From Anaerolineae bacterium (GTDB lineage: Bacteria; Chloroflexota; Anaerolineae; Aggregatilineales; Phototrophicaceae), in NCBI GenBank assembly GCA_025454525.1, contig JALOOG010000007.1, positions 1 to 64,000 on the forward strand: a stretch of 64,000 nt of DNA, written 5' to 3'. The notes under the pieces are model-generated. The model saw nothing but the letters and a program-made list of their open reading frames with translations, was not told the DNA's origin and searched no databases. The position numbers were made by a program, and so were the translations under genes. Positions 1 to 64,000 of the stretch are shown piece after piece (within the stretch, counting starts at the first letter, position 1; each line of letters starts with the position of its first letter).

Positions 1-1
1 A

Positions 2-217
2 TCACAACGTGTCCAGATGCGTTATAACGTTGCCAGTGGCACGTATGTCCCGTTGATTGACCCGATCACGACCCAACCGTTATCCGTCACCTTGAACCGC
101 TCGGATGTGGTACAAATCCGCGTGCTGTTCTGGAGTCGGAATACGACGGGCCGTGCCTACTTCGATGACATCAGCTTGGTGCGCTCACCTGCTGCCCCGC
201 TGATCCCGATGCCCTAG
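2..217 (+). CDS. C-terminal end of a secreted or surface protein (partial)
   Basis: The reading frame is open from the left edge to a TAG at 215-217, so only the last 71 residues are present and the start lies outside the window. The tail contains the segment YFDDISLVRS. A similar pattern (aromatic-aspartate followed by a final beta strand) closes many carbohydrate-binding jelly-roll domains, including the one I infer in the gene at 6596-8254. The end is Pro/Ala-rich. The function of the whole protein cannot be judged from this fragment. A strong intrinsic terminator follows 19 bases after the stop. Confidence 0.6.
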   Translation, partial: SQRVQMRYNVASGTYVPLIDPITTQPLSVTLNRSDVVQIRVLFWSRNTTGRAYFDDISLVRSPAAPLIPMP

Positions 218-235
218 TTTTTTTTAGGGTGTTTG

Positions 236-270
236 ATCCCCGCTGATATACAATCAGCGGGGATTTTTTT
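236..270 (+). terminator. Intrinsic terminator
   Basis: A perfect 12-bp inverted repeat (236-247 with 253-264, ATCCCCGCTGAT and its complement) has a 5-base loop and is followed directly by a run of T. It ends the partial gene at the left edge and separates it from the gene at 301. Confidence 0.9.
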
Positions 271-300
271 CGTTTTAAATGTTGCAAAGGAAATTAAGCA

Positions 301-1632
301 ATGCTTCAAACTTTGTTCCGACCGACTTCGATCGCTCCGTTGGTCTACCTCCGGATCGCATTTGGGGTGATCATGACTTGGGAAGTCTATCGCTACTTTG
401 ATTATGGTTGGATCAAGCGTTACTACATCGATCCCCAATTTTTTTTCACCTACTACGGCTTTGATTGGATTCAGCCATGGCCGGGGGACGGCATGTACTG
501 GCATTTTTACCTGATGGGTGCGTTAGCGATCTGTATCGCGATTGGTTTTGCTTATCGCTTGGTGATGCCTCTGTTTTTTCTCGCGTTTACCTATGTGTTT
601 CTGTTGGATCAAACCAATTATCTAAACCATTTTTACCTAATCAGCTTGATCAGCCTGTTGTTGTGTTTTGTGCCAGCACATCGCGCTTTTTCGATCGATG
701 CACGTTTACATCCGTCCATTCGATCAAAGGTTGCGCCTGCATGGGCGGTTTATTTGATTCCCGCGCAAATTGCGATCGTCTATATTTTCGGCGGGATCGC
801 AAAACTCAACGGGGATTGGTTGCAAGGTGAACCGATGCGAATATGGTTATCTGAACGCACCGATTTTCCAATCATCGGGCGCTGGTTTACCGAAGAATGG
901 ATGGTTTACCTCTTTAGCTATGGCGGGTTGTTTATTGATCTATTCGTCGTGCCGTTGATTTTATGGCGGCGTACCCGTTGGTTTGCGGTGACGATCTTAC
1001 TCTCATTTCACCTGCTCAACATGCAGCTTTTTTCGATCGGGATCTTCCCATGGTTTATGATCGCGACGACTCCACTATTTTTCCCACCGCATTGGTTTGA
1101 GCGGATCGCTTATTTCCGACGGCCAGAAGTTTTACCAACTTTTCGCGTATCGCGGGTGATCTTTGCAGGTTTAGCGCTGTATTTTGCCGTTCAGATTGCG
1201 CTCCCGTTGCGTCATTTTTTCTATCCGGGCGATGTCAATTGGACGGAAGAGGGTCATACCTTCGCTTGGCACATGAAGCTACGCGATAAAGCGGGTGAGG
1301 CTAATTTTACCGTTTATGATCCCGTAAGTGATCGCACATGGGCGATCGATCGTTCGGAATTTTTGACCCGTCGCCAATCCCGTGAGATCTCCGGTCATCC
1401 CGATATGATCTTGTTATTTGCACATTATCTCGCCGATCTTTGGCATTCTAACGGTTTTCCACAAGCCGAAGTGTATGTTGAAGCGCAAATTTCACTTAAT
1501 GGGCGCGCTCCACAATGGATGATCGATCCGAATGTCGATCTCGCGCAAGTCTCACGCGATTTAGCGCCCGCCGCTTGGATTTTGCCATTGTATGAACCGC
1601 TCAACCGTGACACGATCATCGTTGACCAATAA
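301..1632 (+). CDS. HTTM / vitamin K-dependent gamma-carboxylase-like membrane protein
   Basis: This is a 443-residue polytopic membrane protein with several hydrophobic helices in the first 320 residues and a soluble C-terminal part. The segment NYLNHFYL (residues 106-113) followed by VPAHRAFSIDA, and FGGIAKLNGDWL (163-174), match by eye the conserved blocks of human gamma-glutamyl carboxylase around His160 and the catalytic-base Lys218; the corresponding residues here would be His110 and Lys168. In animals the enzyme carboxylates glutamate using reduced vitamin K. Bacterial relatives (HTTM domain) are mostly uncharacterised and their substrates unknown. The gene is followed 14 bases later by coaBC, so the two may be cotranscribed. 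Family assignment is fairly secure; carboxylase activity is inference. Confidence 0.8.
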   Translation: MLQTLFRPTSIAPLVYLRIAFGVIMTWEVYRYFDYGWIKRYYIDPQFFFTYYGFDWIQPWPGDGMYWHFYLMGALAICIAIGFAYRLVMPLFFLAFTYVFLLDQTNYLNHFYLISLISLLLCFVPAHRAFSIDARLHPSIRSKVAPAWAVYLIPAQIAIVYIFGGIAKLNGDWLQGEPMRIWLSERTDFPIIGRWFTEEWMVYLFSYGGLFIDLFVVPLILWRRTRWFAVTILLSFHLLNMQLFSIGIFPWFMIATTPLFFPPHWFERIAYFRRPEVLPTFRVSRVIFAGLALYFAVQIALPLRHFFYPGDVNWTEEGHTFAWHMKLRDKAGEANFTVYDPVSDRTWAIDRSEFLTRRQSREISGHPDMILLFAHYLADLWHSNGFPQAEVYVEAQISLNGRAPQWMIDPNVDLAQVSRDLAPAAWILPLYEPLNRDTIIVDQ

Positions 1633-1646
1633 CCAAAGGAGCGTGT

Positions 1647-2891
1647 ATGACGATCACCCTGTTACAACACAAACGGATCGTGTTAGCCGTTACGGGGAGC
1701 ATTGCCGTTTATAAAGCGGTTGACCTTGCGAGTAAATTAACCCAAGCGGGTGCGGTTGTAGATGTGATCATGACCGAAAGCGCACAAAAGTTTGTCACCC
1801 CGCTCACTTTTCAATCGGTCACTGGGCGATCGGTCTATACCGATCTCTGGCAAACCGATCACGCCGGAGGTTTACCGACACATATCGCGCATGTTGGGTT
1901 AGGGGAAGGGGCGGATCTGTTAGCGGTGATCCCAGCAACCGCGCACACGATCGCAAAATTAGCGGCGGGGATGTCCGATGATCTGCTCACGGTGACGGCG
2001 TTAGCGGCGCGGTGTCCGTTGATCTTTGCGCCGGCCATGGACGGCGGGATGTATCAACACGCCGCGACTCAACATAACCTGCGGACATTGGTTGAGCGTG
2101 GCGCGATCTTGATCGAACCCGAAACCGGGCGTTTTGCCTCTGGCCTGATTGGACAAGGACGCTTACCAGAGACTCCGACCTTAATCGGTGCGATTCGGCG
2201 GGCCTTAGCGCGTCAAGGCGCGTTAGCAGGTCAAAAAGTGGTGGTGACAGCGGGCGGCACACGCGAAGCGATCGATCCGGTGCGCTTTGTGTCGAATCAT
2301 TCTAGCGGCAAACAAGGCTACGCGATCGCACAAGCGGCCTTAGACGCGGGAGCCGAAGTGAGTTTGATCAGCACGATCCAAAGTTTACCCGTTCCGATCG
2401 GCGCAACTTTGATTCCGGTCAATTCGGCGCAAGAAATGCTCAACGCGGTACTCACAGAAAGCGCGCAAGCGGACATCTTGATCATGGCGGCGGCCGTGGC
2501 TGATTTTCGACCAGAGACGATCGCCGATCAAAAGATCAAAAAAACCGATGAGACCCGCGGATTAACCCTAAACCTCACCCGCAATCCGGATATTTTGCAG
2601 ACGGTCAAACAGGGACGAGAAGAGAGCGGATTCCCGCGCATCGTGGTCGGTTTTGCGGCGGAGAGTGAAAACCTAGTGGCGAATGCACAATCTAAGTTAG
2701 CCCGTAAAGGGCTTGATTTTTTGGTGGGCAATGACATTAGCGCGTCGGATGCAGGGTTTGCAGTTGATACCAATCGCGTGATCTTGCTCTCAAAAGCGGG
2801 TGAACCGGAGACTTTGCCGCTGATGAGTAAAACTGAAGTAGGTGAATATTTGATCGATCGGATTGCGCGCTACACAGCGATCGATCGTTAG
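1647..2891 (+). CDS. coaBC: Bifunctional phosphopantothenoylcysteine decarboxylase / phosphopantothenate-cysteine ligase
   Basis: The 414-residue protein has the usual two-domain layout for coenzyme A synthesis. The N-terminal flavin-dependent CoaC domain (about 1-185) starts with AVTGSIAVYKA and has the catalytic His in PTHIAHVGLG (His79). The CoaB ligase domain (about 190-410) shows VTAGGTREAIDPVRF, SNHSSGKQG and DQKIKK. Together they join cysteine to 4'-phosphopantothenate and decarboxylate the product. Two CoaC positions differ from the textbook enzyme: the PAMN motif reads PAMD (Asp132), and the active-site Cys of the E. coli ACG motif reads ASG (Ser165). An AAAGGAG ribosome site precedes the ATG. 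It lies 14 bases after the HTTM gene. Confidence 0.95.
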   Translation: MTITLLQHKRIVLAVTGSIAVYKAVDLASKLTQAGAVVDVIMTESAQKFVTPLTFQSVTGRSVYTDLWQTDHAGGLPTHIAHVGLGEGADLLAVIPATAHTIAKLAAGMSDDLLTVTALAARCPLIFAPAMDGGMYQHAATQHNLRTLVERGAILIEPETGRFASGLIGQGRLPETPTLIGAIRRALARQGALAGQKVVVTAGGTREAIDPVRFVSNHSSGKQGYAIAQAALDAGAEVSLISTIQSLPVPIGATLIPVNSAQEMLNAVLTESAQADILIMAAAVADFRPETIADQKIKKTDETRGLTLNLTRNPDILQTVKQGREESGFPRIVVGFAAESENLVANAQSKLARKGLDFLVGNDISASDAGFAVDTNRVILLSKAGEPETLPLMSKTEVGEYLIDRIARYTAIDR

Positions 2892-2899
2892 ATTATAAT
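2871..2899 (+). promoter_or_regulatory. Candidate sigma-70-type promoter
   Basis: A perfect TATAAT lies at 2894-2899, 17 bases after TACACA (2871-2876, four of six matches to TTGACA). It overlaps the 3' end of coaBC and would serve the gene starting at 2936. Confidence 0.5.
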
Positions 2900-2935
2900 G
2901 CGCTCCGTTTTGGAAGCGACTTGGAGCGGGATCTC

Positions 2936-4030
2936 ATGACGGTTTTAGATGATACGCAACCTAGACGGCCGGCGAATTTTCCCCCGTCTGTAGAACAGAT
3001 TCCCCCACCTAATGACGGCGCGCCGGGGTGCGGGGTGTGGGGATGTTTAGGTGCAATGGCGGTCTTATTTGCATTGATTGTGGTTGGCTTGGCGGCCGCA
3101 GCAGGGTGGACAACCGGACAACGCGATTTTTTGGTGCGTGCGACTGGGACAAAACAAGCTGATCTGGTTAATCAGATCGTGCAGATAAGTACCGATGTCG
3201 CGAATGGCAATGTGGCGATCGTCGATATTCGCTTACGCTACCTGGCCACACAAACACCGGGCGTTGCTCAACTCCCACAATTAAATCAAACCGGAACGGC
3301 GCTTTTTCTCACACGCCAACCGACCCTTACACCAACACCCACCTTAACCCCTGAAGCGACTCCCACCGCTACGGTAGAAGTGACCGCCGAAGCGGTGATC
3401 CCAACCGCGGATCAAGGCGGAATTAACCTCACCGTCACTTTAGACGATGCCCAAAGAGCGATCGCCGAAGGCCGCTATGATGACGCGATCGAATTATTAG
3501 ATGTGGTTATCGACAGTGATCCGAATTTTCAACGGGATCGGGTGCGTGCGTTGATGTTAGACACCTTAAACACCCATGCGTTGAATCTATTCCGATCCGG
3601 GGATGAGACCACTTTAGGGCGTGCGATCTTTTTAGCCAATCGTGCGGAAGAATTTGGTACGGTGGACGGGAATGTGCAGTATGAGGCTTATATCGCCGGC
3701 TTGTACTTACAGGCCAAAGCCACGATCCGCACCAATGATTTTACTGGCAGCATTCGGGTACTCACCGAGATCTACAATCAAACACCGAATTATCTGGACG
3801 TAGCGACCTTGCTGATGAGCCAATATATCGCTTATGGTGATGCGTTAGTGGCAGGTGGGCAAGCGTGTAGCGCGATCAGCCAGTATGACCTTGCGATCAA
3901 CATGGGGAGCGGTAGCGCACCGGGGAAACGCACCGCTGCACAAACCGCGTGCGATCTCTCGCTCACAGGAACACCCGCTTTTTCCGGAACCCCGGCTGCA
4001 AGTCAACCTGCGCCGATCGGTCAGCCGTAA
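2936..4030 (+). CDS. Membrane-anchored protein with TPR-like extracytoplasmic domain
   Basis: I chose the ATG at 2936 because GGAG (2923-2926) lies 9 bases upstream; an upstream in-frame TTG at 2921 would place that site inside the gene. The 364-residue protein has a Pro-rich cytosolic N-terminus, one transmembrane helix (about 38-58), a Thr/Pro linker (PTLTPTPTLTPEATPT) and a C-terminal helical domain. That domain includes AIAEGRYDDAIELLDVVIDSDPN, which has the TPR pattern, followed by further helical pairs. No catalytic motif is seen. It is probably a protein-protein scaffold outside the membrane. Specific function unknown. Confidence 0.75.
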   Translation: MTVLDDTQPRRPANFPPSVEQIPPPNDGAPGCGVWGCLGAMAVLFALIVVGLAAAAGWTTGQRDFLVRATGTKQADLVNQIVQISTDVANGNVAIVDIRLRYLATQTPGVAQLPQLNQTGTALFLTRQPTLTPTPTLTPEATPTATVEVTAEAVIPTADQGGINLTVTLDDAQRAIAEGRYDDAIELLDVVIDSDPNFQRDRVRALMLDTLNTHALNLFRSGDETTLGRAIFLANRAEEFGTVDGNVQYEAYIAGLYLQAKATIRTNDFTGSIRVLTEIYNQTPNYLDVATLLMSQYIAYGDALVAGGQACSAISQYDLAINMGSGSAPGKRTAAQTACDLSLTGTPAFSGTPAASQPAPIGQP

Positions 4031-4102
4031 GGGTTTCTCATACTTCCCTTATGGCTAGTTCATTTGAAGCTTAGCCGTCCTTTTTAAAGTAATGTTAAGT
4101 AA

Positions 4103-4165
4103 GCGAGTCAGGTCGGGTTGTGTTGATCCCTCTTGAGTGGTACGAATGTGTCGAACCTGACTCGC
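4103..4165. repeat. Intergenic inverted repeat with long loop
   Basis: An 11-bp perfect inverted repeat (4103-4113 GCGAGTCAGGT, 4155-4165 its complement) encloses 41 bases between convergent genes. It could fold in RNA from either strand. I could not match it to SRP RNA, tmRNA, 6S RNA or a riboswitch. Confidence 0.4.
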
Positions 4166-4205
4166 GGGCAAATGGAATTTAAAACCATAAGCCCTTCCCT
4201 CTAGA

Positions 4206-4246
4206 AGCGGTCTGTGTGTTCCCCCCTCACACAGATCGCTTTTTTA
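4206..4246. terminator. Intrinsic terminator between convergent genes
   Basis: A 13-bp stem (4206-4218 with 4228-4240, one G-U pair) has a C-rich 9-base loop and a T run on the plus side. It lies between the plus-strand TPR-like gene and the minus-strand SRPBCC gene. Confidence 0.8.
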
Positions 4247-4259
4247 TTTTATTCCCGTC

Positions 4260-4769
4260 TTATGCCCGTCTTGTCTGTGATCTCCGGCGTAACAGCGCCC
4301 GTAAAAGACGCACATACGGCGACCAATTTCGTTCACCAAGCGGCTTAATCCCTAGATTGGCTGTGGCCACATCTAACGAGTCTTCGATCAGCGCGTCATG
4401 CAACGGCCGAAACACCAACGGCCACGAAAAGAGCGCCGGCCCGCGTGTGTTCATCTCTAATACATGCTCTAAGCGCGTCTCATCGGGATTGATTGGATGA
4501 ATATAATAAGCGTGTGTGCCGTGAAAACCGCGTGGCGCGGTGAACCGAAATACAATGCACTCGTTAGGGGTATAACTTTCGACCACGTAACGGATTGGGC
4601 CATGCCCACCGATCGCACCTGTCGCTAAGGGGCGATCAAAACGCATCGCCGGCCACCATTGATGCGACCACAGACGATCCTCACTTGAAGCGAGTGAAGC
4701 GATTAACGCGCCTAATTGTGCTGGCGTGGCCTTCAGTGTACGGTGGTGAACATTACGGATATAGACCAT
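4260..4769 (-). CDS. SRPBCC-family (START/PYR-like) protein
   Basis: The frame extends upstream, but the ATG at 4769 is preceded by AAGAGGTG at good spacing and is the likely start (169 residues). The sequence has the polyketide-cyclase/START-like pattern: strands around MVYIRNVHHRTLKATP, a Trp-rich stretch (DRLWSHQWWPAM), FRFTAPRGFHGTHAY in the middle, and a long C-terminal helix. Members of this fold bind hydrophobic ligands or lipids in a cavity. No ligand can be named. It has its own near-consensus promoter (4828-4856) and stands alone between convergent and divergent neighbours. Confidence 0.65.
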   Translation of the reverse strand: MVYIRNVHHRTLKATPAQLGALIASLASSEDRLWSHQWWPAMRFDRPLATGAIGGHGPIRYVVESYTPNECIVFRFTAPRGFHGTHAYYIHPINPDETRLEHVLEMNTRGPALFSWPLVFRPLHDALIEDSLDVATANLGIKPLGERNWSPYVRLLRALLRRRSQTRRA

Positions 4770-4827
4770 GTGACACCTCTTAATCCTAAACTTGATACGC
4801 ACCTTCTGGCATATCATGGTTACATTC

Positions 4828-4856
4828 AGTATAACTCTGAAAAAATCGGATGTAAA
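4828..4856 (-). promoter_or_regulatory. Promoter of the SRPBCC gene
   Basis: On the minus strand TTTACA (4856-4851) and TATACT (4833-4828), each matching consensus at five of six positions, are separated by exactly 17 bases. The start codon lies about 60 bases downstream. Confidence 0.7.
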
Positions 4857-4964
4857 CTTATACTCTACTAACTTGACCCTACATCAGATCGGTCTGTTTC
4901 TCCGATGTATTGAGCGTACAATAAGGGGCAAATTGGACTCCCCTATCAAAGGATTTTGAAGCAG

Positions 4965-5420
4965 ATGACCGGAAAATATTTTGAAGAACTCGAAGTTGGC
5001 CAAGTGATCCGCCACACCCTAGGACGCACCTTGACCGAAACGGATAACGTGTTGTTTAGCAGCATGACCATGAACACCCAACCGCTCCACATTAACGCCG
5101 ATTATGCGGCTAAAACGGAATTTGGCCGCTGTCTGATCAACGGGATTTTTACGCTAGGGGTGGTGGTTGGGATCACCGTCACTGAATTGACCGCGGGGAC
5201 GATCGTCGCTAACTTAGGTTATGAAACGATCAAACACCCGCATCCAATGTTTGCAGGCGATACGTTATATGTCGAAACCGAGATCCTTGATAAACGCGAG
5301 AGCAAGAGTCGTCCTAACACGGGTGTGATCACCATGAAACACCAAGGCCGCAATCAAGACGGCGTGATCTGCATTGAAGTCACACGGAGCGCGTTGTTTT
5401 TATTCCGTCCTCAGAGTTGA
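4965..5420 (+). CDS. MaoC-family (R)-hydratase/dehydratase
   Basis: The 151-residue protein is a single hot-dog domain: MTGKYFEELEVGQVIRH at the start is typical of MaoC-like hydratases, followed by the signature region NTQPLHINADYA. The family adds or removes water from (R)-3-hydroxyacyl-CoA-type thioesters. The classical catalytic pair is Asp and His in GDxNPLH; here the His is kept but the Asp position is Asn (MNTQPLH), as in some MaoC subfamilies acting on branched or dicarboxylic CoA esters, so the substrate is open. An in-frame TTG at 4956 is an alternative start; AAAGGA sits 12 bases before the ATG. It may be cotranscribed with the ferredoxin downstream (86-base gap). Confidence 0.8.
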   Translation: MTGKYFEELEVGQVIRHTLGRTLTETDNVLFSSMTMNTQPLHINADYAAKTEFGRCLINGIFTLGVVVGITVTELTAGTIVANLGYETIKHPHPMFAGDTLYVETEILDKRESKSRPNTGVITMKHQGRNQDGVICIEVTRSALFLFRPQS

Positions 5421-5506
5421 ATGAGTTTTTATGGGTGAGATCATCGCGATTCGCTACACTTCATGCTTAACATCCTCGCATCACCTTAGAATAGGAGCTT
5501 AACGAG

Positions 5507-5878
5507 ATGCCCACCATTCACCTGAAAGACGGCACTTCTTTTGAGGCAGAACACGGACAAAGATTGATTCTCGCCTTGGTCGATCATGAAGTCGATATTT
5601 TGCATCGTTGCGGCGGTAACGCGAAATGCACAACTTGCCGCGTCGTGATTCATCAAGGCGAACCCGATCGCATGACCGTGGCCGAATACAATAAACTCGC
5701 CGAAAAAGAAAATTTGTTAGGCGTGGTACGCTTAAGTTGTCAAATTCCATGCAATAGTCACATGCTGGTTGAACCGCTGATGACCCTCGCTAACAGTGGC
5801 CTTGATGACCCCGGCGGTCGGCCGGCGGATCAAATCACGCCGGAGGCCGAGTGGCGTGATGCGCCCCTTAAGAGCTAA
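5507..5878 (+). CDS. 2Fe-2S ferredoxin
   Basis: This 123-residue protein has the beta-grasp ferredoxin fold. Cluster ligands appear as Cys35, Cys41, Cys44 (C-x5-C-x2-C in RCGGNAKCTTCRV) and Cys78 (RLSCQ), with another Cys at 82. The x5/x2 spacing resembles adrenodoxin/Isc-type ferredoxins rather than the plant-type x4/x2. It would carry single electrons to an oxidoreductase; no partner lies next to it. About 30 extra polar residues follow the core (from DDPGGRPAD). AGGAG lies 11 bases before the ATG. Confidence 0.88.
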   Translation: MPTIHLKDGTSFEAEHGQRLILALVDHEVDILHRCGGNAKCTTCRVVIHQGEPDRMTVAEYNKLAEKENLLGVVRLSCQIPCNSHMLVEPLMTLANSGLDDPGGRPADQITPEAEWRDAPLKS

Positions 5879-5881
5879 ACA

Positions 5882-5915
5882 AAACCAGTGGAATAGCGAT
5901 CTATTCCACTGGTTT
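5882..5915. terminator. Bidirectional terminator hairpin
   Basis: A perfect 15-bp inverted repeat (5882-5896 and 5901-5915) with loop CGAT separates the converging ferredoxin and surface-protein genes. T-rich sequence follows on both strands. Confidence 0.85.
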
Positions 5916-5929
5916 CATTTTGACTCAGG

Positions 5930-6577
5930 TTAGTGACGGGTATCACTCTCATGAGAACTGGTAGGGGGTACGGGGGGCATTCCCCCCGTGCCGGTGGTGG
6001 GCGGAGGACGGCGATAACGATCATCCGGTACAGGTAACGACCGCCGCGTGCGAAATGCGCTGAAATAGATCACCAAACCGACGATCGTCATAAACACCAC
6101 GGCCACGAATGCCCCTAACGCCGCCCAAACAATCCGTAACACCGCGTCTTCCGTGTCCACCGTTTCAGCGATCGGGGCGACGCTTCCAGTATTCAAACCC
6201 GGGATCGATTGCGCGCCAAATTCCATGACATCCGCCAATTGATCCGCGTTGACGACATCCGTCATAAAATTCGGAGTCGTGGCTACATACGCTGCGCTGA
6301 TCACTTCGATCGAATATTGGCCCGGTTGCAATCCTTCAAAACAGATCAAACCGCGATCTAAGGTGGGTGAATTATCCAATAACGCACTCGCGATCACGAT
6401 GCCGCTCACATCCAACAGATTCGCACTAATGCCGCCGCGTAAGGTGAACTCATTCACCTCACGTACACCATTGCCATTGAGATCTTCAAAGGCGCGCACG
6501 CAAAATTGGCCCGTCGCTTGCGCGAAAGTTGGGGTAAGGGCAATTAGGAAGATCAGCACCGCTAAGCATTTGTTCAT
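5930..6577 (-). CDS. Secreted SdrD/B-like domain protein with C-terminal membrane anchor
   Basis: The 215-residue protein starts with a signal peptide (MNKCLAVLIFLIALTPTFAQA). A beta-sandwich domain follows with FEDLNGNGVREVNEF, a DxNxNG calcium-binding-like loop found in SdrD/CnaB-type domains. Near residues 148-173 is a transmembrane helix, and the tail is Pro/Arg-rich (RRPPPTTGTGG). It is probably a surface protein anchored by its C-terminal helix. It lies 18 bases downstream of the LysM gene at 6596, and AAGGATG precedes the ATG. The neighbour carries the same type of domain and anchor, so the two likely work together at the cell surface. Confidence 0.75.
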   Translation of the reverse strand: MNKCLAVLIFLIALTPTFAQATGQFCVRAFEDLNGNGVREVNEFTLRGGISANLLDVSGIVIASALLDNSPTLDRGLICFEGLQPGQYSIEVISAAYVATTPNFMTDVVNADQLADVMEFGAQSIPGLNTGSVAPIAETVDTEDAVLRIVWAALGAFVAVVFMTIVGLVIYFSAFRTRRSLPVPDDRYRRPPPTTGTGGMPPVPPTSSHESDTRH

Positions 6578-6595
6578 TGTGTCATCCTTTTTGGC

Positions 6596-8254
6596 CTAAC
6601 GCCGTCTTAACAACAAGGCCGTGGTGATCCCAACTAAAATCACAAAACCCGCTAACCCAAACACGATCAGTCCGAGGTTTTGTATCAAGGGATTGGTGAT
6701 GCTTCCGGCGGGATCTTCAACGACTTGGGGGGCCTCTGCCTCATCTTCAGCAGCATCCGCAGGCGGCACAACCGCAACTGCCACGCCTTGCGCCGCCCCG
6801 AAAACGGCATTCACCGGTTTGTCGCTGACTCGGACATTTAACCGGAGTTGCGCCGCCGTTGTCAACCCATAGCCGTCCGGCGGAGTCGCGGCCGCAATGT
6901 AATCACCGGGCGCGAGTTCCTCGAAACAATGCGGTTCAGAGCTGCCGTCGGTTGGATAGGTTTCGACAGTTGCACCCTCCAAACTCAGGGCGATCGTACC
7001 ACCCGCTAACAGACCTTCCCCTTGTTCGCGGATGCGATTCTGATTGCTATCATCAAACATCAACACACAGACTCCGGTGATCGGATCAGCGCTTTGATCG
7101 CGTTGTGCGACTTCTGTCACAGGGGCCGGCGGTGCATCCGTCACCGTCGCCACAACTTGGGGAGTCGCGGTCGGTTGCGCTTGCGAAACTTCGGTAGCAG
7201 CTGCACGCGATTCCGTTGCGTTTTCCGTCGCTTCCGGCGTGGAAACCGTCGGAGAAGCGGTAGGATTATTGGTCTCATTGGTTGCGGCCGGCGCATCACC
7301 CGCTGGTGTGCGTGTGGGACTAGCGCCACTGCTTCCACCGGACGGCGCGGGCGCGATCAACAAACGTTGACCGATCTGCAAAAAGCGACCGCTGCTCAAA
7401 TTATTCAGGCGTAAAATTTCGTCATTGGTGGTGCGATAGGCCACCGCGATCGCGCTTAAGGTATCGCCCGGTTGCACCACATGCACAACCGATCCGTCAG
7501 ATTGCGGGGGTTGTGGCACGACAAACGAGGCTAAGGCCGGAGTCGGCACAACGGGGGTATTGGTTGGCGCGGCCGTGCCGGGTGTCCCCGCAGGCGCAGT
7601 CCCACCGCCTCCACCGACACTTAAGGTCGCATCATCCCAATAGATCCCGTTGGGATTTTCGGGGGCGCTTTGAGTCGCATATAAAAACAAGGTGACTTGC
7701 GTGCCGGTTGCCGTCGCATCGACCGTCGCTTGCACCCAACCGTCGTCATTCGTCACCCAACCCGACCAGATGATCCCACCAGAAAGCGGATTGGTGCCGC
7801 CTGTAGGATCAATCCCGATGCGGAATTGCCCGCCCGGGGTTTGTTGACCCGACTCGCCGCGTTCCATAAATCCGCGGGCCGTCCCACGCACATTGGCTTT
7901 ATCCGGCACAGCCACCGTTTGAAAAACCGCGGTGGTAAAGGTCGAAAAACCGCGTGCGATATGAAATGAACGCGCCCCATCAATTTTAAATAGTCCGGTG
8001 TGCGGGAATCCCGTCGGAATCCGGTTACGCCACACTTCATCCCCGGCTGTGGGCAATTGCGCCCAACCACTCCACGCGGGCGGTACGTCAAAATTAGTCC
8101 CGTCTTGCGGATCCGAAACCACCCGTTTGTAATCCCCGACCGCTTCAAAGCTTGGATCTTGTAATAGATTCCCTTGCGCGCTCACCGGAATACTTACGCT
8201 GAAGGTAAGCCCCATCAAGACGATCACGGCAATCCATAGTTTATTCATCGGCAT
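6596..8254 (-). CDS. Surface protein with jelly-roll, LysM and SdrD/B-like domains and C-terminal anchor
   Basis: I place the start at the ATG at 8254 because GGAG lies 8 bases upstream; the frame continues seven codons further. The 552-residue protein has a signal peptide, a domain beginning NLLQDPSFEAVGDY that resembles carbohydrate-binding jelly rolls, a LysM module (HVVQPGDTLSAIAVAYRT to GQRLLIAP), a Thr/Ala/Pro-rich linker, an SdrD/B-like domain with MFDDSNQNRIREQGEG, and a terminal transmembrane helix ending in RRR. LysM binds peptidoglycan or chitin-like glycans, which suggests an anchored wall or sheath protein. It forms an operon with the gene at 5930. Confidence 0.8.
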   Translation of the reverse strand: MPMNKLWIAVIVLMGLTFSVSIPVSAQGNLLQDPSFEAVGDYKRVVSDPQDGTNFDVPPAWSGWAQLPTAGDEVWRNRIPTGFPHTGLFKIDGARSFHIARGFSTFTTAVFQTVAVPDKANVRGTARGFMERGESGQQTPGGQFRIGIDPTGGTNPLSGGIIWSGWVTNDDGWVQATVDATATGTQVTLFLYATQSAPENPNGIYWDDATLSVGGGGGTAPAGTPGTAAPTNTPVVPTPALASFVVPQPPQSDGSVVHVVQPGDTLSAIAVAYRTTNDEILRLNNLSSGRFLQIGQRLLIAPAPSGGSSGASPTRTPAGDAPAATNETNNPTASPTVSTPEATENATESRAAATEVSQAQPTATPQVVATVTDAPPAPVTEVAQRDQSADPITGVCVLMFDDSNQNRIREQGEGLLAGGTIALSLEGATVETYPTDGSSEPHCFEELAPGDYIAAATPPDGYGLTTAAQLRLNVRVSDKPVNAVFGAAQGVAVAVVPPADAAEDEAEAPQVVEDPAGSITNPLIQNLGLIVFGLAGFVILVGITTALLLRRR

Positions 8255-8320
8255 CTCATTAACTCCACGATACATGATCGCACGGAAGCGCTGTTAAAAA
8301 GTAAATAAGCGCGGCGCGAT

Positions 8321-8348
8321 TGTATAACATACGCTAGAGGGGAGTCAA
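8321..8348 (-). promoter_or_regulatory. Promoter of the LysM surface-protein operon
   Basis: On the minus strand TTGACT (8348-8343) is followed after 16 bases by TATACA (8326-8321), about 65 bases before the ATG at 8254. Confidence 0.6.
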
Positions 8349-8384
8349 CCGATACCGTTAACAGCGTAGGGAAATCGGTGGTTT

Positions 8385-8404
8385 GGGCCTGTCAAGACAA
8401 GCCC
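8385..8404 (-). terminator. Hairpin after fructose-bisphosphatase
   Basis: An 8-bp stem (8385-8392 with 8397-8404, one G-U pair on the minus strand) lies just past the fbp stop. There is no strong T run, so its terminator role is likely but not certain. Confidence 0.5.
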
Positions 8405-8418
8405 ATCGATCGGTAGCA

Positions 8419-9483
8419 TCAGGCAAAAGTCGGGACAAGATTCCGATACGGGAGATAAGCTTGCACCCACTCTTGATCGTACTTTTGGATAAATTCTTCG
8501 GCCTTTTCGACCAGATCGCGATTACCGACAAAGAAGGGGACTCGTTGATGTAACTTATGCGGCTGAATATCCAATATATCGCCGACTCCATCGGAAGCAT
8601 AGCCCCCGGCCTGTTGCGCCAAAAATGCTAGGGCTTGCGCCTCATACATCAACCGCAATTTGCCATAGGGTTTGCTCCGATAGAAAAAATCCCCCGGATA
8701 GACAAATACCCCACCGCACAACAAATTCCGATGAAAATCCGACACCAATGAGCCGATGTAACGGTGCGAGAGCGGTTTTCGCCCTTCGCCATAAATCCCT
8801 TGCAACCATTTTACATACTGTTTAACCCCTGGTGTCCAATATTTTTCGTTGCCATGGTTGGCGCTGTAATATTTCTGTTCATTGGGGACACGCATATTCG
8901 GGTGACTCAAGAAAAACTCACCGACGCTGTTATCTAAGGTAAAACCATGCACGCCTTGTCCGGTGCTATACACCAACATCGTACTTGACCCGTAGATCAC
9001 ATAACCGGCCGCGGCCAAGCTCCGCCCCGGTTGCAAAATATCTTCCATCGTGCCATAGACTCCGCTAGAGACTTTGCGGTGGATCGCAAAAATCGTACCC
9101 ACAGACACGTTAACATCAATGTTGGAGGATCCATCTAACGGATCGTAAAGTAGTACATATTTTCCGGTGTCATAATGGGGTGGGATCGCTAAAATGTCGT
9201 CATGTTCTTCCGAAGCCATTGCACACAACCGCCCGGTGTGATCGTTGATTTTGAACAAGATCTCATCGGCAAACAGATCTAACTTTTGTTGGCGCTCCCC
9301 ATGCACATTAACTTGGTTGGTCGCCCCTAAAATATCGGCGAGTCCGGCGCGATTGGTCTCACGCGAGATAAATTTAGCGGCGAGTGCGATGTCATACAGC
9401 AAATTGGTAAAAATGCCCGTCGCATCTGGGTACTGTTTTTGTTGATCAAGAATATGCCGTTCAATGGTGACTATTTTTGACAT
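8419..9483 (-). CDS. fbp: Fructose-1,6-bisphosphatase, class I
   Basis: The 354-residue protein matches class I fructose-1,6-bisphosphatase in length and motifs. [17 protein letters not shown] carries the metal-binding Asp residues, ASEEHDDI precedes it, and [17 protein letters not shown] and [12 protein letters not shown] form the sugar-phosphate site. It hydrolyses fructose-1,6-bisphosphate to fructose-6-phosphate in gluconeogenesis, in the cytoplasm. GAGGG lies upstream of the ATG. The gene is transcribed alone on the minus strand, divergent from the isomerase-like gene at 9632. Confidence 0.96.
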
Positions 9484-9631
9484 CTCTAAATCCCTCTTTA
9501 ACTTTGGTTGTTTTGCACTAGTTTACCTGATTTCAATTGTGCATATAGCCCAATTCCGATTCAGACTCACGACATTCTTATCCACCCTCTATAATAGGCG
9601 CGTTTTACCAGAATGACATGAGAGGACTGTT

Positions 9632-10429
9632 ATGCAATTTGCAATTGATCACCGACTTTTGGCAGGTGCGACCCTATCCGATCAATTTACCTTAGCACGG
9701 GATCTAGGGTTTAGTGGGATTCAACTCTCCTTTGATCAGCATTTCGGGGATCATCTATCCGAGATCACCGCGGCCTTAGCTCAAAGCGGTTTACGGGTCT
9801 CCGCGATCAGCATGGGACATACCCACTTGATCCACCCGGAATACGCGGTACGCGAACAGGCCTTAGTGCAGATGCGACAAGCGATGAGCGCGGCGGTTGA
9901 TCTGGAGGCGCAAGGGGTGTTATTCAAGCCATTTTATGCCGCCGGGCCGGTCTTACCCGATCTACATCCTTATAAATCATCGATCGAATTAGAAGCGGAA
10001 CTGTTGATCACGCAATTACGTGCGACCTTGTGTGATCTCGCTTATGCGCTTGGCACAGAATTGTTGTTACAACCGATCAGCCATGAAGAAACGCATCTGA
10101 TTCGCCGAGTCGAACAGGCCGCGCTTGTCTGTAAGCGCTTAGACCATCACCCTCATCTGAAAATTGCCGCGAATTTTTATCACATGCACCGGGAAGGCGA
10201 AACAATCGCGGAGACTTTAGCGCAACACAGTACCTTGATCGGGTATCTCCATGCGACCGATAGCGGCCATCAACTGCCCGGCCAAGGTGATCTCGATTTT
10301 CACGGAATCGGAGCGGCGTTGACGGCGATCAATTATCAGGGGTGGATCACCTATGAATGTGCGTTAAGGGAACAGAGTCTAGAGGACATCTGCACCCAAC
10401 TTCCGGTGAGTTTGCGCGTTTGGAACTGA
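9632..10429 (+). CDS. Sugar phosphate isomerase/epimerase-like TIM-barrel protein
   Basis: The 265-residue protein has the xylose-isomerase-like/AP-endonuclease-2 TIM-barrel pattern: ARDLGFSGIQLSFD at the second strand, RVSAISMGHTH, LLLQPISHEE at the central metal-binding strand, HLKIAANFYHMHREGE, and the C-terminal GYLHATDSGHQLPGQGDLDF followed by GWITYECAL. Family members isomerise or epimerise sugars and inositol derivatives with a divalent metal. The catalytic Glu at the central strand is not clearly present (LLQPIS where LEP/LEN is common), so the substrate and even the activity are uncertain. GAGG lies before the ATG, and a TATAAT at 9590-9595 is a likely -10 element without a clear -35. 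Confidence 0.75.
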   Translation: MQFAIDHRLLAGATLSDQFTLARDLGFSGIQLSFDQHFGDHLSEITAALAQSGLRVSAISMGHTHLIHPEYAVREQALVQMRQAMSAAVDLEAQGVLFKPFYAAGPVLPDLHPYKSSIELEAELLITQLRATLCDLAYALGTELLLQPISHEETHLIRRVEQAALVCKRLDHHPHLKIAANFYHMHREGETIAETLAQHSTLIGYLHATDSGHQLPGQGDLDFHGIGAALTAINYQGWITYECALREQSLEDICTQLPVSLRVWN

Positions 10430-10549
10430 TTTATAACCAATTTCGACCCAAACTCAAACGCCAGCGTAGGGCAATCATCCATACAAACGCCTTGAGGTGA
10501 CATAGAATCGGAGTTACATCGATCGGACACACAACAAGGAAAAATCGCT

Positions 10550-11353
10550 ATGTATCGCCTCACATTTGCTTTTTTATTGGGGTGGTTGCTCTTGGTTGCT
10601 CAACCGACCCCCGCCCAAACTACCGTTTTTGGGACGGTGGTTAATGCCGATACGCTTAATGTTCGTACCGCCCCAACGACCAGCGCCGGGGTGATCGCGG
10701 TGATCCATCGCGGCTTTTCGTATCCCGTGATCGGACGCACCGCCGATAATGGATGGTGGTTATTGGCGCTTTCGCCCACCAATACCATCACCGGGTGGGC
10801 CTTCGGCGGCTATCTTTCGGTCATCAATGCGAATGCCGTGCCAGTGATTACCCCGCCCGCCGCGACTCCCGCGAACCTCTCAATGGGGACGGTAAACACC
10901 GACGGCCTCAATATCCGTCACACCCCCGATCCCTACAACGGAGTGATCTTGGCTGTAGCCAATTCGGGCCAGATCTACCGCGTGATCGGTCGCAATAACG
11001 CCCTGCCCCGTTGGTGGCAAATCCAACTCCCAGATCAACGGGTGGGTTGGGTCAATGGACGTTATTTGGCCGTCACCAATACCGGACTCGTCCCTGTGAC
11101 AGATCAAACCACCCCGACTCCGATCGTTGCTACCGGGATCATCGTCAACTGTTCCTTTTTGAACGTGCGTACCGCGCCGAATCCGTATGTTCAAAATGTG
11201 ATCACCATGGTTGCGCGGGGTCAAAGTTTCCGGGTGGTCGGGCGCAGTTGGAATAATTGGTGGCAAGTAGATTTAGGCAATGGGATTCTCGGTTGGGTGA
11301 ACGGGCGTTATCTGCAAGTCACCAACGGTCATCAGGTCCCCTACACAGCATAA
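10550..11353 (+). CDS. Secreted protein with three SH3b domains
   Basis: A signal peptide (first ~23 residues, ending near PTPAQT) precedes three bacterial SH3 repeats of about 70 residues. Each starts LNVRTAP or LNIRHTP, continues with a VIGR/VVGR strand and a paired-Trp segment (GWWLLAL, RWWQIQL, NWWQVDL), and ends GW(A/V)-G-YL. The repeats are joined by short Pro-rich linkers. Bacterial SH3b domains usually bind cell-wall peptides, so a wall-associated role is likely. No enzymatic domain is present. AAGGAAAA precedes the ATG, and a strong terminator follows. Confidence 0.85.
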   Translation: MYRLTFAFLLGWLLLVAQPTPAQTTVFGTVVNADTLNVRTAPTTSAGVIAVIHRGFSYPVIGRTADNGWWLLALSPTNTITGWAFGGYLSVINANAVPVITPPAATPANLSMGTVNTDGLNIRHTPDPYNGVILAVANSGQIYRVIGRNNALPRWWQIQLPDQRVGWVNGRYLAVTNTGLVPVTDQTTPTPIVATGIIVNCSFLNVRTAPNPYVQNVITMVARGQSFRVVGRSWNNWWQVDLGNGILGWVNGRYLQVTNGHQVPYTA

Positions 11354-11359
11354 TTGATC

Positions 11360-11398
11360 AAAAACAGGGCGCGAGTGATTACGCCCTGTTTTTTTTTA
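11360..11398. terminator. Terminator between convergent genes
   Basis: A 12-bp inverted repeat (11360-11371 with 11382-11393) ends in a long T run on the plus side and is A-rich on the other flank. It can serve both the SH3b gene and the LysM-glycosidase gene. Confidence 0.9.
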
Positions 11399-11414
11399 CC
11401 GCTGATCTGAACGC

Positions 11415-12839
11415 TTAACGCATCGCCGCGCTCAACGTATTACAGGCCCGACATTCCCCATTACGCACGATTGAGAAACCCGCTTGTGGATCGCCGCCAT
11501 AATTGGTGAAGTCCACATTCCAGATGATCATCAAGCGCACCCGTCCACCTTGACGAGCAGCACGCACTGCTCCGGCTAACCATTCGGCTTGCTCTTGCGC
11601 GCTAGTGTCCGCCGCCCATTCAAATCCGGGTGGCAATGGCCCAAAACCTTCCGGTGATAAATAGCCTAATTCGGTGAAACACAACGGCCGTGACGGGAAT
11701 GTCCCCCCGTACAATTCAACCATGGTTGGGTAATAGCGCGTATAATGCGACGAATTGCCACGCGGATCACCACTACGGGCCGTCGGAGGCACAATGCCCT
11801 CGTTATAGTGAATACCGACGCAATCCATCACATTTGCCGCACCTGCATCGCGCATTTGACGGATAAACACGTTGTCATCACACCCGCTGCCTTGACACGT
11901 CCCTCCGAAAAATCCGGTCGGCGCAGGCGCGCCACTGATCACGATCACATTCGGATTCGCCGCTTTGATCGCTTGATAAGCGGCGCGTAACATCTGGGTA
12001 TAATTCCCGCCGTTGATCTGACCGGCCGGCCATTCCCGATCGATGTTCGGTTCATTCCACACTTCGATCGCATCTGGCCCTAACCGTGCCACTTCGCCTA
12101 AGAAATTGGCAAAATCTTGATAATACTGGGTAGGATTTTCTGCCAATTGGTTTTTATCGCCCACGATGCCCAACAAAATCCGGAAACCGCGACTCCGGGC
12201 GGCATCAATCGCGCCTTGGGCGATGTTCGCTCCGTCACCCCGATTCCAACGGACTTGAATCTTAGCCCACGTCATGCCGGCCGCACGCATTTGATCAGGA
12301 TACGAGAATCCGGCCACATGACCGCCTAATTGAAAGCCCGTTAATCCACTGGTGGGCGGAGGCGGTGGAATCGGCGTGCCAGGAGGCGGCACGACCACCC
12401 CGCCACCGGGGATGATCAAGCGTTGACCGACAAAAATCCGGTTGATATTGACGATCCCATTCGCCGACGCAATCGCACCGACTGAAGTCCCGAAACGTTG
12501 CGCGATCCGTCCTAAGGTATCCCCCGGTTGCACAATGTATACTCCGCCACTCCCAGGATCACCAGGGGGTTGTGTGGGTGGAATCGTGCCACCACTTACG
12601 GGGATGACCAACCGTTGACCCGCATAGATCAAGTTAGGATTCGAGAGTCCATTGGCAGCGACGATCGCAGCGACGCTGGTATTATACCGTAAGGCGATCC
12701 GAAACAGCGTTTCACCGCGTTGGACGACATGGATCACCGTGTTGGCAGCGGCCTCTTGCGCGGTAACGACCGGAGTTAGAGTCGCACTCACGCTGAAACC
12801 GATCACCAAGAACGCGAGTAACAACATGAGTCGTTTCAT
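11415..12839 (-). CDS. Secreted glycoside hydrolase (clan GH-A-like) with two LysM domains
   Basis: The 474-residue protein has a signal peptide (about 1-28), two LysM modules (about 36-80 and 100-144; HVVQRGETLFRIALRY and IVQPGDTLGRIAQRFG), a Pro/Gly linker, and a TIM-barrel glycosidase domain (168-474). Two carboxylates fit a retaining clan-A enzyme: Glu263 in IEVWNEPN (acid/base) and Glu390 in CFTELGYLS (nucleophile). Other strand ends, such as KIQVRWNRG and GIHYNEG, agree. The substrate is unknown; the LysM pair suggests action on or next to peptidoglycan or a sheath polysaccharide. AAAGGTGAG precedes the ATG. Confidence 0.85.
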   Translation of the reverse strand: MKRLMLLLAFLVIGFSVSATLTPVVTAQEAAANTVIHVVQRGETLFRIALRYNTSVAAIVAANGLSNPNLIYAGQRLVIPVSGGTIPPTQPPGDPGSGGVYIVQPGDTLGRIAQRFGTSVGAIASANGIVNINRIFVGQRLIIPGGGVVVPPPGTPIPPPPPTSGLTGFQLGGHVAGFSYPDQMRAAGMTWAKIQVRWNRGDGANIAQGAIDAARSRGFRILLGIVGDKNQLAENPTQYYQDFANFLGEVARLGPDAIEVWNEPNIDREWPAGQINGGNYTQMLRAAYQAIKAANPNVIVISGAPAPTGFFGGTCQGSGCDDNVFIRQMRDAGAANVMDCVGIHYNEGIVPPTARSGDPRGNSSHYTRYYPTMVELYGGTFPSRPLCFTELGYLSPEGFGPLPPGFEWAADTSAQEQAEWLAGAVRAARQGGRVRLMIIWNVDFTNYGGDPQAGFSIVRNGECRACNTLSAAMR

Positions 12840-13178
12840 GGTTTTTTTCTCACCTTTGCCTAAACCTATATCGATTTAACATAGTGTAGCATCTAACCGC
12901 AAAACCCGCCCTTGAGCGAAACCGACGATTTCCCTACGCCCGTTTTAAATCGGTAAGAATCAGGTTGCTTCTAGGTACGAATTTTCCTCAGCATTTTGGC
13001 TACCATACGGTTTAAATCTTTTAGTAATAAAGATGTTTAAAAAATTCATATTTTTATTTCAAATAACCTGTTCTGGCCGGGTTTTCAAGTTGAATCGCTA
13101 AGAATGTTCCTTTTTCTTTAAGGTAATGAGGCGCAATTGGTGTTAAGATTGCCGCCTGTGACGAAAGTTGAGGTAGGC
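12840..13178. other. Intergenic region without a recognised gene
   Basis: This 339-base divergent spacer is AT-rich at about 13015-13070. It holds the leader of the LysM-glycosidase (minus) and of the phosphoesterase (plus). I see no convincing promoter pair, RNA gene or long ORF. The minus strand contains GCGTAGGGAAATCG, which also occurs near 8366 on the plus strand. Confidence 0.6.
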
Positions 13179-13961
13179 ATGAAGTTAGCGGTTCTTTCCG
13201 ATATTCACGGCAACTTGATCGCTTTAGAAGCGGTTCTCGCAGATCTCGCGCAAGAATCCGGTATCGATCAAACTTGGTGTTTAGGCGATCTAGCGGTATT
13301 TGGCCCACGTCCGGCGGAATGTATTCAGCGGATTAAAGCGCTTAATGTGGAAAATGAAGGGAAAACTTTTCGTGTGATCGGGGGCAACACCGATCGTTAC
13401 TTGGTGACAGGTGAACGTTACCCTTTGCCCGCGCTAAAAGAGGCGGAAGGACTCGCGCAACGAGTTCATGACCTCACGATTCGCGATACGATCCATAATT
13501 GGAATCTTGGGCGCTTAAGCTGGGAAGAGTACGAATTTTTAGCCAAGATTCGCGGCCATGAGTTATATCAAATGGTTAATGGTTATGGGGTGGTGATCGG
13601 TTATCATGCGGTGCCGGGAGACGATGAGCCGATGTTACGCCCAGATACACCGGATGAGCAGGCCCGCGATTATCTCTTAGATCGTGAGGGTTGTTTAGCG
13701 ATCGGCGGTCATACGCATGTGCAGATGGATCGCCAACTCGGGCCTTGGCGGGCGATCAATGTGGGCAGTGTCGGCTTATCGTGGCAATACCCCGGTATGG
13801 CCCAATACGCCGTGATTGTGATCCAAGAGGGTCAAGTGACGATCGATCTCCGCAATATCCCCTATGATGTTGAGGCGTGTATTGCGGATCTGTATGCCGT
13901 CGATCACCCCGCTCCAACTTGGTTTATCGAGAAAATTCGCCCGCAACCGAAAGACAGCTAA
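13179..13961 (+). CDS. Calcineurin-like metallophosphoesterase
   Basis: The start at 13179 is supported by GAGGTAG just upstream; the frame runs 14 codons further. Metal ligands of the YfcE/calcineurin-like fold are visible in the 260-residue product: SDIHGN (Asp8, His10), LGDLAVFGP, GGNTD and GGHTHVQ, with GYHAVPG between. The usual GNHD reads GNTD. Members hydrolyse phosphodiesters or phosphomonoesters, and this one's substrate is unknown. Only 3 bases separate it from the next gene, and an SDR gene follows closely, so the three form an operon. Confidence 0.85.
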   Translation: MKLAVLSDIHGNLIALEAVLADLAQESGIDQTWCLGDLAVFGPRPAECIQRIKALNVENEGKTFRVIGGNTDRYLVTGERYPLPALKEAEGLAQRVHDLTIRDTIHNWNLGRLSWEEYEFLAKIRGHELYQMVNGYGVVIGYHAVPGDDEPMLRPDTPDEQARDYLLDREGCLAIGGHTHVQMDRQLGPWRAINVGSVGLSWQYPGMAQYAVIVIQEGQVTIDLRNIPYDVEACIADLYAVDHPAPTWFIEKIRPQPKDS

Positions 13962-13964
13962 TCT

Positions 13965-14591
13965 ATGCGTCAAGAACAATTGTTGAAAGAACTCTCCGGT
14001 GAACAAGCTTACGGCGTGTTGTTAATGGTGCAGATGGACGGTGTACCAGAAACCTTGCAATTGGTGGTCGTCACCACTGAATACGACGCACAAGCGGGCG
14101 GTTTACGGGATAAGGGGCGTTATGTGATCCGTGCGATCGGTGTGCAGGAGCATCGTGTGAGTGTGGGGGTATTTGGATCACTCACTTTCCACGAGGATCA
14201 CCCATTGCTTTACCAATACAATCAAACCCCAGTAGGCTTGTTCTTTCGCGGTCAAGCGGCGGATGCGAACGCGCTCATGGTCGACTTTTTGCAAGCCTAT
14301 GCCAGCACGTTCGGGTTATGGCGACAGATCCCGACTTATCTCAACACCACCAAGCCGTTGTTAAGCATCTTGGGATCATCGGGTGATCTGATCGGTGAAA
14401 TGCCAAAACCCTTAGCCGACCGTTTAACCAAAGTATTTGATCAGCATCAATTGGAACACAAACTTGTCCAAGGTCAAACGCCGTTGGCATCCGATGAACA
14501 TGGGCGTTCGCAATTGATGAAGGCGTTGGTGATCGATCAATCGTACATTGTGGCGATGGATTTTACCGTCGAAACCCTCGGAAAAATTTAA
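13965..14591 (+). CDS. Conserved-looking protein of unknown function
   Basis: I do not recognise this 208-residue protein. It is soluble and lacks a signal peptide or membrane helix. The first half looks like a beta-rich domain ([39 protein letters not shown]), and the second half is mostly helical. The position 3 bases after the phosphoesterase and 25 bases before the SDR gene indicates cotranscription. No catalytic motif stands out. Confidence 0.7.
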
Positions 14592-14616
14592 TTTTACACA
14601 CATTGGAGCTGTTTTT

Positions 14617-15384
14617 ATGGAAATTAAAGGCTTAACCGCATTAGTCACCGGGGGCGCATCTGGTTTAGGGGGTGCGACCGCCGCCCGACTCGCGACTCAT
14701 GGTGCGAATGTCGTGATCGTCGATTTGAACGAAAGCACTGGACAAGCCCATGCTGATAGTTTAGGCGATCATGTCCGGTTTGTACGTGCGGATGTGTCCA
14801 ATGAGGAACAGATACAAGCAGCGATTCAGACCGCTGTAAGCACTTTCGGCGGGTTACACGTCTTGGTCAATTGCGCGGGGATTGGTGCGGCCCTCAAGAC
14901 GATCGGCAAAGAAGGCGCGCACCCGTTGGATGTGTTTGAACGGGTGATCCGCGTCAACTTGATTGGCACATTTAACTGTATTCGCTTGGCCGCGCAAGTA
15001 ATGAGTGAAAATGAACCGAATGCCGGTGGAGAACGCGGGGTGATCATCAATACCGCATCCGTCGCAGCGTTTGATGGTCAAGTTGGACAAGCGGCTTATT
15101 CAGCGTCTAAAGGTGGGATCGTAGGCATGACCCTGCCGATCGCACGCGATCTCTCGCGCAATGGGATTCGGGTGGTGACGATCGCGCCGGGGCTATTTGA
15201 TACCCCGTTATTGGCGGGTTTACCAGAACCGGCCCGTCTCTCGTTAGGTCAACAAGTGCCGTTTCCTTCGCGTTTAGGGGATCCGGCCGAATACGCCCAA
15301 TTGGCGCAAGCGATCATCGAAAATGCGATGCTCAATGGCGAGACGATCCGTTTAGACGGCGCGATCCGTATGGCCCCACGCTAA
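14617..15384 (+). CDS. SDR-family 3-hydroxyacyl-CoA dehydrogenase (HSD10-like)
   Basis: The ATG at 14617 follows TTGGAG and gives a 255-residue short-chain dehydrogenase, the usual length. [12 protein letters not shown] is the NAD-binding glycine motif, VDLN at the end of the second strand favours NAD, and [22 protein letters not shown] contains the catalytic Ser, Tyr and Lys. The C-terminal block ([14 protein letters not shown] to [12 protein letters not shown]) closely resembles type-2 3-hydroxyacyl-CoA dehydrogenases (HSD17B10 group), which oxidise 3-hydroxyacyl-CoA and 2-methyl-3-hydroxybutyryl-CoA. A role in fatty- or branched-acid degradation is therefore likely. It is the last gene of the operon beginning at 13179. 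Confidence 0.88.
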
Positions 15385-15393
15385 AGACTTACC

Positions 15394-15425
15394 CAAAAGA
15401 GGCGCGATCTTATGCGCCTCTTTTG
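15394..15425. terminator. Bidirectional terminator hairpin
   Basis: A perfect 12-bp inverted repeat (15394-15405 with 15414-15425, CAAAAGAGGCGC and complement) lies between the SDR and YceI genes. Its own A/T arms give U-rich ends in both directions. Confidence 0.8.
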
Positions 15426-15434
15426 ATTCACGTT

Positions 15435-16178
15435 TTAGGATGCGACTGGACGTAAGACAAGGTTCAAACGCAATTCCACCGTATCCCCCACATTGGCCAA
15501 AAATGCCAGATCCGGAATCGTGATGCCATAATCGGCATAAGTGACTGTCCCGATCCCAACTGCGGTCACTTCCGTTTCAGATACCGGAGTCACCGTCACA
15601 TTAAACGTGACCGGACGGGTATTGCCGATCAGGGTAAAATCACCCGTCACCTCGATCTCAAACGATTGACCGATCGTGACCGTTTCGGGAAAACCAGAGA
15701 CTGAAGTCGGGACAAAATCGCTAAACTCGTTTTGGGGTTGCGCGGTTTGCAAGATGATCCCACGGATCGCCCGATCGCGATCCGGGCTATCGGTGCGAAG
15801 CGTCCGCATATTGATGCGAATCGTGCCAAGCTCAGAAGCGGAGGGGTTGTTGAAGTCAATAAACGCCTGACCGCCCACCTCGCTAGTACGGCCGATCACA
15901 TCCACCGGCACGCCGCGTAATTCTTCATAAATCTCAAATTCCACCGAAGACTCGGCGGGTTGAATTTCAAATAACACACTTTGCGACGCTTCTTCTGTAC
16001 CTGTAGCGCCCGCTTGCGTGGCCACTACTTCCGGTGTGCGATCTAAAGTCGGTGCGGTGAGCGTCTCGGATGCTTCTCCACTTCCCCCGATTAACACAAA
16101 AGCGGCGTAACCTGCCGCGCCGATCACAAAGACTAGTGCTACTAACGTAACTAAAATGGTGGTATTACGTCTCGCCAT
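15435..16178 (-). CDS. Membrane-anchored YceI-family protein
   Basis: GGAGG sits just upstream of the ATG at 16178, giving 247 residues. An N-terminal helix (TTILVTLVALVFVIGAAGYAA) anchors the protein or acts as a signal. A short Thr/Ala linker follows, then a YceI beta-barrel domain: FEIQPAESSVEFEIYEEL, GRTSEVGGQAFIDF, INMRTLRTDSPDRDRAIRG, VTGDFTLIGNTRPVTF, TVTYADYGITIPD. YceI-like lipocalin-type barrels bind isoprenoid or amphiphilic ligands, often quinones. The expected motif order is intact. It is located outside the membrane. It is the last gene on the minus strand before the convergent terminator. Confidence 0.85.
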   Translation of the reverse strand: MARRNTTILVTLVALVFVIGAAGYAAFVLIGGSGEASETLTAPTLDRTPEVVATQAGATGTEEASQSVLFEIQPAESSVEFEIYEELRGVPVDVIGRTSEVGGQAFIDFNNPSASELGTIRINMRTLRTDSPDRDRAIRGIILQTAQPQNEFSDFVPTSVSGFPETVTIGQSFEIEVTGDFTLIGNTRPVTFNVTVTPVSETEVTAVGIGTVTYADYGITIPDLAFLANVGDTVELRLNLVLRPVAS

Positions 16179-16266
16179 TAAAAAAACCTCCGTTACTGTG
16201 AATGGTGACGCTATGAACATAACGGAGGTTTTCGAGACTTGGACGGGTTCTCAGAAAGCTCTAAGT

Positions 16267-17379
16267 CTACGGTTCAGGGGTAACAGCCGGTTCCATAGGT
16301 TCAGCATCCGACGCTAAGCTCATGGGGGTGATCTCATCACCCGTGATCGAAACGCCACTCAAGCTAAGTACCGATCCTTCTCCGGTCATGTAGGATGCCC
16401 CCACAGTCACAAATAGATCGCCGTCGCCATTGGCCGCCACACCATACGGATAGCTTAATCCTTCCGCGATCACGGTGATCTCATCCGATGCAACCTGTAC
16501 GACGCGGCCGCTTGTTTCGCCCCATCCGGCGTTCGGATTAAACACACCAAATTCCACCGCGTACACCAGATTATCGACCACCAATAGATCGACCACGGCC
16601 GTAAGGCCTTCATAGGTTTCTAGCAACTCACCTTCAGCGCTGTAACGTTCGACTCGTGATCCGCCTTCTGGGAACGGATAACCGATCAAGAAGCTGATCA
16701 ACACCTCTCCGTCCGCATTCACCGCAACAGAAGTCGGTACGGGGTTATCCACCCATGAGGCAAACGGCACGAGATCGGTTTCTTCTGTCCACGAATACAC
16801 GGTGTTACCGCCCGCGTCCACGATATACACCACACCATCCGATGAAGCGGTAACATCCACCACGTTCGAGTCGATCCAAGGCGCACCGCCGATCTCATCC
16901 CCGGCCGGGTTATTGGTCGCTTCAAACAGGCCGACATCGATCGTCACTTCGGCTTCCCAAGTTTCCCAGTTCAGTTTGAGGACCGAATTGATGTTTTCGG
17001 TCTCGCTTGCGCCGTTGCCGATCGCCACCCATAACCCATCTTCTGCTGGATAGACGCTATGCGCGCCCAAAATTTCGCCATTCAACGAGTCAAGACTGGG
17101 CAAACCTTCTACCAAGCGTTCCGCGCTACCATCGGGACGGATCGCTACGATCGTCGCAGTATCACCACTTTTAGCCGGCCCAAATGGCCCTTCAACATCC
17201 AGATCACCGCCGCGTCCCGCTTCTACGACGTAGAGCGTCCCATCATCTCCAAAAGCGAGATGACGCGGGTTGTTTAGTCCGGTAAGGATCGATGCGGAAT
17301 CGGACTCTTGCGCGAAAGCAGGTACGATTAACAATATTACTAAGATTATCAGTACAAATAGTTGTTGTACCCTTTGCAT
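16267..17379 (-). CDS. Secreted ScyD/ScyE-family beta-propeller protein
   Basis: The 370-residue product has a signal peptide (MQRVQQLFVLIILVILLIVP...AFAQ) and an NHL/SMP30-like propeller of repeated strands. The pattern ILTGLNNPRHLAFGDDGTLY, VEAGRGG and GAHSVYPAEDGLW is typical of the ScyD/ScyE family, named from the scytonemin cluster of cyanobacteria but widespread in secreted proteins elsewhere. No function is proven for most members. A near-perfect ribosome site (AAGGAGGTC) precedes the ATG. It is divergent from the ABC binding-protein gene at 17591. Confidence 0.8.
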   Translation of the reverse strand: MQRVQQLFVLIILVILLIVPAFAQESDSASILTGLNNPRHLAFGDDGTLYVVEAGRGGDLDVEGPFGPAKSGDTATIVAIRPDGSAERLVEGLPSLDSLNGEILGAHSVYPAEDGLWVAIGNGASETENINSVLKLNWETWEAEVTIDVGLFEATNNPAGDEIGGAPWIDSNVVDVTASSDGVVYIVDAGGNTVYSWTEETDLVPFASWVDNPVPTSVAVNADGEVLISFLIGYPFPEGGSRVERYSAEGELLETYEGLTAVVDLLVVDNLVYAVEFGVFNPNAGWGETSGRVVQVASDEITVIAEGLSYPYGVAANGDGDLFVTVGASYMTGEGSVLSLSGVSITGDEITPMSLASDAEPMEPAVTPEP

Positions 17380-17492
17380 TTTTGACCTCCTTGGTCGTGT
17401 AAGTGCCGTCGATGTTTTTGCACTTCAAACATGAAACGTTTAAAACCCCGCCGATGGATTTGTTTAATTTATCCAAAATCCCCTCAATTGAA

Positions 17493-17521
17493 TTGCGCGT
17501 AAGACTCACACTCGTTACAAT
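17493..17521 (+). promoter_or_regulatory. Candidate promoter of the sugar ABC importer
   Basis: TACAAT (17516-17521) lies 17 bases after TTGCGC (17493-17498), 70 bases before the binding-protein start. The -35 match is partial. Confidence 0.45.
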
Positions 17522-17590
17522 CTGTCCTTAGGTAAACTCATTACAGATTTCTGTGATGACTTTGCAGTTGAATATCTACAGGAGATTTTT

Positions 17591-18919
17591 ATGTCGAAGA
17601 AACTTTTGCTGGTGCTTTTGTTAATCGTTTCCGTCGTCGGCTTCGTGTTCGCACAAGACGCGACTGAAGAACCGATGATGGAAATGGCCTGCCCCGAAGG
17701 GGAAGCAACCGTGACCGTTGCGGCGGGCGCGGTCGGAATCGAGTTAGAACTCGCTCAAGAAGCCGCCCAACGCTACATGGAAATGTGTCCGAATATTACC
17801 GTTGAAGTGTTAGAAACCCCCGATCTGGCAACGGATCGCTTGGGCCTCTACTTGCAATTCTTGGAAGCGGAAAGCCCCGATGTTGATGTCTACCAAATCG
17901 ATGTGATCTGGCCTGGTATCCTCGCCGAACACATGATCGACCTCACCCCCTATGTGAGCGAAGAAGTCCTCGCCTCACACTTCCCGGCGATTGTTCAAAA
18001 CAACACCGTGGACGGCCAATTGGTGGGTATCCCATGGTTCACCGATGCGGGTCTGCTCTATTACCGTTCGGATCTGTTGGAAAAATATAGCCTCGAAGTC
18101 CCCACCACTTGGGATGAACTAGAAGCTGCCGCCCAAGCGATCCAAGACGGCGAACGCGCTGAAGGCAATGAAGAATTTTGGGGCTTTGTCTGGCAAGGGA
18201 ACGCCTACGAAGGTTTGACCTGTGACGCACTTGAATGGCAAGTTTCACACGGCGGCGGCACGATTGTCAGCCCCGAAGGTGAAATTCAAGTGAATAACCC
18301 CGAATTTGTGGCCGCGTTGGAACGCGCCGCCGGCTGGGTTGGCACGATCAGCCCCGAAGGTGTAACCGGATATGGTGAAGAAGATGCCCGCGCTGTTTTC
18401 CAAGCGGGGAACGCCGCCTTCATGCGTAACTGGCCCTATGCTTACTCATTGGGGAACGCCGAAGATAGCGTGATCGCTGGCAACATCGGCGTAAGCCCGC
18501 TGCCCGGCACCGAAAACGGCCCCAACGCCGCCACTCTCGGTGGTTGGCAATTGTCGGTTTCGCGCTACTCTGAAAGCCCAGACGCGGCCGCCTCGGTTGC
18601 GCTGTTCTTAGCCTCTGCACCCGAACAAAAAATCCGCGCCATTGAAGCATCCTACAACCCGACGATCATGTCGCTGTATGAAGACCCAGAAGTCCTCGAA
18701 GCAGTGCCGTTCTTCGGTAGCTTGTTTGACGTGTTCACCAGCGCCGTAGCGCGTCCGTCTACCGTGACTGCCGAACGCTATAACGACGTGTCGGTATTGT
18801 ACTTCACCGCTGTTCACTCTGTCCTCACGGGCGAACAAGACGCTCAAACCGCCGTGGAAGATCTCGAAATTGACTTGTTAGATCTGTTGGGCGAAGGCTT
18901 TACTGTACCGGGTGAATAA
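17591..18919 (+). CDS. ABC sugar importer, extracellular binding protein (family 1)
   Basis: The 442-residue protein has a signal peptide (MSKKLLLVLLLIVSVVGFVFAQ) with no lipobox Cys, followed by a family-1 solute-binding fold. Motifs such as DVYQIDVIWPGILAEHMIDL, GIPWFTDAGLLYYRSDLLEKY and TWDELEAAA are those of trehalose/maltose-type binding proteins. It captures an oligosaccharide outside the cell and passes it to the two permeases downstream. AGGAG lies before the ATG. A terminator-like hairpin follows it (18951-18976), which would make the binding protein more abundant than the permeases. Confidence 0.92.
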   Translation: MSKKLLLVLLLIVSVVGFVFAQDATEEPMMEMACPEGEATVTVAAGAVGIELELAQEAAQRYMEMCPNITVEVLETPDLATDRLGLYLQFLEAESPDVDVYQIDVIWPGILAEHMIDLTPYVSEEVLASHFPAIVQNNTVDGQLVGIPWFTDAGLLYYRSDLLEKYSLEVPTTWDELEAAAQAIQDGERAEGNEEFWGFVWQGNAYEGLTCDALEWQVSHGGGTIVSPEGEIQVNNPEFVAALERAAGWVGTISPEGVTGYGEEDARAVFQAGNAAFMRNWPYAYSLGNAEDSVIAGNIGVSPLPGTENGPNAATLGGWQLSVSRYSESPDAAASVALFLASAPEQKIRAIEASYNPTIMSLYEDPEVLEAVPFFGSLFDVFTSAVARPSTVTAERYNDVSVLYFTAVHSVLTGEQDAQTAVEDLEIDLLDLLGEGFTVPGE

Positions 18920-18950
18920 CCCTGCCTCGTAGGTGATCTGCTCACCAGAG

Positions 18951-18984
18951 TGGGCTTACCCCTGTGGGTAAGCCCATTTCTTTT
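18951..18984 (+). terminator. Terminator/attenuating hairpin inside the ABC operon
   Basis: A perfect 11-bp stem (18951-18961 and 18966-18976) with loop CTGT and a T-rich tail lies between the binding protein and the first permease. Partial readthrough is the usual arrangement at such positions. Confidence 0.8.
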
Positions 18985-19007
18985 TATGTCTTAAGAGGGA
19001 AAATGAA

Positions 19008-20570
19008 ATGGATACTTCACTATCGACAGAACGCAATCAGACCCCTCTGATAGTGGCTTTGATCAGCGGTTTGTTTATCTTGTTAGGGATAGGCGCGTTA
19101 GCGTGGTTAGGGTTGAGTATCTACAACGATCCCACCATCGCCGCCGCTCAATCTGCCGAAGGATCAAGCAATGGCTCGGTGATCCTCAGCTTTTTAGATA
19201 CTTATGGGATTATTTTACCCGTTTTGGTGATCGCTATCGGTCTCTATTTAATCTTTTTGGGGATTCGCATCAATGCCCGTCGGATCACCGCGGCCGTTTG
19301 GGGAAAACAAGTTTTACTATGGTTGCTTATTTTAGATGCTTACCTACTTGCTCAAACCCTTGGCAATGAGCTGTCAGCACCGGGGACTTATCAAAATTTT
19401 CTTCCGGCCTTACTTCTGCTCATCGGTATCGGTATCGCGGGTCTTGCCAGCTTACAGTGGTTAAATGCCAATGAAACCGCCTTCATCGGCTCTGAAACGC
19501 TGTCATCACGTAGCAGCCGAATCGCCTGGAATTTACTGATCCCGACGATCGTGATCTTGATCATCGTAGCAGCGCGTCCATTAGAGCAGACCTTTATCGC
19601 CAGTTTGACCGATGAACGCTTCGCCAGCAACCAACCCGTGAATTTTGTCGGTTTCGATAACTATGCCCAACTCTTAGGAGTTCGGATTGACGTTTTGCCG
19701 CAATGTGTGGCGGGACAAACGATCGCCGGTTGTCCAGAAGTCTTAGAAACCGATGAAACAGGCGCGCCGATCACCACCTTTCCCCGTGCGCGCAATTACC
19801 TTGATCAGTCCTATAGCGATTTACGGTTTCGTGAAGTCAGCATTATCACCCTTCCAAATTCGCAAGTGGTCTTAAGCGCCCGCGATCGCGATTTTATCCA
19901 AGCGATCGGCAATACCTTGTATTTCACCCTGTTCTCAGTGAGCTTAGAGCTGCTATTAGGGCTATTTATCGCCTTAGTGATCAATTCCAAATTTCCCGGA
20001 CGTGGGTTGATGCGCGCCGCGATGTTGGTGCCATGGGCGATCCCAACGGTGGTATCGGCCCGGTTATGGGAGATCATGTTACGAGACAATACCTCCGGCG
20101 TGATCAACAGCGCCTTGGTCAATGTGGGGTTATTAGAGCGTCCGTTAGCGTGGTTGACCAACAATGACACCCAAATTATCGCCTTAATCCTTGTCGATGT
20201 GTGGAAAACGACCCCATTTATGGCGTTGATCCTATTGGCGGGTCTCCAGATTATCCCCTCTGACATTTATGAAGCGGCGGATGTAGACGGCGCGAGTAAA
20301 GTCCGTCAATTCTTTAGCATTACCCTCCCTTTGTTACGTCCCACGATTGCGATCGCCCTAGTCTTCCGTACTCTTGATGCGATCCGCGTGTTTGATGTGT
20401 TCCAAGTCTTGTTAGAACGTCGTGCGCTTTCGATGGCCACTTATAACTATGAGACCCTTGTCCAGAGTCAGCAATTCGGTTACGCCTCCGCGATCGGGGT
20501 CACAATCTTTATCATCATCCTTGTTTTTACGGTGATTTACGTGAGGGCCTTAGGGGTTAACACCGAATGA
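19008..20570 (+). CDS. ABC sugar importer permease, MalF-type with long N-terminal membrane extension
   Basis: At 520 residues this is longer than the common ~300-residue permeases. About the first 155 residues form extra hydrophobic segments (ALISGLFILLGIGALAWLGLSIY, IILPVLVIAIGLYLIFLGI, VLLWLLILDAYLLAQ, FLPALLLLIGIGIAGLASL). The core resembles MalF: an extracellular loop (FVGFDNYAQLL) and the ATPase-docking EAA motif (EAADVDGASKVRQFFSITLP). It forms the translocation pore with the next gene product. The stop overlaps the start of that gene by 4 bases. GAGGG precedes the ATG. Confidence 0.9.
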   Translation: MDTSLSTERNQTPLIVALISGLFILLGIGALAWLGLSIYNDPTIAAAQSAEGSSNGSVILSFLDTYGIILPVLVIAIGLYLIFLGIRINARRITAAVWGKQVLLWLLILDAYLLAQTLGNELSAPGTYQNFLPALLLLIGIGIAGLASLQWLNANETAFIGSETLSSRSSRIAWNLLIPTIVILIIVAARPLEQTFIASLTDERFASNQPVNFVGFDNYAQLLGVRIDVLPQCVAGQTIAGCPEVLETDETGAPITTFPRARNYLDQSYSDLRFREVSIITLPNSQVVLSARDRDFIQAIGNTLYFTLFSVSLELLLGLFIALVINSKFPGRGLMRAAMLVPWAIPTVVSARLWEIMLRDNTSGVINSALVNVGLLERPLAWLTNNDTQIIALILVDVWKTTPFMALILLAGLQIIPSDIYEAADVDGASKVRQFFSITLPLLRPTIAIALVFRTLDAIRVFDVFQVLLERRALSMATYNYETLVQSQQFGYASAIGVTIFIIILVFTVIYVRALGVNTE

Positions 20571-21424
20571 ACCAATCATCTGAATTTTCGTTACGTAATC
20601 TGTTAGGGCGGATCGGCTTCTGGTTTTTGATCTTGTTGATCTTGTTCTATACGCTTTTTCCGTTCTATTGGGCCTTTGTCTCCTCGTTAAAGACTGAAAA
20701 TGAGGTGTTTCAACCCGCCACATTTTTTCCGGAAAATCCGACGGTGATCAACTATGAAAGCGCATTTCAAAACACCCAGTTTACACAAGGTCTCCTCAAC
20801 AGCACGATCGTTTCGTCTGTGTCGGTGGGATTAGCCTTAGTAGTGGGATCCTTTGCAGCGTATGCCTTAGGGCGTTTAGAATTTCGCGGAAAGACATTGA
20901 TGCTCTATGCCGTGTTGGCGATGACCATGTTCCCACAAATTTCGATCTTGTCCGGTCTATTTGAGATCGTGCGAGAAAGTGGCTTATTCGGTCAATTGAG
21001 TTCAATGATCCTCACCTACCCGATCATTACCTTGCCGTTTACCGTCTGGACGTTGACCAGTTTCTTTAAGGGATTGCCGGCCGAATTAGAACAGGCCGCT
21101 TTGGTAGACGGGGCCAATTTTTTCCAGACGTTTTATCTGATCTTGTTGCCATTGACCGCTCCAGCGTTGGTAACAACCGGGTTGTTAGCGTTTATCTCTG
21201 CATGGAATGAATACTTGTTCGCGTTGACCTTTACCACTGTAAATCCCAGCGCACAAACCGTCACCGTGGCGATCGCGCTGTTTAGCGGTCGCATCTCGCG
21301 TCAAGAGCCAATCGCGGAAATTATGGCGGCCTCGGTGGTCGTCACCGTTCCGTTGATCATCTTGGTCTTGGTGTTCCAACGTCGGATCGTTGAAGGGTTG
21401 ACGGCCGGCGCAGTCAAAGGTTAA
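20567..21424 (+). CDS. ABC sugar importer permease, MalG-type
   Basis: The 285-residue inner-membrane protein starts inside the stop of the previous gene (ATGA overlap), a sign of translational coupling. It has six predicted helices, a periplasmic segment NYESAFQNTQFTQGLLNSTIV, and the EAA motif EQAALVDGANFFQTFYLILLP with the following GLLAFISAWNEYLFALTF, as in MalG. No ATPase gene follows, so the importer presumably shares an MsmX/UgpC-type ATPase encoded elsewhere. Confidence 0.92.
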   Translation: MNQSSEFSLRNLLGRIGFWFLILLILFYTLFPFYWAFVSSLKTENEVFQPATFFPENPTVINYESAFQNTQFTQGLLNSTIVSSVSVGLALVVGSFAAYALGRLEFRGKTLMLYAVLAMTMFPQISILSGLFEIVRESGLFGQLSSMILTYPIITLPFTVWTLTSFFKGLPAELEQAALVDGANFFQTFYLILLPLTAPALVTTGLLAFISAWNEYLFALTFTTVNPSAQTVTVAIALFSGRISRQEPIAEIMAASVVVTVPLIILVLVFQRRIVEGLTAGAVKG

Positions 21425-21436
21425 AAGTTGCCATCA

Positions 21437-21459
21437 GGGCGCGGCACAAGACCGCGCCC
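21437..21459. terminator. GC-rich hairpin between convergent genes
   Basis: An 8-bp GC-only stem (21437-21444 with 21452-21459) lies between the permease stop and the minus-strand dynamin gene. It has no T run. Confidence 0.5.
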
Positions 21460-21465
21460 GATGAT

Positions 21466-23238
21466 CTAAGCTGATTTTTCGATGCTCTTACGCAACACAT
21501 CGATCCGATCTAAAAAGTCCCGGAAGGTGCGTTGTTGTTCGTTATAATGCTTAGAGAGCGCATCTAAACGGCTGAAGATCGGTGTTAACACCTGTGAGCC
21601 GTACATCGATAAGCGCGTGCGTTCTTTTTTGGTCAATTCGTTCAATGCTTGCTGATAGCTTTGTTCTAAGCGATCCACCCGCGCATTAAAATCGCGTTTG
21701 GTGTCCTCGCTCATCTTGCGATAGTAACGCCATGCCAACGCCCCACCCACTAAGGCCACAGGCGCACCGACCACAAATAACACCGATGTGAGCGCAGTGG
21801 CCGTCCCGCCCACTAAATACGCCCCTGGTGCTGCCGCGGCCGCGATGATCGCCACCAATCCGCTGATCGTGGCCAAGACACTGGCCGTAAAGCCATTGAT
21901 ATTGCTTTCAAAAATCGTTTGCATTTCGGTCATCACATCGCCTGTAGAGTAGCTTCTCAACTCACTTTCGGCGATCCGAATCGCCTCTTGCAGGCCTTCG
22001 CGTTGTTGTGCGTAAACACCTGCATCCAGCCCACTCACATTCTGTTCTAACAGCTCATGCAATTGATTCAACCGATCGATCACACTCCGCCAATACAACC
22101 GACTCTGATCCACAACCGCGTTTACATAGCTGTTGGTCGCGTCGTTAATGTCACGTAAGGCGCTGCCGATCACCATGTCTTGAAAATCCGCTTGCAATTT
22201 TTCGCGGTTGGACATGCGTGGCGGGAATTTGAGCGTTAAATGGGTTTCGATGAATTTTGTCCCCCGCTCACGTAGACCTTTATACACTTGATCCACTTGG
22301 CCGCGGGCCGCCGCCATTTGACCTTCTAACCCTAGCGATTGTTGTTGTAACTCTTGTTCGATCTGTTTGACACGCGCCGTATCTGCACCGACCAGATTGA
22401 CCTTGTTTTGCATGTTGTCGTAATAGCGGCGGGTGATCGCGTTGGCAGTTTCCAATTGTGTCAGCAGTTTTTGCTTAGCGGGCGATTCCTCGCTAAACAA
22501 GCCGCGCAAGTGAGCGCGCACAGCTTCGATCCCGTGTGAGGCTTCCCCTTGTCCCGTGCGATTCTTGAGCGATTCACGGGCAGATACGGTGAAGATCAAC
22601 GGGTCAATGTTTAAAAACTCTTTCACTTGGGCCTCAACAAACCGCTTGACTTGGTTCAATTCGGCCGGTTCTAATAGATCGATCTGATTCATCACAAGGA
22701 TGATCTTTTTGCCGTAGTTTTTGGCCATTTCCAAGTACAGACGTTCCGTTTCAGCAAAGGCCCGTTTCGCCGAAAGCAAAAAGATCACCAGATCGCTCCG
22801 ATGTAAAAACGACTTAGCGATCGACTCGTGCTTCTGAAAAACGGATCCCGTCCCTGGTGTATCGACGATCGCTACCCCTTGCGCGCCAGTGTTCGGATGC
22901 GCCCATTCGCGCAAACCTTCCTCACGAATCATCGGTTTTCGTTGCGGGGTGTCGTTATAGCGGATCAATTCGATCGCTTCGGTGGTGGGGGTGATGCCCA
23001 TTGGCAACAATTCATCGCCGATCAAGGCGTTCACAAAAGTCGATTTTCCGGCGTTAAATTCCCCGATGATCACCACTAAAAAGAACATTTCGCGTAAGTC
23101 TTGTGCCACTTCTAACAACCGTTTACGGTCATCTTGCGCTTGATCGCCCATTTCGGTCAGCGCCATGGCAACATCGGCGATCAAATTGACTTCTTGTTGC
23201 CGTAAGGTGTCTACTACCCCGTCAAGTGTGCCAAACAT
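21466..23238 (-). CDS. Dynamin-like GTPase (first of a tandem pair)
   Basis: The 590-residue protein is a bacterial dynamin-like protein. GTPase motifs are G1 GEFNAGKS (59-66), G2 Thr in ITPTTEA (about 82-88), G3 DTPG (126-129) and G4 NQID (184-187). Long helices with coiled-coil character follow (for example VKQIEQELQQQSLGLEGQ). A hydrophobic membrane-inserting stretch lies at about 448-502 (VLATISGLVAIIAAAAAPGAY...), and another helical bundle ends the chain. Such proteins bind and remodel membranes using GTP. It is downstream of a second, diverged copy with a 38-base gap, so the pair likely acts as a hetero-oligomer, as in other tandem bacterial dynamins. Confidence 0.9.
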   Translation of the reverse strand: MFGTLDGVVDTLRQQEVNLIADVAMALTEMGDQAQDDRKRLLEVAQDLREMFFLVVIIGEFNAGKSTFVNALIGDELLPMGITPTTEAIELIRYNDTPQRKPMIREEGLREWAHPNTGAQGVAIVDTPGTGSVFQKHESIAKSFLHRSDLVIFLLSAKRAFAETERLYLEMAKNYGKKIILVMNQIDLLEPAELNQVKRFVEAQVKEFLNIDPLIFTVSARESLKNRTGQGEASHGIEAVRAHLRGLFSEESPAKQKLLTQLETANAITRRYYDNMQNKVNLVGADTARVKQIEQELQQQSLGLEGQMAAARGQVDQVYKGLRERGTKFIETHLTLKFPPRMSNREKLQADFQDMVIGSALRDINDATNSYVNAVVDQSRLYWRSVIDRLNQLHELLEQNVSGLDAGVYAQQREGLQEAIRIAESELRSYSTGDVMTEMQTIFESNINGFTASVLATISGLVAIIAAAAAPGAYLVGGTATALTSVLFVVGAPVALVGGALAWRYYRKMSEDTKRDFNARVDRLEQSYQQALNELTKKERTRLSMYGSQVLTPIFSRLDALSKHYNEQQRTFRDFLDRIDVLRKSIEKSA

Positions 23239-23276
23239 AGCCTCTCTCTTTTCCTAAAATCCTATGGCAAGTTATG

Positions 23277-25118
23277 TTATGAGCCGATCGGCAAAAAGCT
23301 ACGCCGGCCCAATCGATTCAACTCCGCTTCGATCTTGGTCATCTCTTGATCGGCCAGTTGTAGGCGATTCAGTTGTTCAGTGTGGATCTGGGTTTGCGCT
23401 TCGATCAAACGGGTAAGCGGCGCAACCACATCACGACGCAATTTCATGCCATACTCCACTTGACGATCAGCCGCTTTCGCCAAATTTTCCAAGTAACGGG
23501 TTTGCAACTTTAACAGGCGCGTCGTGTATTGATTTTCGAGAATCCGCCCGGCCAATGGCAAGATCAACAGCCCCCCCATTGCCAACCCGATCAAGATGAA
23601 CAGCATGATCATCAACGCCTCTGGACGATCGCTTAAGATCCCGCTGATCAAGGTGACAAACAGCACGATCAATAAGATCAATTCCCATAGCGCTAAGTAC
23701 ATCAGGGCGTTTCGCACGGTTTGTGTGATCGTATCGGTTTCTACGACTCGTGCTTCGGTTTCGATCACCTCTAACTCCGGGCGGATCTCTTGCAAAGCGC
23801 GCCGATCATATTGCAGCGGTGCTTGGATATTGCCGATCACTTTTTCGCGCATGGTGGACGGGAGCGCGTTGATCTCTTTTTGTCCGTACTTCACCAGATC
23901 ATCAATGTCTTGCAGATCGCGACCTTCTAAGCGTGGCCCGAGTCGATCGCTCACCTGTGACAATTGATCTACAGGTTCAAACACTTTGCGCCGCTCAAAT
24001 GCCAGACGCACATACGACGGGGCTTGACCGCGCCGCAATAAGCGTGCTAATCCGGTTAATTCCGCGAATCCACGCCCTACTGAAGTCATGGCTTGTGAGA
24101 TCTGGAAAATATCACGGATCGCCTCACTGCCGCGCATCGTGATCTGACCAAATTTGTCGCTTATTTCGTTGGTGATCTCGCGCACATTTTTATCTTGTTC
24201 GCGTTTATGCGCTGCGAGTTGTTGATTCAGGTTCTCTTGAATGCTCTGATATTGATCGAGAACACTCTGATTACTACGCACGGTGCGTAACGCGCCTGTG
24301 GTCACATTTTGCGCGATCTGGAGCGGGGTTTGCAATTTTTGTCGCACGACTTCTAGATCGCTCAACTGTTTATCGACATATTCTTCGATCTGATACATGC
24401 CACTTTCACGCCAAAGCGCTTCATCGCGTCCACCGTCTTTATAAGCAGCCAGTCCCTGCTTGGATGAAACCAACCAAATTTGCGGTTTATATCCTAAGCG
24501 ATCCAAGCTTTGGTCTTGCACATAATTTTTAACGGTTTCGGCTTCTTCTGGTGAGATCAAGTCCTTTTGATTGATGATGATGATCACCTTTTTGCCATAT
24601 TCGCGTAATTTTTGCAGGGACTCCACATTGCGCGAGGTCATCGCTTGCGTGGCTAACATCACCAACAAGACGACATCACTCCGATGCAAAAAGTTGCGTG
24701 TCACCTTTTCATGGCGCTGAAACACCGACTCTAAGCCCGGCGTATCAACAAAACTTACCTTTTTCAGCATATTGGACGGATGAAACACGGTATCGACATC
24801 CCCACCCGACTCTAAGCGGAGCGGGGTATCGCCCCACCGTAAGATGTTGATCCGATCAGTGGTGGGAACAGGCCCCACCGCCAACAATTCATCTGACCCG
24901 ATCAGCGCGTTGATCAAGCTGGATTTTCCTGAACTAAACGCACCTACAAACACCATCATAAACGGATGATCGGCATGGAATAACGCATCACGCGCTTGCG
25001 ACGCGGAGTCTTCATGGAGATTATTGATTCGCGGAAGTACCTCGATCAAGTCGCTGATCAATGTATATTGACGACGACGGATCGCTTCATAATCGTTACG
25101 AATTTGATCGACAGCCAA
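23277..25118 (-). CDS. Dynamin-like GTPase (second of a tandem pair), TTG start
   Basis: This 613-residue dynamin-like protein has G1 GAFSSGKS (59-66), G2 in VPTTDRI, G3 DTPG (125-128) and G4 NQKD (183-186). A helical stalk follows, then two predicted transmembrane helices in the last third (ALWELILLIVLFVTLISGIL and MIMLFILIGLAMGGLLIL). The start must be TTG at 25118: an in-frame TGA lies two codons upstream, and the next Met codons are at residues 54-55, right before the P-loop. It is the promoter-proximal gene of the pair. Confidence 0.9.
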   Translation of the reverse strand: MAVDQIRNDYEAIRRRQYTLISDLIEVLPRINNLHEDSASQARDALFHADHPFMMVFVGAFSSGKSSLINALIGSDELLAVGPVPTTDRINILRWGDTPLRLESGGDVDTVFHPSNMLKKVSFVDTPGLESVFQRHEKVTRNFLHRSDVVLLVMLATQAMTSRNVESLQKLREYGKKVIIIINQKDLISPEEAETVKNYVQDQSLDRLGYKPQIWLVSSKQGLAAYKDGGRDEALWRESGMYQIEEYVDKQLSDLEVVRQKLQTPLQIAQNVTTGALRTVRSNQSVLDQYQSIQENLNQQLAAHKREQDKNVREITNEISDKFGQITMRGSEAIRDIFQISQAMTSVGRGFAELTGLARLLRRGQAPSYVRLAFERRKVFEPVDQLSQVSDRLGPRLEGRDLQDIDDLVKYGQKEINALPSTMREKVIGNIQAPLQYDRRALQEIRPELEVIETEARVVETDTITQTVRNALMYLALWELILLIVLFVTLISGILSDRPEALMIMLFILIGLAMGGLLILPLAGRILENQYTTRLLKLQTRYLENLAKAADRQVEYGMKLRRDVVAPLTRLIEAQTQIHTEQLNRLQLADQEMTKIEAELNRLGRRSFLPIGS

Positions 25119-25388
25119 GATTCACTCTTTCTCTGACAGGTAGATCGACTCTATGTTAAAGATTGTATCCTCAAATGCCCCTGCTCTGTAAGTCCGATTT
25201 CATCAGTCCTTTATTTTTATCCGGTGGGATTGGTGAACCTCACGAAGATAGCGATTGACTTTGTGGTTCAATTTGAATAGTCATATCCGCGAGATTCAGC
25301 ACTCCCTATCCGGTGGACTGCTATCGCATTTTGTCTTTTCGTTTTATAACTACAACAGCCTTGTTCACCATGTAAGTGACGATAAACC

Positions 25389-27395
25389 ATGTCATCAGAG
25401 TCTTTAACCCAACAGCTACAAATGTTATTAGCGCTTGATCATGCGCGTGATTCAATCCTTCATACGGAAGATCCCGAAGTGATGTTTCGCGCGATCCTCA
25501 AATTGCTCAAAACCCAATTTTCCGCCGATGCTTGCGCCATTCTGCTGATCGATGAAGCCGGCCGAGAGGTGGATCTATTGGTCACACTTGGCGCATCAGA
25601 GCAGCAAGCCTTACCCTTGTGTTGGCAAGCGGTTCAATTGATCCACCCTGCCCCTTTGCCAGAGGTAGCTTGGACACATACACTCGGTTTACGAGTCAGC
25701 CTTAATGATCACGCCTTGGGAAGCATCATCCTCTCCCGTCAAGCACATCCGTTTAGTGCTGACGACAAACATTTATTGACGATCGCCGAAAGTCAGATCG
25801 ACTCAGCCGTGATTCAAGCCCGGATGATCTGGAAATTGACCCAACGCAACCGGGAATTAGAGGCGATCTACGACATTAATCGCATGGATGACAGCAACAC
25901 CGGTGAAGATGACTTAATCAACGGATTCACCTCAATTTTGGTGGAATATTTTCAGGCCGATTTATGTATGGTGATCATCTCGCACATCGACACGGGTGAA
26001 ATGTTGATTCGGGGAGTCGTGGGTAAACACAATTTCCCCTTGAATACCCTCAACGAAATTCGAGATCTCGCCGCGATCATCCAAGTCCCTCAGATCATCC
26101 CTTCTCCCGATGATGCGACCGCGTTGATCTTGTTAGCGGCCCCCTTTATCGTAGCAGGCGTGAAGATCGGTGCGATCGTCGTGGGCCGTCAACGGGGCTT
26201 CACTCATGCTGATCAACGCTTGATCTATGCCATGATGACTCAAATGGACTCGGCGATCGTGCATAACCGGGTCATGCAACAATTAAATCAGCGCAATAAA
26301 GAGCTAGAGGTGATCTATCGCATCGATCACATCCGTGATGATGAAAAAGACTTTGATGCGATGTTACAAAAGACGCTCCGTGAAATTTGTCGCTCTGTGT
26401 CTAGCGAAATGGGCTTTTTGATGCTCTATAACGAAAAAGGCAAGGCCTTAGAGCTAAAAGCCTCCACCATTGACGGCTTGTCTTCCTCTCCGGTCTATTA
26501 TGAGATCATCAGTCGCTACGCCTTGCAAGGGTTACGAACGGGGCAAATGGTCTACTCAAATCGTGTTGAAGGGCCGATCCGATCGATCATCGCGATCCCC
26601 TTAATTCTCAACGCTAAGATCATCGGGGTATTCGGCACAGTCAACAGCACCAACTCACGCGGATTCAACGCCGAAGATCGCCGCATGTTGCAAGCGATCA
26701 CCAGTCAAGTAGACACCGCTGTTTTTGAAGGGCTTGAACGTCGTCGCTTGCGTACCTTGATGAGTCGCTCCGTCGATCCTAAAGTGATCGAATACTTGTT
26801 AAGGCATGGCGGTGAAAATATCTTGAGTGGCGATCGGGTGAATATTTCGGTGATCTTTGCCGATCTTCGGGGGTCTACCGAATGGACACAGCGCACCGCG
26901 CCAGAAGCATTGGTACAGACCCTAAATCGTTTCTTGGGGCGTATGACCGAGGTGATCTTTGCGAATGGCGGCACATTGGATAAATTCGTCGGGGATCAAG
27001 TGATCGCCTTATTTGGTGCGCCTGTGATCATTGAGGATCACGCGGAACGTGCCGTGCGTACCGCTTTTGCGATGCGATCTGCCCACCTAGATTTACAAAC
27101 CGACTTGCGTGTGCATGGGATCGAATTACCCTCATTAGGGATCGGGGTCAGCACAGGAGAGGTGATCGCGGGGGAAATTGGATCGGCCGTGCGTTCAGAT
27201 TTTACCGCGATCGGCGGTACAATGAACTTGGCGGCCCGCTTATGCAATTTCGCGCAATCCGAGGACATCTACATCAGTGAAAACACTTACGAGGCCGTCA
27301 AACATTTGATTGAAGCCGAACCCGCCGAATCCGTGGCATTAAAAGGGCTTGGTGAGGTGCGTACTTACCAACTGATTAAAATACGAGGCACATGA
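25389..27395 (+). CDS. Class III adenylate cyclase with three GAF sensor domains
   Basis: The 668-residue soluble protein has GAF-like domains at about 20-150, 165-300 and 315-450, separated by the similar helices KLTQRNRELEAIYDIN and QLNQRNKELEVIYRID. A class III cyclase domain (about 483-665) follows. Metal-binding Asp492 (FADLRGS) and Asp536 (VGDQVIALFG), substrate-specifying Lys532, and transition-state Asn613 and Arg617 (TMNLAARL) are all present, so it should be active and prefer ATP. It would make cAMP in response to a ligand or redox signal sensed by the GAF domains. Its stop overlaps the start of lysA by 4 bases. Confidence 0.9.
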   Translation: MSSESLTQQLQMLLALDHARDSILHTEDPEVMFRAILKLLKTQFSADACAILLIDEAGREVDLLVTLGASEQQALPLCWQAVQLIHPAPLPEVAWTHTLGLRVSLNDHALGSIILSRQAHPFSADDKHLLTIAESQIDSAVIQARMIWKLTQRNRELEAIYDINRMDDSNTGEDDLINGFTSILVEYFQADLCMVIISHIDTGEMLIRGVVGKHNFPLNTLNEIRDLAAIIQVPQIIPSPDDATALILLAAPFIVAGVKIGAIVVGRQRGFTHADQRLIYAMMTQMDSAIVHNRVMQQLNQRNKELEVIYRIDHIRDDEKDFDAMLQKTLREICRSVSSEMGFLMLYNEKGKALELKASTIDGLSSSPVYYEIISRYALQGLRTGQMVYSNRVEGPIRSIIAIPLILNAKIIGVFGTVNSTNSRGFNAEDRRMLQAITSQVDTAVFEGLERRRLRTLMSRSVDPKVIEYLLRHGGENILSGDRVNISVIFADLRGSTEWTQRTAPEALVQTLNRFLGRMTEVIFANGGTLDKFVGDQVIALFGAPVIIEDHAERAVRTAFAMRSAHLDLQTDLRVHGIELPSLGIGVSTGEVIAGEIGSAVRSDFTAIGGTMNLAARLCNFAQSEDIYISENTYEAVKHLIEAEPAESVALKGLGEVRTYQLIKIRGT

Positions 27396-28627
27396 TGAAT
27401 AGTTCGATCCGCTATGTAAACAACACGCTCTATAGCGATACCACGCCGCTACAAGAGATCGCCGCGCAAGTTGGCACGCCGACCTATGTCTACAGCTTAA
27501 CGCGCATTATCGCCAACTTGCGCCACCTACAAACCGCCTTTGCCGAATTACGCCCCCATATCCATTACAGCGCCAAGGCGAACGCCAATCTCGCAATTTT
27601 ACGCGCTTTGATCGGCGCTGGCGCGGGAGTCGATGCCGTCAGTGGCGGTGAGATCCACCGGGCCTTAGCGGCCGGCGCATCCCCTAGCGAGATTGTGTTC
27701 GCGGGAGTCGGCAAAACCCCCGATGAGATCCGGTATGCTGTTGAACAGGGAGTCGGTTGGTTTAACATCGAAAATCGCGCCGAATGTGATCTCATCAACG
27801 ATTTTGCAGAAGATCTCGGTCGTGATCAAATTCAAGTTGCCTTGCGTTTTAACCCAGAAGTGACCGCTAACACTCACCCCTACATCGCTACGGGGCATGG
27901 CGGCGCAAAATTTGGACTCACCGCCGAGACGATCACCTCGATTCTGGATCGGAGCGCAGAGTACCCTCACTTGAATTTCAGTGGCATTCATATTCACATC
28001 GGTAGCCAATTGCAAGACGTGGAAGCGACCCGTCAAGCGGTGCAAGCCGCGTTAACTTTAATCGCACCTTATCCCAACATCCGCACGATCAACATCGGTG
28101 GCGGTTTCCCAGTGGCGTATACTCCGAACACCGATCTACCGACGGCCGCTGATTTTGCCGCGGCCCTACGTCCGCTATTACGCGGTTATGAGTTGATTCT
28201 TGAACCCGGCCGATCGATTGTCGCTGATGCGGGGGTGTTATTGACTCGTGTGCTGTACATGAAATATCAAGCCGGCCAAGCTTGGGCGATCGTGGACGGC
28301 AGCATGACCGAGTTGATCCGCCCCGCGCTGTACAAAGCGCACCATGAGATCTTGCCGATCCTCAAAAGTGAGACCACGAATCAACGGGTGAGCATTGCCG
28401 GCCCCGTGTGTGAGACCGCCGATGTTTTAGGGCGTGATGTCGTCATATCCTATGTGGAGACCGGATCGCTGTTAGCGGTGATGACCACCGGAGCATATGG
28501 CATGGTCATGTCTAGCAATTATAACGCCCGACCCCGCCCGGCCGAAGTCGTGACCGATGAACAAGGTTGGCGAATTGTCCGGCGGCGCGAAACGTGGGAT
28601 GATCTGATCAGTGCCGAACAAGCATAA
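27392..28627 (+). CDS. lysA: Diaminopimelate decarboxylase
   Basis: The 411-residue fold-III PLP enzyme converts meso-diaminopimelate to lysine, the last step of lysine synthesis. The PLP lysine lies in HYSAKANANL, the phosphate-binding glycines in INIGGGFPV, EPGRSIVADAG follows, and the dimer-interface Cys motif is GPVCETADVLGRD. The start overlaps the cyclase stop. Two ATGs stand in a row (27392 and 27395); GAGG is 3 or 6 bases away, so the second is slightly better placed. A strong hairpin terminator follows. Confidence 0.95.
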   Translation: MMNSSIRYVNNTLYSDTTPLQEIAAQVGTPTYVYSLTRIIANLRHLQTAFAELRPHIHYSAKANANLAILRALIGAGAGVDAVSGGEIHRALAAGASPSEIVFAGVGKTPDEIRYAVEQGVGWFNIENRAECDLINDFAEDLGRDQIQVALRFNPEVTANTHPYIATGHGGAKFGLTAETITSILDRSAEYPHLNFSGIHIHIGSQLQDVEATRQAVQAALTLIAPYPNIRTINIGGGFPVAYTPNTDLPTAADFAAALRPLLRGYELILEPGRSIVADAGVLLTRVLYMKYQAGQAWAIVDGSMTELIRPALYKAHHEILPILKSETTNQRVSIAGPVCETADVLGRDVVISYVETGSLLAVMTTGAYGMVMSSNYNARPRPAEVVTDEQGWRIVRRRETWDDLISAEQA

Positions 28628-28650
28628 AAAAACCCGCTTTTTAGCGGGTT
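28624..28650. terminator. Bidirectional terminator (lysA and tRNA operon)
   Basis: AACCCGCT and its complement (28631-28638, 28643-28650) form a stem with loop TTTT. On the minus strand the stem is followed by seven T residues, making a strong terminator for the two tRNAs. On the plus strand it follows the lysA stop. Confidence 0.9.
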
Positions 28651-28670
28651 GATTTATCTTAAAATGGGTG

Positions 28671-28744
28671 TGGTGATGACAAGGATCGAACTTGTGACCT
28701 CACGATTATGAGTCGTGCGCTCTGGCCGGCTGAGCTACATCACC
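28671..28744 (-). tRNA. tRNA-Met (CAU), elongator
   Basis: The 74-base minus-strand cloverleaf has acceptor GGTGATG/CATCACC with discriminator A, D-arm TAGCTCAG, anticodon stem CACGA/TCGTG around CTCATAA (anticodon CAU), and TpsiC loop GTTCGATCC. It resembles the E. coli elongator Met tRNA in the anticodon arm and variable region (GGTCACAAG). A tRNA-Ile read with lysidine at C34 cannot be wholly excluded. CCA is not encoded. Confidence 0.85.
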
Positions 28745-28774
28745 AGATGATAAAAAATGGGAGGTTTGGACAAG

Positions 28775-28846
28775 TCGCGGGGGCATGATTCGAACATGCG
28801 ACCTTTAGGTTATGAGCCTAACGAGCTACCACTGCTCTACCCCGCA
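28775..28846 (-). tRNA. tRNA-fMet (CAU), initiator
   Basis: This 72-base minus-strand cloverleaf has acceptor TGCGGGG/CCCCGCG, D-arm GAGC-AGTGGTA-GCTC with the initiator-type A11-U24 pair, anticodon CAU in CTCATAA, variable loop AAGGTCG and TpsiC stem GCATG/CATGC. The first acceptor pair is a weak U-G, fitting initiators. The anticodon stem has only two of the three usual G-C pairs (TTAGG/CCTAA). It is transcribed just upstream of the elongator Met tRNA from one promoter. Confidence 0.82.
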
Positions 28847-28856
28847 AGATAGGTAC

Positions 28857-28885
28857 ATCATAGCACCCTTCCCCCCATGCGTCAA
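28857..28885 (-). promoter_or_regulatory. Promoter of the tRNA operon
   Basis: On the minus strand TTGACG (28885-28880) is followed after 17 bases by TATGAT (28862-28857), 11 bases before the initiator tRNA 5' end. Both boxes match at five of six positions. Confidence 0.8.
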
Positions 28886-28901
28886 GACCAATTTTACCTT
28901 T

Positions 28902-29513
28902 TTATTTTTTTCTCACGGTTGGCAAACGTATGAAGGGAATCAGCCACGCGACTCGCGCCCGATACTGCTCATAAGATTCGCCGTAAGCAGCCACCAAACG
29001 CCCTTCTTCGATCAACGATCCTAAGATGAAATAAGCGGCCACTCCCACCGCAAACGCTAAATATCCCTCGGTCATCACCGGCACGGCAAAGATCACCATT
29101 AACGAGAACAGATACAACGGATGACGCACGAGTCGATAAATCCCGCCCATTTGTAGCGGCTCATCCGGCAAAGGCAACGGTTCATCTTGAAAATAAGCGA
29201 TCGCTTGTCGCACCCCCAAGAAACGCCCTAAATCGATCTGCACCAGTGAGATCACCACCCCGATCACGCCGATCCCCTGTACGATCATCAAAAGCATAGG
29301 CGCATCGATCGTCCATACCACCTGAGGAAAAGCCACGAATAACAGGTTAATGGGGAACAACGTGATCACCGCGAATAGGTTATACAGCAAACGGTAAAAT
29401 CCATGATAAGCGCGTTCTCCCATTCGCTTACGGATCAAGGCTTTGGCATTTGTTCCAGCAAGCAAACTATGCACAAGGGCGTATAGAAACAAGGCGAATA
29501 AAACTGGTATCAT
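28902..29513 (-). CDS. Membrane methyltransferase-like protein (ICMT/NnrU/MddA type)
   Basis: The 203-residue polytopic membrane protein has about five helices. The C-terminal part, GGIYRLVRHPLYLFSL followed by GSLIEEGRLVAAYGESYEQYRARV, is the cofactor-binding signature of isoprenylcysteine carboxyl methyltransferase-like proteins: RHPxY, then a conserved Glu and the YxxYxxRV end. Bacterial members include MddA (methanethiol S-methyltransferase) and NnrU-like proteins. Which substrate is methylated, if any, cannot be told. It is divergent from the nucleoside phosphorylase gene. Confidence 0.75.
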   Translation of the reverse strand: MIPVLFALFLYALVHSLLAGTNAKALIRKRMGERAYHGFYRLLYNLFAVITLFPINLLFVAFPQVVWTIDAPMLLMIVQGIGVIGVVISLVQIDLGRFLGVRQAIAYFQDEPLPLPDEPLQMGGIYRLVRHPLYLFSLMVIFAVPVMTEGYLAFAVGVAAYFILGSLIEEGRLVAAYGESYEQYRARVAWLIPFIRLPTVRKK

Positions 29514-29551
29514 AATCGGGTTTCATTTCAACTAAACAAGGATCGATGAAT

Positions 29552-30877
29552 ATGCGCGCAGTAGATCTTATTGCGAAAAAGCGCGATGGGCAAGCGCTCA
29601 ACTCGGATGAAATTACGTGGTTTGTCCACACTTATGCCAAAGGCGATCTACCCGATTATCAAGCAGCCGCCTTTTTGATGGCCGTCTTTTTGCGCGGGAT
29701 GACCACCGCTGAAACCGTAAGCCTCACCATGGCCATGGCCCGCTCCGGAGATATGTTGGATCTAAGTGATGTGATCGATTACGCCGTTGATAAACATTCT
29801 TCAGGCGGCGTTGGAGATAAAACCTCGCTGATCGTCTTGCCATTGGTTGCATCTTGTGGTGTCACCGTAGCGAAGATGAGTGGACGCGGCTTAGGCCTCA
29901 CCGGTGGAACCTTGGATAAATTAGAGTCGATTCGCGGTTTTCGCGTCAATCTCACCGAAGCAGAATTTCGCGATCATGCCAAGCGTTATGGATTGGTCTT
30001 GGCCGGCCAATCGCATGATCTGGCCCCCGCTGACGGCAAATTTTACGCTTTGCGTGATGTCACCGCTACCGTGCCAAGTTTACCGTTAATCGTCAGTAGC
30101 ATCATGAGCAAAAAGATCGCGGCCGGTGCCAATGGCATCGTTTTAGATGTCAAGGCAGGCAGTGGCGCATTTATGGAAACCGTCGACCAAGCGCGTGAAT
30201 TGGCCCAGAGCATGGTTGAGATCGGTCACAACATCGGCCGCGATATGATCGCGGTGGTATCGGATATGAATCAACCCTTAGGATCCGCGGTTGGCAACGC
30301 CTTAGAGGTGATCGAGTCCATTGAAGTGTTACAAGATCAACGTGCAGGCGTAGAGGACTTGCGCGAACATTGCCTAGAGATCGCCGCTTACATGCTGAAA
30401 TTAGCCGGCCGTGGCCGTCAATGGGCCGATCATCAAGATACCCGCGCTCTCTTAGAGCGACAATTGAGCAATGGCGCGGCCTTTGCCAAATTTCGGGAAA
30501 TGATCAGCGCGCAAGGGGGCGATGTCCGCATGATCGACGATCCTAGACAATTGCCGGGCGCACATCTGATCGAAACCTTATCCGCGGATCGGGACGGCTA
30601 TATCGCGCAAGTGTCCGCGCATCACATCGCGCAAATGGCCTTTGACTTAGGCGCAGGCCGGGAACGCAAAATTGATCCAATCGATCCCGGCGTGGGTGTG
30701 AAAGTCCATGCTAAAGTCGGTGATCCGGTCAAACAAGGGCAACCCTTGATCACCATTTATGCCAATGATCAGGTGAAATTAAGCGAAAGCAAAGCGCATT
30801 TTTCACACGCTTTCCAGATCGGCGATCATCCCGTGAATCCACTTCCGCTGTTTTACGACACCATCAGCGCCGTGTAA
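29552..30877 (+). CDS. pdp: Pyrimidine-nucleoside phosphorylase
   Basis: The 441-residue protein matches thymidine/pyrimidine-nucleoside phosphorylase across its length. Signatures include DKHSSGGVGDKTSLIVLPL (phosphate site), KMSGRGLGLTGGTLDKLE, and SIMSKKIAAGANGIVLDVK with the catalytic and substrate Lys residues. The C-terminal lid domain contains HAKVGDPVKQGQPL. It cleaves uridine or thymidine with phosphate, allowing salvage or catabolism of nucleosides. An in-frame ATG at 29546 is also possible; the AAGG site is better spaced (10 bases) for 29552, giving MRAVDLIAKK. Confidence 0.94.
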   Translation: MRAVDLIAKKRDGQALNSDEITWFVHTYAKGDLPDYQAAAFLMAVFLRGMTTAETVSLTMAMARSGDMLDLSDVIDYAVDKHSSGGVGDKTSLIVLPLVASCGVTVAKMSGRGLGLTGGTLDKLESIRGFRVNLTEAEFRDHAKRYGLVLAGQSHDLAPADGKFYALRDVTATVPSLPLIVSSIMSKKIAAGANGIVLDVKAGSGAFMETVDQARELAQSMVEIGHNIGRDMIAVVSDMNQPLGSAVGNALEVIESIEVLQDQRAGVEDLREHCLEIAAYMLKLAGRGRQWADHQDTRALLERQLSNGAAFAKFREMISAQGGDVRMIDDPRQLPGAHLIETLSADRDGYIAQVSAHHIAQMAFDLGAGRERKIDPIDPGVGVKVHAKVGDPVKQGQPLITIYANDQVKLSESKAHFSHAFQIGDHPVNPLPLFYDTISAV

Positions 30878-30884
30878 ACACTTG

Positions 30885-30906
30885 TAGGGCGCAACTATGC
30901 GCCCTA
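30885..30906. terminator. Hairpin between convergent genes
   Basis: A 9-bp perfect stem (30885-30893 with 30898-30906, loop ACTA) overlaps the stop codon of the minus-strand YtxH-like gene. No T run follows. Confidence 0.55.
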
Positions 30907-31191
30907 TGGGTTAGCGATCCGCTCTAAACGCTTGCGAAAATCATCAAATTCACGTTCGAGTCGTTGACGCGCTTCAGAGGTCGCACGTTGCCCTAATTCA
31001 AATTGATCTTCCAGCCGATCCGCGAATGTTTTGGGCTTTTTGCGGGTCGCTGAAAATACTAAGGCTAACGCCGCGCCCGTGATCACCCCAAATCCAAAAA
31101 AGACCGCGATGAGTGAGGTCAATTCTTTACGCGCTTCTTCTTTGGCCCGGGCTTCGGCTTCTTGACTATAATAGATTCGGCTATTGGTCAT
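30904..31191 (-). CDS. Small YtxH-like membrane protein
   Basis: The 95-residue protein has one transmembrane helix (about 27-47, LIAVFFGFGVITGAALALVF) followed by a charged amphipathic helix rich in Arg, Glu and Lys (FADRLEDQFELGQRATSEAR...). This layout, with a Gly-rich helix, is that of YtxH/gas-vesicle-GvpP-like stress proteins of unknown molecular function. AAGGAGACG precedes the ATG. It lies 63 bases after the lipoprotein gene on the same strand. Confidence 0.7.
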   Translation of the reverse strand: MTNSRIYYSQEAEARAKEEARKELTSLIAVFFGFGVITGAALALVFSATRKKPKTFADRLEDQFELGQRATSEARQRLEREFDDFRKRLERIANP

Positions 31192-31254
31192 TTGGATCGT
31201 CTCCTTGATTCAATCCCCAAGATAACGATTGATCTTAAGTCATTCATGGGTTGA

Positions 31255-32082
31255 TTATGGGAAATCGATCAATGTACGGGTTTCACGGTCATACTGATAG
31301 CCATAGATCGGTGCGTCTTGCCAAAATCCGCGGTTGAATCGGATCGTGCCGTGTAACCCAGTGTAATCAAGGGTCGTCAACGCTTGTCGCACCTGTTCGC
31401 GTGATCGGCCCATGCTGACTTGGGCTGCGATCCCCGTGGCATCATAACCCAACATCGCCAACAATCCCGGCGGATCGACATAGAGATCGCTTTCGATATA
31501 GCGTGTGCTGAATGCCGCATCAGGGAATTTTGCGCTAGTGATGATCGTGACTCCGGTGAGATCTTCTCGTAAGCGTGGGAATTGAGCAAGCGCGAGTATC
31601 TCACCGCCGATCAATTCCCCTTCATTCTCAACCACATCAATCAGCTCACTCCGACCGGAAACCGTCCACATCTGAGCGCTTTCGGCGTTAGCCAACACAA
31701 ACACCGTATCGGGTGGATTTTCGACTCCCCAATGCCCGATCACAATGACCGGAAGATCGCCGAAAGCAGCTAATGTTTGTGGATCAGTGGCCGCTAAGCC
31801 TGCGACCATGACCACTTGCACCAAGGGGTTACGCCTCAAGGCCTCGGCACGATCGATCGCCGACTCGACTGCTCCGCCGTCATCAATCGGAAACAGTTCA
31901 AGGTGAGCTTGTCCGGCATCGCGTAAGGCCAAGCGCGCCGCATATAGCAGATCGTAACCGATTTCGCGGTAACGCCCTTCAAATGGCGCAAGTAATCCGA
32001 TGCGGATCACAGAAGGCGTGGTTTGCACCGCGCAACCCGTGAACACCATTAAACACCATACCAACAACACCCTAACAGCCAT
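31255..32082 (-). CDS. Lipoprotein with type-1 periplasmic-binding fold
   Basis: From the ATG at 32082 the 275-residue product begins MAVRVLLVWCLMVFTGCAV, a lipoprotein signal with the lipid-accepting Cys in FTGC. The rest follows the Leu/Ile/Val-binding (type-1) pattern: IRIGLLAPFEGRYREIGYDLLYAARLALRDA, then VVMVAGLAATDPQTLAAF, and GYDATGIAAQ near the end. It is smaller than most such proteins (usually 350-400 residues). It starts 11 bases inside the end of mltG, so the two are coupled. The ligand is unknown, and no permease genes are adjacent. Confidence 0.75.
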   Translation of the reverse strand: MAVRVLLVWCLMVFTGCAVQTTPSVIRIGLLAPFEGRYREIGYDLLYAARLALRDAGQAHLELFPIDDGGAVESAIDRAEALRRNPLVQVVMVAGLAATDPQTLAAFGDLPVIVIGHWGVENPPDTVFVLANAESAQMWTVSGRSELIDVVENEGELIGGEILALAQFPRLREDLTGVTIITSAKFPDAAFSTRYIESDLYVDPPGLLAMLGYDATGIAAQVSMGRSREQVRQALTTLDYTGLHGTIRFNRGFWQDAPIYGYQYDRETRTLIDFP

Positions 32083-33163
32083 TTTGTAGATGTTCCTCAT
32101 ACGTGCGTGCAAAATCGTGATAACCGTCCGCCCGACAATCCGCCCGGAAGTAAAAATAATCGGAGGCTTCTGGTGTCACCGTCGCACGGATCGCGCTAAT
32201 CCCCGGACTGGCGATTGGCCCCGGTGGTAATCCCGTCACGCGATAGGTGTTGTAGTCGGAGATCACGCCTTGATAGTCGTCTAAAGTGATCCGCGCCCAC
32301 CAAGTGCCGCGTGAATTGCCTAAAGCATATTGTACGGTCGGATCGGCATCTAACCGCATCCCGATGTTCAGGCGGTTGAAATAGACTCCCGCGATTTTGG
32401 GTTGTTCATCAATATGGATCGCCTCACGTTGCACGATCGAGGCCATGGTGACGATCTGATACAAGCTGTAGCCTTGTGTAGCGGCTGTGGTTTCGATCTC
32501 CCCTTCTACCGCGCTCAAAAAAGCGTTAAGCAATGTCTCGCGCAGCCCTTCCGGCGTGATCTCCGGGGCCAGTTGATAGGTGTTCGGGAATAAAAAGCCT
32601 TCTAACGATGCACCTTCTGGTAATCCGACCCGTTGCGCGAACGCAGGATCGATCACCGCCCCCGGCCCGATCACCTGATAAAACGCCGCACCATCAAATG
32701 CAAATAAAGGATTTGCATCAATCGCTTCAAGGACTTGTTCTAAACGCCACCCCGGAATCACCGTAAACGTGATCTGACTAAAACGCGAGTCGGTCAAAGC
32801 GAGGGCGATCTCTGGGATCGTTTGCGCCCGGTTAAGGAAATACGTCCCTGCCTCTAATTGCCGATCAAGCCCTTCAGCCCGCACATAATCGACAAACAAC
32901 TCCGCGTCTAAGATCAGGTTAGTCTGTAACAATTTTTGCGCGATTTGCGTCGGGGTCTCACCACTATTCACCGTAAAGCGGACAGGCGAATCATCCCGAC
33001 TCACCGTTTGACTAAGGCCATCTTCACGCCCGATCAACGCCAGTTGACGAAAAATCGTCCGTAGATCACCGTCTGATAATAACAGCACCACCATGCCAAG
33101 CAACAATACGACCGTACATCCCAACCCCACGAGGGTAAACACAATGATCCTTAAATTTCGCAC
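32072..33163 (-). CDS. mltG: Endolytic peptidoglycan transglycosylase MltG
   Basis: The 363-residue protein has an N-terminal transmembrane helix (about 7-29), a LysM-like subdomain (FTVNSGETPTQIAQKLLQ) and the YceG-like catalytic domain. The catalytic Glu is Glu247 in MASIVQREA, preceded by GASLEGFLFPNTY and followed by AGVYFNRLNIGMRLDADPTVQYALG. MltG cleaves nascent glycan strands at the outer membrane face and sets their length. The gene follows ruvX with a 9-base gap, an order common in bacteria (ruvX-mltG). Confidence 0.93.
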   Translation of the reverse strand: MRNLRIIVFTLVGLGCTVVLLLGMVVLLLSDGDLRTIFRQLALIGREDGLSQTVSRDDSPVRFTVNSGETPTQIAQKLLQTNLILDAELFVDYVRAEGLDRQLEAGTYFLNRAQTIPEIALALTDSRFSQITFTVIPGWRLEQVLEAIDANPLFAFDGAAFYQVIGPGAVIDPAFAQRVGLPEGASLEGFLFPNTYQLAPEITPEGLRETLLNAFLSAVEGEIETTAATQGYSLYQIVTMASIVQREAIHIDEQPKIAGVYFNRLNIGMRLDADPTVQYALGNSRGTWWARITLDDYQGVISDYNTYRVTGLPPGPIASPGISAIRATVTPEASDYFYFRADCRADGYHDFARTYEEHLQNGC

Positions 33164-33172
33164 AAAATCGCC

Positions 33173-33637
33173 TCATCCTTCATCGTTATTTAGGGGTAGC
33201 GTTGCCAATCCATCGCGCAGCGCATCCAGATAACTCTGTAAGATCACCCGCGCTGCCAGATCATCGATCGGTTCATGCCATTTACGTTTTTTATTTCGGG
33301 CCAGTTCTTTCGCGTCCGCACTTGTCAATTGTTCATCCCACAAGATCAACGGGAGCGTGGTGGTTTCAGCGAATCGCTCCGCCCATAATTTCACCGTGTC
33401 TGCTTGTGAATACACCCCCGGATCAAGGTGATCGTTATTCGGCATCCCGATCACGATCGCAATCGCACTTTGTTCACGGGCAATGTGATTGATCTTGGCA
33501 AAGTCTTCGGCTCTAGATTTACGCTGAATCACCGTTAACTCACGCGCAATCAATTGACTGGTATCAGAGACCGCCAACCCGATTCGTTTGATCCCATGAT
33601 CGATCGCTAACAACCGCCCTTTGTTGATCAGGTTCAT
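33173..33637 (-). CDS. ruvX: Putative pre-16S rRNA nuclease / Holliday-junction resolvase-like RuvX
   Basis: The ATG at 33637 overlaps the stop of the upstream gene (ATGA), giving 154 residues, the normal length. The RNase-H fold shows LLAIDHGIKRIGLAVSD with the first catalytic Asp, then VIGMPNN, the second acidic motif WDEQLTSADA, and the third in IDDLAARVILQSYLD. YqgF/RuvX proteins trim the 5' end of 16S rRNA in E. coli. The alternative upstream start inside the neighbouring gene is less likely. Confidence 0.9.
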   Translation of the reverse strand: MNLINKGRLLAIDHGIKRIGLAVSDTSQLIARELTVIQRKSRAEDFAKINHIAREQSAIAIVIGMPNNDHLDPGVYSQADTVKLWAERFAETTTLPLILWDEQLTSADAKELARNKKRKWHEPIDDLAARVILQSYLDALRDGLATLPLNNDEG

Positions 33638-35166
33638 TCTGTCACCCGTATCGTGATCCGAATCGGCAAATACGGCAAGCGATCGCTCCATTGTGGGCTG
33701 ATCTCAATGGTGGGAATCGCCCCCGCTGCCAGATCCACCGTGCCTAACAGATACTCTAGCGCTTCCTCACGACTCAAGCCTGCGATCCGCTCTTGGATCA
33801 CCGGAGCGTTGATCTGTCCTGAAACTTGCGCGGTTCCGGTCATCGTAAACGTCACTTGATCGTCTAGATCCACCGTCGTTACGCCCCCGGTGGTATATTC
33901 GATCGTCCCCGGCACAATCGATCGCCCACGCGGGACTCGTTGACCCATTTGTGCAAAAACGATCTCCTCACCCCGTTGTTGATCCACGACCACCACCTGT
34001 ACGATTGCTCTCATCCGTAAAGTGAGCGTATCCGTGAGTGCGCCTTCCTCATGGCTAAAGTTTGTCCAATCCGGGCGTTCTTCGCTGATCCGAACCGACT
34101 CTAAGATCATGATCTCACTTTCGCCGAGCAGAATCTCACTCAAAGCGCGTGATTGTAACTGTTGACGCACGGTGAGCAGTAAGATCTCACGATCGTCACT
34201 TGTCACCGTGTTAAAATCCCGATTCGCGCCCCCCGTCGTCGGCGTGAGGTTGATCACCGTCACCGAGTCGCGCCATTCTGCCTCTACCCGATCGATCAGG
34301 CCTACATCCACATTGCCAATATCCCCCGCAAATTCGGTCAACGCTTCAATCGGCACGGCCGCAGGTTGGGTGGGATCACCGGCTAATGAGATGTCTAAGG
34401 TGGTGATGAATCGGATCGGATTTCCCGCGCTTGTGCTGACGACGGTGCCAGCGGGAATCTCAATCGTTTGATCGGTCAAGTTGATAAACGTGATGACTCC
34501 GGTTGCTGGGATCGGAGGGGCGCTTTGCGTACCGGAAGTAGGCAATGTCCCCACTTCCTCAATTTCGATCATGCGTACTCGCGCCGGGATGATCGCATTC
34601 CCAACATCGGTATTGATCGCTTGCGGTGATGCCGTAATCAGCGTTTCGACGATCACCGTTTCCTCAGCAAGATCTAAGATCACAACGGCACTCGGTACAA
34701 CCAAGTAAGCAACCCCCACCAATAGCCCGATCACCAGACCCGCGATCAACAATCGCCATACCCCGCCGATCTGAAAGGAAGGCGCGCCACGTACCCGACT
34801 TGCGACCTCCATTAACGCCTCTGGATCGGGATCATCTTTGGGTTTCTGAAAGCGTGTGGTGAACACTTTACCCCGTCCGCGTTTCCAACGGCCTTTCTGA
34901 CTTGCCCCAATCGTCTCAAACGTGCTGATGTCCAATTCTTTCGCATGTTGGATCACGATCGGATCATGTGTCACCAACGCAAGGCGAATCGCCCGACGCA
35001 TCGCCTCACGTTGGATCAAAACGAGATCAAGTTTGCGTGTGAGCGCTGTGCCTTCTTCCGGCCAGATCAACAGCACCGATTTTCCACGTAAAAACGACAA
35101 GCGATCCCGTACTGAAACAGCATCCTCATTCGCTTCGATCTGGACAAACTCGATCTCGTTTGGCAT
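33634..35166 (-). CDS. Baseplate-J/gp47-like membrane protein
   Basis: The 510-residue protein has a cytosolic alpha/beta N-terminus (SVRDRLSFLRGKSVLLIWPEEG), one transmembrane helix (about 138-158, LLIAGLVIGLLVGVAYLVV) and an external beta-rich part whose pattern (GVITFINLTDQTIEIPAGTVVST and later LTVRQQLQ) is annotated elsewhere as baseplate J/gp47-like. No phage genes surround it; it sits between alaS and ruvX-mltG, 1 base after alaS and overlapping ruvX. A wall or envelope role linked to MltG is plausible but unproven. Confidence 0.7.
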   Translation of the reverse strand: MPNEIEFVQIEANEDAVSVRDRLSFLRGKSVLLIWPEEGTALTRKLDLVLIQREAMRRAIRLALVTHDPIVIQHAKELDISTFETIGASQKGRWKRGRGKVFTTRFQKPKDDPDPEALMEVASRVRGAPSFQIGGVWRLLIAGLVIGLLVGVAYLVVPSAVVILDLAEETVIVETLITASPQAINTDVGNAIIPARVRMIEIEEVGTLPTSGTQSAPPIPATGVITFINLTDQTIEIPAGTVVSTSAGNPIRFITTLDISLAGDPTQPAAVPIEALTEFAGDIGNVDVGLIDRVEAEWRDSVTVINLTPTTGGANRDFNTVTSDDREILLLTVRQQLQSRALSEILLGESEIMILESVRISEERPDWTNFSHEEGALTDTLTLRMRAIVQVVVVDQQRGEEIVFAQMGQRVPRGRSIVPGTIEYTTGGVTTVDLDDQVTFTMTGTAQVSGQINAPVIQERIAGLSREEALEYLLGTVDLAAGAIPTIEISPQWSDRLPYLPIRITIRVTE

Positions 35167-35167
35167 G

Positions 35168-37870
35168 TTACGCTTTATAGCTTTCGCTGATCAATTGACG
35201 CACCGTGTCAAATGCTTGAGGGAGTTTGCTGGCATCTTTACCGCCCGCTTGCGCGAGATTGGGCCTCCCACCCCCGCCTCCACCGACGACCGCGCTCATC
35301 GCCTTGATCAAATTACCGGCATGTAGGCCTTTTTTGGTCAAGTCATCACTGACCGCGATCCACAATTGCGGTTTTTCATCGATCACTGTGGCCAACACGG
35401 CCACACCGCTTGACACACGATTCCGAAACCAATCAGAAATTTCGCGTAGGGTATCGGTCGGCACATCCTCAAATTGTGCGATCAACGCGGTAACACCGTT
35501 GAGGTTTTCCAAGCGACTCATCGCCGCTTCAAAACCAACTTTCGCCAGATCGCGGCGCATTTGCGTGAGTTCTCTCTTGGTTTGTGCGAGTTCCTCTTGT
35601 AAGGCCACCACTCGCCCATGGACATTTTCTGGTGTGGTATTCAAACGATCCGCGATCCCATAAAGTTGATCCATCACATTTTGCAGATAATGGACCGCGG
35701 CCCGTCCGGTCAACGCTTCGACTCGGCGCACCCCCGCGCTTACACTGCCTTCATTGACGATCACAAATGTACCAATTTCGCCCGTTTCGCGGACATGTAC
35801 CCCACCGCATAATTCGTAGCTATACCGTTGACTCTCGCGCCCGATGGTGATCGTCCGCACCCGATCGCCGTATTTTTCGCCGAATAAGGCCATCGCGCCT
35901 TCTGAACGTGCCTCATTAAGCGATTTTTCCGCTGCGATCACCGGATAATTTTCCAAAATTTGCCCATTAACCTCGTATTCAATCGCCTTGAGTTCCGCTG
36001 CTGACACTTTCGCATCATGGGCAAAGTCAAACCGTAACCGTTCCGGTGCGACCAGTGAGCCTTTTTGCTGGACATGCGTCCCCAAATGATTCCGTAACGC
36101 CGCATGAAGCAGGTGAGTCGCGGTGTGATTGCGGGTAACATCCGATCGGCGGGTAAGATCCACTTCAGGACGGGCAGCATCACCGATTTTCGGGGTTCCC
36201 TCCACCACTTCACCGATATGCACGATCAATCCCCCGATCGGTTTTCGCATCTCTTCCACTTGGATCTGCCATCCTTCACCGTTGATCCAACCTGTGTCGC
36301 TCACTTGACCGCCCGACTCGACATAAAACGGTGTGGCAGCCAAGATCACCTCAACGCGATCGCCCGTCATCACCCGTTCCACGCTTTCTCCATCGGCGAT
36401 CAAGGCTAACACTTGGGTGTTCAACATGGGTAGGCCATAAGGTTGGTAATCAACACCTTTTTCGCCTAATTTTCCGGAAAGCTCACCGAGAAGTCGGTTA
36501 TACAGCTCCGAGATTTCGATCTTGCCCATGGCTTTCCCACCGCCACTGACTTCTGAGTGACGAGCATCCGCTTCTTGAAAACCCGCTTCATCCACCCCAA
36601 AACCGCGCTCTTGGCTGATGTCTTTGGTCACTTCTAGCGGTAATCCAAGCGTCGCCTTGAGGTAAAACGCCTGTTCCCCCGGTAACACTTGCCCAGCACT
36701 TAAACGATCTAACATTTCGTTGAGTTCACTCACACCGCGATCCAAAGTGCGACGGAATAACTCTTCTTCACGGGTGATCACCCGTTGGATTGCTTCGGCG
36801 CGTTCGGTGATCTCTTGATAATGTTCGCCCATTGTGTCGATCACCGCTTGCGCCACTTGACCCAAAAACGGCCGATCAAACCCGATCTTTTGACCAAAGC
36901 GTGCTGCCCGTCGAATCACCAACCGACACACCGAATCGCGCCCTTTTGCCCCTGGTCGTACACCGTCCGCGATCAAAAACACCGCCGCACGGATATGATC
37001 GGCGATCACCCGATACGGCACGATATTCGCATCACGTTCTTGATCGCTTTGTCCGGTCAGGGCCTGGGTGGCGCGGATAATCGGCATAAACAGATCGGTC
37101 TCATAATTGGCTTTGACCCCTTGGATAATGCTGACAATCCGCTCTAAGCCCATTCCGGTATCCACGCCCGGCGCGGGTAATAATTCATCAAATTGTCCGG
37201 TATGTTGCGGATCGGCTTGCGTGCGATTGAACTGCATGAACACCAGATTCCAGATCTCCAAGAAGCGATCATCTTCGGCCTGCAATTGGGTAACGATGCT
37301 CTCTTCGCCTTGTTCTGGGTATTTATCCCAATGGATCTCACTGGTCGGGCCACAGGGGCCGGTTTCAGCCATTTGCCAAAAATTGGTCTTAGGCCCCATC
37401 CGCGCCACTCGTTTCGGATCGACTCCGACCTCATTCACCCACAAGTTATAAGCATCATCATCATTTTGATACACGGTGAACACGAGTCGATCTGCTGGCA
37501 ATTGATAAACTTGAGTCAGCAATTGATAGGCATATTGGATCGCTTCACGCTTGAAATAATCGCCAAAGCTGAAATTACCGAGCATCTCAAAAAAAGTATG
37601 ATGGCGGGGTGACGGGCCGACGTTCTCTAGATCGTTGTGTTTACCGCTCACGCGCATCGATTTTTGGGAAGTCGTGGCCCGGGTATACGGGCGTTTATCT
37701 AACCCCAAGAACACGTCTTTAAACTGCACCATGCCGGAATTGGTAAACAACAAAGTCGGATCATTGGCTGGCACGAGTGAGGAACTAGCGACAATGCTAT
37801 GTCCGTGTTCTTCAAAAAACTCCAAAAAAGTTTTTCTAATTTCGCTACTGGTCATGTGGGTGATTGTCAT
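35168..37870 (-). CDS. alaS: Alanyl-tRNA synthetase
   Basis: The 900-residue protein has the complete AlaRS layout. The class II catalytic core has motif 1-2 region RHHTFFEMLGNFSFGDYFK (about 89-107). A helical tRNA-recognition domain follows, then the editing domain with TATHLLHAAL (HxxxH metal site) and CGGVHVRETGEIG, and last the C-Ala domain with coiled coil and a GGGGGGRPNLAQAGG glycine-rich end. It charges tRNA-Ala and clears mischarged Ser and Gly. AGGAT precedes the ATG. It leads the minus-strand cluster alaS, gp47-like, ruvX, mltG, lipoprotein. Confidence 0.97.
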   Translation of the reverse strand: MTITHMTSSEIRKTFLEFFEEHGHSIVASSSLVPANDPTLLFTNSGMVQFKDVFLGLDKRPYTRATTSQKSMRVSGKHNDLENVGPSPRHHTFFEMLGNFSFGDYFKREAIQYAYQLLTQVYQLPADRLVFTVYQNDDDAYNLWVNEVGVDPKRVARMGPKTNFWQMAETGPCGPTSEIHWDKYPEQGEESIVTQLQAEDDRFLEIWNLVFMQFNRTQADPQHTGQFDELLPAPGVDTGMGLERIVSIIQGVKANYETDLFMPIIRATQALTGQSDQERDANIVPYRVIADHIRAAVFLIADGVRPGAKGRDSVCRLVIRRAARFGQKIGFDRPFLGQVAQAVIDTMGEHYQEITERAEAIQRVITREEELFRRTLDRGVSELNEMLDRLSAGQVLPGEQAFYLKATLGLPLEVTKDISQERGFGVDEAGFQEADARHSEVSGGGKAMGKIEISELYNRLLGELSGKLGEKGVDYQPYGLPMLNTQVLALIADGESVERVMTGDRVEVILAATPFYVESGGQVSDTGWINGEGWQIQVEEMRKPIGGLIVHIGEVVEGTPKIGDAARPEVDLTRRSDVTRNHTATHLLHAALRNHLGTHVQQKGSLVAPERLRFDFAHDAKVSAAELKAIEYEVNGQILENYPVIAAEKSLNEARSEGAMALFGEKYGDRVRTITIGRESQRYSYELCGGVHVRETGEIGTFVIVNEGSVSAGVRRVEALTGRAAVHYLQNVMDQLYGIADRLNTTPENVHGRVVALQEELAQTKRELTQMRRDLAKVGFEAAMSRLENLNGVTALIAQFEDVPTDTLREISDWFRNRVSSGVAVLATVIDEKPQLWIAVSDDLTKKGLHAGNLIKAMSAVVGGGGGGRPNLAQAGGKDASKLPQAFDTVRQLISESYKA

Positions 37871-37921
37871 TGAATTTATCCTATCTAGGGAGACGCTATC
37901 TTTTATAATGACATGCTGTGC

Positions 37922-37949
37922 ATTATAGTGCGTTGACGCGATCTGTCAC
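37922..37949 (-). promoter_or_regulatory. Promoter of the alaS cluster
   Basis: On the minus strand GTGACA (37949-37944) and a perfect TATAAT (37927-37922) are separated by 16 bases, 52 bases before the alaS ATG. A separate plus-strand TATAAT lies at 37904-37909 before the glycosyltransferase gene, without a clear -35. Confidence 0.7.
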
Positions 37950-37960
37950 AAGAGAGTCCT

Positions 37961-40084
37961 ATGCGTAAATTGCTGATTGTCTTACTCTTATTTTTTATCA
38001 CCTTGCGTTTTTATCAATGGGCGTTACCCACTTACGAAGGCCCCGATGAAACCGAACACGTCGCTTATGTCCTTTGGATTCGGGACACCGGTACCTTACC
38101 CGATCCTCAAACCGATCAAGAGACCTTGATACGCCAACAGATCACCCAAAATCCGCTGTATTACGTGACGGCCGCGCTTTTAAGCCGTCTGTTACCCATC
38201 GGTGATTTTGAGTTTGATCCGCCTGTCAATCCATGGCGCACGTACCCAACACGCCGTGACTTGCCGGATAATCGTAACAATTTTTTGATCTATCATGGGC
38301 ATATCATCACCCCTACTTTGCAAAATCAGATCAATGATGTGTTTTACCTACGCTTGATCTCATCATTATTCGGGATCATTACGTTAACTGGTGTGTATAT
38401 CGCTGGTATGATCTTGTTTAAACGTGAACAGACATGGGCCTTATTGGCGGTGATCTTTGTCGCCTTCACGCCGCAAATCTTACAAGCCTTTGCGACGGTC
38501 ACGAATGATGCTGCCGTGATCGCGTTCGGTACATGGTCAATCACCGCGGCCTTGTACCTCTATCAACATCCAGAGCGCCGATGGGCGGCCATTTTTGCCG
38601 GGGCAATGATGGGATGGGCGGCCATTTCTAAAACCAATGGGTTAATCGTGGCAGTTGCACCCGCCTTGGCCCTGTTGTTGACCTTGTGGAAACAGCGTTC
38701 CGGTGATGGATTAAAACGCTTTTTAAGTCAAGGCGCGATTCTACTCACTGTCGCTTTTCTGTGTGGTGGATGGTGGTATGTGCGCGCCTTTTTGTTATAT
38801 GGCGATCCGTTGGGGATTTCAACACATCAGCAAACCGAGTGGGCCGCCCGTACCGCCCCTTCATTAACCGCATTGCTGTTCAGTTTACCAACGATCATCA
38901 TTTCCATTTGGGCCGATTTTGGTTGGTATAAGATCATCCCTGACAATTGGGGTTATTTTATGCCGTTATTGGCCTTGTTTACCTCCTTTTTAGGTTGGCG
39001 CAAACTCCGATGGACTGGTGAATTAGTCTTACTGTTCTGTATGGCATTATTGGGTCTGGTTGCGCTGATAGCGTGGGCATGGGTCAGCGCTTATGTCCCC
39101 GGCCGGTTATATTTGCCCTTCTATCCTGCCGTGATGCTGCTGATCGTCAGCGGATTCCGTCGCTTGCCGAATATCAATCCCTTTTGGGTGTGGGGATTTG
39201 TCAGCACCGCGTTTATGATGATCCCGCTCACCTTGTACCCCGCTTTTGGCATTCCGAAACTCCATGAGGCCCCGCCGATACCTTTGATCGGTACACCGCT
39301 CAATTTTGGGGAGATCCGCTTTTTAGGTTATCAAATTGATAGCGATCGCATTGCTTTTAATCAGGCGCGCCTAGTGACACTGTGTTGGCAAGCCCCAAGC
39401 AGCAACGCTCCGATCCCCGTGCCATATGCGTTTTCGCTACAGGTGATCGGAGAAAATGATCAACGCATCGCCGCCCGCGATTCTTACCCCGGACTCGGCA
39501 CTTATACGCTTTGGCAACCAGATAAGATTTTTTGTGATCGCTTTTTATACTATTTCGAGACCCCGATCCCATCAGCACAGGTTTTCCCGCTGATTCTAAA
39601 ACTCTATAACCCAGAAACTGGGGAAGAACTGGTATCCGTGGATTCCACCGGATCACCAACCAATATCATCGGTTATGTTCGCACATCCGGCACGATCAGC
39701 GCCGCACCGACTGAATATCAAGCAAAATTCGGGGATCTGATCTTGCAAGTGTATCAATTGACCAACCGCTCACTAACCCTAACGTGGTATGTCACGCAAC
39801 CGATCACACCAACTCTGAAAACTTTTGTGCATTTAATCGACCAAGAAGGATCGATCCTCGCTCAAGTCGATGTGATCACCGGAGGCGAACGCTATCCTTC
39901 TTGGGCATGGAATACGGGAGAGACGATCACCGAAACTTTAACCCTTCCCATTTTGCCAACAGACAATCCCATTTTACTTTTAGGGCTTTATGATCAAGAG
40001 AGTCTGATACGTTTGCCGATCGATGATCAGCTTTATCCAGATCGCGCCCTGAGATTAAAAATAGAGGTTCAAAACACGCCTTAA
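37961..40084 (+). CDS. GT39-like membrane glycosyltransferase
   Basis: The 707-residue protein has an N-terminal polytopic part (about 12 helices, residues 1-440) and a soluble beta-rich C-terminal domain. The first external loop contains YEGPDETEH with the paired acidic residues (Asp-Glu) typical of the GT-C fold (ArnT/PMT family 39), and conserved FTPQILQAFATVTNDA and NGLIVAVAPALALLL follow. Such enzymes move a sugar from a polyprenyl-phosphate carrier to a lipid or protein outside the membrane. Donor and acceptor are unknown. The tail may bind the acceptor. Confidence 0.75.
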   Translation: MRKLLIVLLLFFITLRFYQWALPTYEGPDETEHVAYVLWIRDTGTLPDPQTDQETLIRQQITQNPLYYVTAALLSRLLPIGDFEFDPPVNPWRTYPTRRDLPDNRNNFLIYHGHIITPTLQNQINDVFYLRLISSLFGIITLTGVYIAGMILFKREQTWALLAVIFVAFTPQILQAFATVTNDAAVIAFGTWSITAALYLYQHPERRWAAIFAGAMMGWAAISKTNGLIVAVAPALALLLTLWKQRSGDGLKRFLSQGAILLTVAFLCGGWWYVRAFLLYGDPLGISTHQQTEWAARTAPSLTALLFSLPTIIISIWADFGWYKIIPDNWGYFMPLLALFTSFLGWRKLRWTGELVLLFCMALLGLVALIAWAWVSAYVPGRLYLPFYPAVMLLIVSGFRRLPNINPFWVWGFVSTAFMMIPLTLYPAFGIPKLHEAPPIPLIGTPLNFGEIRFLGYQIDSDRIAFNQARLVTLCWQAPSSNAPIPVPYAFSLQVIGENDQRIAARDSYPGLGTYTLWQPDKIFCDRFLYYFETPIPSAQVFPLILKLYNPETGEELVSVDSTGSPTNIIGYVRTSGTISAAPTEYQAKFGDLILQVYQLTNRSLTLTWYVTQPITPTLKTFVHLIDQEGSILAQVDVITGGERYPSWAWNTGETITETLTLPILPTDNPILLLGLYDQESLIRLPIDDQLYPDRALRLKIEVQNTP

Positions 40085-40097
40085 GTAGCGATATAAT
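40068..40097 (+). promoter_or_regulatory. Candidate tyrS promoter
   Basis: TTCAAA (40068-40073) and a perfect TATAAT (40092-40097) with an 18-base spacer lie 44 bases before the tyrS ATG, overlapping the end of the previous gene. Confidence 0.6.
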
Positions 40098-40141
40098 CAA
40101 GGCTTAGGCTGTTATCACCCTTTAACCCATGCGAGAAAATT

Positions 40142-41377
40142 ATGGCAACGATTGAAGAACAAGTTGAAATCCTGATGTCTGGCGCAGAATACGGCGATCC
40201 AGAGACCAAAGAAACCATGCGGCGCGATCTCCGTGAGCGCTTGATCGAATGTCAAGAACAAGGCCGTCCCTTGCGCGTCTATTGCGGCTATGATCCGCGC
40301 ACGGCCGATCTACACCTTGGCCATACGATCACGATGCGAAAATTGCGCCAATTTCAAGAGTTTGGCCATGATGTGACGTTTCTTGTCGGCACATTCACCA
40401 GTTTGATCGGCGATCCGTCCGATAAAGACAAGTTACGCGATCAATTGACCCCCGAACAAGTCGAAGAAAACGCCCAGACTTATGCAGAGCAAGCGTTTAA
40501 GATCCTTGATCCGCAACTGACTCGTGTCCGCCGTAATGACGAATGGTTATCCACCTTAGATTTTGCCGACATTATCCACCTCGCCAGCAATTTCACGGTG
40601 CAACAATTCCTCGTGCGCGAAAATTTTGCAAAGCGCATGGAGTCCCACACACCGATCTACTTACATGAATTTTTCTATGCGCTCATGCAGGCCTATGATG
40701 CGGTGGCGCAAGAAGCCGATGTGCAAGTGGGCGGACAAGATCAACTGTTTAATATCTTGGTGGCCGGCCGTAAATTACAACAAGGGCTAGGGCAAAAACC
40801 TCAGATCGCCATCATCATGGGCGAAAGTTTGCCCGGCACCGACGGCGAGATCAAGATGAGTAAGAGCCTTGGCAATCATATCCCCTTGTTAAGCGAACCC
40901 TGGGATATGTACGGTAAGGTGATGAGTATCCCCGATAAAGCGATGCCGATCTACCATAAATTGCTCTTAGGCTGGAGTAACAGCCTAGTGGATGAATTAG
41001 AGCAAGGGCTAAAATCCGGTGCGCTTCATCCGAACGAGGTCAAAATGGCCTTGGCCCGCGAAATCGTGCGGATCTTCCATGGTCAAGAAGCTTCGGAAGC
41101 CGCTCAAAAGCGTTGGGATGAGGTGTTCCGTAGCGGGGGCGGGATTCCAGAGGACATCCCGCAAACCGTGATCACCGCCGAAGAAAAAGTGGTCGATATT
41201 CTCCATCGCTTGAAAATGGTCAGCAGTAAACAAGAGGCCAAGCGCCTGATCGAACAAAATGGTATTCGTCTAAATGAACAACCGCTTACCGACGCAATGG
41301 CCACCGTTAAACCGGAGATGTTACCAGCCGTGTTGCAAGTGGGTAAACGTAAATTCGTGCGTCTTGTTGCGGAATAA
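40142..41377 (+). CDS. tyrS: Tyrosyl-tRNA synthetase
   Basis: The 411-residue class I synthetase shows HLGH (58-61, HIGH-type), VGGQDQLFNILVAGR (tyrosine and ATP site) and KMSKS (238-242), with a C-terminal S4-like RNA-binding domain (VDILHRLKMVSSKQEAKRLIEQNGIRLN). It belongs to the TyrZ-like length and motif class rather than the E. coli TyrS type. It attaches tyrosine to tRNA-Tyr. It is transcribed from its own promoter and ends at a hairpin. Confidence 0.96.
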   Translation: MATIEEQVEILMSGAEYGDPETKETMRRDLRERLIECQEQGRPLRVYCGYDPRTADLHLGHTITMRKLRQFQEFGHDVTFLVGTFTSLIGDPSDKDKLRDQLTPEQVEENAQTYAEQAFKILDPQLTRVRRNDEWLSTLDFADIIHLASNFTVQQFLVRENFAKRMESHTPIYLHEFFYALMQAYDAVAQEADVQVGGQDQLFNILVAGRKLQQGLGQKPQIAIIMGESLPGTDGEIKMSKSLGNHIPLLSEPWDMYGKVMSIPDKAMPIYHKLLLGWSNSLVDELEQGLKSGALHPNEVKMALAREIVRIFHGQEASEAAQKRWDEVFRSGGGIPEDIPQTVITAEEKVVDILHRLKMVSSKQEAKRLIEQNGIRLNEQPLTDAMATVKPEMLPAVLQVGKRKFVRLVAE

Positions 41378-41385
41378 GCACCCTT

Positions 41386-41408
41386 GGGGAAAGTGATTTA
41401 CTTTCCCC
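41386..41408. terminator. Hairpin between tyrS and DUF4397 gene
   Basis: A perfect 9-bp stem (GGGGAAAGT at 41386-41394 with its complement at 41400-41408, loop GATTT) lies between convergent genes. T-run support is weak. Confidence 0.6.
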
Positions 41409-41420
41409 ATCGTTGATCCG

Positions 41421-42668
41421 TTAATCCCCAAATAGGGCTTCGGTTTCTACCAGATCACTGAATGTCACCACAAAGGGCGGATTCGCATTGATCGCCGCGA
41501 TCAAGTAGTTACGTCCGTTAAAGAAATTGGTGTCGGGCAACTCAAACAGCACATCTTGTGTTTCTGCAAACAACACCCGCAAGTTATACGCCCCTTCCGG
41601 CACAATAAAGCTATCGAAACCGTCGTTACCACCAAAAAACCCCGGAAATCCTAAACCATCGATCAATACAATCGCATTCTCACCCGTTTCATCGGGAGTC
41701 AATACGTCCAGATTCGTCCCCGGTAAGGCGTTAAATACATTGACTCGTACATCTCCCAAGGCTAAGGGGCTAAAATCTTCTTGCACCGTGTGTAATTGCA
41801 GGGATTCGTTGGCCGTCGTGCCAATGACAAACAATGTCGTATAACTGCGATCCGTTAACGTGATCTCAATCGGCGGGATTAACGCCTCACTTTGATCGGG
41901 AAGTGTGATCATCACCGAGATCACCCCCGTTTCAAAGCGCTGCCAAGGGGTGATTTCTGGGAAATAGATCCGCCCAAAGTGGTCATTTTCTCCGTCAATA
42001 TAAATGTCTAATGGTGAACTGCCTGATGAAAAATGCGCGACACGCAACAGCGCCCTCCCTGCAATTCCGCTTCCCACGATCACCAATTGCGCTTGATCAT
42101 CTTTTTCGACGACCCCGATCAGATAATCTTGACCCATTTGTAGCGCTAACGCCTGTGTCAGCAGGATCGCCCCCGACTCAACTGATTCGAGGGTAATCTC
42201 ACGGCTATCAGAGGCGACATCGATCGTCACAATCCCGCTTTCCCATTGAGCCGCCCGGACTTGATCATCAACGATCACATTCAGCGCTATCTCAGATGCA
42301 AGCGTATTGATTAAGGTCAAACGCGCCCCTTCAATCCCTCCCGTTGAAGCGCCGATCGGATAAATTTCACGTTCTCGTCCAATCACCAAAGTAATATAAG
42401 CGCCTTGCGTTGGAGCAAACATCGGGATTTCGACGATCACCCCGCCCTCCGCTTGTAAGTTTAATGGGGTCTCAAGGTTTACACGCACCCATTCGCTCAC
42501 CTCACCAAATGCGATCGCATCAATTAACACCCGATCTTGATGCAATGCGAAGATCGGCGAGTCCATATCAAAATGCGCCACACGCACATAGTAATCTGTC
42601 TCTGACGCTTGCCCTACCACGCTCCAACTGAACAGCGAAAGCAAGAGGCTACATAAGAACTTTCGCAT
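41421..42668 (-). CDS. Secreted DUF4397-domain protein
   Basis: The 415-residue protein has a signal peptide (MRKFLCSLLLSLFSWSVVGQA) and repeated Ig-like beta domains. YYVRVAHFDMDSP, LLRVAHFSSGSSPLDIYIDG and VRVNVFNALPGTNLDVL are the DUF4397 signature (a short strand, then RVAHxSP and a D-V/I-Y strand). The domain occurs in secreted proteins of bacteria and archaea and its role is unknown. It stands as a single gene on the minus strand. Confidence 0.82.
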   Translation of the reverse strand: MRKFLCSLLLSLFSWSVVGQASETDYYVRVAHFDMDSPIFALHQDRVLIDAIAFGEVSEWVRVNLETPLNLQAEGGVIVEIPMFAPTQGAYITLVIGREREIYPIGASTGGIEGARLTLINTLASEIALNVIVDDQVRAAQWESGIVTIDVASDSREITLESVESGAILLTQALALQMGQDYLIGVVEKDDQAQLVIVGSGIAGRALLRVAHFSSGSSPLDIYIDGENDHFGRIYFPEITPWQRFETGVISVMITLPDQSEALIPPIEITLTDRSYTTLFVIGTTANESLQLHTVQEDFSPLALGDVRVNVFNALPGTNLDVLTPDETGENAIVLIDGLGFPGFFGGNDGFDSFIVPEGAYNLRVLFAETQDVLFELPDTNFFNGRNYLIAAINANPPFVVTFSDLVETEALFGD

Positions 42669-42816
42669 GACTGCTCCTCAACTTGAACGATTTAGAGCGT
42701 TCATTTTACTCTACTTTTCCACACAGATCGAAAATGTTTAATGTAATAAAAATGCACAAGGCAAGCCCCGTGCATCTTGTGAAGATTTAGACCAATTTTT
42801 AAACGTTTCTTACGAT

Positions 42817-43305
42817 TTATTTGTTGCCGTGCGTCCAAGTCAATTGTTCGCGCACTTGCAGATCGGTATGACGGATCTTCATCGCTAAGTCCGCGGCCAA
42901 ATTCCGCATCAAGCGATACCCTAATTGTGAATAAGTGTCACATAACAACATCAGCTTATCACGCGGGATCACGATCAAGCGCGTGTCTTGTTGAGAGCAA
43001 CGCGCCCCCGCTGACCGCACCCCTTGATCCACTAAAGACACCTCACCGAATGATTGCCCACGCCGTAAAGTGGCGATCGTGTGTGCGCCCGCGCCGATGT
43101 CTTTTCCTACCAATGACGGATCGACCTGAATTTCGACCTCACCATTTGCGATCACATACAATTCATCCCCCGGCGTATTTTCTTCAAAGATGATGTCGCC
43201 CGCTTGATAATGCCGTTCGGAACAAATTGATGCGATCAATTCGAGTTGCGTGTTGGTTAACTCATCAAAGATGTCTGCTTGCTTCAAGACATTCACGACA
43301 GACAT
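42817..43305 (-). CDS. Stand-alone cyclic-nucleotide-binding protein
   Basis: The 162-residue protein is one cNMP-binding beta-roll (about 10-125) plus C-terminal helices, without a DNA-binding or catalytic domain. The phosphate-binding cassette reads GQSFGEVSLVDQGVRSAGARC, with Gly87-Glu88 and Arg97 in the positions that hold cyclic phosphate and ribose in CRP/PKA-type domains, so ligand binding is likely. It may be a receptor subunit for cAMP made by the cyclase at 25389 or by others. Its own promoter candidate lies at 43344-43373 on the minus strand. Confidence 0.85.
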   Translation of the reverse strand: MSVVNVLKQADIFDELTNTQLELIASICSERHYQAGDIIFEENTPGDELYVIANGEVEIQVDPSLVGKDIGAGAHTIATLRRGQSFGEVSLVDQGVRSAGARCSQQDTRLIVIPRDKLMLLCDTYSQLGYRLMRNLAADLAMKIRHTDLQVREQLTWTHGNK

Positions 43306-43668
43306 GCTGGGATCTCCTATTGAAATATCGACAGTAGACTACCAATATAACACAGTCTAGATCACCTGTACAAACCCAAACCATGCACGCCGATCACTTC
43401 CAAAATAAAAGTTAGTCGATCCAAACGGCAACGTCGTTAGAGGGATCGTAAGATTGGCTTTTAGCACGGGCCGAAAAAATGCCGAATAGCCCCTTCCAAC
43501 GATCCTTAACCTCTTTCCATAATTTTAGCACAAATGAGCGCAAAAGTCGTAACAAATGTCCCGATTTTTCGATGCGTAAGTCTGCCTATTTATCAAACTT
43601 TTACTTGCATTTTTGACTTTGACCCCTTATGATGTCTCTAGAACTCAATTTTATCAGGACAAAACAGG
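43306..43668. promoter_or_regulatory. Divergent promoter region, no gene seen
   Basis: This 363-base spacer separates the cNMP-binding gene (minus) and the RtcB-like gene (plus). The minus strand has TTGTAC (43373-43368), 18 bases, then TATATT (43349-43344). The plus strand has TTGCAT (43605-43610), 17 bases, then TATGAT (43628-43633). I find no RNA gene or credible ORF. Confidence 0.5.
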
Positions 43669-44889
43669 ATGTCAGATCAAGAATTACATCCGCAACCCCT
43701 CCCCTACCGTGTGTGGGGTGCGGAATTTATTGACGCTGAATCGCAAAAACAAATGGATAACGCGATGCGCTTACCGGTGACGGTGGCAGGTGCATTGATG
43801 CCAGATGCTCATGTCGGTTACGGACTACCGATCGGCGGTGTATTGGCTACCGAGAACGCGGTGATCCCGTATGCTGTGGGTGTGGATATTGCGTGTCGGA
43901 TGCGCCTTTCGATCTATGAAATCTCACCGCATGTCCTCGGCCAACAAACCGGAAAATTTAAAAACGCGCTCACTGAAGGGACTCGCTTCGGCGCGGGCCA
44001 AAAATACACAGGCAAAGATCAAGCCGAACATGAAGTCTTAGACGATCCACTATGGGAGACCACCCCGTTTTTAAAAAACCTGTTAAACACCGCTTACGGG
44101 CAACTTGGCACCAGTGGATCGGGGAATCATTTTGTCAATTGGGGCGCGATTCACTTTGAACAGGACGCACCAGACCTAGACCTCAAAGCGGGGGAATATC
44201 TCGCATTGCTCTCACACAGCGGCTCACGCGGAGTCGGGTATCAGATCGCAGATCGTTATTCCAAGTTGGCGATGAATTATCACCCCAACCTCGATAAATC
44301 CGCCCGTCATCTCTCATGGTTGCCGTTAGACTGGGATTTAGGGCGCGAATATTGGTTGAGCATGGAGTTGGCCGGCCGGTTTGCATCGGCGAATCATGAG
44401 ATTATTCATCAGCGCGTTTCCAAAGCCGCCGGACTCAAACCGATCGCAGTGGTCGAAAATCATCACAATTTCGCGTGGAAAGAGACGTTTATCGATGAAA
44501 ATGGTCAGGCCCATGATGTGATTGTGCATCGTAAAGGTGCGACTCCGGCGGGCGCGGGGGTGTTAGGGGTGATTCCGGGTTCAATGGCCGATCCCGGTTA
44601 TCTGGTGCGAGGAAAAGGCCTGAACAGCGCGCTTAATTCTGCATCTCATGGCGCGGGCCGTCAATATAGCCGCCGCAAAGCGATCGAAAACATCACCAAA
44701 ACGGAGCGGGATCGCTATCTCAAAGAACGTGGCGTTACCTTGATCGGCGCGGGTATGGATGAGTCGCCACAAGCATATAAAAACATCGATCAAGTGATCA
44801 ACGCGCAACTGGATTTAGTCGAACTTGTCGCTAAATTCACCCCGCGGATCGTGATCATGGACGGCAGCGGTAGCAAAAGTGAAGACTGA
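43669..44889 (+). CDS. RtcB-family RNA ligase-like protein
   Basis: The 406-residue protein is RtcB-like. PDAHVGYGLPIGGV (45-58), GVDIACRM (Asp73, Cys76), GSGNHF (151-156), LSHSGSRG (His183), ENHHNFAW and SASHGAGRQYSR (His327, which accepts GMP) are conserved. RtcB joins 2',3'-cyclic-phosphate and 5'-OH RNA ends with GTP and manganese. Here DIGCG of the canonical enzyme reads DIACR, and the chain ends in VIMDGSGSKSED rather than the usual terminal Lys-Gly, so it belongs to a divergent subfamily whose activity needs testing. Its last 11 bases overlap the next gene. Confidence 0.85.
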   Translation: MSDQELHPQPLPYRVWGAEFIDAESQKQMDNAMRLPVTVAGALMPDAHVGYGLPIGGVLATENAVIPYAVGVDIACRMRLSIYEISPHVLGQQTGKFKNALTEGTRFGAGQKYTGKDQAEHEVLDDPLWETTPFLKNLLNTAYGQLGTSGSGNHFVNWGAIHFEQDAPDLDLKAGEYLALLSHSGSRGVGYQIADRYSKLAMNYHPNLDKSARHLSWLPLDWDLGREYWLSMELAGRFASANHEIIHQRVSKAAGLKPIAVVENHHNFAWKETFIDENGQAHDVIVHRKGATPAGAGVLGVIPGSMADPGYLVRGKGLNSALNSASHGAGRQYSRRKAIENITKTERDRYLKERGVTLIGAGMDESPQAYKNIDQVINAQLDLVELVAKFTPRIVIMDGSGSKSED

Positions 44890-45703
44890 TTTTGACATCA
44901 CGCTTGATGAATGGATCTGTGTTTGTATCTCCCGACAAGTGATTGACGGTGAGGTGTTAGCGCAAGGGATCAATACCCCGTTGGTCATGGCGGGGTTTAT
45001 CCTCGCTAAACTCACCCATGCGCCGCGCATTCGTTTTGCTTCGGCCATTGGTCAATCGGTGTGCGATGATTGGGGGCCGTTGGGAGTCGGTCGGATCGAA
45101 GAGGTGTGGTTAAGCAAAGGGTTATTTCATGCCGGATTCGCCACAGCCACCGCGGAGTTACTGCCCAAGTACAACCCGAAAGAGTTTTTTCGCCCCGCGC
45201 AAATTGACGCGGCCGGCAATACCAATAACATCGCTTTCGGGCGCGATTATCAGCGACCACGAATGCGACTCCCCGGCACAGGGGGAATCCCGGATGTAAC
45301 GCCCTATTCGGATCACATTTATCTGTATGTGCCACGCCATTCGCCGGTGACGTTTGTCGAACGGGTGGATTTTATCAGCGGTCTAGGCCATCGTGCCGAT
45401 CGTCAACGGGGATCCGGGCCGCGTTATCTGGTGAGCGATCTCGGTCAATTTGACTGGGATCAAGGGCAAATGCGTTTGATCAGCTATCATCCTCACACCA
45501 CAATAGAACAGATCCAACGCAAGACCGGATTTCCCTTGTTAATCGCATCGGATATTCATGCCACCCCCGCGCCGACTCCGGATGAGATCCGCTTGTTACG
45601 AGAGGTGATCGATCCGCTTGACGTGCGAAAGCTAGAGACGCTTAGCGGATCGGCCCGTAAGGATTTATTGCGTAGCATCTTAGAGCGCGAACACGCGCTT
45701 TAA
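44879..45703 (+). CDS. CoA-transferase family I beta-type subunit, catalytic Glu replaced
   Basis: The 274-residue protein matches by eye the beta subunit of glutaconate CoA-transferase-type enzymes (GctB): EWICVCISRQVIDGEVLAQG at the start, AQIDAAGNTNNIAFGRDY, RLPGTGGIPDVTPYSDH, then YLVSDLGQF and SYHPHTTIEQI. In GctB the active-site Glu54 lies in IVESG; here the segment reads RFASAIG, so Ala54 occupies the position, as in IpdB-like relatives that are not classical transferases. No alpha subunit is adjacent. The start is GTG, within the RtcB-like gene; no in-frame ATG is available before the conserved part. Confidence 0.78.
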   Translation: MKTDFDITLDEWICVCISRQVIDGEVLAQGINTPLVMAGFILAKLTHAPRIRFASAIGQSVCDDWGPLGVGRIEEVWLSKGLFHAGFATATAELLPKYNPKEFFRPAQIDAAGNTNNIAFGRDYQRPRMRLPGTGGIPDVTPYSDHIYLYVPRHSPVTFVERVDFISGLGHRADRQRGSGPRYLVSDLGQFDWDQGQMRLISYHPHTTIEQIQRKTGFPLLIASDIHATPAPTPDEIRLLREVIDPLDVRKLETLSGSARKDLLRSILEREHAL

Positions 45704-45709
45704 AAGCTT

Positions 45710-45734
45710 AGGACGAACTTTAGGGGTTCGCCCT
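45710..45734 (-). terminator. Hairpin between convergent genes
   Basis: AGGACGAAC (45710-45718) pairs with GTTCGCCCT (45726-45734) with one G-U pair on the minus strand. It lies just past the stop of the binding-protein gene. Confidence 0.5.
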
Positions 45735-45749
45735 ACAGGTCAAACGGGG

Positions 45750-47552
45750 TTATTCGGAGAGTGTCCAAGCCGGAATCGTCAAGAAACGATCACGGGGCGC
45801 ACCGATAAAACCTAGCTGGACATTTTGCACCCGTCCATTCACAGCATAGGTATACAACGGATAATACAGCGGCATCGCTAAGGCCCTTTGGGCAAATTGC
45901 CGTTGAAACAGATGATAATTTTGGGTGCGATTTAGGCTATTGGGATCACGACGGGCGCGCTCTAAGATCTCGCTGATTTCGCGGTCATCCGCTCCGCCGT
46001 AATTTTTACCATCTGGAAACTGGCCTTGATGCCAAAATTCATAGACATCCGGATCGGCGCTGCCCCCCTTGCTCAATTCGACGATCGCCGCTTGAAAATC
46101 ATGCGTGGTTAACCGTGCTAAATAGGTTTCGGCGTTCACAGCATCCACCGTCACCCCGATATTGAGTTGCGCCCATTGTGCGGCCATCTCTTGCGCGATC
46201 GCGATCAAGGCGGGATCATCTGGGGTGAGGATGCTAAAGCTAAACAACCCGGTGTTCGCGCCTGTCGGTGTCACTTCAGGGGTAACGTCCTCACTATCAA
46301 CTTGGGTGGTGATGTTGATCCGCGCATTTTCCAACAGATTTCGGGCTTGTGCGAGGTCATAAGGCAACCACGGCAAATTTTCGGCATAAGCCCATGAATT
46401 GAGTAACATCGGGCTATCAGCACGGATCGCAAGGTTGGGTAAATTGCGTTCGATCAACGTTTCGCGGTTCAAGCCTGCTTGTAAGGCCAACCGGACGCGC
46501 GGCTCACGAAACACCCGAAAATTTTCATCCCCCCAATTGTAGATCAACATGCCTACGGCCGGTTCAATCCCATTGCGGATCGTGATCGATCGATTTTGCG
46601 TGGAGAGCGTCAACAAAGCGCGGCGTTCATCGAAATTGCGTGCGGCCAACCCGTCGATCGTCTGTTGATTCAGCGCTTCTAAGGCCTGATCAAATTGATC
46701 AAACAGAGAAAATTGGACACGCAAGATCGCTAAGCGATTTTGTGCATCGGGACGTTGACGATACACTGGGGAGGCTTGAAGATCCACGCGGATCACACGG
46801 CCATTCGGATCGACTCGGAGCGCCTCTAGTTGATATGGCCCAGTCCCGATCGGCGCAAGGTTAAACGGATGTGTCGCTAAGTGTAAGGCGGAGGTGCCGT
46901 CTAAGACATGCACAGGCAAGATCCCAATCCGTAATGCCTCTGGAAAACTACCGAGGGGTTGTGTCAAGCGGAATCGCACGGTGTAATCATCGATCGCTTC
47001 GGCCTCTACGGTGCGCCAAAATGCCCCTAAGGCCTCCTCACCAGTGAACTCCGGTGAGCGTAATAAGGCCATCGTGAACACCACATCGGCCGCGGTGAAC
47101 GGGAGTCCGTCTTGCCATAACACATCCCGCCGCAAATTGACCACATATTCAAGCGCATCTTGCGAGACAATCCACCGCTCCGCTAGATTCGGGATCGCCT
47201 CGCCATATTCGTTAATCTCCGTCAATCCCTCAAAGATCAAGGCGGTGATGTCACTATCGACCGGATTTAATGAGGCATACAACGGGTTTAGACGTTGCAT
47301 CGATCCGATCAACCCTTCCCGATAGATCGTCGGATCAAGGGGGCTGGTGATCGGCGTGGTTAGCGGTTGCACAATGGCGGGTTGCGATTCATCGGTCGGG
47401 ATCGGATCGGTACTTGGGGCGGTGATCATCTGGCCCGGTTGGGGGACATACACGACTTCTTCAACAGGACTCGGACGAGTCAACCAGACTCCGCCCAAAA
47501 GGACAAGGGCGGCTAAAAAAGCGAATAACTGCCAACGGAATCCGCGTAACAT
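45750..47552 (-). CDS. ABC-type peptide/nickel binding protein (family 5)
   Basis: The 600-residue protein has an N-terminal membrane or signal helix (LFAFLAALVLLGGVWL), a Thr/Pro-rich linker and the family-5 solute-binding fold. REGLIGSMQRLNPLYASLNPVD, ERWIVSQDALEYVVNLRRDVLWQDGLPFTAADVVFT and VRLALQAGLNRETLIER are typical of DppA/OppA-like proteins. A hydrophobic helix with no lipobox Cys suggests a membrane-tethered form. No permease or ATPase genes are next to it, so it is an orphan. It lies 92 bases downstream of secG on the same strand. Confidence 0.88.
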   Translation of the reverse strand: MLRGFRWQLFAFLAALVLLGGVWLTRPSPVEEVVYVPQPGQMITAPSTDPIPTDESQPAIVQPLTTPITSPLDPTIYREGLIGSMQRLNPLYASLNPVDSDITALIFEGLTEINEYGEAIPNLAERWIVSQDALEYVVNLRRDVLWQDGLPFTAADVVFTMALLRSPEFTGEEALGAFWRTVEAEAIDDYTVRFRLTQPLGSFPEALRIGILPVHVLDGTSALHLATHPFNLAPIGTGPYQLEALRVDPNGRVIRVDLQASPVYRQRPDAQNRLAILRVQFSLFDQFDQALEALNQQTIDGLAARNFDERRALLTLSTQNRSITIRNGIEPAVGMLIYNWGDENFRVFREPRVRLALQAGLNRETLIERNLPNLAIRADSPMLLNSWAYAENLPWLPYDLAQARNLLENARINITTQVDSEDVTPEVTPTGANTGLFSFSILTPDDPALIAIAQEMAAQWAQLNIGVTVDAVNAETYLARLTTHDFQAAIVELSKGGSADPDVYEFWHQGQFPDGKNYGGADDREISEILERARRDPNSLNRTQNYHLFQRQFAQRALAMPLYYPLYTYAVNGRVQNVQLGFIGAPRDRFLTIPAWTLSE

Positions 47553-47644
47553 AGGCTAAATCCTTGCGGTTGAGTTGAATGGGAAACAGGTGTTGGTGTG
47601 AGTGTAAACACGGGTCAAACACCTGTTAAATCGGTGGTGACTGG

Positions 47645-47887
47645 TTAGACGGGGGAAAGTAACACGGTTGCGATGATGCAGATCAGCAAAAAGCCCGCCG
47701 ATAATGCGACCGTTAATTGGAACAAGGTCTTTTCTAGGCCGCGGCGGGTGCGGGTTAACCCAGAACTCACATCACCGAACAAGCTACCCAACGCGCCGCC
47801 CTTCACTTGCAACAGGACGAGGATGATCAACAGGATCGAAACAATCACCGTAGACAAATGCACAAAAAATTGAACTAAAGCAGACAT
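47645..47887 (-). CDS. secG: Preprotein translocase subunit SecG
   Basis: The 80-residue protein has the SecG layout: two transmembrane helices (about 8-27 and 54-76) joined by a cytosolic loop with the conserved VLLQVKGGALGSLFG and RTRRGLEKTLFQLT. It assists SecYE-SecA protein export at the inner membrane. TATACT on the minus strand about 50 bases upstream is a possible -10 element. Confidence 0.93.
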   Translation of the reverse strand: MSALVQFFVHLSTVIVSILLIILVLLQVKGGALGSLFGDVSSGLTRTRRGLEKTLFQLTVALSAGFLLICIIATVLLSPV

Positions 47888-48325
47888 AGAGACTTGACTC
47901 CGCGCTCAAAAGCTGTCCGAAACGTGCAGAGTATAACACGGCTTTATCCGCTTAGACTAGGGTTCATCACTCGCACATTTATCCAAGTAACTTTCCTATA
48001 CGTACTTCTCTCAGTAACCTTAGAAAAATACCTCTCCAATGGAGGCAGATCAGCCCATGCCACGCACGCCAGTTCCCTCCCCATGTATGGGTGAGGGCTA
48101 GGGTGGGGTTGGACGCAAGTAACTTTCCTGAGAATACTTCTGTGTCCTCAGTGTCAAAGCGTTTAACAGAAACCTTCCTGTATCTACAGAGATCTCATTC
48201 GCTCACGATGATCAATTGTTGTAAGATCGGATCATCCATGTTGGCTCATCTGGGTCGGTTTGATCATAGGCTAACAGGATACCTTCAATTTAATTTTTTG
48301 GCTACCTTGCTAAAGGCATTTTAGG
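47888..48325. repeat. 438-base spacer with repeat-like remnants
   Basis: No gene is evident. A 14-base direct repeat, CAAGTAACTTTCCT, occurs at 47984-47997 and 48116-48129. Between the copies lies the 38-base element (48054-48091) that recurs at 62891-62928 with 33 of 38 identical positions, containing CAGTTCCCTCCC and ATGTATGGG. The rest is degenerate TTCTGTGTCCTCAGTG-type sequence. This looks like a decayed intergenic repeat. Confidence 0.6.
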
Positions 48326-49273
48326 ATGATCAAAGAACTTGCGATCGTGGCAATCGGCGGTAATTCGCTGATCGAAGACCCCAAAAACCCCGATTTTGCG
48401 TCTCAATGGCAAACGGCACGGAAAACGTGTGAGGTGATCGCGCAATTGGTCGCGGACGGTTGGTATGTGATCGTCACGCATGGCAACGGCCCACAAGTCG
48501 GTCATGCACTGAATCGGGTGGAGATCGCCGCAAAACACGGGGTCCATGATCTCCCGATGGAGGCGATCGTCTCAGAGACTCAAGGCAGCATCGGTTACAC
48601 CTTACAGCAAGGAATCGACGATGCGTTACGCCACAAGGGGATCAATCGCACCTGTGTCACCTTGATCACCCAAGTACGGGTGAATGCAGATGATCCCGCC
48701 TTTCAGAATCCGACCAAGCCGATCGGCGCGTTTATGTCCGAAGAAGAAGCGCGGCGTTATCAAGCGGCCGGTTGGCAGGTGATGGAAGATTCCGGACGTG
48801 GTTGGCGGCGCGTCGTCCCGTCACCGATCCCGCGTTCGATCCAAGAGATCAACGCGATTATGGGCCTGATGCAACGCGGCTATGTGGTGATCGCTTGTGG
48901 AGGTGGTGGGATTCCGGTAATCCGTCAACCGGACGGGAGTTTACGCGGCGTGGCGGCGGTGATCGATAAAGATCTGGTCAGCGCACTATTGGCGCTCACC
49001 TTGCGCGCCGATCTGTTGATCATCTCCACCGGAGTCGAAAAAGTGCAACTCAACTTTGGGAAACCGGAGGCACGCGCCCTAGATCGGGTGACATTACAAG
49101 ACGCACGCCGTTACATTGCGGAGGGGCATTTTGGGGTCGGCAGTATGTTACCGAAAATGCAGGCCGCTGTAGATTTTGTGCAGAACGGCGGCCCGCGTGC
49201 TTTGATCACACATCCGACGCAACTTGTCCGCGCTTTGAATGGCGAAACCGGAACATGGATTTTACCGGGGTGA
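48326..49273 (+). CDS. arcC: Carbamate kinase
   Basis: The 315-residue amino-acid-kinase-fold enzyme shows IVAIGGNSLIEDP at the start, VTHGNGPQVGHAL, ACGGGGIPVI, DKDLVSALLA and the end GGPRALITHPTQL typical of carbamate kinases. It transfers phosphate between carbamoyl phosphate and ADP, making ATP in arginine or purine/agmatine breakdown. No arginine deiminase or ornithine carbamoyltransferase gene lies in this window, so the pathway is not clear. A hairpin terminator follows. Confidence 0.94.
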   Translation: MIKELAIVAIGGNSLIEDPKNPDFASQWQTARKTCEVIAQLVADGWYVIVTHGNGPQVGHALNRVEIAAKHGVHDLPMEAIVSETQGSIGYTLQQGIDDALRHKGINRTCVTLITQVRVNADDPAFQNPTKPIGAFMSEEEARRYQAAGWQVMEDSGRGWRRVVPSPIPRSIQEINAIMGLMQRGYVVIACGGGGIPVIRQPDGSLRGVAAVIDKDLVSALLALTLRADLLIISTGVEKVQLNFGKPEARALDRVTLQDARRYIAEGHFGVGSMLPKMQAAVDFVQNGGPRALITHPTQLVRALNGETGTWILPG

Positions 49274-49282
49274 TCAAAAAGT

Positions 49283-49307
49283 CAGGGCAGCGATCCGCTG
49301 CCCTGAT
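49283..49307. terminator. Terminator hairpin after arcC
   Basis: A perfect 11-bp GC-rich stem (49283-49293, 49297-49307, loop ATC) separates arcC from the convergent receptor-like gene. A T-rich stretch follows on the plus strand, and AAAA precedes it for the minus strand. Confidence 0.75.
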
Positions 49308-49313
49308 CTGATT

Positions 49314-51443
49314 TTATTGATAGAGCCGATAGGTAAAAGTAATCGAAATACCGGGGTTGATGCTATCCACACGCAACACGACCCGATTACCGGCGTTGGT
49401 TAATACCCCTAAAGTAGTCCCGGGAGTGAGCGACGCATTAAGGATCGAATTGGTGCTAATGCCGTTCGATCCGGTGATCGCGTCGTAATGAGCGGTGTCC
49501 CAAGTGAGCGTCGGACTGAGTAAGCCGATACAGAAAGTCGTGCCACTGCATGGCGCAACCGTGTTTAATCCGGTCGGAGTATAGGTGAGATCATTTGCCG
49601 CGTTCCCATCCAGATCGATCGATGCACTGGCGGCCAAGGTTACCGCGTTCAAGACCGTCGGACGATCAATACGATAGTTATAGACAAAGGTATTGTTGTT
49701 CGCTTCGCCCGCGGAGTCCTCTTGCACCTGTTGATTGAGATCAGCGATGATGATCGCTTGGAAGTTTCCAGTGGTCCCCGGCGCGGCAAAACTCAATAAA
49801 ACGGTGGTGGTAGCACCTGCCGCTAAACCGGACACATTTTGCGCGGCATAAGTGTTATTCGGCGCGAAACTAGTGGCAATCGCAAACGGCCCCGCATTTT
49901 GCGATCCGGTGTTTTGGATCGTCACGGTGATGTTATTGGTGGTGTTGGTGGTGATCACGTTAGGCGATACGCCCACCACGACCAGATCCGCCAAGCTGCT
50001 GATCGGCGTTCCAGTGGCCGGCGATGGAGTCGGCGGCGGCGGCGCGGCTAACACTGGGACTAGACTGCGATCCCCGAACACCTCTGATAGATTCGGCGCG
50101 GTAGATAACCAGCCAGTTTGACCCCGAAATTCGATCGCGACCCATGAAAAATCGACATTTGCGCCGATCACTTGGCGCTGTTCACCTTGTTGCAATTGCC
50201 CTAGCACATCATAGGCGGTGCTGGGGCCGGTACGGACATTCTGCACTTGGCTACGCACCGTCACCACCACCCCATCGGGAGTCGGTGTGGGCGATGGCAC
50301 GATTGTGCCGACTCCGACCACTTCCGTCTCATCGGGGAGTCGGACTCCACCGATAAAACGCGCCACGACACGCGCTCCGCCCAAGGATCCGATCTCGATC
50401 ACGGCCACATTATCGCTTAATTCGCCGCGTCCTAATTGCGTGGGACGTAACAACCCCTGGACACCTTGCGTATCGCCTAATTGTGACAAATTTACGCCTA
50501 ATTCCCCCGGCAATTCTAACGACAAAGCGATCAATCGGGTGCTATCATACGCCGCAGCATCGATCGCGGTAGGGACTTCCCCATAAGCACGCACATAATC
50601 AAGCGTAAAAATGCGACTCGCGTTATCAACCGCCCCTACCGACCAAGTGGTTGTACCGATCACCCCGAACAACAATTCTAGCGAGATCGCGTCTTTAAAG
50701 GCCGGTGACTCCGCCTGATTATAAGCGAACGTGCCGGGCCATCCTTGCGCCCGGAGATCTAAATACATCGTAGCCGCCAAATCCGGCGGCCCATAGACCG
50801 CGATCACTTGTGGCGTGGTGGCGATAATTTGATCAGTGAGGTCGTTTAACTCCGTGCCATCGGTGAGCAACAGGGTATCTTGTACCGGATTTCCAAGTGA
50901 GGTCGCCGCGGTCGTAAACCCAATCACCGAGGCCGTGCTGGCAATGTCTAACTGCACCGCGAGGACATTGGTCGCTTGAATCTCCTCTAAAATATAGGTC
51001 GCTAAGGCGCGCCCTTGTAAAAATTCCGTCGCACGACTCCGAAACAACAATTCCGACGCATCCGACGCGAGGATCGTATCCCCGATCGCCGGGGTGATCA
51101 CCGGCACATTTAGGGTTTGCAACAGGGGTAAATTGTTGAGAACTTGTTCAGTTGTCTCTGGCCCTAATACGGCCACCACCCCCGCGGCGTTGATTTGTTC
51201 AACCGCGGCCGGAATATCGTTCGGGGAGGCGATCACCAATTCTAACCGAAAAACCGTGCCGTCCGCTCCAACGATCCCACCTGCATCATTGATCTGCTGC
51301 ACGGCTAAACGCGCACCATCGGCGATCGGCCCACGCGCTTCATCGATCACCCCTATGCGAAAGGTCGGCGCTTGCGCGATATTGACGCTGAACGTCAATA
51401 TCCCTAAAGCGATAGATAAAATCAGTATTCTTAAGCGCTGCAT
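49314..51443 (-). CDS. Secreted receptor-like fusion: type-1 binding domain, SH3b, CARDB
   Basis: This 709-residue product has a signal peptide (first ~24 residues), then a Leu/Ile/Val-binding-type domain (about 28-375; FRIGVIDEARGPIADGARLAVQQINDAGGI, ITPAIGDTILASDASELLFRS, FTLDYVRAYGEVPT). An SH3b domain follows (about 395-455; VQNVRTGPSTAYDVLGQLQQGE and GQTGWLST), then a Thr/Pro linker, a CARDB-type adhesion domain (about 487-600; DLVVVGVSPNVI, TIQNTGSQNAGPF) and a final beta-rich tail. It is probably a secreted receptor or wall protein; no permease accompanies it. The fusion of a ligand-binding fold to wall-binding domains is unusual. Confidence 0.8.
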   Translation of the reverse strand: MQRLRILILSIALGILTFSVNIAQAPTFRIGVIDEARGPIADGARLAVQQINDAGGIVGADGTVFRLELVIASPNDIPAAVEQINAAGVVAVLGPETTEQVLNNLPLLQTLNVPVITPAIGDTILASDASELLFRSRATEFLQGRALATYILEEIQATNVLAVQLDIASTASVIGFTTAATSLGNPVQDTLLLTDGTELNDLTDQIIATTPQVIAVYGPPDLAATMYLDLRAQGWPGTFAYNQAESPAFKDAISLELLFGVIGTTTWSVGAVDNASRIFTLDYVRAYGEVPTAIDAAAYDSTRLIALSLELPGELGVNLSQLGDTQGVQGLLRPTQLGRGELSDNVAVIEIGSLGGARVVARFIGGVRLPDETEVVGVGTIVPSPTPTPDGVVVTVRSQVQNVRTGPSTAYDVLGQLQQGEQRQVIGANVDFSWVAIEFRGQTGWLSTAPNLSEVFGDRSLVPVLAAPPPPTPSPATGTPISSLADLVVVGVSPNVITTNTTNNITVTIQNTGSQNAGPFAIATSFAPNNTYAAQNVSGLAAGATTTVLLSFAAPGTTGNFQAIIIADLNQQVQEDSAGEANNNTFVYNYRIDRPTVLNAVTLAASASIDLDGNAANDLTYTPTGLNTVAPCSGTTFCIGLLSPTLTWDTAHYDAITGSNGISTNSILNASLTPGTTLGVLTNAGNRVVLRVDSINPGISITFTYRLYQ

Positions 51444-51501
51444 GGAATCCCTCCTTATAAATAAATGGATTACAACCTCTAGTATAGCGTAGCGTTCGGC
51501 G

Positions 51502-51531
51502 TTGATTCTCCTGTATGAGACTGGCTATAAT
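51502..51531 (+). promoter_or_regulatory. Promoter of the metallo-hydrolase gene
   Basis: TTGATT (51502-51507) and a perfect TATAAT (51526-51531) with an 18-base spacer lie 41 bases before the ATG at 51573. Confidence 0.6.
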
Positions 51532-51572
51532 CTTTTTTGCTTAAAGCTTAATGAAAATAGACGGTAACGAGT

Positions 51573-52400
51573 ATGCAACGCGAACGAGTCTCTGATCATA
51601 TTTATGTGTTTACTAGCGATCTCTATGCCCAAGTCACCGCTAGTCTCGTTGTCACTTCCGAAGGCGCGATTTTGATCGATACCCTCTCTTATCCACAAGA
51701 GACCCGTCAGATCAAACGATTCGTTGAAGAAAAACTCAAAACGCACATCAGCTATATCATCAACACCCACTTTCACGCTGATCATACCACTGGAACTTGT
51801 CTTTTTGATCATGTTCCGGTGATCGGACATCGTTTATGTCGTGAATTGTTAGATCAACGGGGTCGTGCCAGCCTTGAAGCCGCTCAAGCCCTCTCTGAAG
51901 ATTTTCAAGCGATCTCTTTAGTTCTTCCCAGCATCGTCTTTGATTCGCGCTATACCCTACATTTTGGCGGAAAAACCCTGCAATTGTGGTCAACCCCTGG
52001 CCATAGCGCCGACTCGATCGTCTGTTACGTGGAAGAAGATCAAGTCCTGTTCGCCGCTGATACGATCTTGCCTGTGCCGTATTTTGTCGATGGCAGCTAT
52101 CTGGATCTGGTGACATCATTAAGGAGTTTGCAAAACATTGAGGCCGAATGTATTGTACAAGGGCATGGAGAGGTCATTTTACGCGGCGAGATCGATGAAA
52201 AGCTACAAGAAGATCTCGATTATCTCCGGTTATTAAGTGAGGCTGTGGATCGCGCCCTATCCAAACCTTCCCCCGATCAAGCGCTGGCACAGATCGATAT
52301 TGAACAATGTGGTAAAACCCGGATTTTACTGAATGGTGCAGTTCAGCAACTTCATCGTTACAATGTGTTAGCCTTAGCCGAAGAACGCCGACAGCGTTAG
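51573..52400 (+). CDS. MBL-fold metallo-hydrolase
   Basis: The 275-residue protein has the metallo-beta-lactamase fold: the zinc motif THFHADHTTG (His66, His68, Asp70, His71), then STPGHSADS (third His), FAADTIL (bridging Asp) and VQGHGE (last His). VVTSEGAILIDTLSYP at the start is usual for the family. It hydrolyses an unknown ester, thioester or phosphodiester. The C-terminal helices (EKLQEDLDYLRLL) are extra. It lies 47 bases before greA, on the same strand. Confidence 0.88.
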   Translation: MQRERVSDHIYVFTSDLYAQVTASLVVTSEGAILIDTLSYPQETRQIKRFVEEKLKTHISYIINTHFHADHTTGTCLFDHVPVIGHRLCRELLDQRGRASLEAAQALSEDFQAISLVLPSIVFDSRYTLHFGGKTLQLWSTPGHSADSIVCYVEEDQVLFAADTILPVPYFVDGSYLDLVTSLRSLQNIEAECIVQGHGEVILRGEIDEKLQEDLDYLRLLSEAVDRALSKPSPDQALAQIDIEQCGKTRILLNGAVQQLHRYNVLALAEERRQR

Positions 52401-52447
52401 CGGATTCGTTTGTGAGCTTTTAACTATCAACACACAAGAGGTGGTTT

Positions 52448-52915
52448 ATGTCTGAAGAAGTGTACTTAACCGAAGAAGGTCGTCAAGATCTTCAACGTGA
52501 ATTAGACCAATTGATCCAAGTGCGTCGCCCCGACTTAGCGCGCAAGCTGAAAGAAGCAGTGGCAGAAGGCGATCTCAAAGAAAATGCCGATTATCACGAT
52601 GCCAAAGAACAACAGGCCTTTATTGAGGGGCGCATCCAATACCTTGAGAACATTTTACGCTCCGCGATCATCATCACCAACGACGGCACCTCTGATGATG
52701 TGCGGGTCGGTTCAGAGGTGACGATCCGCGCTGATGACAGCGATGAAGACGAAACTTACATGATCGTAGGCGCGGCCGAAGCGAATCCGGGTGAAGGCAA
52801 GATCTCACAAAAAAGCCCGATCGGGGCGGCGCTGTTGGGCCACAAAAAAGGCGATAAAGTCAAAGTGCAAACCCCCGGCGGCGAAGTCGTTTTTAAGATC
52901 AAAAAAATCAAGTAA
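52448..52915 (+). CDS. greA: Transcription elongation factor GreA
   Basis: The 155-residue protein has the N-terminal coiled coil and the C-terminal FKBP-like domain. The acidic loop tip appears in GDLKENADYHDAKEQQAF with Asp and Glu residues that hold magnesium in RNA polymerase, and SPIGAALLGHKKGDKVKVQTPGG is the C-terminal signature. GreA makes stalled polymerase cleave backtracked RNA. GAGGTGG precedes the ATG, and a hairpin follows the stop. Confidence 0.96.
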   Translation: MSEEVYLTEEGRQDLQRELDQLIQVRRPDLARKLKEAVAEGDLKENADYHDAKEQQAFIEGRIQYLENILRSAIIITNDGTSDDVRVGSEVTIRADDSDEDETYMIVGAAEANPGEGKISQKSPIGAALLGHKKGDKVKVQTPGGEVVFKIKKIK

Positions 52916-52920
52916 TGGAT

Positions 52921-52942
52921 CAGGGGCGAATTTTCGCCCCTG
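52921..52942. terminator. Hairpin between greA and the membrane-protein gene
   Basis: CAGGGGCGA (52921-52929) and its complement (52934-52942) form a 9-bp stem with a 4-base loop. No T run follows, so it may work mainly as a 3' end stabiliser or bidirectional barrier. Confidence 0.6.
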
Positions 52943-52951
52943 TAAACTTGA

Positions 52952-54280
52952 TTACTGCCCGCCGATCGGGGTAAAGTCCCCCGTCCCACCAAATGGATCA
53001 TCATCTTGGGTTTTACGCGGCGGTTGTTGTGGCAACGGCGGCGGGTTAAACGTTGGGGCGGGCGGCGGATTATAGATCGGCGCGCTAGGCGGCGGCGCTG
53101 GCATTGTGGGCGGCGGCGCGAAAGCGGGGGTTGTGGCCGCGATCGGAGTCGGCATGGCAGCTGGAACAGATGTGCCGCTCCCTTCACCTTTATACCAAAC
53201 TTGAATCTGAATCTTAAAGCCTTCAAAGAACCGATTCGACTCGTCGTATTGTAAATCCGCTAATTTGGCCTCTAAGATCAACGTTCCGGTTTCGAGTCGG
53301 ATCGTTGCGCCCGGACGCGCAATCAACAGATCGCTATCGGGGTTATCAACCTCGTTTTCGAGATCCCCGCGCACACTGGGATCATTAAAGCAGCCTTCTG
53401 CAACGTAAATTTTATTCAGGGTGCGGACAAAATCGTCTTTATCGAATAACCACACTTCCACCGCGGCCGGTTCATTGGATGAGGCAAGCGTCTTTTTAAC
53501 ACTCGCGCCGCATTGACCCAAAAACACCTCATCAGCGCTTTCGATCTCAAACGATTCATCGTAGCTACGGCCTTTAAAGTAATTGGTGATCTTTTGCATC
53601 ACCGGTGGGCCATAATTGCTGGCGGCCGGCGCGGCCGCAGTCTCTTTACGGAAACGCTCTTCTTCTTCTTTTTCGCGGCGAATCCGCGCTAGATTTTCTT
53701 GACCTTGTTTGATCTGTGCGATCTCTTCTTCTGATTTTGGACGTACCGCCTCATACAGCTTGTCCCAAATGTTAGGCTTGATCAACAATTGCCAAACTAG
53801 AGATGTGACCACCGAAAGGATGATCATTAAAATCACCCCTAAAATCACCGGAACAGCTTGTTGAAGCCAACTGGTCGGTTGTGCGGCAGGTGTCCCGGTC
53901 GCTTGTTGGGCCAAAGCAAAAATTTGTTGGAGACCCGCTTGGGCCGCACCGGTTTCACTTTGGATCAGACGCTCCACACGGGCCGCGGGTTCAGAGATCT
54001 GGTTTAACAGTTGCACAAGCGACGGGGGATCGTAATAGCCCGCTTGAAAGGCCGCGGCCAAGTTGATCACCCATTGATCTTGAGCGGCGGAGGTCATTTC
54101 ATGCGGCGAACCGTCATAATACTGTACAGGCGCGAACCAATAACCAAATATCAATAACCCGAACAAAAACGCAAGAACTACTGCCACCACGGCCACATAA
54201 CTGGGCATGTAGGGTTTTAACACGATTACGTATAACCCGTTATACGTATCGATTAACCAATTACGAATTTTTTGAATCAT
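52952..54280 (-). CDS. Membrane protein of unknown function with Pro-rich tail
   Basis: The 442-residue protein has two transmembrane helices (about 28-48, VAVVAVVLAFLFGLLIFGYWF, and 143-170, VPVILGVILMIILSVVTSLVW) with an external loop rich in Gln and Ala. A charged coiled-coil stretch follows (EIAQIKQGQENLARIRREKEEEERFRK), then a soluble domain (SYDESFEIES to FKIQIQVWYKG), and the tail is very Pro-rich (PAPPPSAPIYNPPPAP). I do not recognise the family. It stands between greA and topA on the minus strand. Confidence 0.7.
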   Translation of the reverse strand: MIQKIRNWLIDTYNGLYVIVLKPYMPSYVAVVAVVLAFLFGLLIFGYWFAPVQYYDGSPHEMTSAAQDQWVINLAAAFQAGYYDPPSLVQLLNQISEPAARVERLIQSETGAAQAGLQQIFALAQQATGTPAAQPTSWLQQAVPVILGVILMIILSVVTSLVWQLLIKPNIWDKLYEAVRPKSEEEIAQIKQGQENLARIRREKEEEERFRKETAAAPAASNYGPPVMQKITNYFKGRSYDESFEIESADEVFLGQCGASVKKTLASSNEPAAVEVWLFDKDDFVRTLNKIYVAEGCFNDPSVRGDLENEVDNPDSDLLIARPGATIRLETGTLILEAKLADLQYDESNRFFEGFKIQIQVWYKGEGSGTSVPAAMPTPIAATTPAFAPPPTMPAPPPSAPIYNPPPAPTFNPPPLPQQPPRKTQDDDPFGGTGDFTPIGGQ

Positions 54281-54400
54281 ATTTCAGCCTTTCGTATACG
54301 TGAGTGGCGACACGTTCCCACCGACGAATGATTTAACCTCAAAGCTTTAAAGTAAACCGTGCTTTTAGCTTAAATCAACTTAAAACCTAAAACTTAAAAT

Positions 54401-54436
54401 TGAAAAGCGTGCCGTTGAGCGACAACACGCTTTTCA
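54401..54436 (-). terminator. Terminator after topA
   Basis: A perfect 11-bp inverted repeat (54401-54411, 54426-54436) with a 14-base loop lies downstream of topA on the minus strand, and A/T-rich sequence follows. Confidence 0.75.
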
Positions 54437-54476
54437 GTATAGCGCACGTTCGATTTTGTGCAACGAAAAACTTACT

Positions 54477-56852
54477 TTAACGGGCGGATTCGTTGTCCAA
54501 TAAGGCCTCACTATCCTCTTTCTGGCCCAATTTCGGCAACTTCCAAGAGGAATACTCGCAACTGGGATAACGAGAGCATCCATAGAAGGTGCGTCCGCGC
54601 CGAGTTTTGCGTTCCACCAATTCACCGCCGTCGGTTGTGCCACACCGTGGACATAATACCCCAGTCAACGCCAAGTACGGTTCTGTGTGTTTACAATTCG
54701 GGTAATCTGAACACCCGATAAACTTCCCGAAGCGCCCATAACGGATCAACAAGGGCTTTCCACAGACCGGACAATCACGCCCGATCAATTCCTCTTGTTC
54801 GATTCGCGGCATGGTCTCGCGGGCGTGTTCCATCTGATGCTCAAACGGTTTGTAAAAGTCCTCTAACATCGGTTGCCATTCAATTTTCCCTTCAGAGATG
54901 TCATCTAACTGTTCTTCCATCTTCGCGGTAAATTGATAATTCATGATCTCCGGAAAATAAGTGACCAACAGATCATTCACGATTTTTCCGGTTTCACTTG
55001 GCACAAGTCGCTTATCGACTTTTTCGACATAATCCCGATCTTGGATCACAGCGACAGTAGGGGCATAGGTACTCGGCCGTCCGATCCCATATTCTTCTAA
55101 CACACGTACTAAACTCGCCTCCGTATAACGGGGCGGCGGTTGGGTGAAATGTTGTTCCGGAAGCAACCGTACCAGATTGAGCAGTTCATCCACACTCATT
55201 TCCGGCAAGATCCGCCCTTCTTCCCCATCCTCCGTCAGATCTTCATCGCGGGCATCCTCATACAATGCCAAGAAGCCGGGGAATTTGATCGTGCGTCCCG
55301 ATACCCGAAATTCATAGGTCAACTGATCACGACTCCCACCCGCGCCGATCTCCACCCGCAAAGTATCGTAGATCGCATTAGCCATTTGACTCGCGATAAA
55401 CCGCTCCCAAATCAACGTATACAACTTGTGTTGATCGCGTGATAACAAGGTTGCTAACGCTTTGGGCGCACGAAAGACACTCGTCGGGCGGATCGCCTCA
55501 TGTGCTTCTTGCGCGCCTTTGGTCTTTGTCCGATAGAGCGGCGCACGTTCTGGCAGATAGTCCGCACCAAAACGTTTCTGCACATACTCGCGTGCGTCTT
55601 TTTGCGCGATCGGAGAAACACTGGTGCTATCCGTCCGCATGTAGGTGATCAACCCGACCACACCCTCTTTACCGATGTCGATCCCTTCATACAGGTCTTG
55701 GGCAGCTTTCATCGTGCGCTTGGCCGAAAAGCCGAATCGCCGGGAAGCCTCTTGTTGTAAGGTACTGGTGGTAAACGGAGCAGACGGTTTCCGTTGCCGT
55801 GTGCCACGCTTGACATCTGTCACCCAATATTGACTCTGTTCCAAGATCGCTAAATGCGGCAAAACGTCTTGTTGTTGGGTAAAAGCGACCTCCTCACCGC
55901 GGATCTTCATCAACCGCGCTAAAAAGGCCCGATTCGCCTTGCCATTTGCCCCTTGTTTGCGGAGTTCAGCATCCAACGTCCAATATTCTTCGGTGATAAA
56001 TTGTTCGATCTCACGTTCACGATCGACCACCATCCGTAGCGCGATACTTTGCACCCGTCCGGCTGATAACCGATTCCGCACCCGATCCCATAACAATTCG
56101 GTGATGTTATACCCGACGATCCGATCCAAAATCCGGCGAGCCTGTTGGGCGTTGACCAGACTCATATCAATGTTGCGCGGATGCTGAAAGGCATGTTGTA
56201 CCGCGCTATCGGTGATCTCGTGGAACACCACCCGCTTAGTCCGCGCCCCTTCCATCTCCGCCGCTTCTAACAGATGCCAAGCGATCGCTTCACCTTCGCG
56301 ATCCGGATCAGTGGCAAGGTAGATCTCTTCAGCGCTATCAGCGGCACGTTTTAATTCTTTGACCGTATCGCGCTTTTCATTCGGCACGCGATATTTCGGC
56401 TGAAAGTTATTTTGGACATCCACCGAAAGTTGTGTCACCAACAGATCGCGCACATGCCCTTTTGATGCCTTGACCACATAGCCATCACCCAAAAATCGGC
56501 CCACCGTGCGCGCTTTCGCCGGAGATTCCACGATCACCAATTTTCCCTTACGACGACGCGGTTTCGCTTCATCTGTGCTGGATTTTTTCTTTTTGGCAAC
56601 CTTCGTTTTGCCTTTGGCGGCGGTTTTCCCTTTGGCCTTCGCCTTGGTTTTGACCTTCGGTTTCGGCTCCAAGGCCGGTTGTTCGATCTGATCATGCGCT
56701 TCGGTTCTGCCCACCCGAAACATCTTCGTATCACACACCGGACAAGTGCCGCTGACCCCCGGCCGTCCTGACTCGCTAAACACCGGAGTCGGGTTTAACA
56801 TTTCGCGCTTTTCGCGGCATTTAACGCAATAGCCTTGCGTGGTATCGCTCAT
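54477..56852 (-). CDS. topA: DNA topoisomerase I with N-terminal zinc ribbon and Lys-rich linker
   Basis: From the ATG at 56852 (AGGGAAG upstream) the 791-residue protein has a DUF5679-type zinc ribbon (residues 8-47, CVKC and CPVC pairs), a Lys/Ala-rich linker (about 62-102), a Toprim domain (LVIVESPAKA at 105, DPDREGEA), and the type IA core with the catalytic Tyr404 in GLITYMRTDS. The C-terminal end has two Cys4 zinc fingers (CPVCGKP...CSDYPNC and CPRCG...CSRYPSC). It relaxes negative supercoils through a single-strand break. It ends the minus-strand run qor-dprA-manC-topA. Confidence 0.94.
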   Translation of the reverse strand: MSDTTQGYCVKCREKREMLNPTPVFSESGRPGVSGTCPVCDTKMFRVGRTEAHDQIEQPALEPKPKVKTKAKAKGKTAAKGKTKVAKKKKSSTDEAKPRRRKGKLVIVESPAKARTVGRFLGDGYVVKASKGHVRDLLVTQLSVDVQNNFQPKYRVPNEKRDTVKELKRAADSAEEIYLATDPDREGEAIAWHLLEAAEMEGARTKRVVFHEITDSAVQHAFQHPRNIDMSLVNAQQARRILDRIVGYNITELLWDRVRNRLSAGRVQSIALRMVVDREREIEQFITEEYWTLDAELRKQGANGKANRAFLARLMKIRGEEVAFTQQQDVLPHLAILEQSQYWVTDVKRGTRQRKPSAPFTTSTLQQEASRRFGFSAKRTMKAAQDLYEGIDIGKEGVVGLITYMRTDSTSVSPIAQKDAREYVQKRFGADYLPERAPLYRTKTKGAQEAHEAIRPTSVFRAPKALATLLSRDQHKLYTLIWERFIASQMANAIYDTLRVEIGAGGSRDQLTYEFRVSGRTIKFPGFLALYEDARDEDLTEDGEEGRILPEMSVDELLNLVRLLPEQHFTQPPPRYTEASLVRVLEEYGIGRPSTYAPTVAVIQDRDYVEKVDKRLVPSETGKIVNDLLVTYFPEIMNYQFTAKMEEQLDDISEGKIEWQPMLEDFYKPFEHQMEHARETMPRIEQEELIGRDCPVCGKPLLIRYGRFGKFIGCSDYPNCKHTEPYLALTGVLCPRCGTTDGGELVERKTRRGRTFYGCSRYPSCEYSSWKLPKLGQKEDSEALLDNESAR

Positions 56853-56926
56853 CAGCTTCCCTAGATTAGATAACTTCCCGAACAGGCGCTTAGATTGCCC
56901 TGTCATTCTGATATGAGGACATGATT

Positions 56927-58009
56927 TTAAAGATAACTATCTTGGTTGGTGGCACGCAAGTGTTTGACCACTTCACGCACATCTTGCGCGCGATCTTTAT
57001 GACAGATCAGTAACGCATCTTCGGTATCGATCACGATCATATCTTCAACGCCCAACGTAACGATCAAGCGATTGCCGAATACCAACGTATTATGCGTATC
57101 CAAAATCACCCGATTTTCTACCTTCCCCCGAAAACAATTACCAAATTGATCCAGTTCCAACACTTCAAACAAAGATGACCAACTACCCACATCGCTCCAC
57201 CCAATATCCACCGGAACGACCGCGATCTGAGTCGCGCCTTCCATGATCGCATAATCGATCGAGATCTTCGGCATCCGATGCCATAAGCGTTCCAAGGTTG
57301 CCTCATAATCTGGTTGATCGACTTTGGGCATCAGTTCACGCAATAACTGATACATGCGGGGTTGTTGGCGCTCAAATTCTGCTAACGCCTTGCTGGTTTT
57401 CCAGATAAACATACCAGAATTCCAGCAATACCGTCCAGAGGCCAAAAATGCCGTGGCCGTCACCACATTCGGTTTTTCAGTAAAACCTAAGGCATGATAG
57501 CCCTTGATCCCATTGAATTGTTTTAACAGGGCCCCTTGTTGGATATACCCAAAACCCGTCGCCGGATAGGTCGGTGCGATCCCCAAGGTGACGATCCGAT
57601 CTTCTTGAGCGATCTCATACGCCGCTTGTAAACTTTCCCGAAACGCCGCTTGTTTAGCAATATAATGATCGGCGGGCAATAACACCACCGTCGCATTCGG
57701 ATCACGTTGATGAATCGTCGCAATACCTAGCGCTGTGGCCGCAGCATTATCGCGGGCGCTAGGCTCAATGATAAAATTTTCTTTGGGAATCTCTGGGACA
57801 TCGGCTTGCATCGCTTGTACATAACGTTGTCCGGTGATGATATACACCTTTTCCGGTGGAAACAGCGGCGCAAGACGTTCGACGCTGATCCGAAACATGG
57901 TTTGATCATCGATCAATGGCAATAATTGTTTCGGCATATCCTTACGACTCATCGGCCATAACCGAGTCCCGCCGCCACCTGCCAAGATCATCGCATAATA
58001 GTTGCTCAT
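56927..58009 (-). CDS. manC: Mannose-1-phosphate guanylyltransferase
   Basis: The 360-residue nucleotidyltransferase shows the signature ILAGGGGTRLWPMSRKDMPKQ (GTP site), LPADHYI (metal Asp), FGYIQQG, FTEKPNV, WNSGMFIWK and DIGWSDVGSW. It makes GDP-mannose from mannose-1-phosphate and GTP, feeding surface polysaccharides or glycoconjugates. The bifunctional C-terminal isomerase domain of some homologues is absent. It lies between dprA and topA in a tight minus-strand operon. Confidence 0.93.
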   Translation of the reverse strand: MSNYYAMILAGGGGTRLWPMSRKDMPKQLLPLIDDQTMFRISVERLAPLFPPEKVYIITGQRYVQAMQADVPEIPKENFIIEPSARDNAAATALGIATIHQRDPNATVVLLPADHYIAKQAAFRESLQAAYEIAQEDRIVTLGIAPTYPATGFGYIQQGALLKQFNGIKGYHALGFTEKPNVVTATAFLASGRYCWNSGMFIWKTSKALAEFERQQPRMYQLLRELMPKVDQPDYEATLERLWHRMPKISIDYAIMEGATQIAVVPVDIGWSDVGSWSSLFEVLELDQFGNCFRGKVENRVILDTHNTLVFGNRLIVTLGVEDMIVIDTEDALLICHKDRAQDVREVVKHLRATNQDSYL

Positions 58010-58032
58010 AATTGCCTAGCCTACACACCATT

Positions 58033-59124
58033 TTACGAATACGTGAGGCTATATTGCATGTGCGTTATCATTTGTGCAAGCCCCTTTAACTCTAAAAGGG
58101 TCAAAGTGCTACTCACCACCGTGATCGGCAATTGCGTGATCCGGACAATTTCATCAATATGGATCGGGTTTACACTTAAAACCTCCAGAATTTGCCGTTC
58201 GGTTTCGCTCTCCGGCATGACTTGTACGGTCGTTTGATGCGTGATGATGTTCTCATAGCTCAAATTCAATTCATTGAGGATGTCTTCCACCTGCATCACC
58301 AATTTCGCGCCGTCTTGGATCAAGCGGTTCGCCCCAACGCCTTTATCGCTAAAAATACTCGACGGAATCGCAAATACATCACGCCCTTGACGCAAGGCCG
58401 CGTCCGCCGTCAACAACGCGCCACTTCCCGCCGGAGCTTCTACCACCAATAACCCCAACGCTAACCCGCTGATCAAACGATTGCGGCGCGGGAAATTTTG
58501 CGGAATCGGCGGCACACCGATCGGTAATTCGCTGATTAACGCGCCCTGTTGACTGATCTTGCGTGCCAAGTCCCGATTTTGAGTGGGATACACTTGATCC
58601 AAGCCATGCCCCAAAATGGCGATCGTTTGTCCGCCGCCGTCTAACGCCCCTTGATGTGATGCGGTATCGATTCCCTCGGCCAGTCCGCTGATGATCGTGA
58701 CTCCCTGTTGTGCTAAGGCTTTCGCAAATTGATGTGCCACATCGCGCCCATATTTCGTAGCGCTCCGAGTCCCAACCATTGCGAACCCTTTATCGACGGC
58801 CAACTGCCCGATCACATATAAAATCGGCGGTGGGTCATCAATTTGTCGCAACAAATGGGGATATTCCGCATCGTAAAGGGCGATAAAGCGCACATTAAAC
58901 TTTTGCAGTTTCTCTAATTCCGCCTTGAGATCGATCTTAGCGCGCATGGTCATCAAATATTGGCGCTGATCGTCTTTAATCGGATATTGGCGCAATTGTG
59001 CTTCTGTGGCGTGCCAAGCCGCTTCTAAAGTGCCAAACCACGCCAAAAGCTGCTGCATTCGTTTTGTTTTAATGGATCCGATCAGGCTAAAACCTAACCA
59101 ATACACCCGTTCATCCCAAACCAC
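58033..59124 (-). CDS. dprA: DNA-processing protein DprA
   Basis: The 363-residue protein has an N-terminal helical region, a Rossmann-like DNA-binding core (YPHLLRQIDDPPPILYVIG, AMVGTRSATKYGR, SGLAEGIDTASHQGAL, FPRRNRLISGLA) and a C-terminal winged-helix segment (VNPIHIDEIVRITQLPITVVSS). DprA loads RecA onto incoming single-stranded DNA during transformation. The start is GTG at 59124, with AAAGGA upstream; a nearby ATG is out of frame. It lies 10 bases after the qor-like gene. Confidence 0.93.
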   Translation of the reverse strand: MVWDERVYWLGFSLIGSIKTKRMQQLLAWFGTLEAAWHATEAQLRQYPIKDDQRQYLMTMRAKIDLKAELEKLQKFNVRFIALYDAEYPHLLRQIDDPPPILYVIGQLAVDKGFAMVGTRSATKYGRDVAHQFAKALAQQGVTIISGLAEGIDTASHQGALDGGGQTIAILGHGLDQVYPTQNRDLARKISQQGALISELPIGVPPIPQNFPRRNRLISGLALGLLVVEAPAGSGALLTADAALRQGRDVFAIPSSIFSDKGVGANRLIQDGAKLVMQVEDILNELNLSYENIITHQTTVQVMPESETERQILEVLSVNPIHIDEIVRITQLPITVVSSTLTLLELKGLAQMITHMQYSLTYS

Positions 59125-59134
59125 ATGACATCCT

Positions 59135-60118
59135 TTAGGGGATCGTGATCACCACTTTACCGACGGCCTGACGTTGGATCAAGCTATAGAGGGCTTCGGG
59201 TGCGTGAGCAAGGTCAAAGGTACGCGCTACACTGGTTTGCAAGCGGCCTTCAGCTGACCATTTCAGCAATTGACGCAACGATCCGATCAATACTTTCGGG
59301 TCTTTTGCCAAATACGCCCCCCAATAGACTCCCAACACCGAACAATTTTTCACCAAAGTCAGATTCACCGGCAATTGTGGGATCTTGCCCGCCGCAAATC
59401 CGATCACCAACAAGCGCCCTTCCCATGCGATCGATCGCAACGCTTGATCGAACAGATCCCCACCGACCGGATCATAGATCACATTTGCACCTTGACCGTG
59501 GGTGATCTCCCGAACGCGATCGCGAAGGTTTTCTTTCGTGTAATCGATCCGATGATCTGCGCCGAAACGGTGAGCCAAGTCTAATTTTTCGGAGGAACTG
59601 GCCGCCGCGATCACCGTCGCACCCATTAGTTTCCCGATCTGAACCGCCGTGGATCCGACTCCACCGCCCGCCCCTAACACCAACAGCGTTTCACCCGCTT
59701 GCAGATGCGCCCGATGCTCTAACGCGAGATGCGATGTGCCATAAGCGATCGGGAACGCCGCCGCCATGTCGTATGACATCCCATCCGGGATCGGGATCGC
59801 GGATTGCGCGGAGATCACCACTTCCTCCGCCATGCCGCCATATTCACACACCGCCATGATCCGTGTACCGACTTTGAGCGGGGTCGCATCATCGCTCACT
59901 TCGATCACCTCACCCGCGATCTCCATGCCGGGCGTAAATGGCAACGGGGGTTTGACCTGATATTGCCCCGCGATCATCAACGTGTCCGCAAAATTCACCC
60001 CACAAGCATGGATTTTGATCCGTGCAAATCCGGCTTGTGTAGGCAGTACCGGCCGATCGACTTCCGTCAACGTCAATAGCGAGGGATCACCCCATTCACG
60101 ACATAAAATTGCTTTCAT
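59135..60118 (-). CDS. NADPH:quinone oxidoreductase-like zinc-free alcohol dehydrogenase
   Basis: From the ATG at 60118 the 327-residue protein is a medium-chain dehydrogenase/reductase without the zinc-binding residues, like quinone oxidoreductases. The start MKAILCREWGDPSLLTL, GMEIAGEVIEV, the NADPH-binding LGAGGGVGSTAVQIGKLMGA and the end VARTFDLAHAPEAL to GKVVITIP support this. It reduces quinones or enones with NADPH, substrate unproven. It is upstream of dprA-manC-topA. Confidence 0.9.
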   Translation of the reverse strand: MKAILCREWGDPSLLTLTEVDRPVLPTQAGFARIKIHACGVNFADTLMIAGQYQVKPPLPFTPGMEIAGEVIEVSDDATPLKVGTRIMAVCEYGGMAEEVVISAQSAIPIPDGMSYDMAAAFPIAYGTSHLALEHRAHLQAGETLLVLGAGGGVGSTAVQIGKLMGATVIAAASSSEKLDLAHRFGADHRIDYTKENLRDRVREITHGQGANVIYDPVGGDLFDQALRSIAWEGRLLVIGFAAGKIPQLPVNLTLVKNCSVLGVYWGAYLAKDPKVLIGSLRQLLKWSAEGRLQTSVARTFDLAHAPEALYSLIQRQAVGKVVITIP

Positions 60119-60209
60119 AAAAACCAACCTGTTTTAAGTTTTGGAAATTGAGTCATCACCTTAACCCGAAAGCGGTGAATCATGCAAATTGTCATGGGGG
60201 AAAGACAAG

Positions 60210-60238
60210 ATGAGCAAGGGAGATTTTCCCTCACTCAT
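60210..60238 (-). terminator. Hairpin after rimM
   Basis: ATGAG-type arms with an AGGGA/TCCCT core (60210-60238, one internal mismatch region) follow the rimM stop on the minus strand. They probably end the ffh operon. Confidence 0.5.
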
Positions 60239-60244
60239 GCGGGC

Positions 60245-60775
60245 TTATTCTGGGAGTAAACCCTCTGGCAACCGGACGATGATCCGGTTTTCATCGGTAT
60301 TGGTCTCTAGGATCGTGTGTTCCGTCACCGGGATCAACACCTCTCCATAGCGTTCGCTCTGCACGACATACACATCATTCGCGCCAGTTTCCAACACATC
60401 GGTGATCGGGCCGAGGACCTCGCCACTTTCCATTTCTACGGACATCCCGATCAACTGAAAGAGGTAGATCTCATCGTCTTCCAACGGCACAGCATCCGCT
60501 AGATCGATCAACACATACAGACCACGCATAAACTCGGCCGCATTGCGATCCGGCACTGATTCCAGCGTGATCAAGGCATGATCGGACGTTAAACGCACAC
60601 TTTTGATCTGGTGCGAAGTCACTCGTTCTCCAGCTTGATCGGGAGAGGTATAGACGTGTTTAGTCTGACTTAACCGCTCTGGGTAATCGGTCAGAATCCG
60701 CATCTTCAATTCTCCTTTGACCCCATGAGGCCGCAGGATCTCCCCGATCAAGAGGTATTTCGGTGGTAGAGTCAT
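60245..60775 (-). CDS. rimM: 16S rRNA processing protein RimM
   Basis: The 176-residue protein has the RimM N-terminal barrel (LLIGEILRPHGVKGELKM, FMRGLYVLID) and the PRC-type C-terminal barrel (LFQLIGMSVEMESGEVLGPITDVLETGANDVYVV, GEVLIPVTEHTI). It assists maturation of the small-subunit head, binding ribosomal protein S19. Its gene starts 3 bases after khpA, and the order ffh-rpsP-khpA-rimM is the conserved bacterial arrangement. Confidence 0.94.
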   Translation of the reverse strand: MTLPPKYLLIGEILRPHGVKGELKMRILTDYPERLSQTKHVYTSPDQAGERVTSHQIKSVRLTSDHALITLESVPDRNAAEFMRGLYVLIDLADAVPLEDDEIYLFQLIGMSVEMESGEVLGPITDVLETGANDVYVVQSERYGEVLIPVTEHTILETNTDENRIIVRLPEGLLPE

Positions 60776-60778
60776 CGT

Positions 60779-61006
60779 TTAATCGATCTCAAGGATGACG
60801 CGCTTATCGCTTTTGGTAGCGACGCGCAACAGGGAGCGGATCGCGTTGGCAACTCGCCCATTTTTCCCGATCACCCGCCCCATATCCCCTTGTGCAACAT
60901 GCAATTGTAAGATCACCGTAGAAGTGGTCTCTTTGCGTTGCACCGTGACACCATTGGGATCATCAACCAGATTTTTAGCGATGAACTCCACCAGTTTCGC
61001 ATCCAT
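60779..61006 (-). CDS. khpA: KH-domain RNA-binding protein KhpA
   Basis: The 75-residue protein consists of one KH domain with the loop GRVIGKNGR (GxxG). KhpA pairs with KhpB/EloR in many bacteria and binds RNA to affect elongation and cell-wall growth. The gene starts 2 bases after rpsP and precedes rimM by 3 bases. Confidence 0.92.
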   Translation of the reverse strand: MDAKLVEFIAKNLVDDPNGVTVQRKETTSTVILQLHVAQGDMGRVIGKNGRVANAIRSLLRVATKSDKRVILEID

Positions 61007-61008
61007 GG

Positions 61009-61398
61009 CTAATTTTTCGCCTTGCTTTGTTTGCCTTCACCGGCCGCAGGGGACGGATAGCGCGTTTTCGGGCTAACGGGCGGTTGGGCAGCCTTATGCG
61101 CGGCGGCCTCTTGGGCCAACGTTTCTAAGGCTTCGCCTTTACGCATCCGTTCAAACAACGCATAGGTACCGGTGCGTTCCAACACGCGCCGGGCCGCGTC
61201 AGACGGTTGCGCGCCCACGTTCAACCAATACAAGGCGCGGTCGAACTTGATATCATCCGTCGCCGGGCGGGTACGGGGATTATGAAAGCCGATCACTTCT
61301 AATTCCGCGCCATCACGCGATTTACGTTGATCGGTCACGACGATACGATACGTGGGTTGTCTTTTCAGGCCCATACGACGAAAACGAATACGGATCAT
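61009..61398 (-). CDS. rpsP: 30S ribosomal protein S16
   Basis: The 129-residue protein begins MIRIRFRRMGLKRQPTYRIVVTD and has DGAELEVIGFHNP, the S16 signature. After the S16 core (about 85 residues) there is a helical, Lys/Ala/Pro-rich extension (EALETLAQEAAAHKAAQPPVSPK...) that lengthens it compared with the E. coli protein (82 residues). It binds 16S rRNA. AGGAGATAAAG precedes the ATG, 43 bases after ffh. Confidence 0.96.
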   Translation of the reverse strand: MIRIRFRRMGLKRQPTYRIVVTDQRKSRDGAELEVIGFHNPRTRPATDDIKFDRALYWLNVGAQPSDAARRVLERTGTYALFERMRKGEALETLAQEAAAHKAAQPPVSPKTRYPSPAAGEGKQSKAKN

Positions 61399-61441
61399 GT
61401 CTCTTTATCTCCTAGGGGTGAGGCAACATACCTCACGTAAA

Positions 61442-62785
61442 TCAACCAAATAAATTCGGGGGTAAACCGGGAATCTTGGGGAAGCGTCCCTTACGAATCT
61501 GCCCCATCATATCCTGCATTTGTCGGAACTGCTTCAGCAGGTCATTCACATCGCGCACTTCCACACCGCTCCCGGAAGCGATGCGTTTCTTGCGACTGGC
61601 ATTCAGGATTTTCGGGTTATTCCGTTCGGTGCGGGTCATGGAATTGATTATTGCTTCAACTCGCTTGATCCGCTTTTCAACGGTCTCTTGATCCATCTGA
61701 TTTTGCATTTGAAGCTGGCTCATACCCGGAATCATGTTCATGATCTGACTGATCGGCCCCATGCGCCGGATTTTTTGCAACTGCTCTAAGAAGTCTTGGA
61801 GCGTGAACTGATTTTCCATCAGCTTCTTTTGCAGTTTTTCCGCTTCGGCTTCATCATATGCGGCTTCCGCTTTCTCGATCAGGGTCATAATGTCGCCCAT
61901 CCCGAGAATCCGATCCGCTAACCGATCGGGATGAAAGACTTCAAACCCGTCGATTTTTTCGCCTGTACCGAGAAATTTAATCGGCACATTCGTCACCGCA
62001 CGCATCGAGATCGCCGCACCACCACGGGCATCACCATCGATTTTCGTCAAAATCAACCCGGTGATCCCCACACGCTGATTAAAGCCCTGCGCGATATTCA
62101 CCGCTTCTTGTCCGGTCATCGCATCCGCTACCAACAAAATTTCCGCCGGATTTGCGCGCCGTTTGATCTCTTCTAATTCTTCCATCAAGCGATCATCGAT
62201 CTGCAAACGGCCGGCGGTATCGATAATGCACACCGCCGCATTTGCGTCTTTAGCCGCTTTTAAACCCCGTGACACGATGTCCGGCGGGGAGGCCCTTGTG
62301 CCTTCTTCATAGTACGGCACACCGATTTGTTTTGAGAGGGTAATCAACTGATCCACAGCGGCAGGACGGTAAGTATCCGCTGCAATCATAAACGGTTGAC
62401 GGCCTTCGCGCCGTAAGTATACGGCTAACTTTGCGGCCGTAGTCGTTTTCCCAGACCCCTGTAAACCGATCAACATGATCACATAAGGCTTGGTACTGCC
62501 TGAAAAATTCAATCGCCCCGGTTCGCCTAGCGTGGTGATCAATTCCTCATGGACGATCTTCACGACTTGTTGACCCGGCTTTAAGCTCTTGGTGATGTCC
62601 GCGCCGATTGCGCGCTCTTTAATCCGATTGACGAAATCTTTCACCACAGGCAGCGCGACATCCGCTTCCAGCAGCGCCATCCGCACATCACGCATCGCGG
62701 TGTTGACATCATTCTCGGTAAGTTTGCCACCATTGCTAAGACGATCAAAGGTCGCTTGTAGCCGTTGGCTCAGACTTTCAAACAT
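61442..62785 (-). CDS. ffh: Signal recognition particle protein Ffh
   Basis: The 447-residue GTPase shows MFESLSQRLQATFD (N domain), GLQGSGKTTTAAKLA (G1), DTAGRLQ, TKIDGDARGG and the Met-rich M domain (MIPGMSQLQMQNQMDQETV). With SRP RNA it recognises signal sequences of nascent proteins and delivers them to FtsY. A GTG at 62809 in frame is an alternative start; neither start has a clear ribosome site, and the ATG gives the usual beginning. It leads the operon with rpsP, khpA and rimM. Confidence 0.95.
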   Translation of the reverse strand: MFESLSQRLQATFDRLSNGGKLTENDVNTAMRDVRMALLEADVALPVVKDFVNRIKERAIGADITKSLKPGQQVVKIVHEELITTLGEPGRLNFSGSTKPYVIMLIGLQGSGKTTTAAKLAVYLRREGRQPFMIAADTYRPAAVDQLITLSKQIGVPYYEEGTRASPPDIVSRGLKAAKDANAAVCIIDTAGRLQIDDRLMEELEEIKRRANPAEILLVADAMTGQEAVNIAQGFNQRVGITGLILTKIDGDARGGAAISMRAVTNVPIKFLGTGEKIDGFEVFHPDRLADRILGMGDIMTLIEKAEAAYDEAEAEKLQKKLMENQFTLQDFLEQLQKIRRMGPISQIMNMIPGMSQLQMQNQMDQETVEKRIKRVEAIINSMTRTERNNPKILNASRKKRIASGSGVEVRDVNDLLKQFRQMQDMMGQIRKGRFPKIPGLPPNLFG

Positions 62786-62832
62786 GGACGTTGAAATGCT
62801 TTCAGACACATGGAATTTAACAGAATAGACGA

Positions 62833-62861
62833 ATTGTATTAGACGATAGAGGGTACGTCAA
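62833..62861 (-). promoter_or_regulatory. Promoter of the ffh operon
   Basis: On the minus strand TTGACG (62861-62856) and TACAAT (62838-62833), each five of six to consensus, are 17 bases apart. They lie about 48 bases before the ATG at 62785. Confidence 0.75.
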
Positions 62862-62890
62862 GATTAAGTAATCTCGGAAAGGCCCACCAC

Positions 62891-62928
62891 CCCATCCCAC
62901 GCGGGTCAGTTCCCTCCCGATGTATGGG
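62891..62928 (+). repeat. Second copy of the 38-base intergenic repeat
   Basis: This 38-base element matches 48054-48091 at 33 of 38 positions in the same orientation (CAGTTCCCTCCC, ATGTATGGG). It lies between the ffh promoter and the dehydrogenase gene, outside any ORF. Confidence 0.65.
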
Positions 62929-63000
62929 CCTCATCTGGGATCGTCTATAATTGGGTAGTACACATTCATCGATAACGACAACAGATTGGAGAATGAAAAA

Positions 63001-64000
63001 ATGACCCGATTACGCTTATTGGTTCTTGACGACTATGAAGGTATATTGGCGAATGCTCCAGCGATGGATCGCCTACGTCAGCTTACCGATGTGACGATCC
63101 TAAATCACCCTCTGTCCGTTGACCATTATCAAGAATTGAGCGGCTACAATGTCCTCCTAACGCTACGTGAGCGGACAAAGATGGATCAAGAATTTTTTAA
63201 ATTCTGCACAGATGTCCAACTCATCTTGCAGACCGGTGGACACGCTTATCATCTTGATGCCCATGCGGCAACGGAGCAAGGCATTGCGGTTGCGCTTGGA
63301 CGCGGTGCCACACAACCGATGGTGGCCGTACCAGAACTGGTTTTTGGATTCATGTTGGGTCTCGTCCGACAGATTTACCCGTTAACCACAGCGCTACACA
63401 ACGGCAACTGGTTAGAAGAAACAATCGGAGGATCACTCTCCGGACGTACCTTAGGGATATTGGGTTATGGTCGGCACGGTAAACCCGTTGCCAGACTAGC
63501 ACAAGCCTTTAACATGCAGGTGATCGCATGGGATCGTACTGGTAACAACCCCCAAACAGATGAGTATGGTGTTGAACGCTTTGACTTGGATACTTTGTTA
63601 GGGATGTCCGATATTGTGTCCATCCATCTAAGGCTATCGGATGACTCGCGGGGACTGCTGAATCAAGAGAAGCTGTGGAAGATGAAGCGGGGCGCAATCC
63701 TCATCAATACAGCACGCGGGGCGATTGTTGATGAGGCGGCTTTGGTTGAGGCACTCCGCGAAAAACATTTAGCTGGTGCAGGGCTTGATGTCTTTGAAAT
63801 TGAGCCGTTACCCTCATCCAGCCCTTTGCGAACGGCCCCTAATGTCCTTTTGACACCCCATATCGGTTGGAAAGTGAATACGGTCTTACATGAGTTTGTT
63901 GCGATTGCCGCTGATCAGCTAGAAGCATGGTTAGATCATCGTCTTGCTTCTACACAGCTACTGAATCCGGCGGCAATGCTAATTGATCGTCCTCGCACTG
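63001..64000 (+). CDS. D-2-hydroxyacid dehydrogenase (SerA-like), cut by the window end
   Basis: The frame is open from the ATG at 63001 (GGAG at 62988-62991) to the right edge, so 333 residues are visible and the C-terminus is missing. The NAD-binding motif GILGYGRHG (152-160), NTARGAIVDE with Arg239, DVFEIEPLP with Glu268 and TPHIGW with His287 form the full catalytic set of D-isomer-specific 2-hydroxyacid dehydrogenases. It may be a phosphoglycerate dehydrogenase relative, but the substrate cannot be fixed. A TATAAT at 62946-62951 is a likely -10 element. Confidence 0.9.
   Translation, partial: MTRLRLLVLDDYEGILANAPAMDRLRQLTDVTILNHPLSVDHYQELSGYNVLLTLRERTKMDQEFFKFCTDVQLILQTGGHAYHLDAHAATEQGIAVALGRGATQPMVAVPELVFGFMLGLVRQIYPLTTALHNGNWLEETIGGSLSGRTLGILGYGRHGKPVARLAQAFNMQVIAWDRTGNNPQTDEYGVERFDLDTLLGMSDIVSIHLRLSDDSRGLLNQEKLWKMKRGAILINTARGAIVDEAALVEALREKHLAGAGLDVFEIEPLPSSSPLRTAPNVLLTPHIGWKVNTVLHEFVAIAADQLEAWLDHRLASTQLLNPAAMLIDRPRT

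Follow-up and report, generated by a model that had tools for sequence, protein, structure and literature searches.

Does an RNA ligase gene that overlaps the gene of a CoA-transferase-like subunit form a functional module with it, and if not, what does the second protein do? The question is raised by two genes on the forward strand of the window, which is the whole stretch of 64,000 nucleotides that was analysed. The first, rtcB (43669..44889; ORF, Pfam, PDB alignments and motif positions), encodes an RtcB-like RNA ligase of 406 aa. The second, here called beta (44879..45703; ORF, Pfam, PDB and predicted fold), starts with GTG at 44879 and encodes a GctB/AibB/IpdB-type acyl-CoA enzyme subunit of 274 aa. 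The rtcB stop and the beta start lie within a shared segment of 11 bases (44879..44889, forward strand), and the overlap and the GTG start described in an earlier, sequence-only reading of this DNA were both reproduced. The neighbours on the other strand were named by eye as a hypothetical secreted protein (41421-42668), a CRP-like protein (42817-43305) and a substrate-binding-protein-like product (45750-47552), and for these three genes the comparison with relatives covered block order only.

Beta passes the Pfam CoA_trans profile narrowly (E 4e-5; 23.6 bits against a cut-off of 23), and the NCBIfam profiles gave it no name. Its sequence matches in the PDB include AibB (E 1e-20), GctB (4e-20) and IpdB (3e-17), and the GctB-like segments AQID, GTGG and SDLGQF, which had been picked out by eye, are present. 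It had also been proposed that Ala54 of beta stands where GctB has its catalytic Glu54; an alanine is indeed found in that column, but it is Ala56 (codon 45044..45046, forward strand), residue 54 being alanine as well. GctB has Glu54 in this column, and paralogues of the transferase type from sister genomes likewise have Glu; AibB has Cys56 and IpdB has Gly57 (alignment; PMC5380842, PMC7756340). The catalytic beta Glu that forms the anhydride in class I CoA transferases is thus replaced in this protein, and alanine was found in 36 of 36 orthologues. The pair to which beta belongs (see below) could in principle be a true CoA transferase that uses another residue, as the overall fold and the conserved glycine-rich segments would allow; the invariant alanine, the retention of Glu in the transferase-type paralogues and the alignment, in which no Glu adjoins the catalytic column, make this very unlikely. 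Since beta has the GctB fold without the transferase Glu, it is probably not a CoA transferase, as the sequence-only reading had suspected.

A second acidic residue of beta, Glu74 (codon 45098..45100, forward strand), is Glu in 36 of 36 orthologues and aligns with Glu72 of AibB (alignment; PMC7756340), in a region where the alignment runs near gaps. The IpdB encoded in a steroid-type gene cluster likewise has a Glu at this position of the alignment, and GctB has no counterpart.

The remark that no alpha subunit lies beside beta holds for the window contig, but the genome does contain one. In this 97%-complete assembly of an Anaerolineae-related bacterium, exactly two CoA_trans genes were found, namely the window beta and one alpha, which is intact, encodes 267 aa and is located on another contig (C202:59604-60404). 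The NCBIfam profiles gave only weak transferase matches to alpha. Relatives of the same family mostly carry alpha and beta within a single block, separated by about 3-11 kb; in class-level relatives the two genes abut or overlap. The window carries one side of this block, in which RtcB and beta are accompanied by the CRP-like gene, a gene resembling that of tyrosyl-tRNA synthetase and one for an ABC-type binding protein (identities assigned by eye, except for RtcB and the CoA-related genes), and contig C202 carries the other side, with alpha and the three genes that come after alpha elsewhere; the block thus appears to be split in this genome. Two other arrangements were observed. One locus (L076, G165:C791) holds two adjacent beta copies, at 6185-7102 and 7099-7917, beside one alpha, which is a tandem beta duplication, and in another (L080, G033:C16) a single frame at 4357-6093 matches both alpha and beta and probably encodes an alpha-beta fusion belonging to the wider family. 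Two loci (L117 and L122) come from records named Pleurocapsa minor and Bacteroidetes bacterium; their beta sequences group among Anaerolineae, and the assemblies are probably misassigned or contaminated.

The occurrence of the two subunits is strongly associated. Among 97 genomes of the family, 81 carry both, 11 neither, five beta only and none alpha only (P = 4e-11, uncorrected for shared ancestry); four of the five beta-only genomes have a recorded completeness of 75-85% and the fifth of 96%. The earlier suggestion that beta, with no alpha beside it, might bind CoA or a nucleotide is therefore not supported, as a matching alpha exists and tracks beta almost perfectly. The same data bear on the reading, prompted by the separation of alpha and beta in this genome, that beta has no enzymatic role and is an orphan or a subunit in decay. 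This is highly improbable, given that alpha is intact, that the two subunits co-occur nearly perfectly, and that beta keeps 64-75% identity and many invariant positions across 29 further genomes.

Structure prediction extended these similarities to the fold. The beta model (pLDDT 76, pTM 0.81) has low confidence in its central part, at residues 109-142 and 165-173, and the model of an orthologous alpha is better defined (pLDDT 90, pTM 0.88). Against AibAB, IpdAB and Gct, the beta model gave Z scores of 20-21 (rmsd 2.9-3.2, 229-236 residues aligned) and the orthologous alpha model 28-30.5 (rmsd 2.0-2.5, 251-259 aligned), and other CoA transferases reached at most 13.6 and 22.7, respectively. 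Both models have the two-subunit alpha/beta CoA-transferase fold, and the alpha gene is present in the genome. By sequence and fold the pair is equally close to AibAB and IpdAB, the fold scores differing by about 1 Z or less.

Three characterised enzymes with this fold serve as points of comparison. GctAB is the glutaconate CoA-transferase of Acidaminococcus fermentans (PDB 1poi), AibAB is the 3-methylglutaconyl-CoA decarboxylase of Myxococcus xanthus (PDB 5mzw), and IpdAB is the steroid ring-C hydrolase of Rhodococcus jostii and mycobacteria (PDB 6co6, 6con, 6coj). Hydrolysis of COCHEA-CoA is the mark of the IpdAB-type C-C hydrolase. The present pair shares with GctAB the fold and the glycine-rich segments, and differs from it by the missing beta Glu54 and by a glutamate in alpha, Glu103, that GctAB lacks. 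As judged from its residues, it therefore appears to belong to that branch of the glutaconate CoA-transferase fold whose members are not transferases. A missing beta Glu has precedents in IpdAB and AibAB, both of which use other chemistry on acyl-CoA (PMC5380842, PMC7756340). In RHA1, IpdAB has beta Gly57 in place of the transferase Glu, and no CoA transfer was detected between the short acyl substrates tested (PMC5380842). It was also reported that the AibB Cys56Ala variant is active and that AibB Glu72 is the proposed proton source (PMC7756340).

The alpha residue Glu103 was compared across these enzymes. It is Glu in 31 of 31 orthologues, and its counterpart in the alignment is IpdA Glu105, which was mutated to Ala in the substrate complex 6coj. 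In the same column, Glu is found in two IpdA sequences and in a Simplicispira plasmid pair. AibA has Gly there and GctA has Gln, and three paralogues of the transferase type from sister genomes carry Asn or His. The reference IpdA and IpdB were taken from a Sphingobium plasmid cluster that also carries hsaC, enoyl-CoA hydratase and acyl-CoA dehydrogenase genes, and from these neighbours we infer that the plasmid pair is IpdAB; the IpdB residue comparison used this steroid-type cluster rather than the IpdB chains in the PDB. The resemblance to IpdAB thus comprises the alpha/beta fold, a beta without the transferase Glu and the shared alpha Glu; unlike in IpdAB, the beta column holds Ala rather than Gly, the alpha and beta genes are unlinked in this genome, and the identity is about 22-28%.

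The main rival is that the pair decarboxylates a (3-methyl)glutaconyl-CoA-type substrate in the manner of AibAB, with beta Glu74 as the proton source; sequence alone does not separate such a decarboxylase from a hydrolase. AibA and AibB are the top or tied PDB matches in sequence and fold, AibB too lacks the Glu, Glu74 matches AibB Glu72, and although the Cys56 of AibB is replaced by Ala56 here, the activity of the Cys56Ala variant is compatible with decarboxylase chemistry. However, AibA has Gly at the position of the invariant alpha Glu103, the difference in fold scores is slight, and Glu74 also matches the IpdB Glu of the steroid-type cluster, so this residue is not discriminating. Decarboxylation is hence regarded as a possible though rather unlikely function. 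With moderate confidence, we favour instead that the alpha/beta pair is an IpdAB-like hydrolytic enzyme that cleaves a C-C bond of a CoA-thioester, and that RtcB is only its neighbour.

Here we infer the assembly of alpha with beta as well as the chemistry and the substrate, and the IpdAB-like reaction can be outlined as follows. Beta would be one subunit of a two-subunit enzyme, with the alpha on contig C202 as its partner. The pair lacks the glutamate on which CoA transferases build their acyl-enzyme anhydride, and alpha Glu103 stands at the position of IpdA Glu105. The CoA-thioester substrate would be held between alpha and beta. As in IpdAB, Glu103 would activate the substrate or a water molecule so that the C-C bond is cleaved, with beta Glu74 as a possible proton donor. 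The cleavage would be hydrolytic, of the retro-aldol/retro-Claisen type.

The pair probably acts on a different substrate from IpdAB, since a search of this genome (230 contigs) with IpdC and HsaC of Sphingobium TomTYG65, run without a positive control, yielded no homologue. Four weak crotonase matches were obtained when the context of steroid CD-ring degradation was sought. In a relative from the class (L054, G170:C10), alpha and beta lie in a run with an acyl-CoA dehydrogenase, two ETF genes, a thiolase, a 4HBT thioesterase, an aminotransferase and HGD-D, which points to acyl-CoA catabolism by an uncharacterised pathway. The acyl-CoA pathway served by the pair is probably non-steroid.

It remains to place RtcB. 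The product of 43669-44889 is identified as RtcB by Pfam (E 9e-81) and is the sole RtcB found in a whole-genome search. The catalytic-type residues D73, C76, N153, H154, H183, H266 and H327 are present, and with the conserved metal ligands and the guanylylated His positions located by alignment and motif, ligase activity is predicted. Like the RtcB RNA ligases (PDB 4dwr, 1uc2, 7lfq; NCBIfam PRK09588), it keeps the metal- and nucleotide-binding residues in the alignments; unlike them, it has 406 aa rather than about 480 and scores under the NCBIfam cut-offs. Archease and PrfH were considered as partners of RtcB and rejected, because archease is absent from the genome and no PrfH match exceeded its cut-off; the two weaker PrfH matches are probably ordinary release factors.

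The sequence-only reading had regarded the linked RNA ligase and CoA-fold genes as a possible new module. As far as the arrangement is concerned, this was borne out beyond the present genome: of 80 loci in the genome collection, 27 have an RtcB that ends no more than 400 bp upstream of beta, three have it further upstream and 45 yielded none, the upstream flank being cut too short to tell in the other five. The gap ranges from -47 to +299 nt across 18 scored loci including the window and is mostly within 11 nt, and many of the family's branches in the beta tree show the adjacency. Frequent overlap or close spacing in many genomes of one family is what a functional module, for example RNA repair tied to CoA or nucleotide sensing, would lead one to expect. 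Yet the two genes occur independently: of the 97 family genomes, 35 carry both, 51 beta only, four RtcB only and seven neither (P = 1, uncorrected for shared ancestry). Moreover, beta is retained without a flanking RtcB by 27 of the 28 members of a well-supported clade. It follows that RtcB is a neighbour and not a partner, and the module was rejected on the occurrence statistics and this clade; we consider it extremely improbable. Conservation extends to other genes of the block around RtcB and beta, which makes the adjacency one element of general synteny. It is a real and partly conserved arrangement within part of one family, with no evidence of a functional link. RtcB would have become the upstream neighbour of beta and stayed so in part of the family, and it appears to be an ordinary RNA ligase gene. 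A limited literature search found no paper that links RtcB with CoA transferases.

The kind of enzyme described here is already known, and the alpha/beta pair represents an uncharacterised subgroup of it; in the same limited search, no paper on this clade was found. Its combination of beta Ala56, beta Glu74 and alpha Glu103 has, as far as the compared residues indicate, an exact match in neither IpdAB nor AibAB. With a slightly better than even chance, the pair adds to the Glu-less branch a third enzyme, as yet uncharacterised, that cleaves a CoA-linked intermediate in an undescribed catabolic pathway of Anaerolineae and related Chloroflexota. A misleading CoA-transferase annotation is thereby turned into a testable prediction, with the alpha-Glu/beta-Ala signature as a testable refinement. 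The example of RtcB also illustrates that a conserved, even overlapping, adjacency need not be a functional module, the link here being explained as neighbourhood. Within one fold, the loss of the beta Glu and the gain of the alpha Glu would track the shift from CoA transfer to C-C cleavage, and the second, Glu-less kind would be the one carried by a large group of environmental Anaerolineae.
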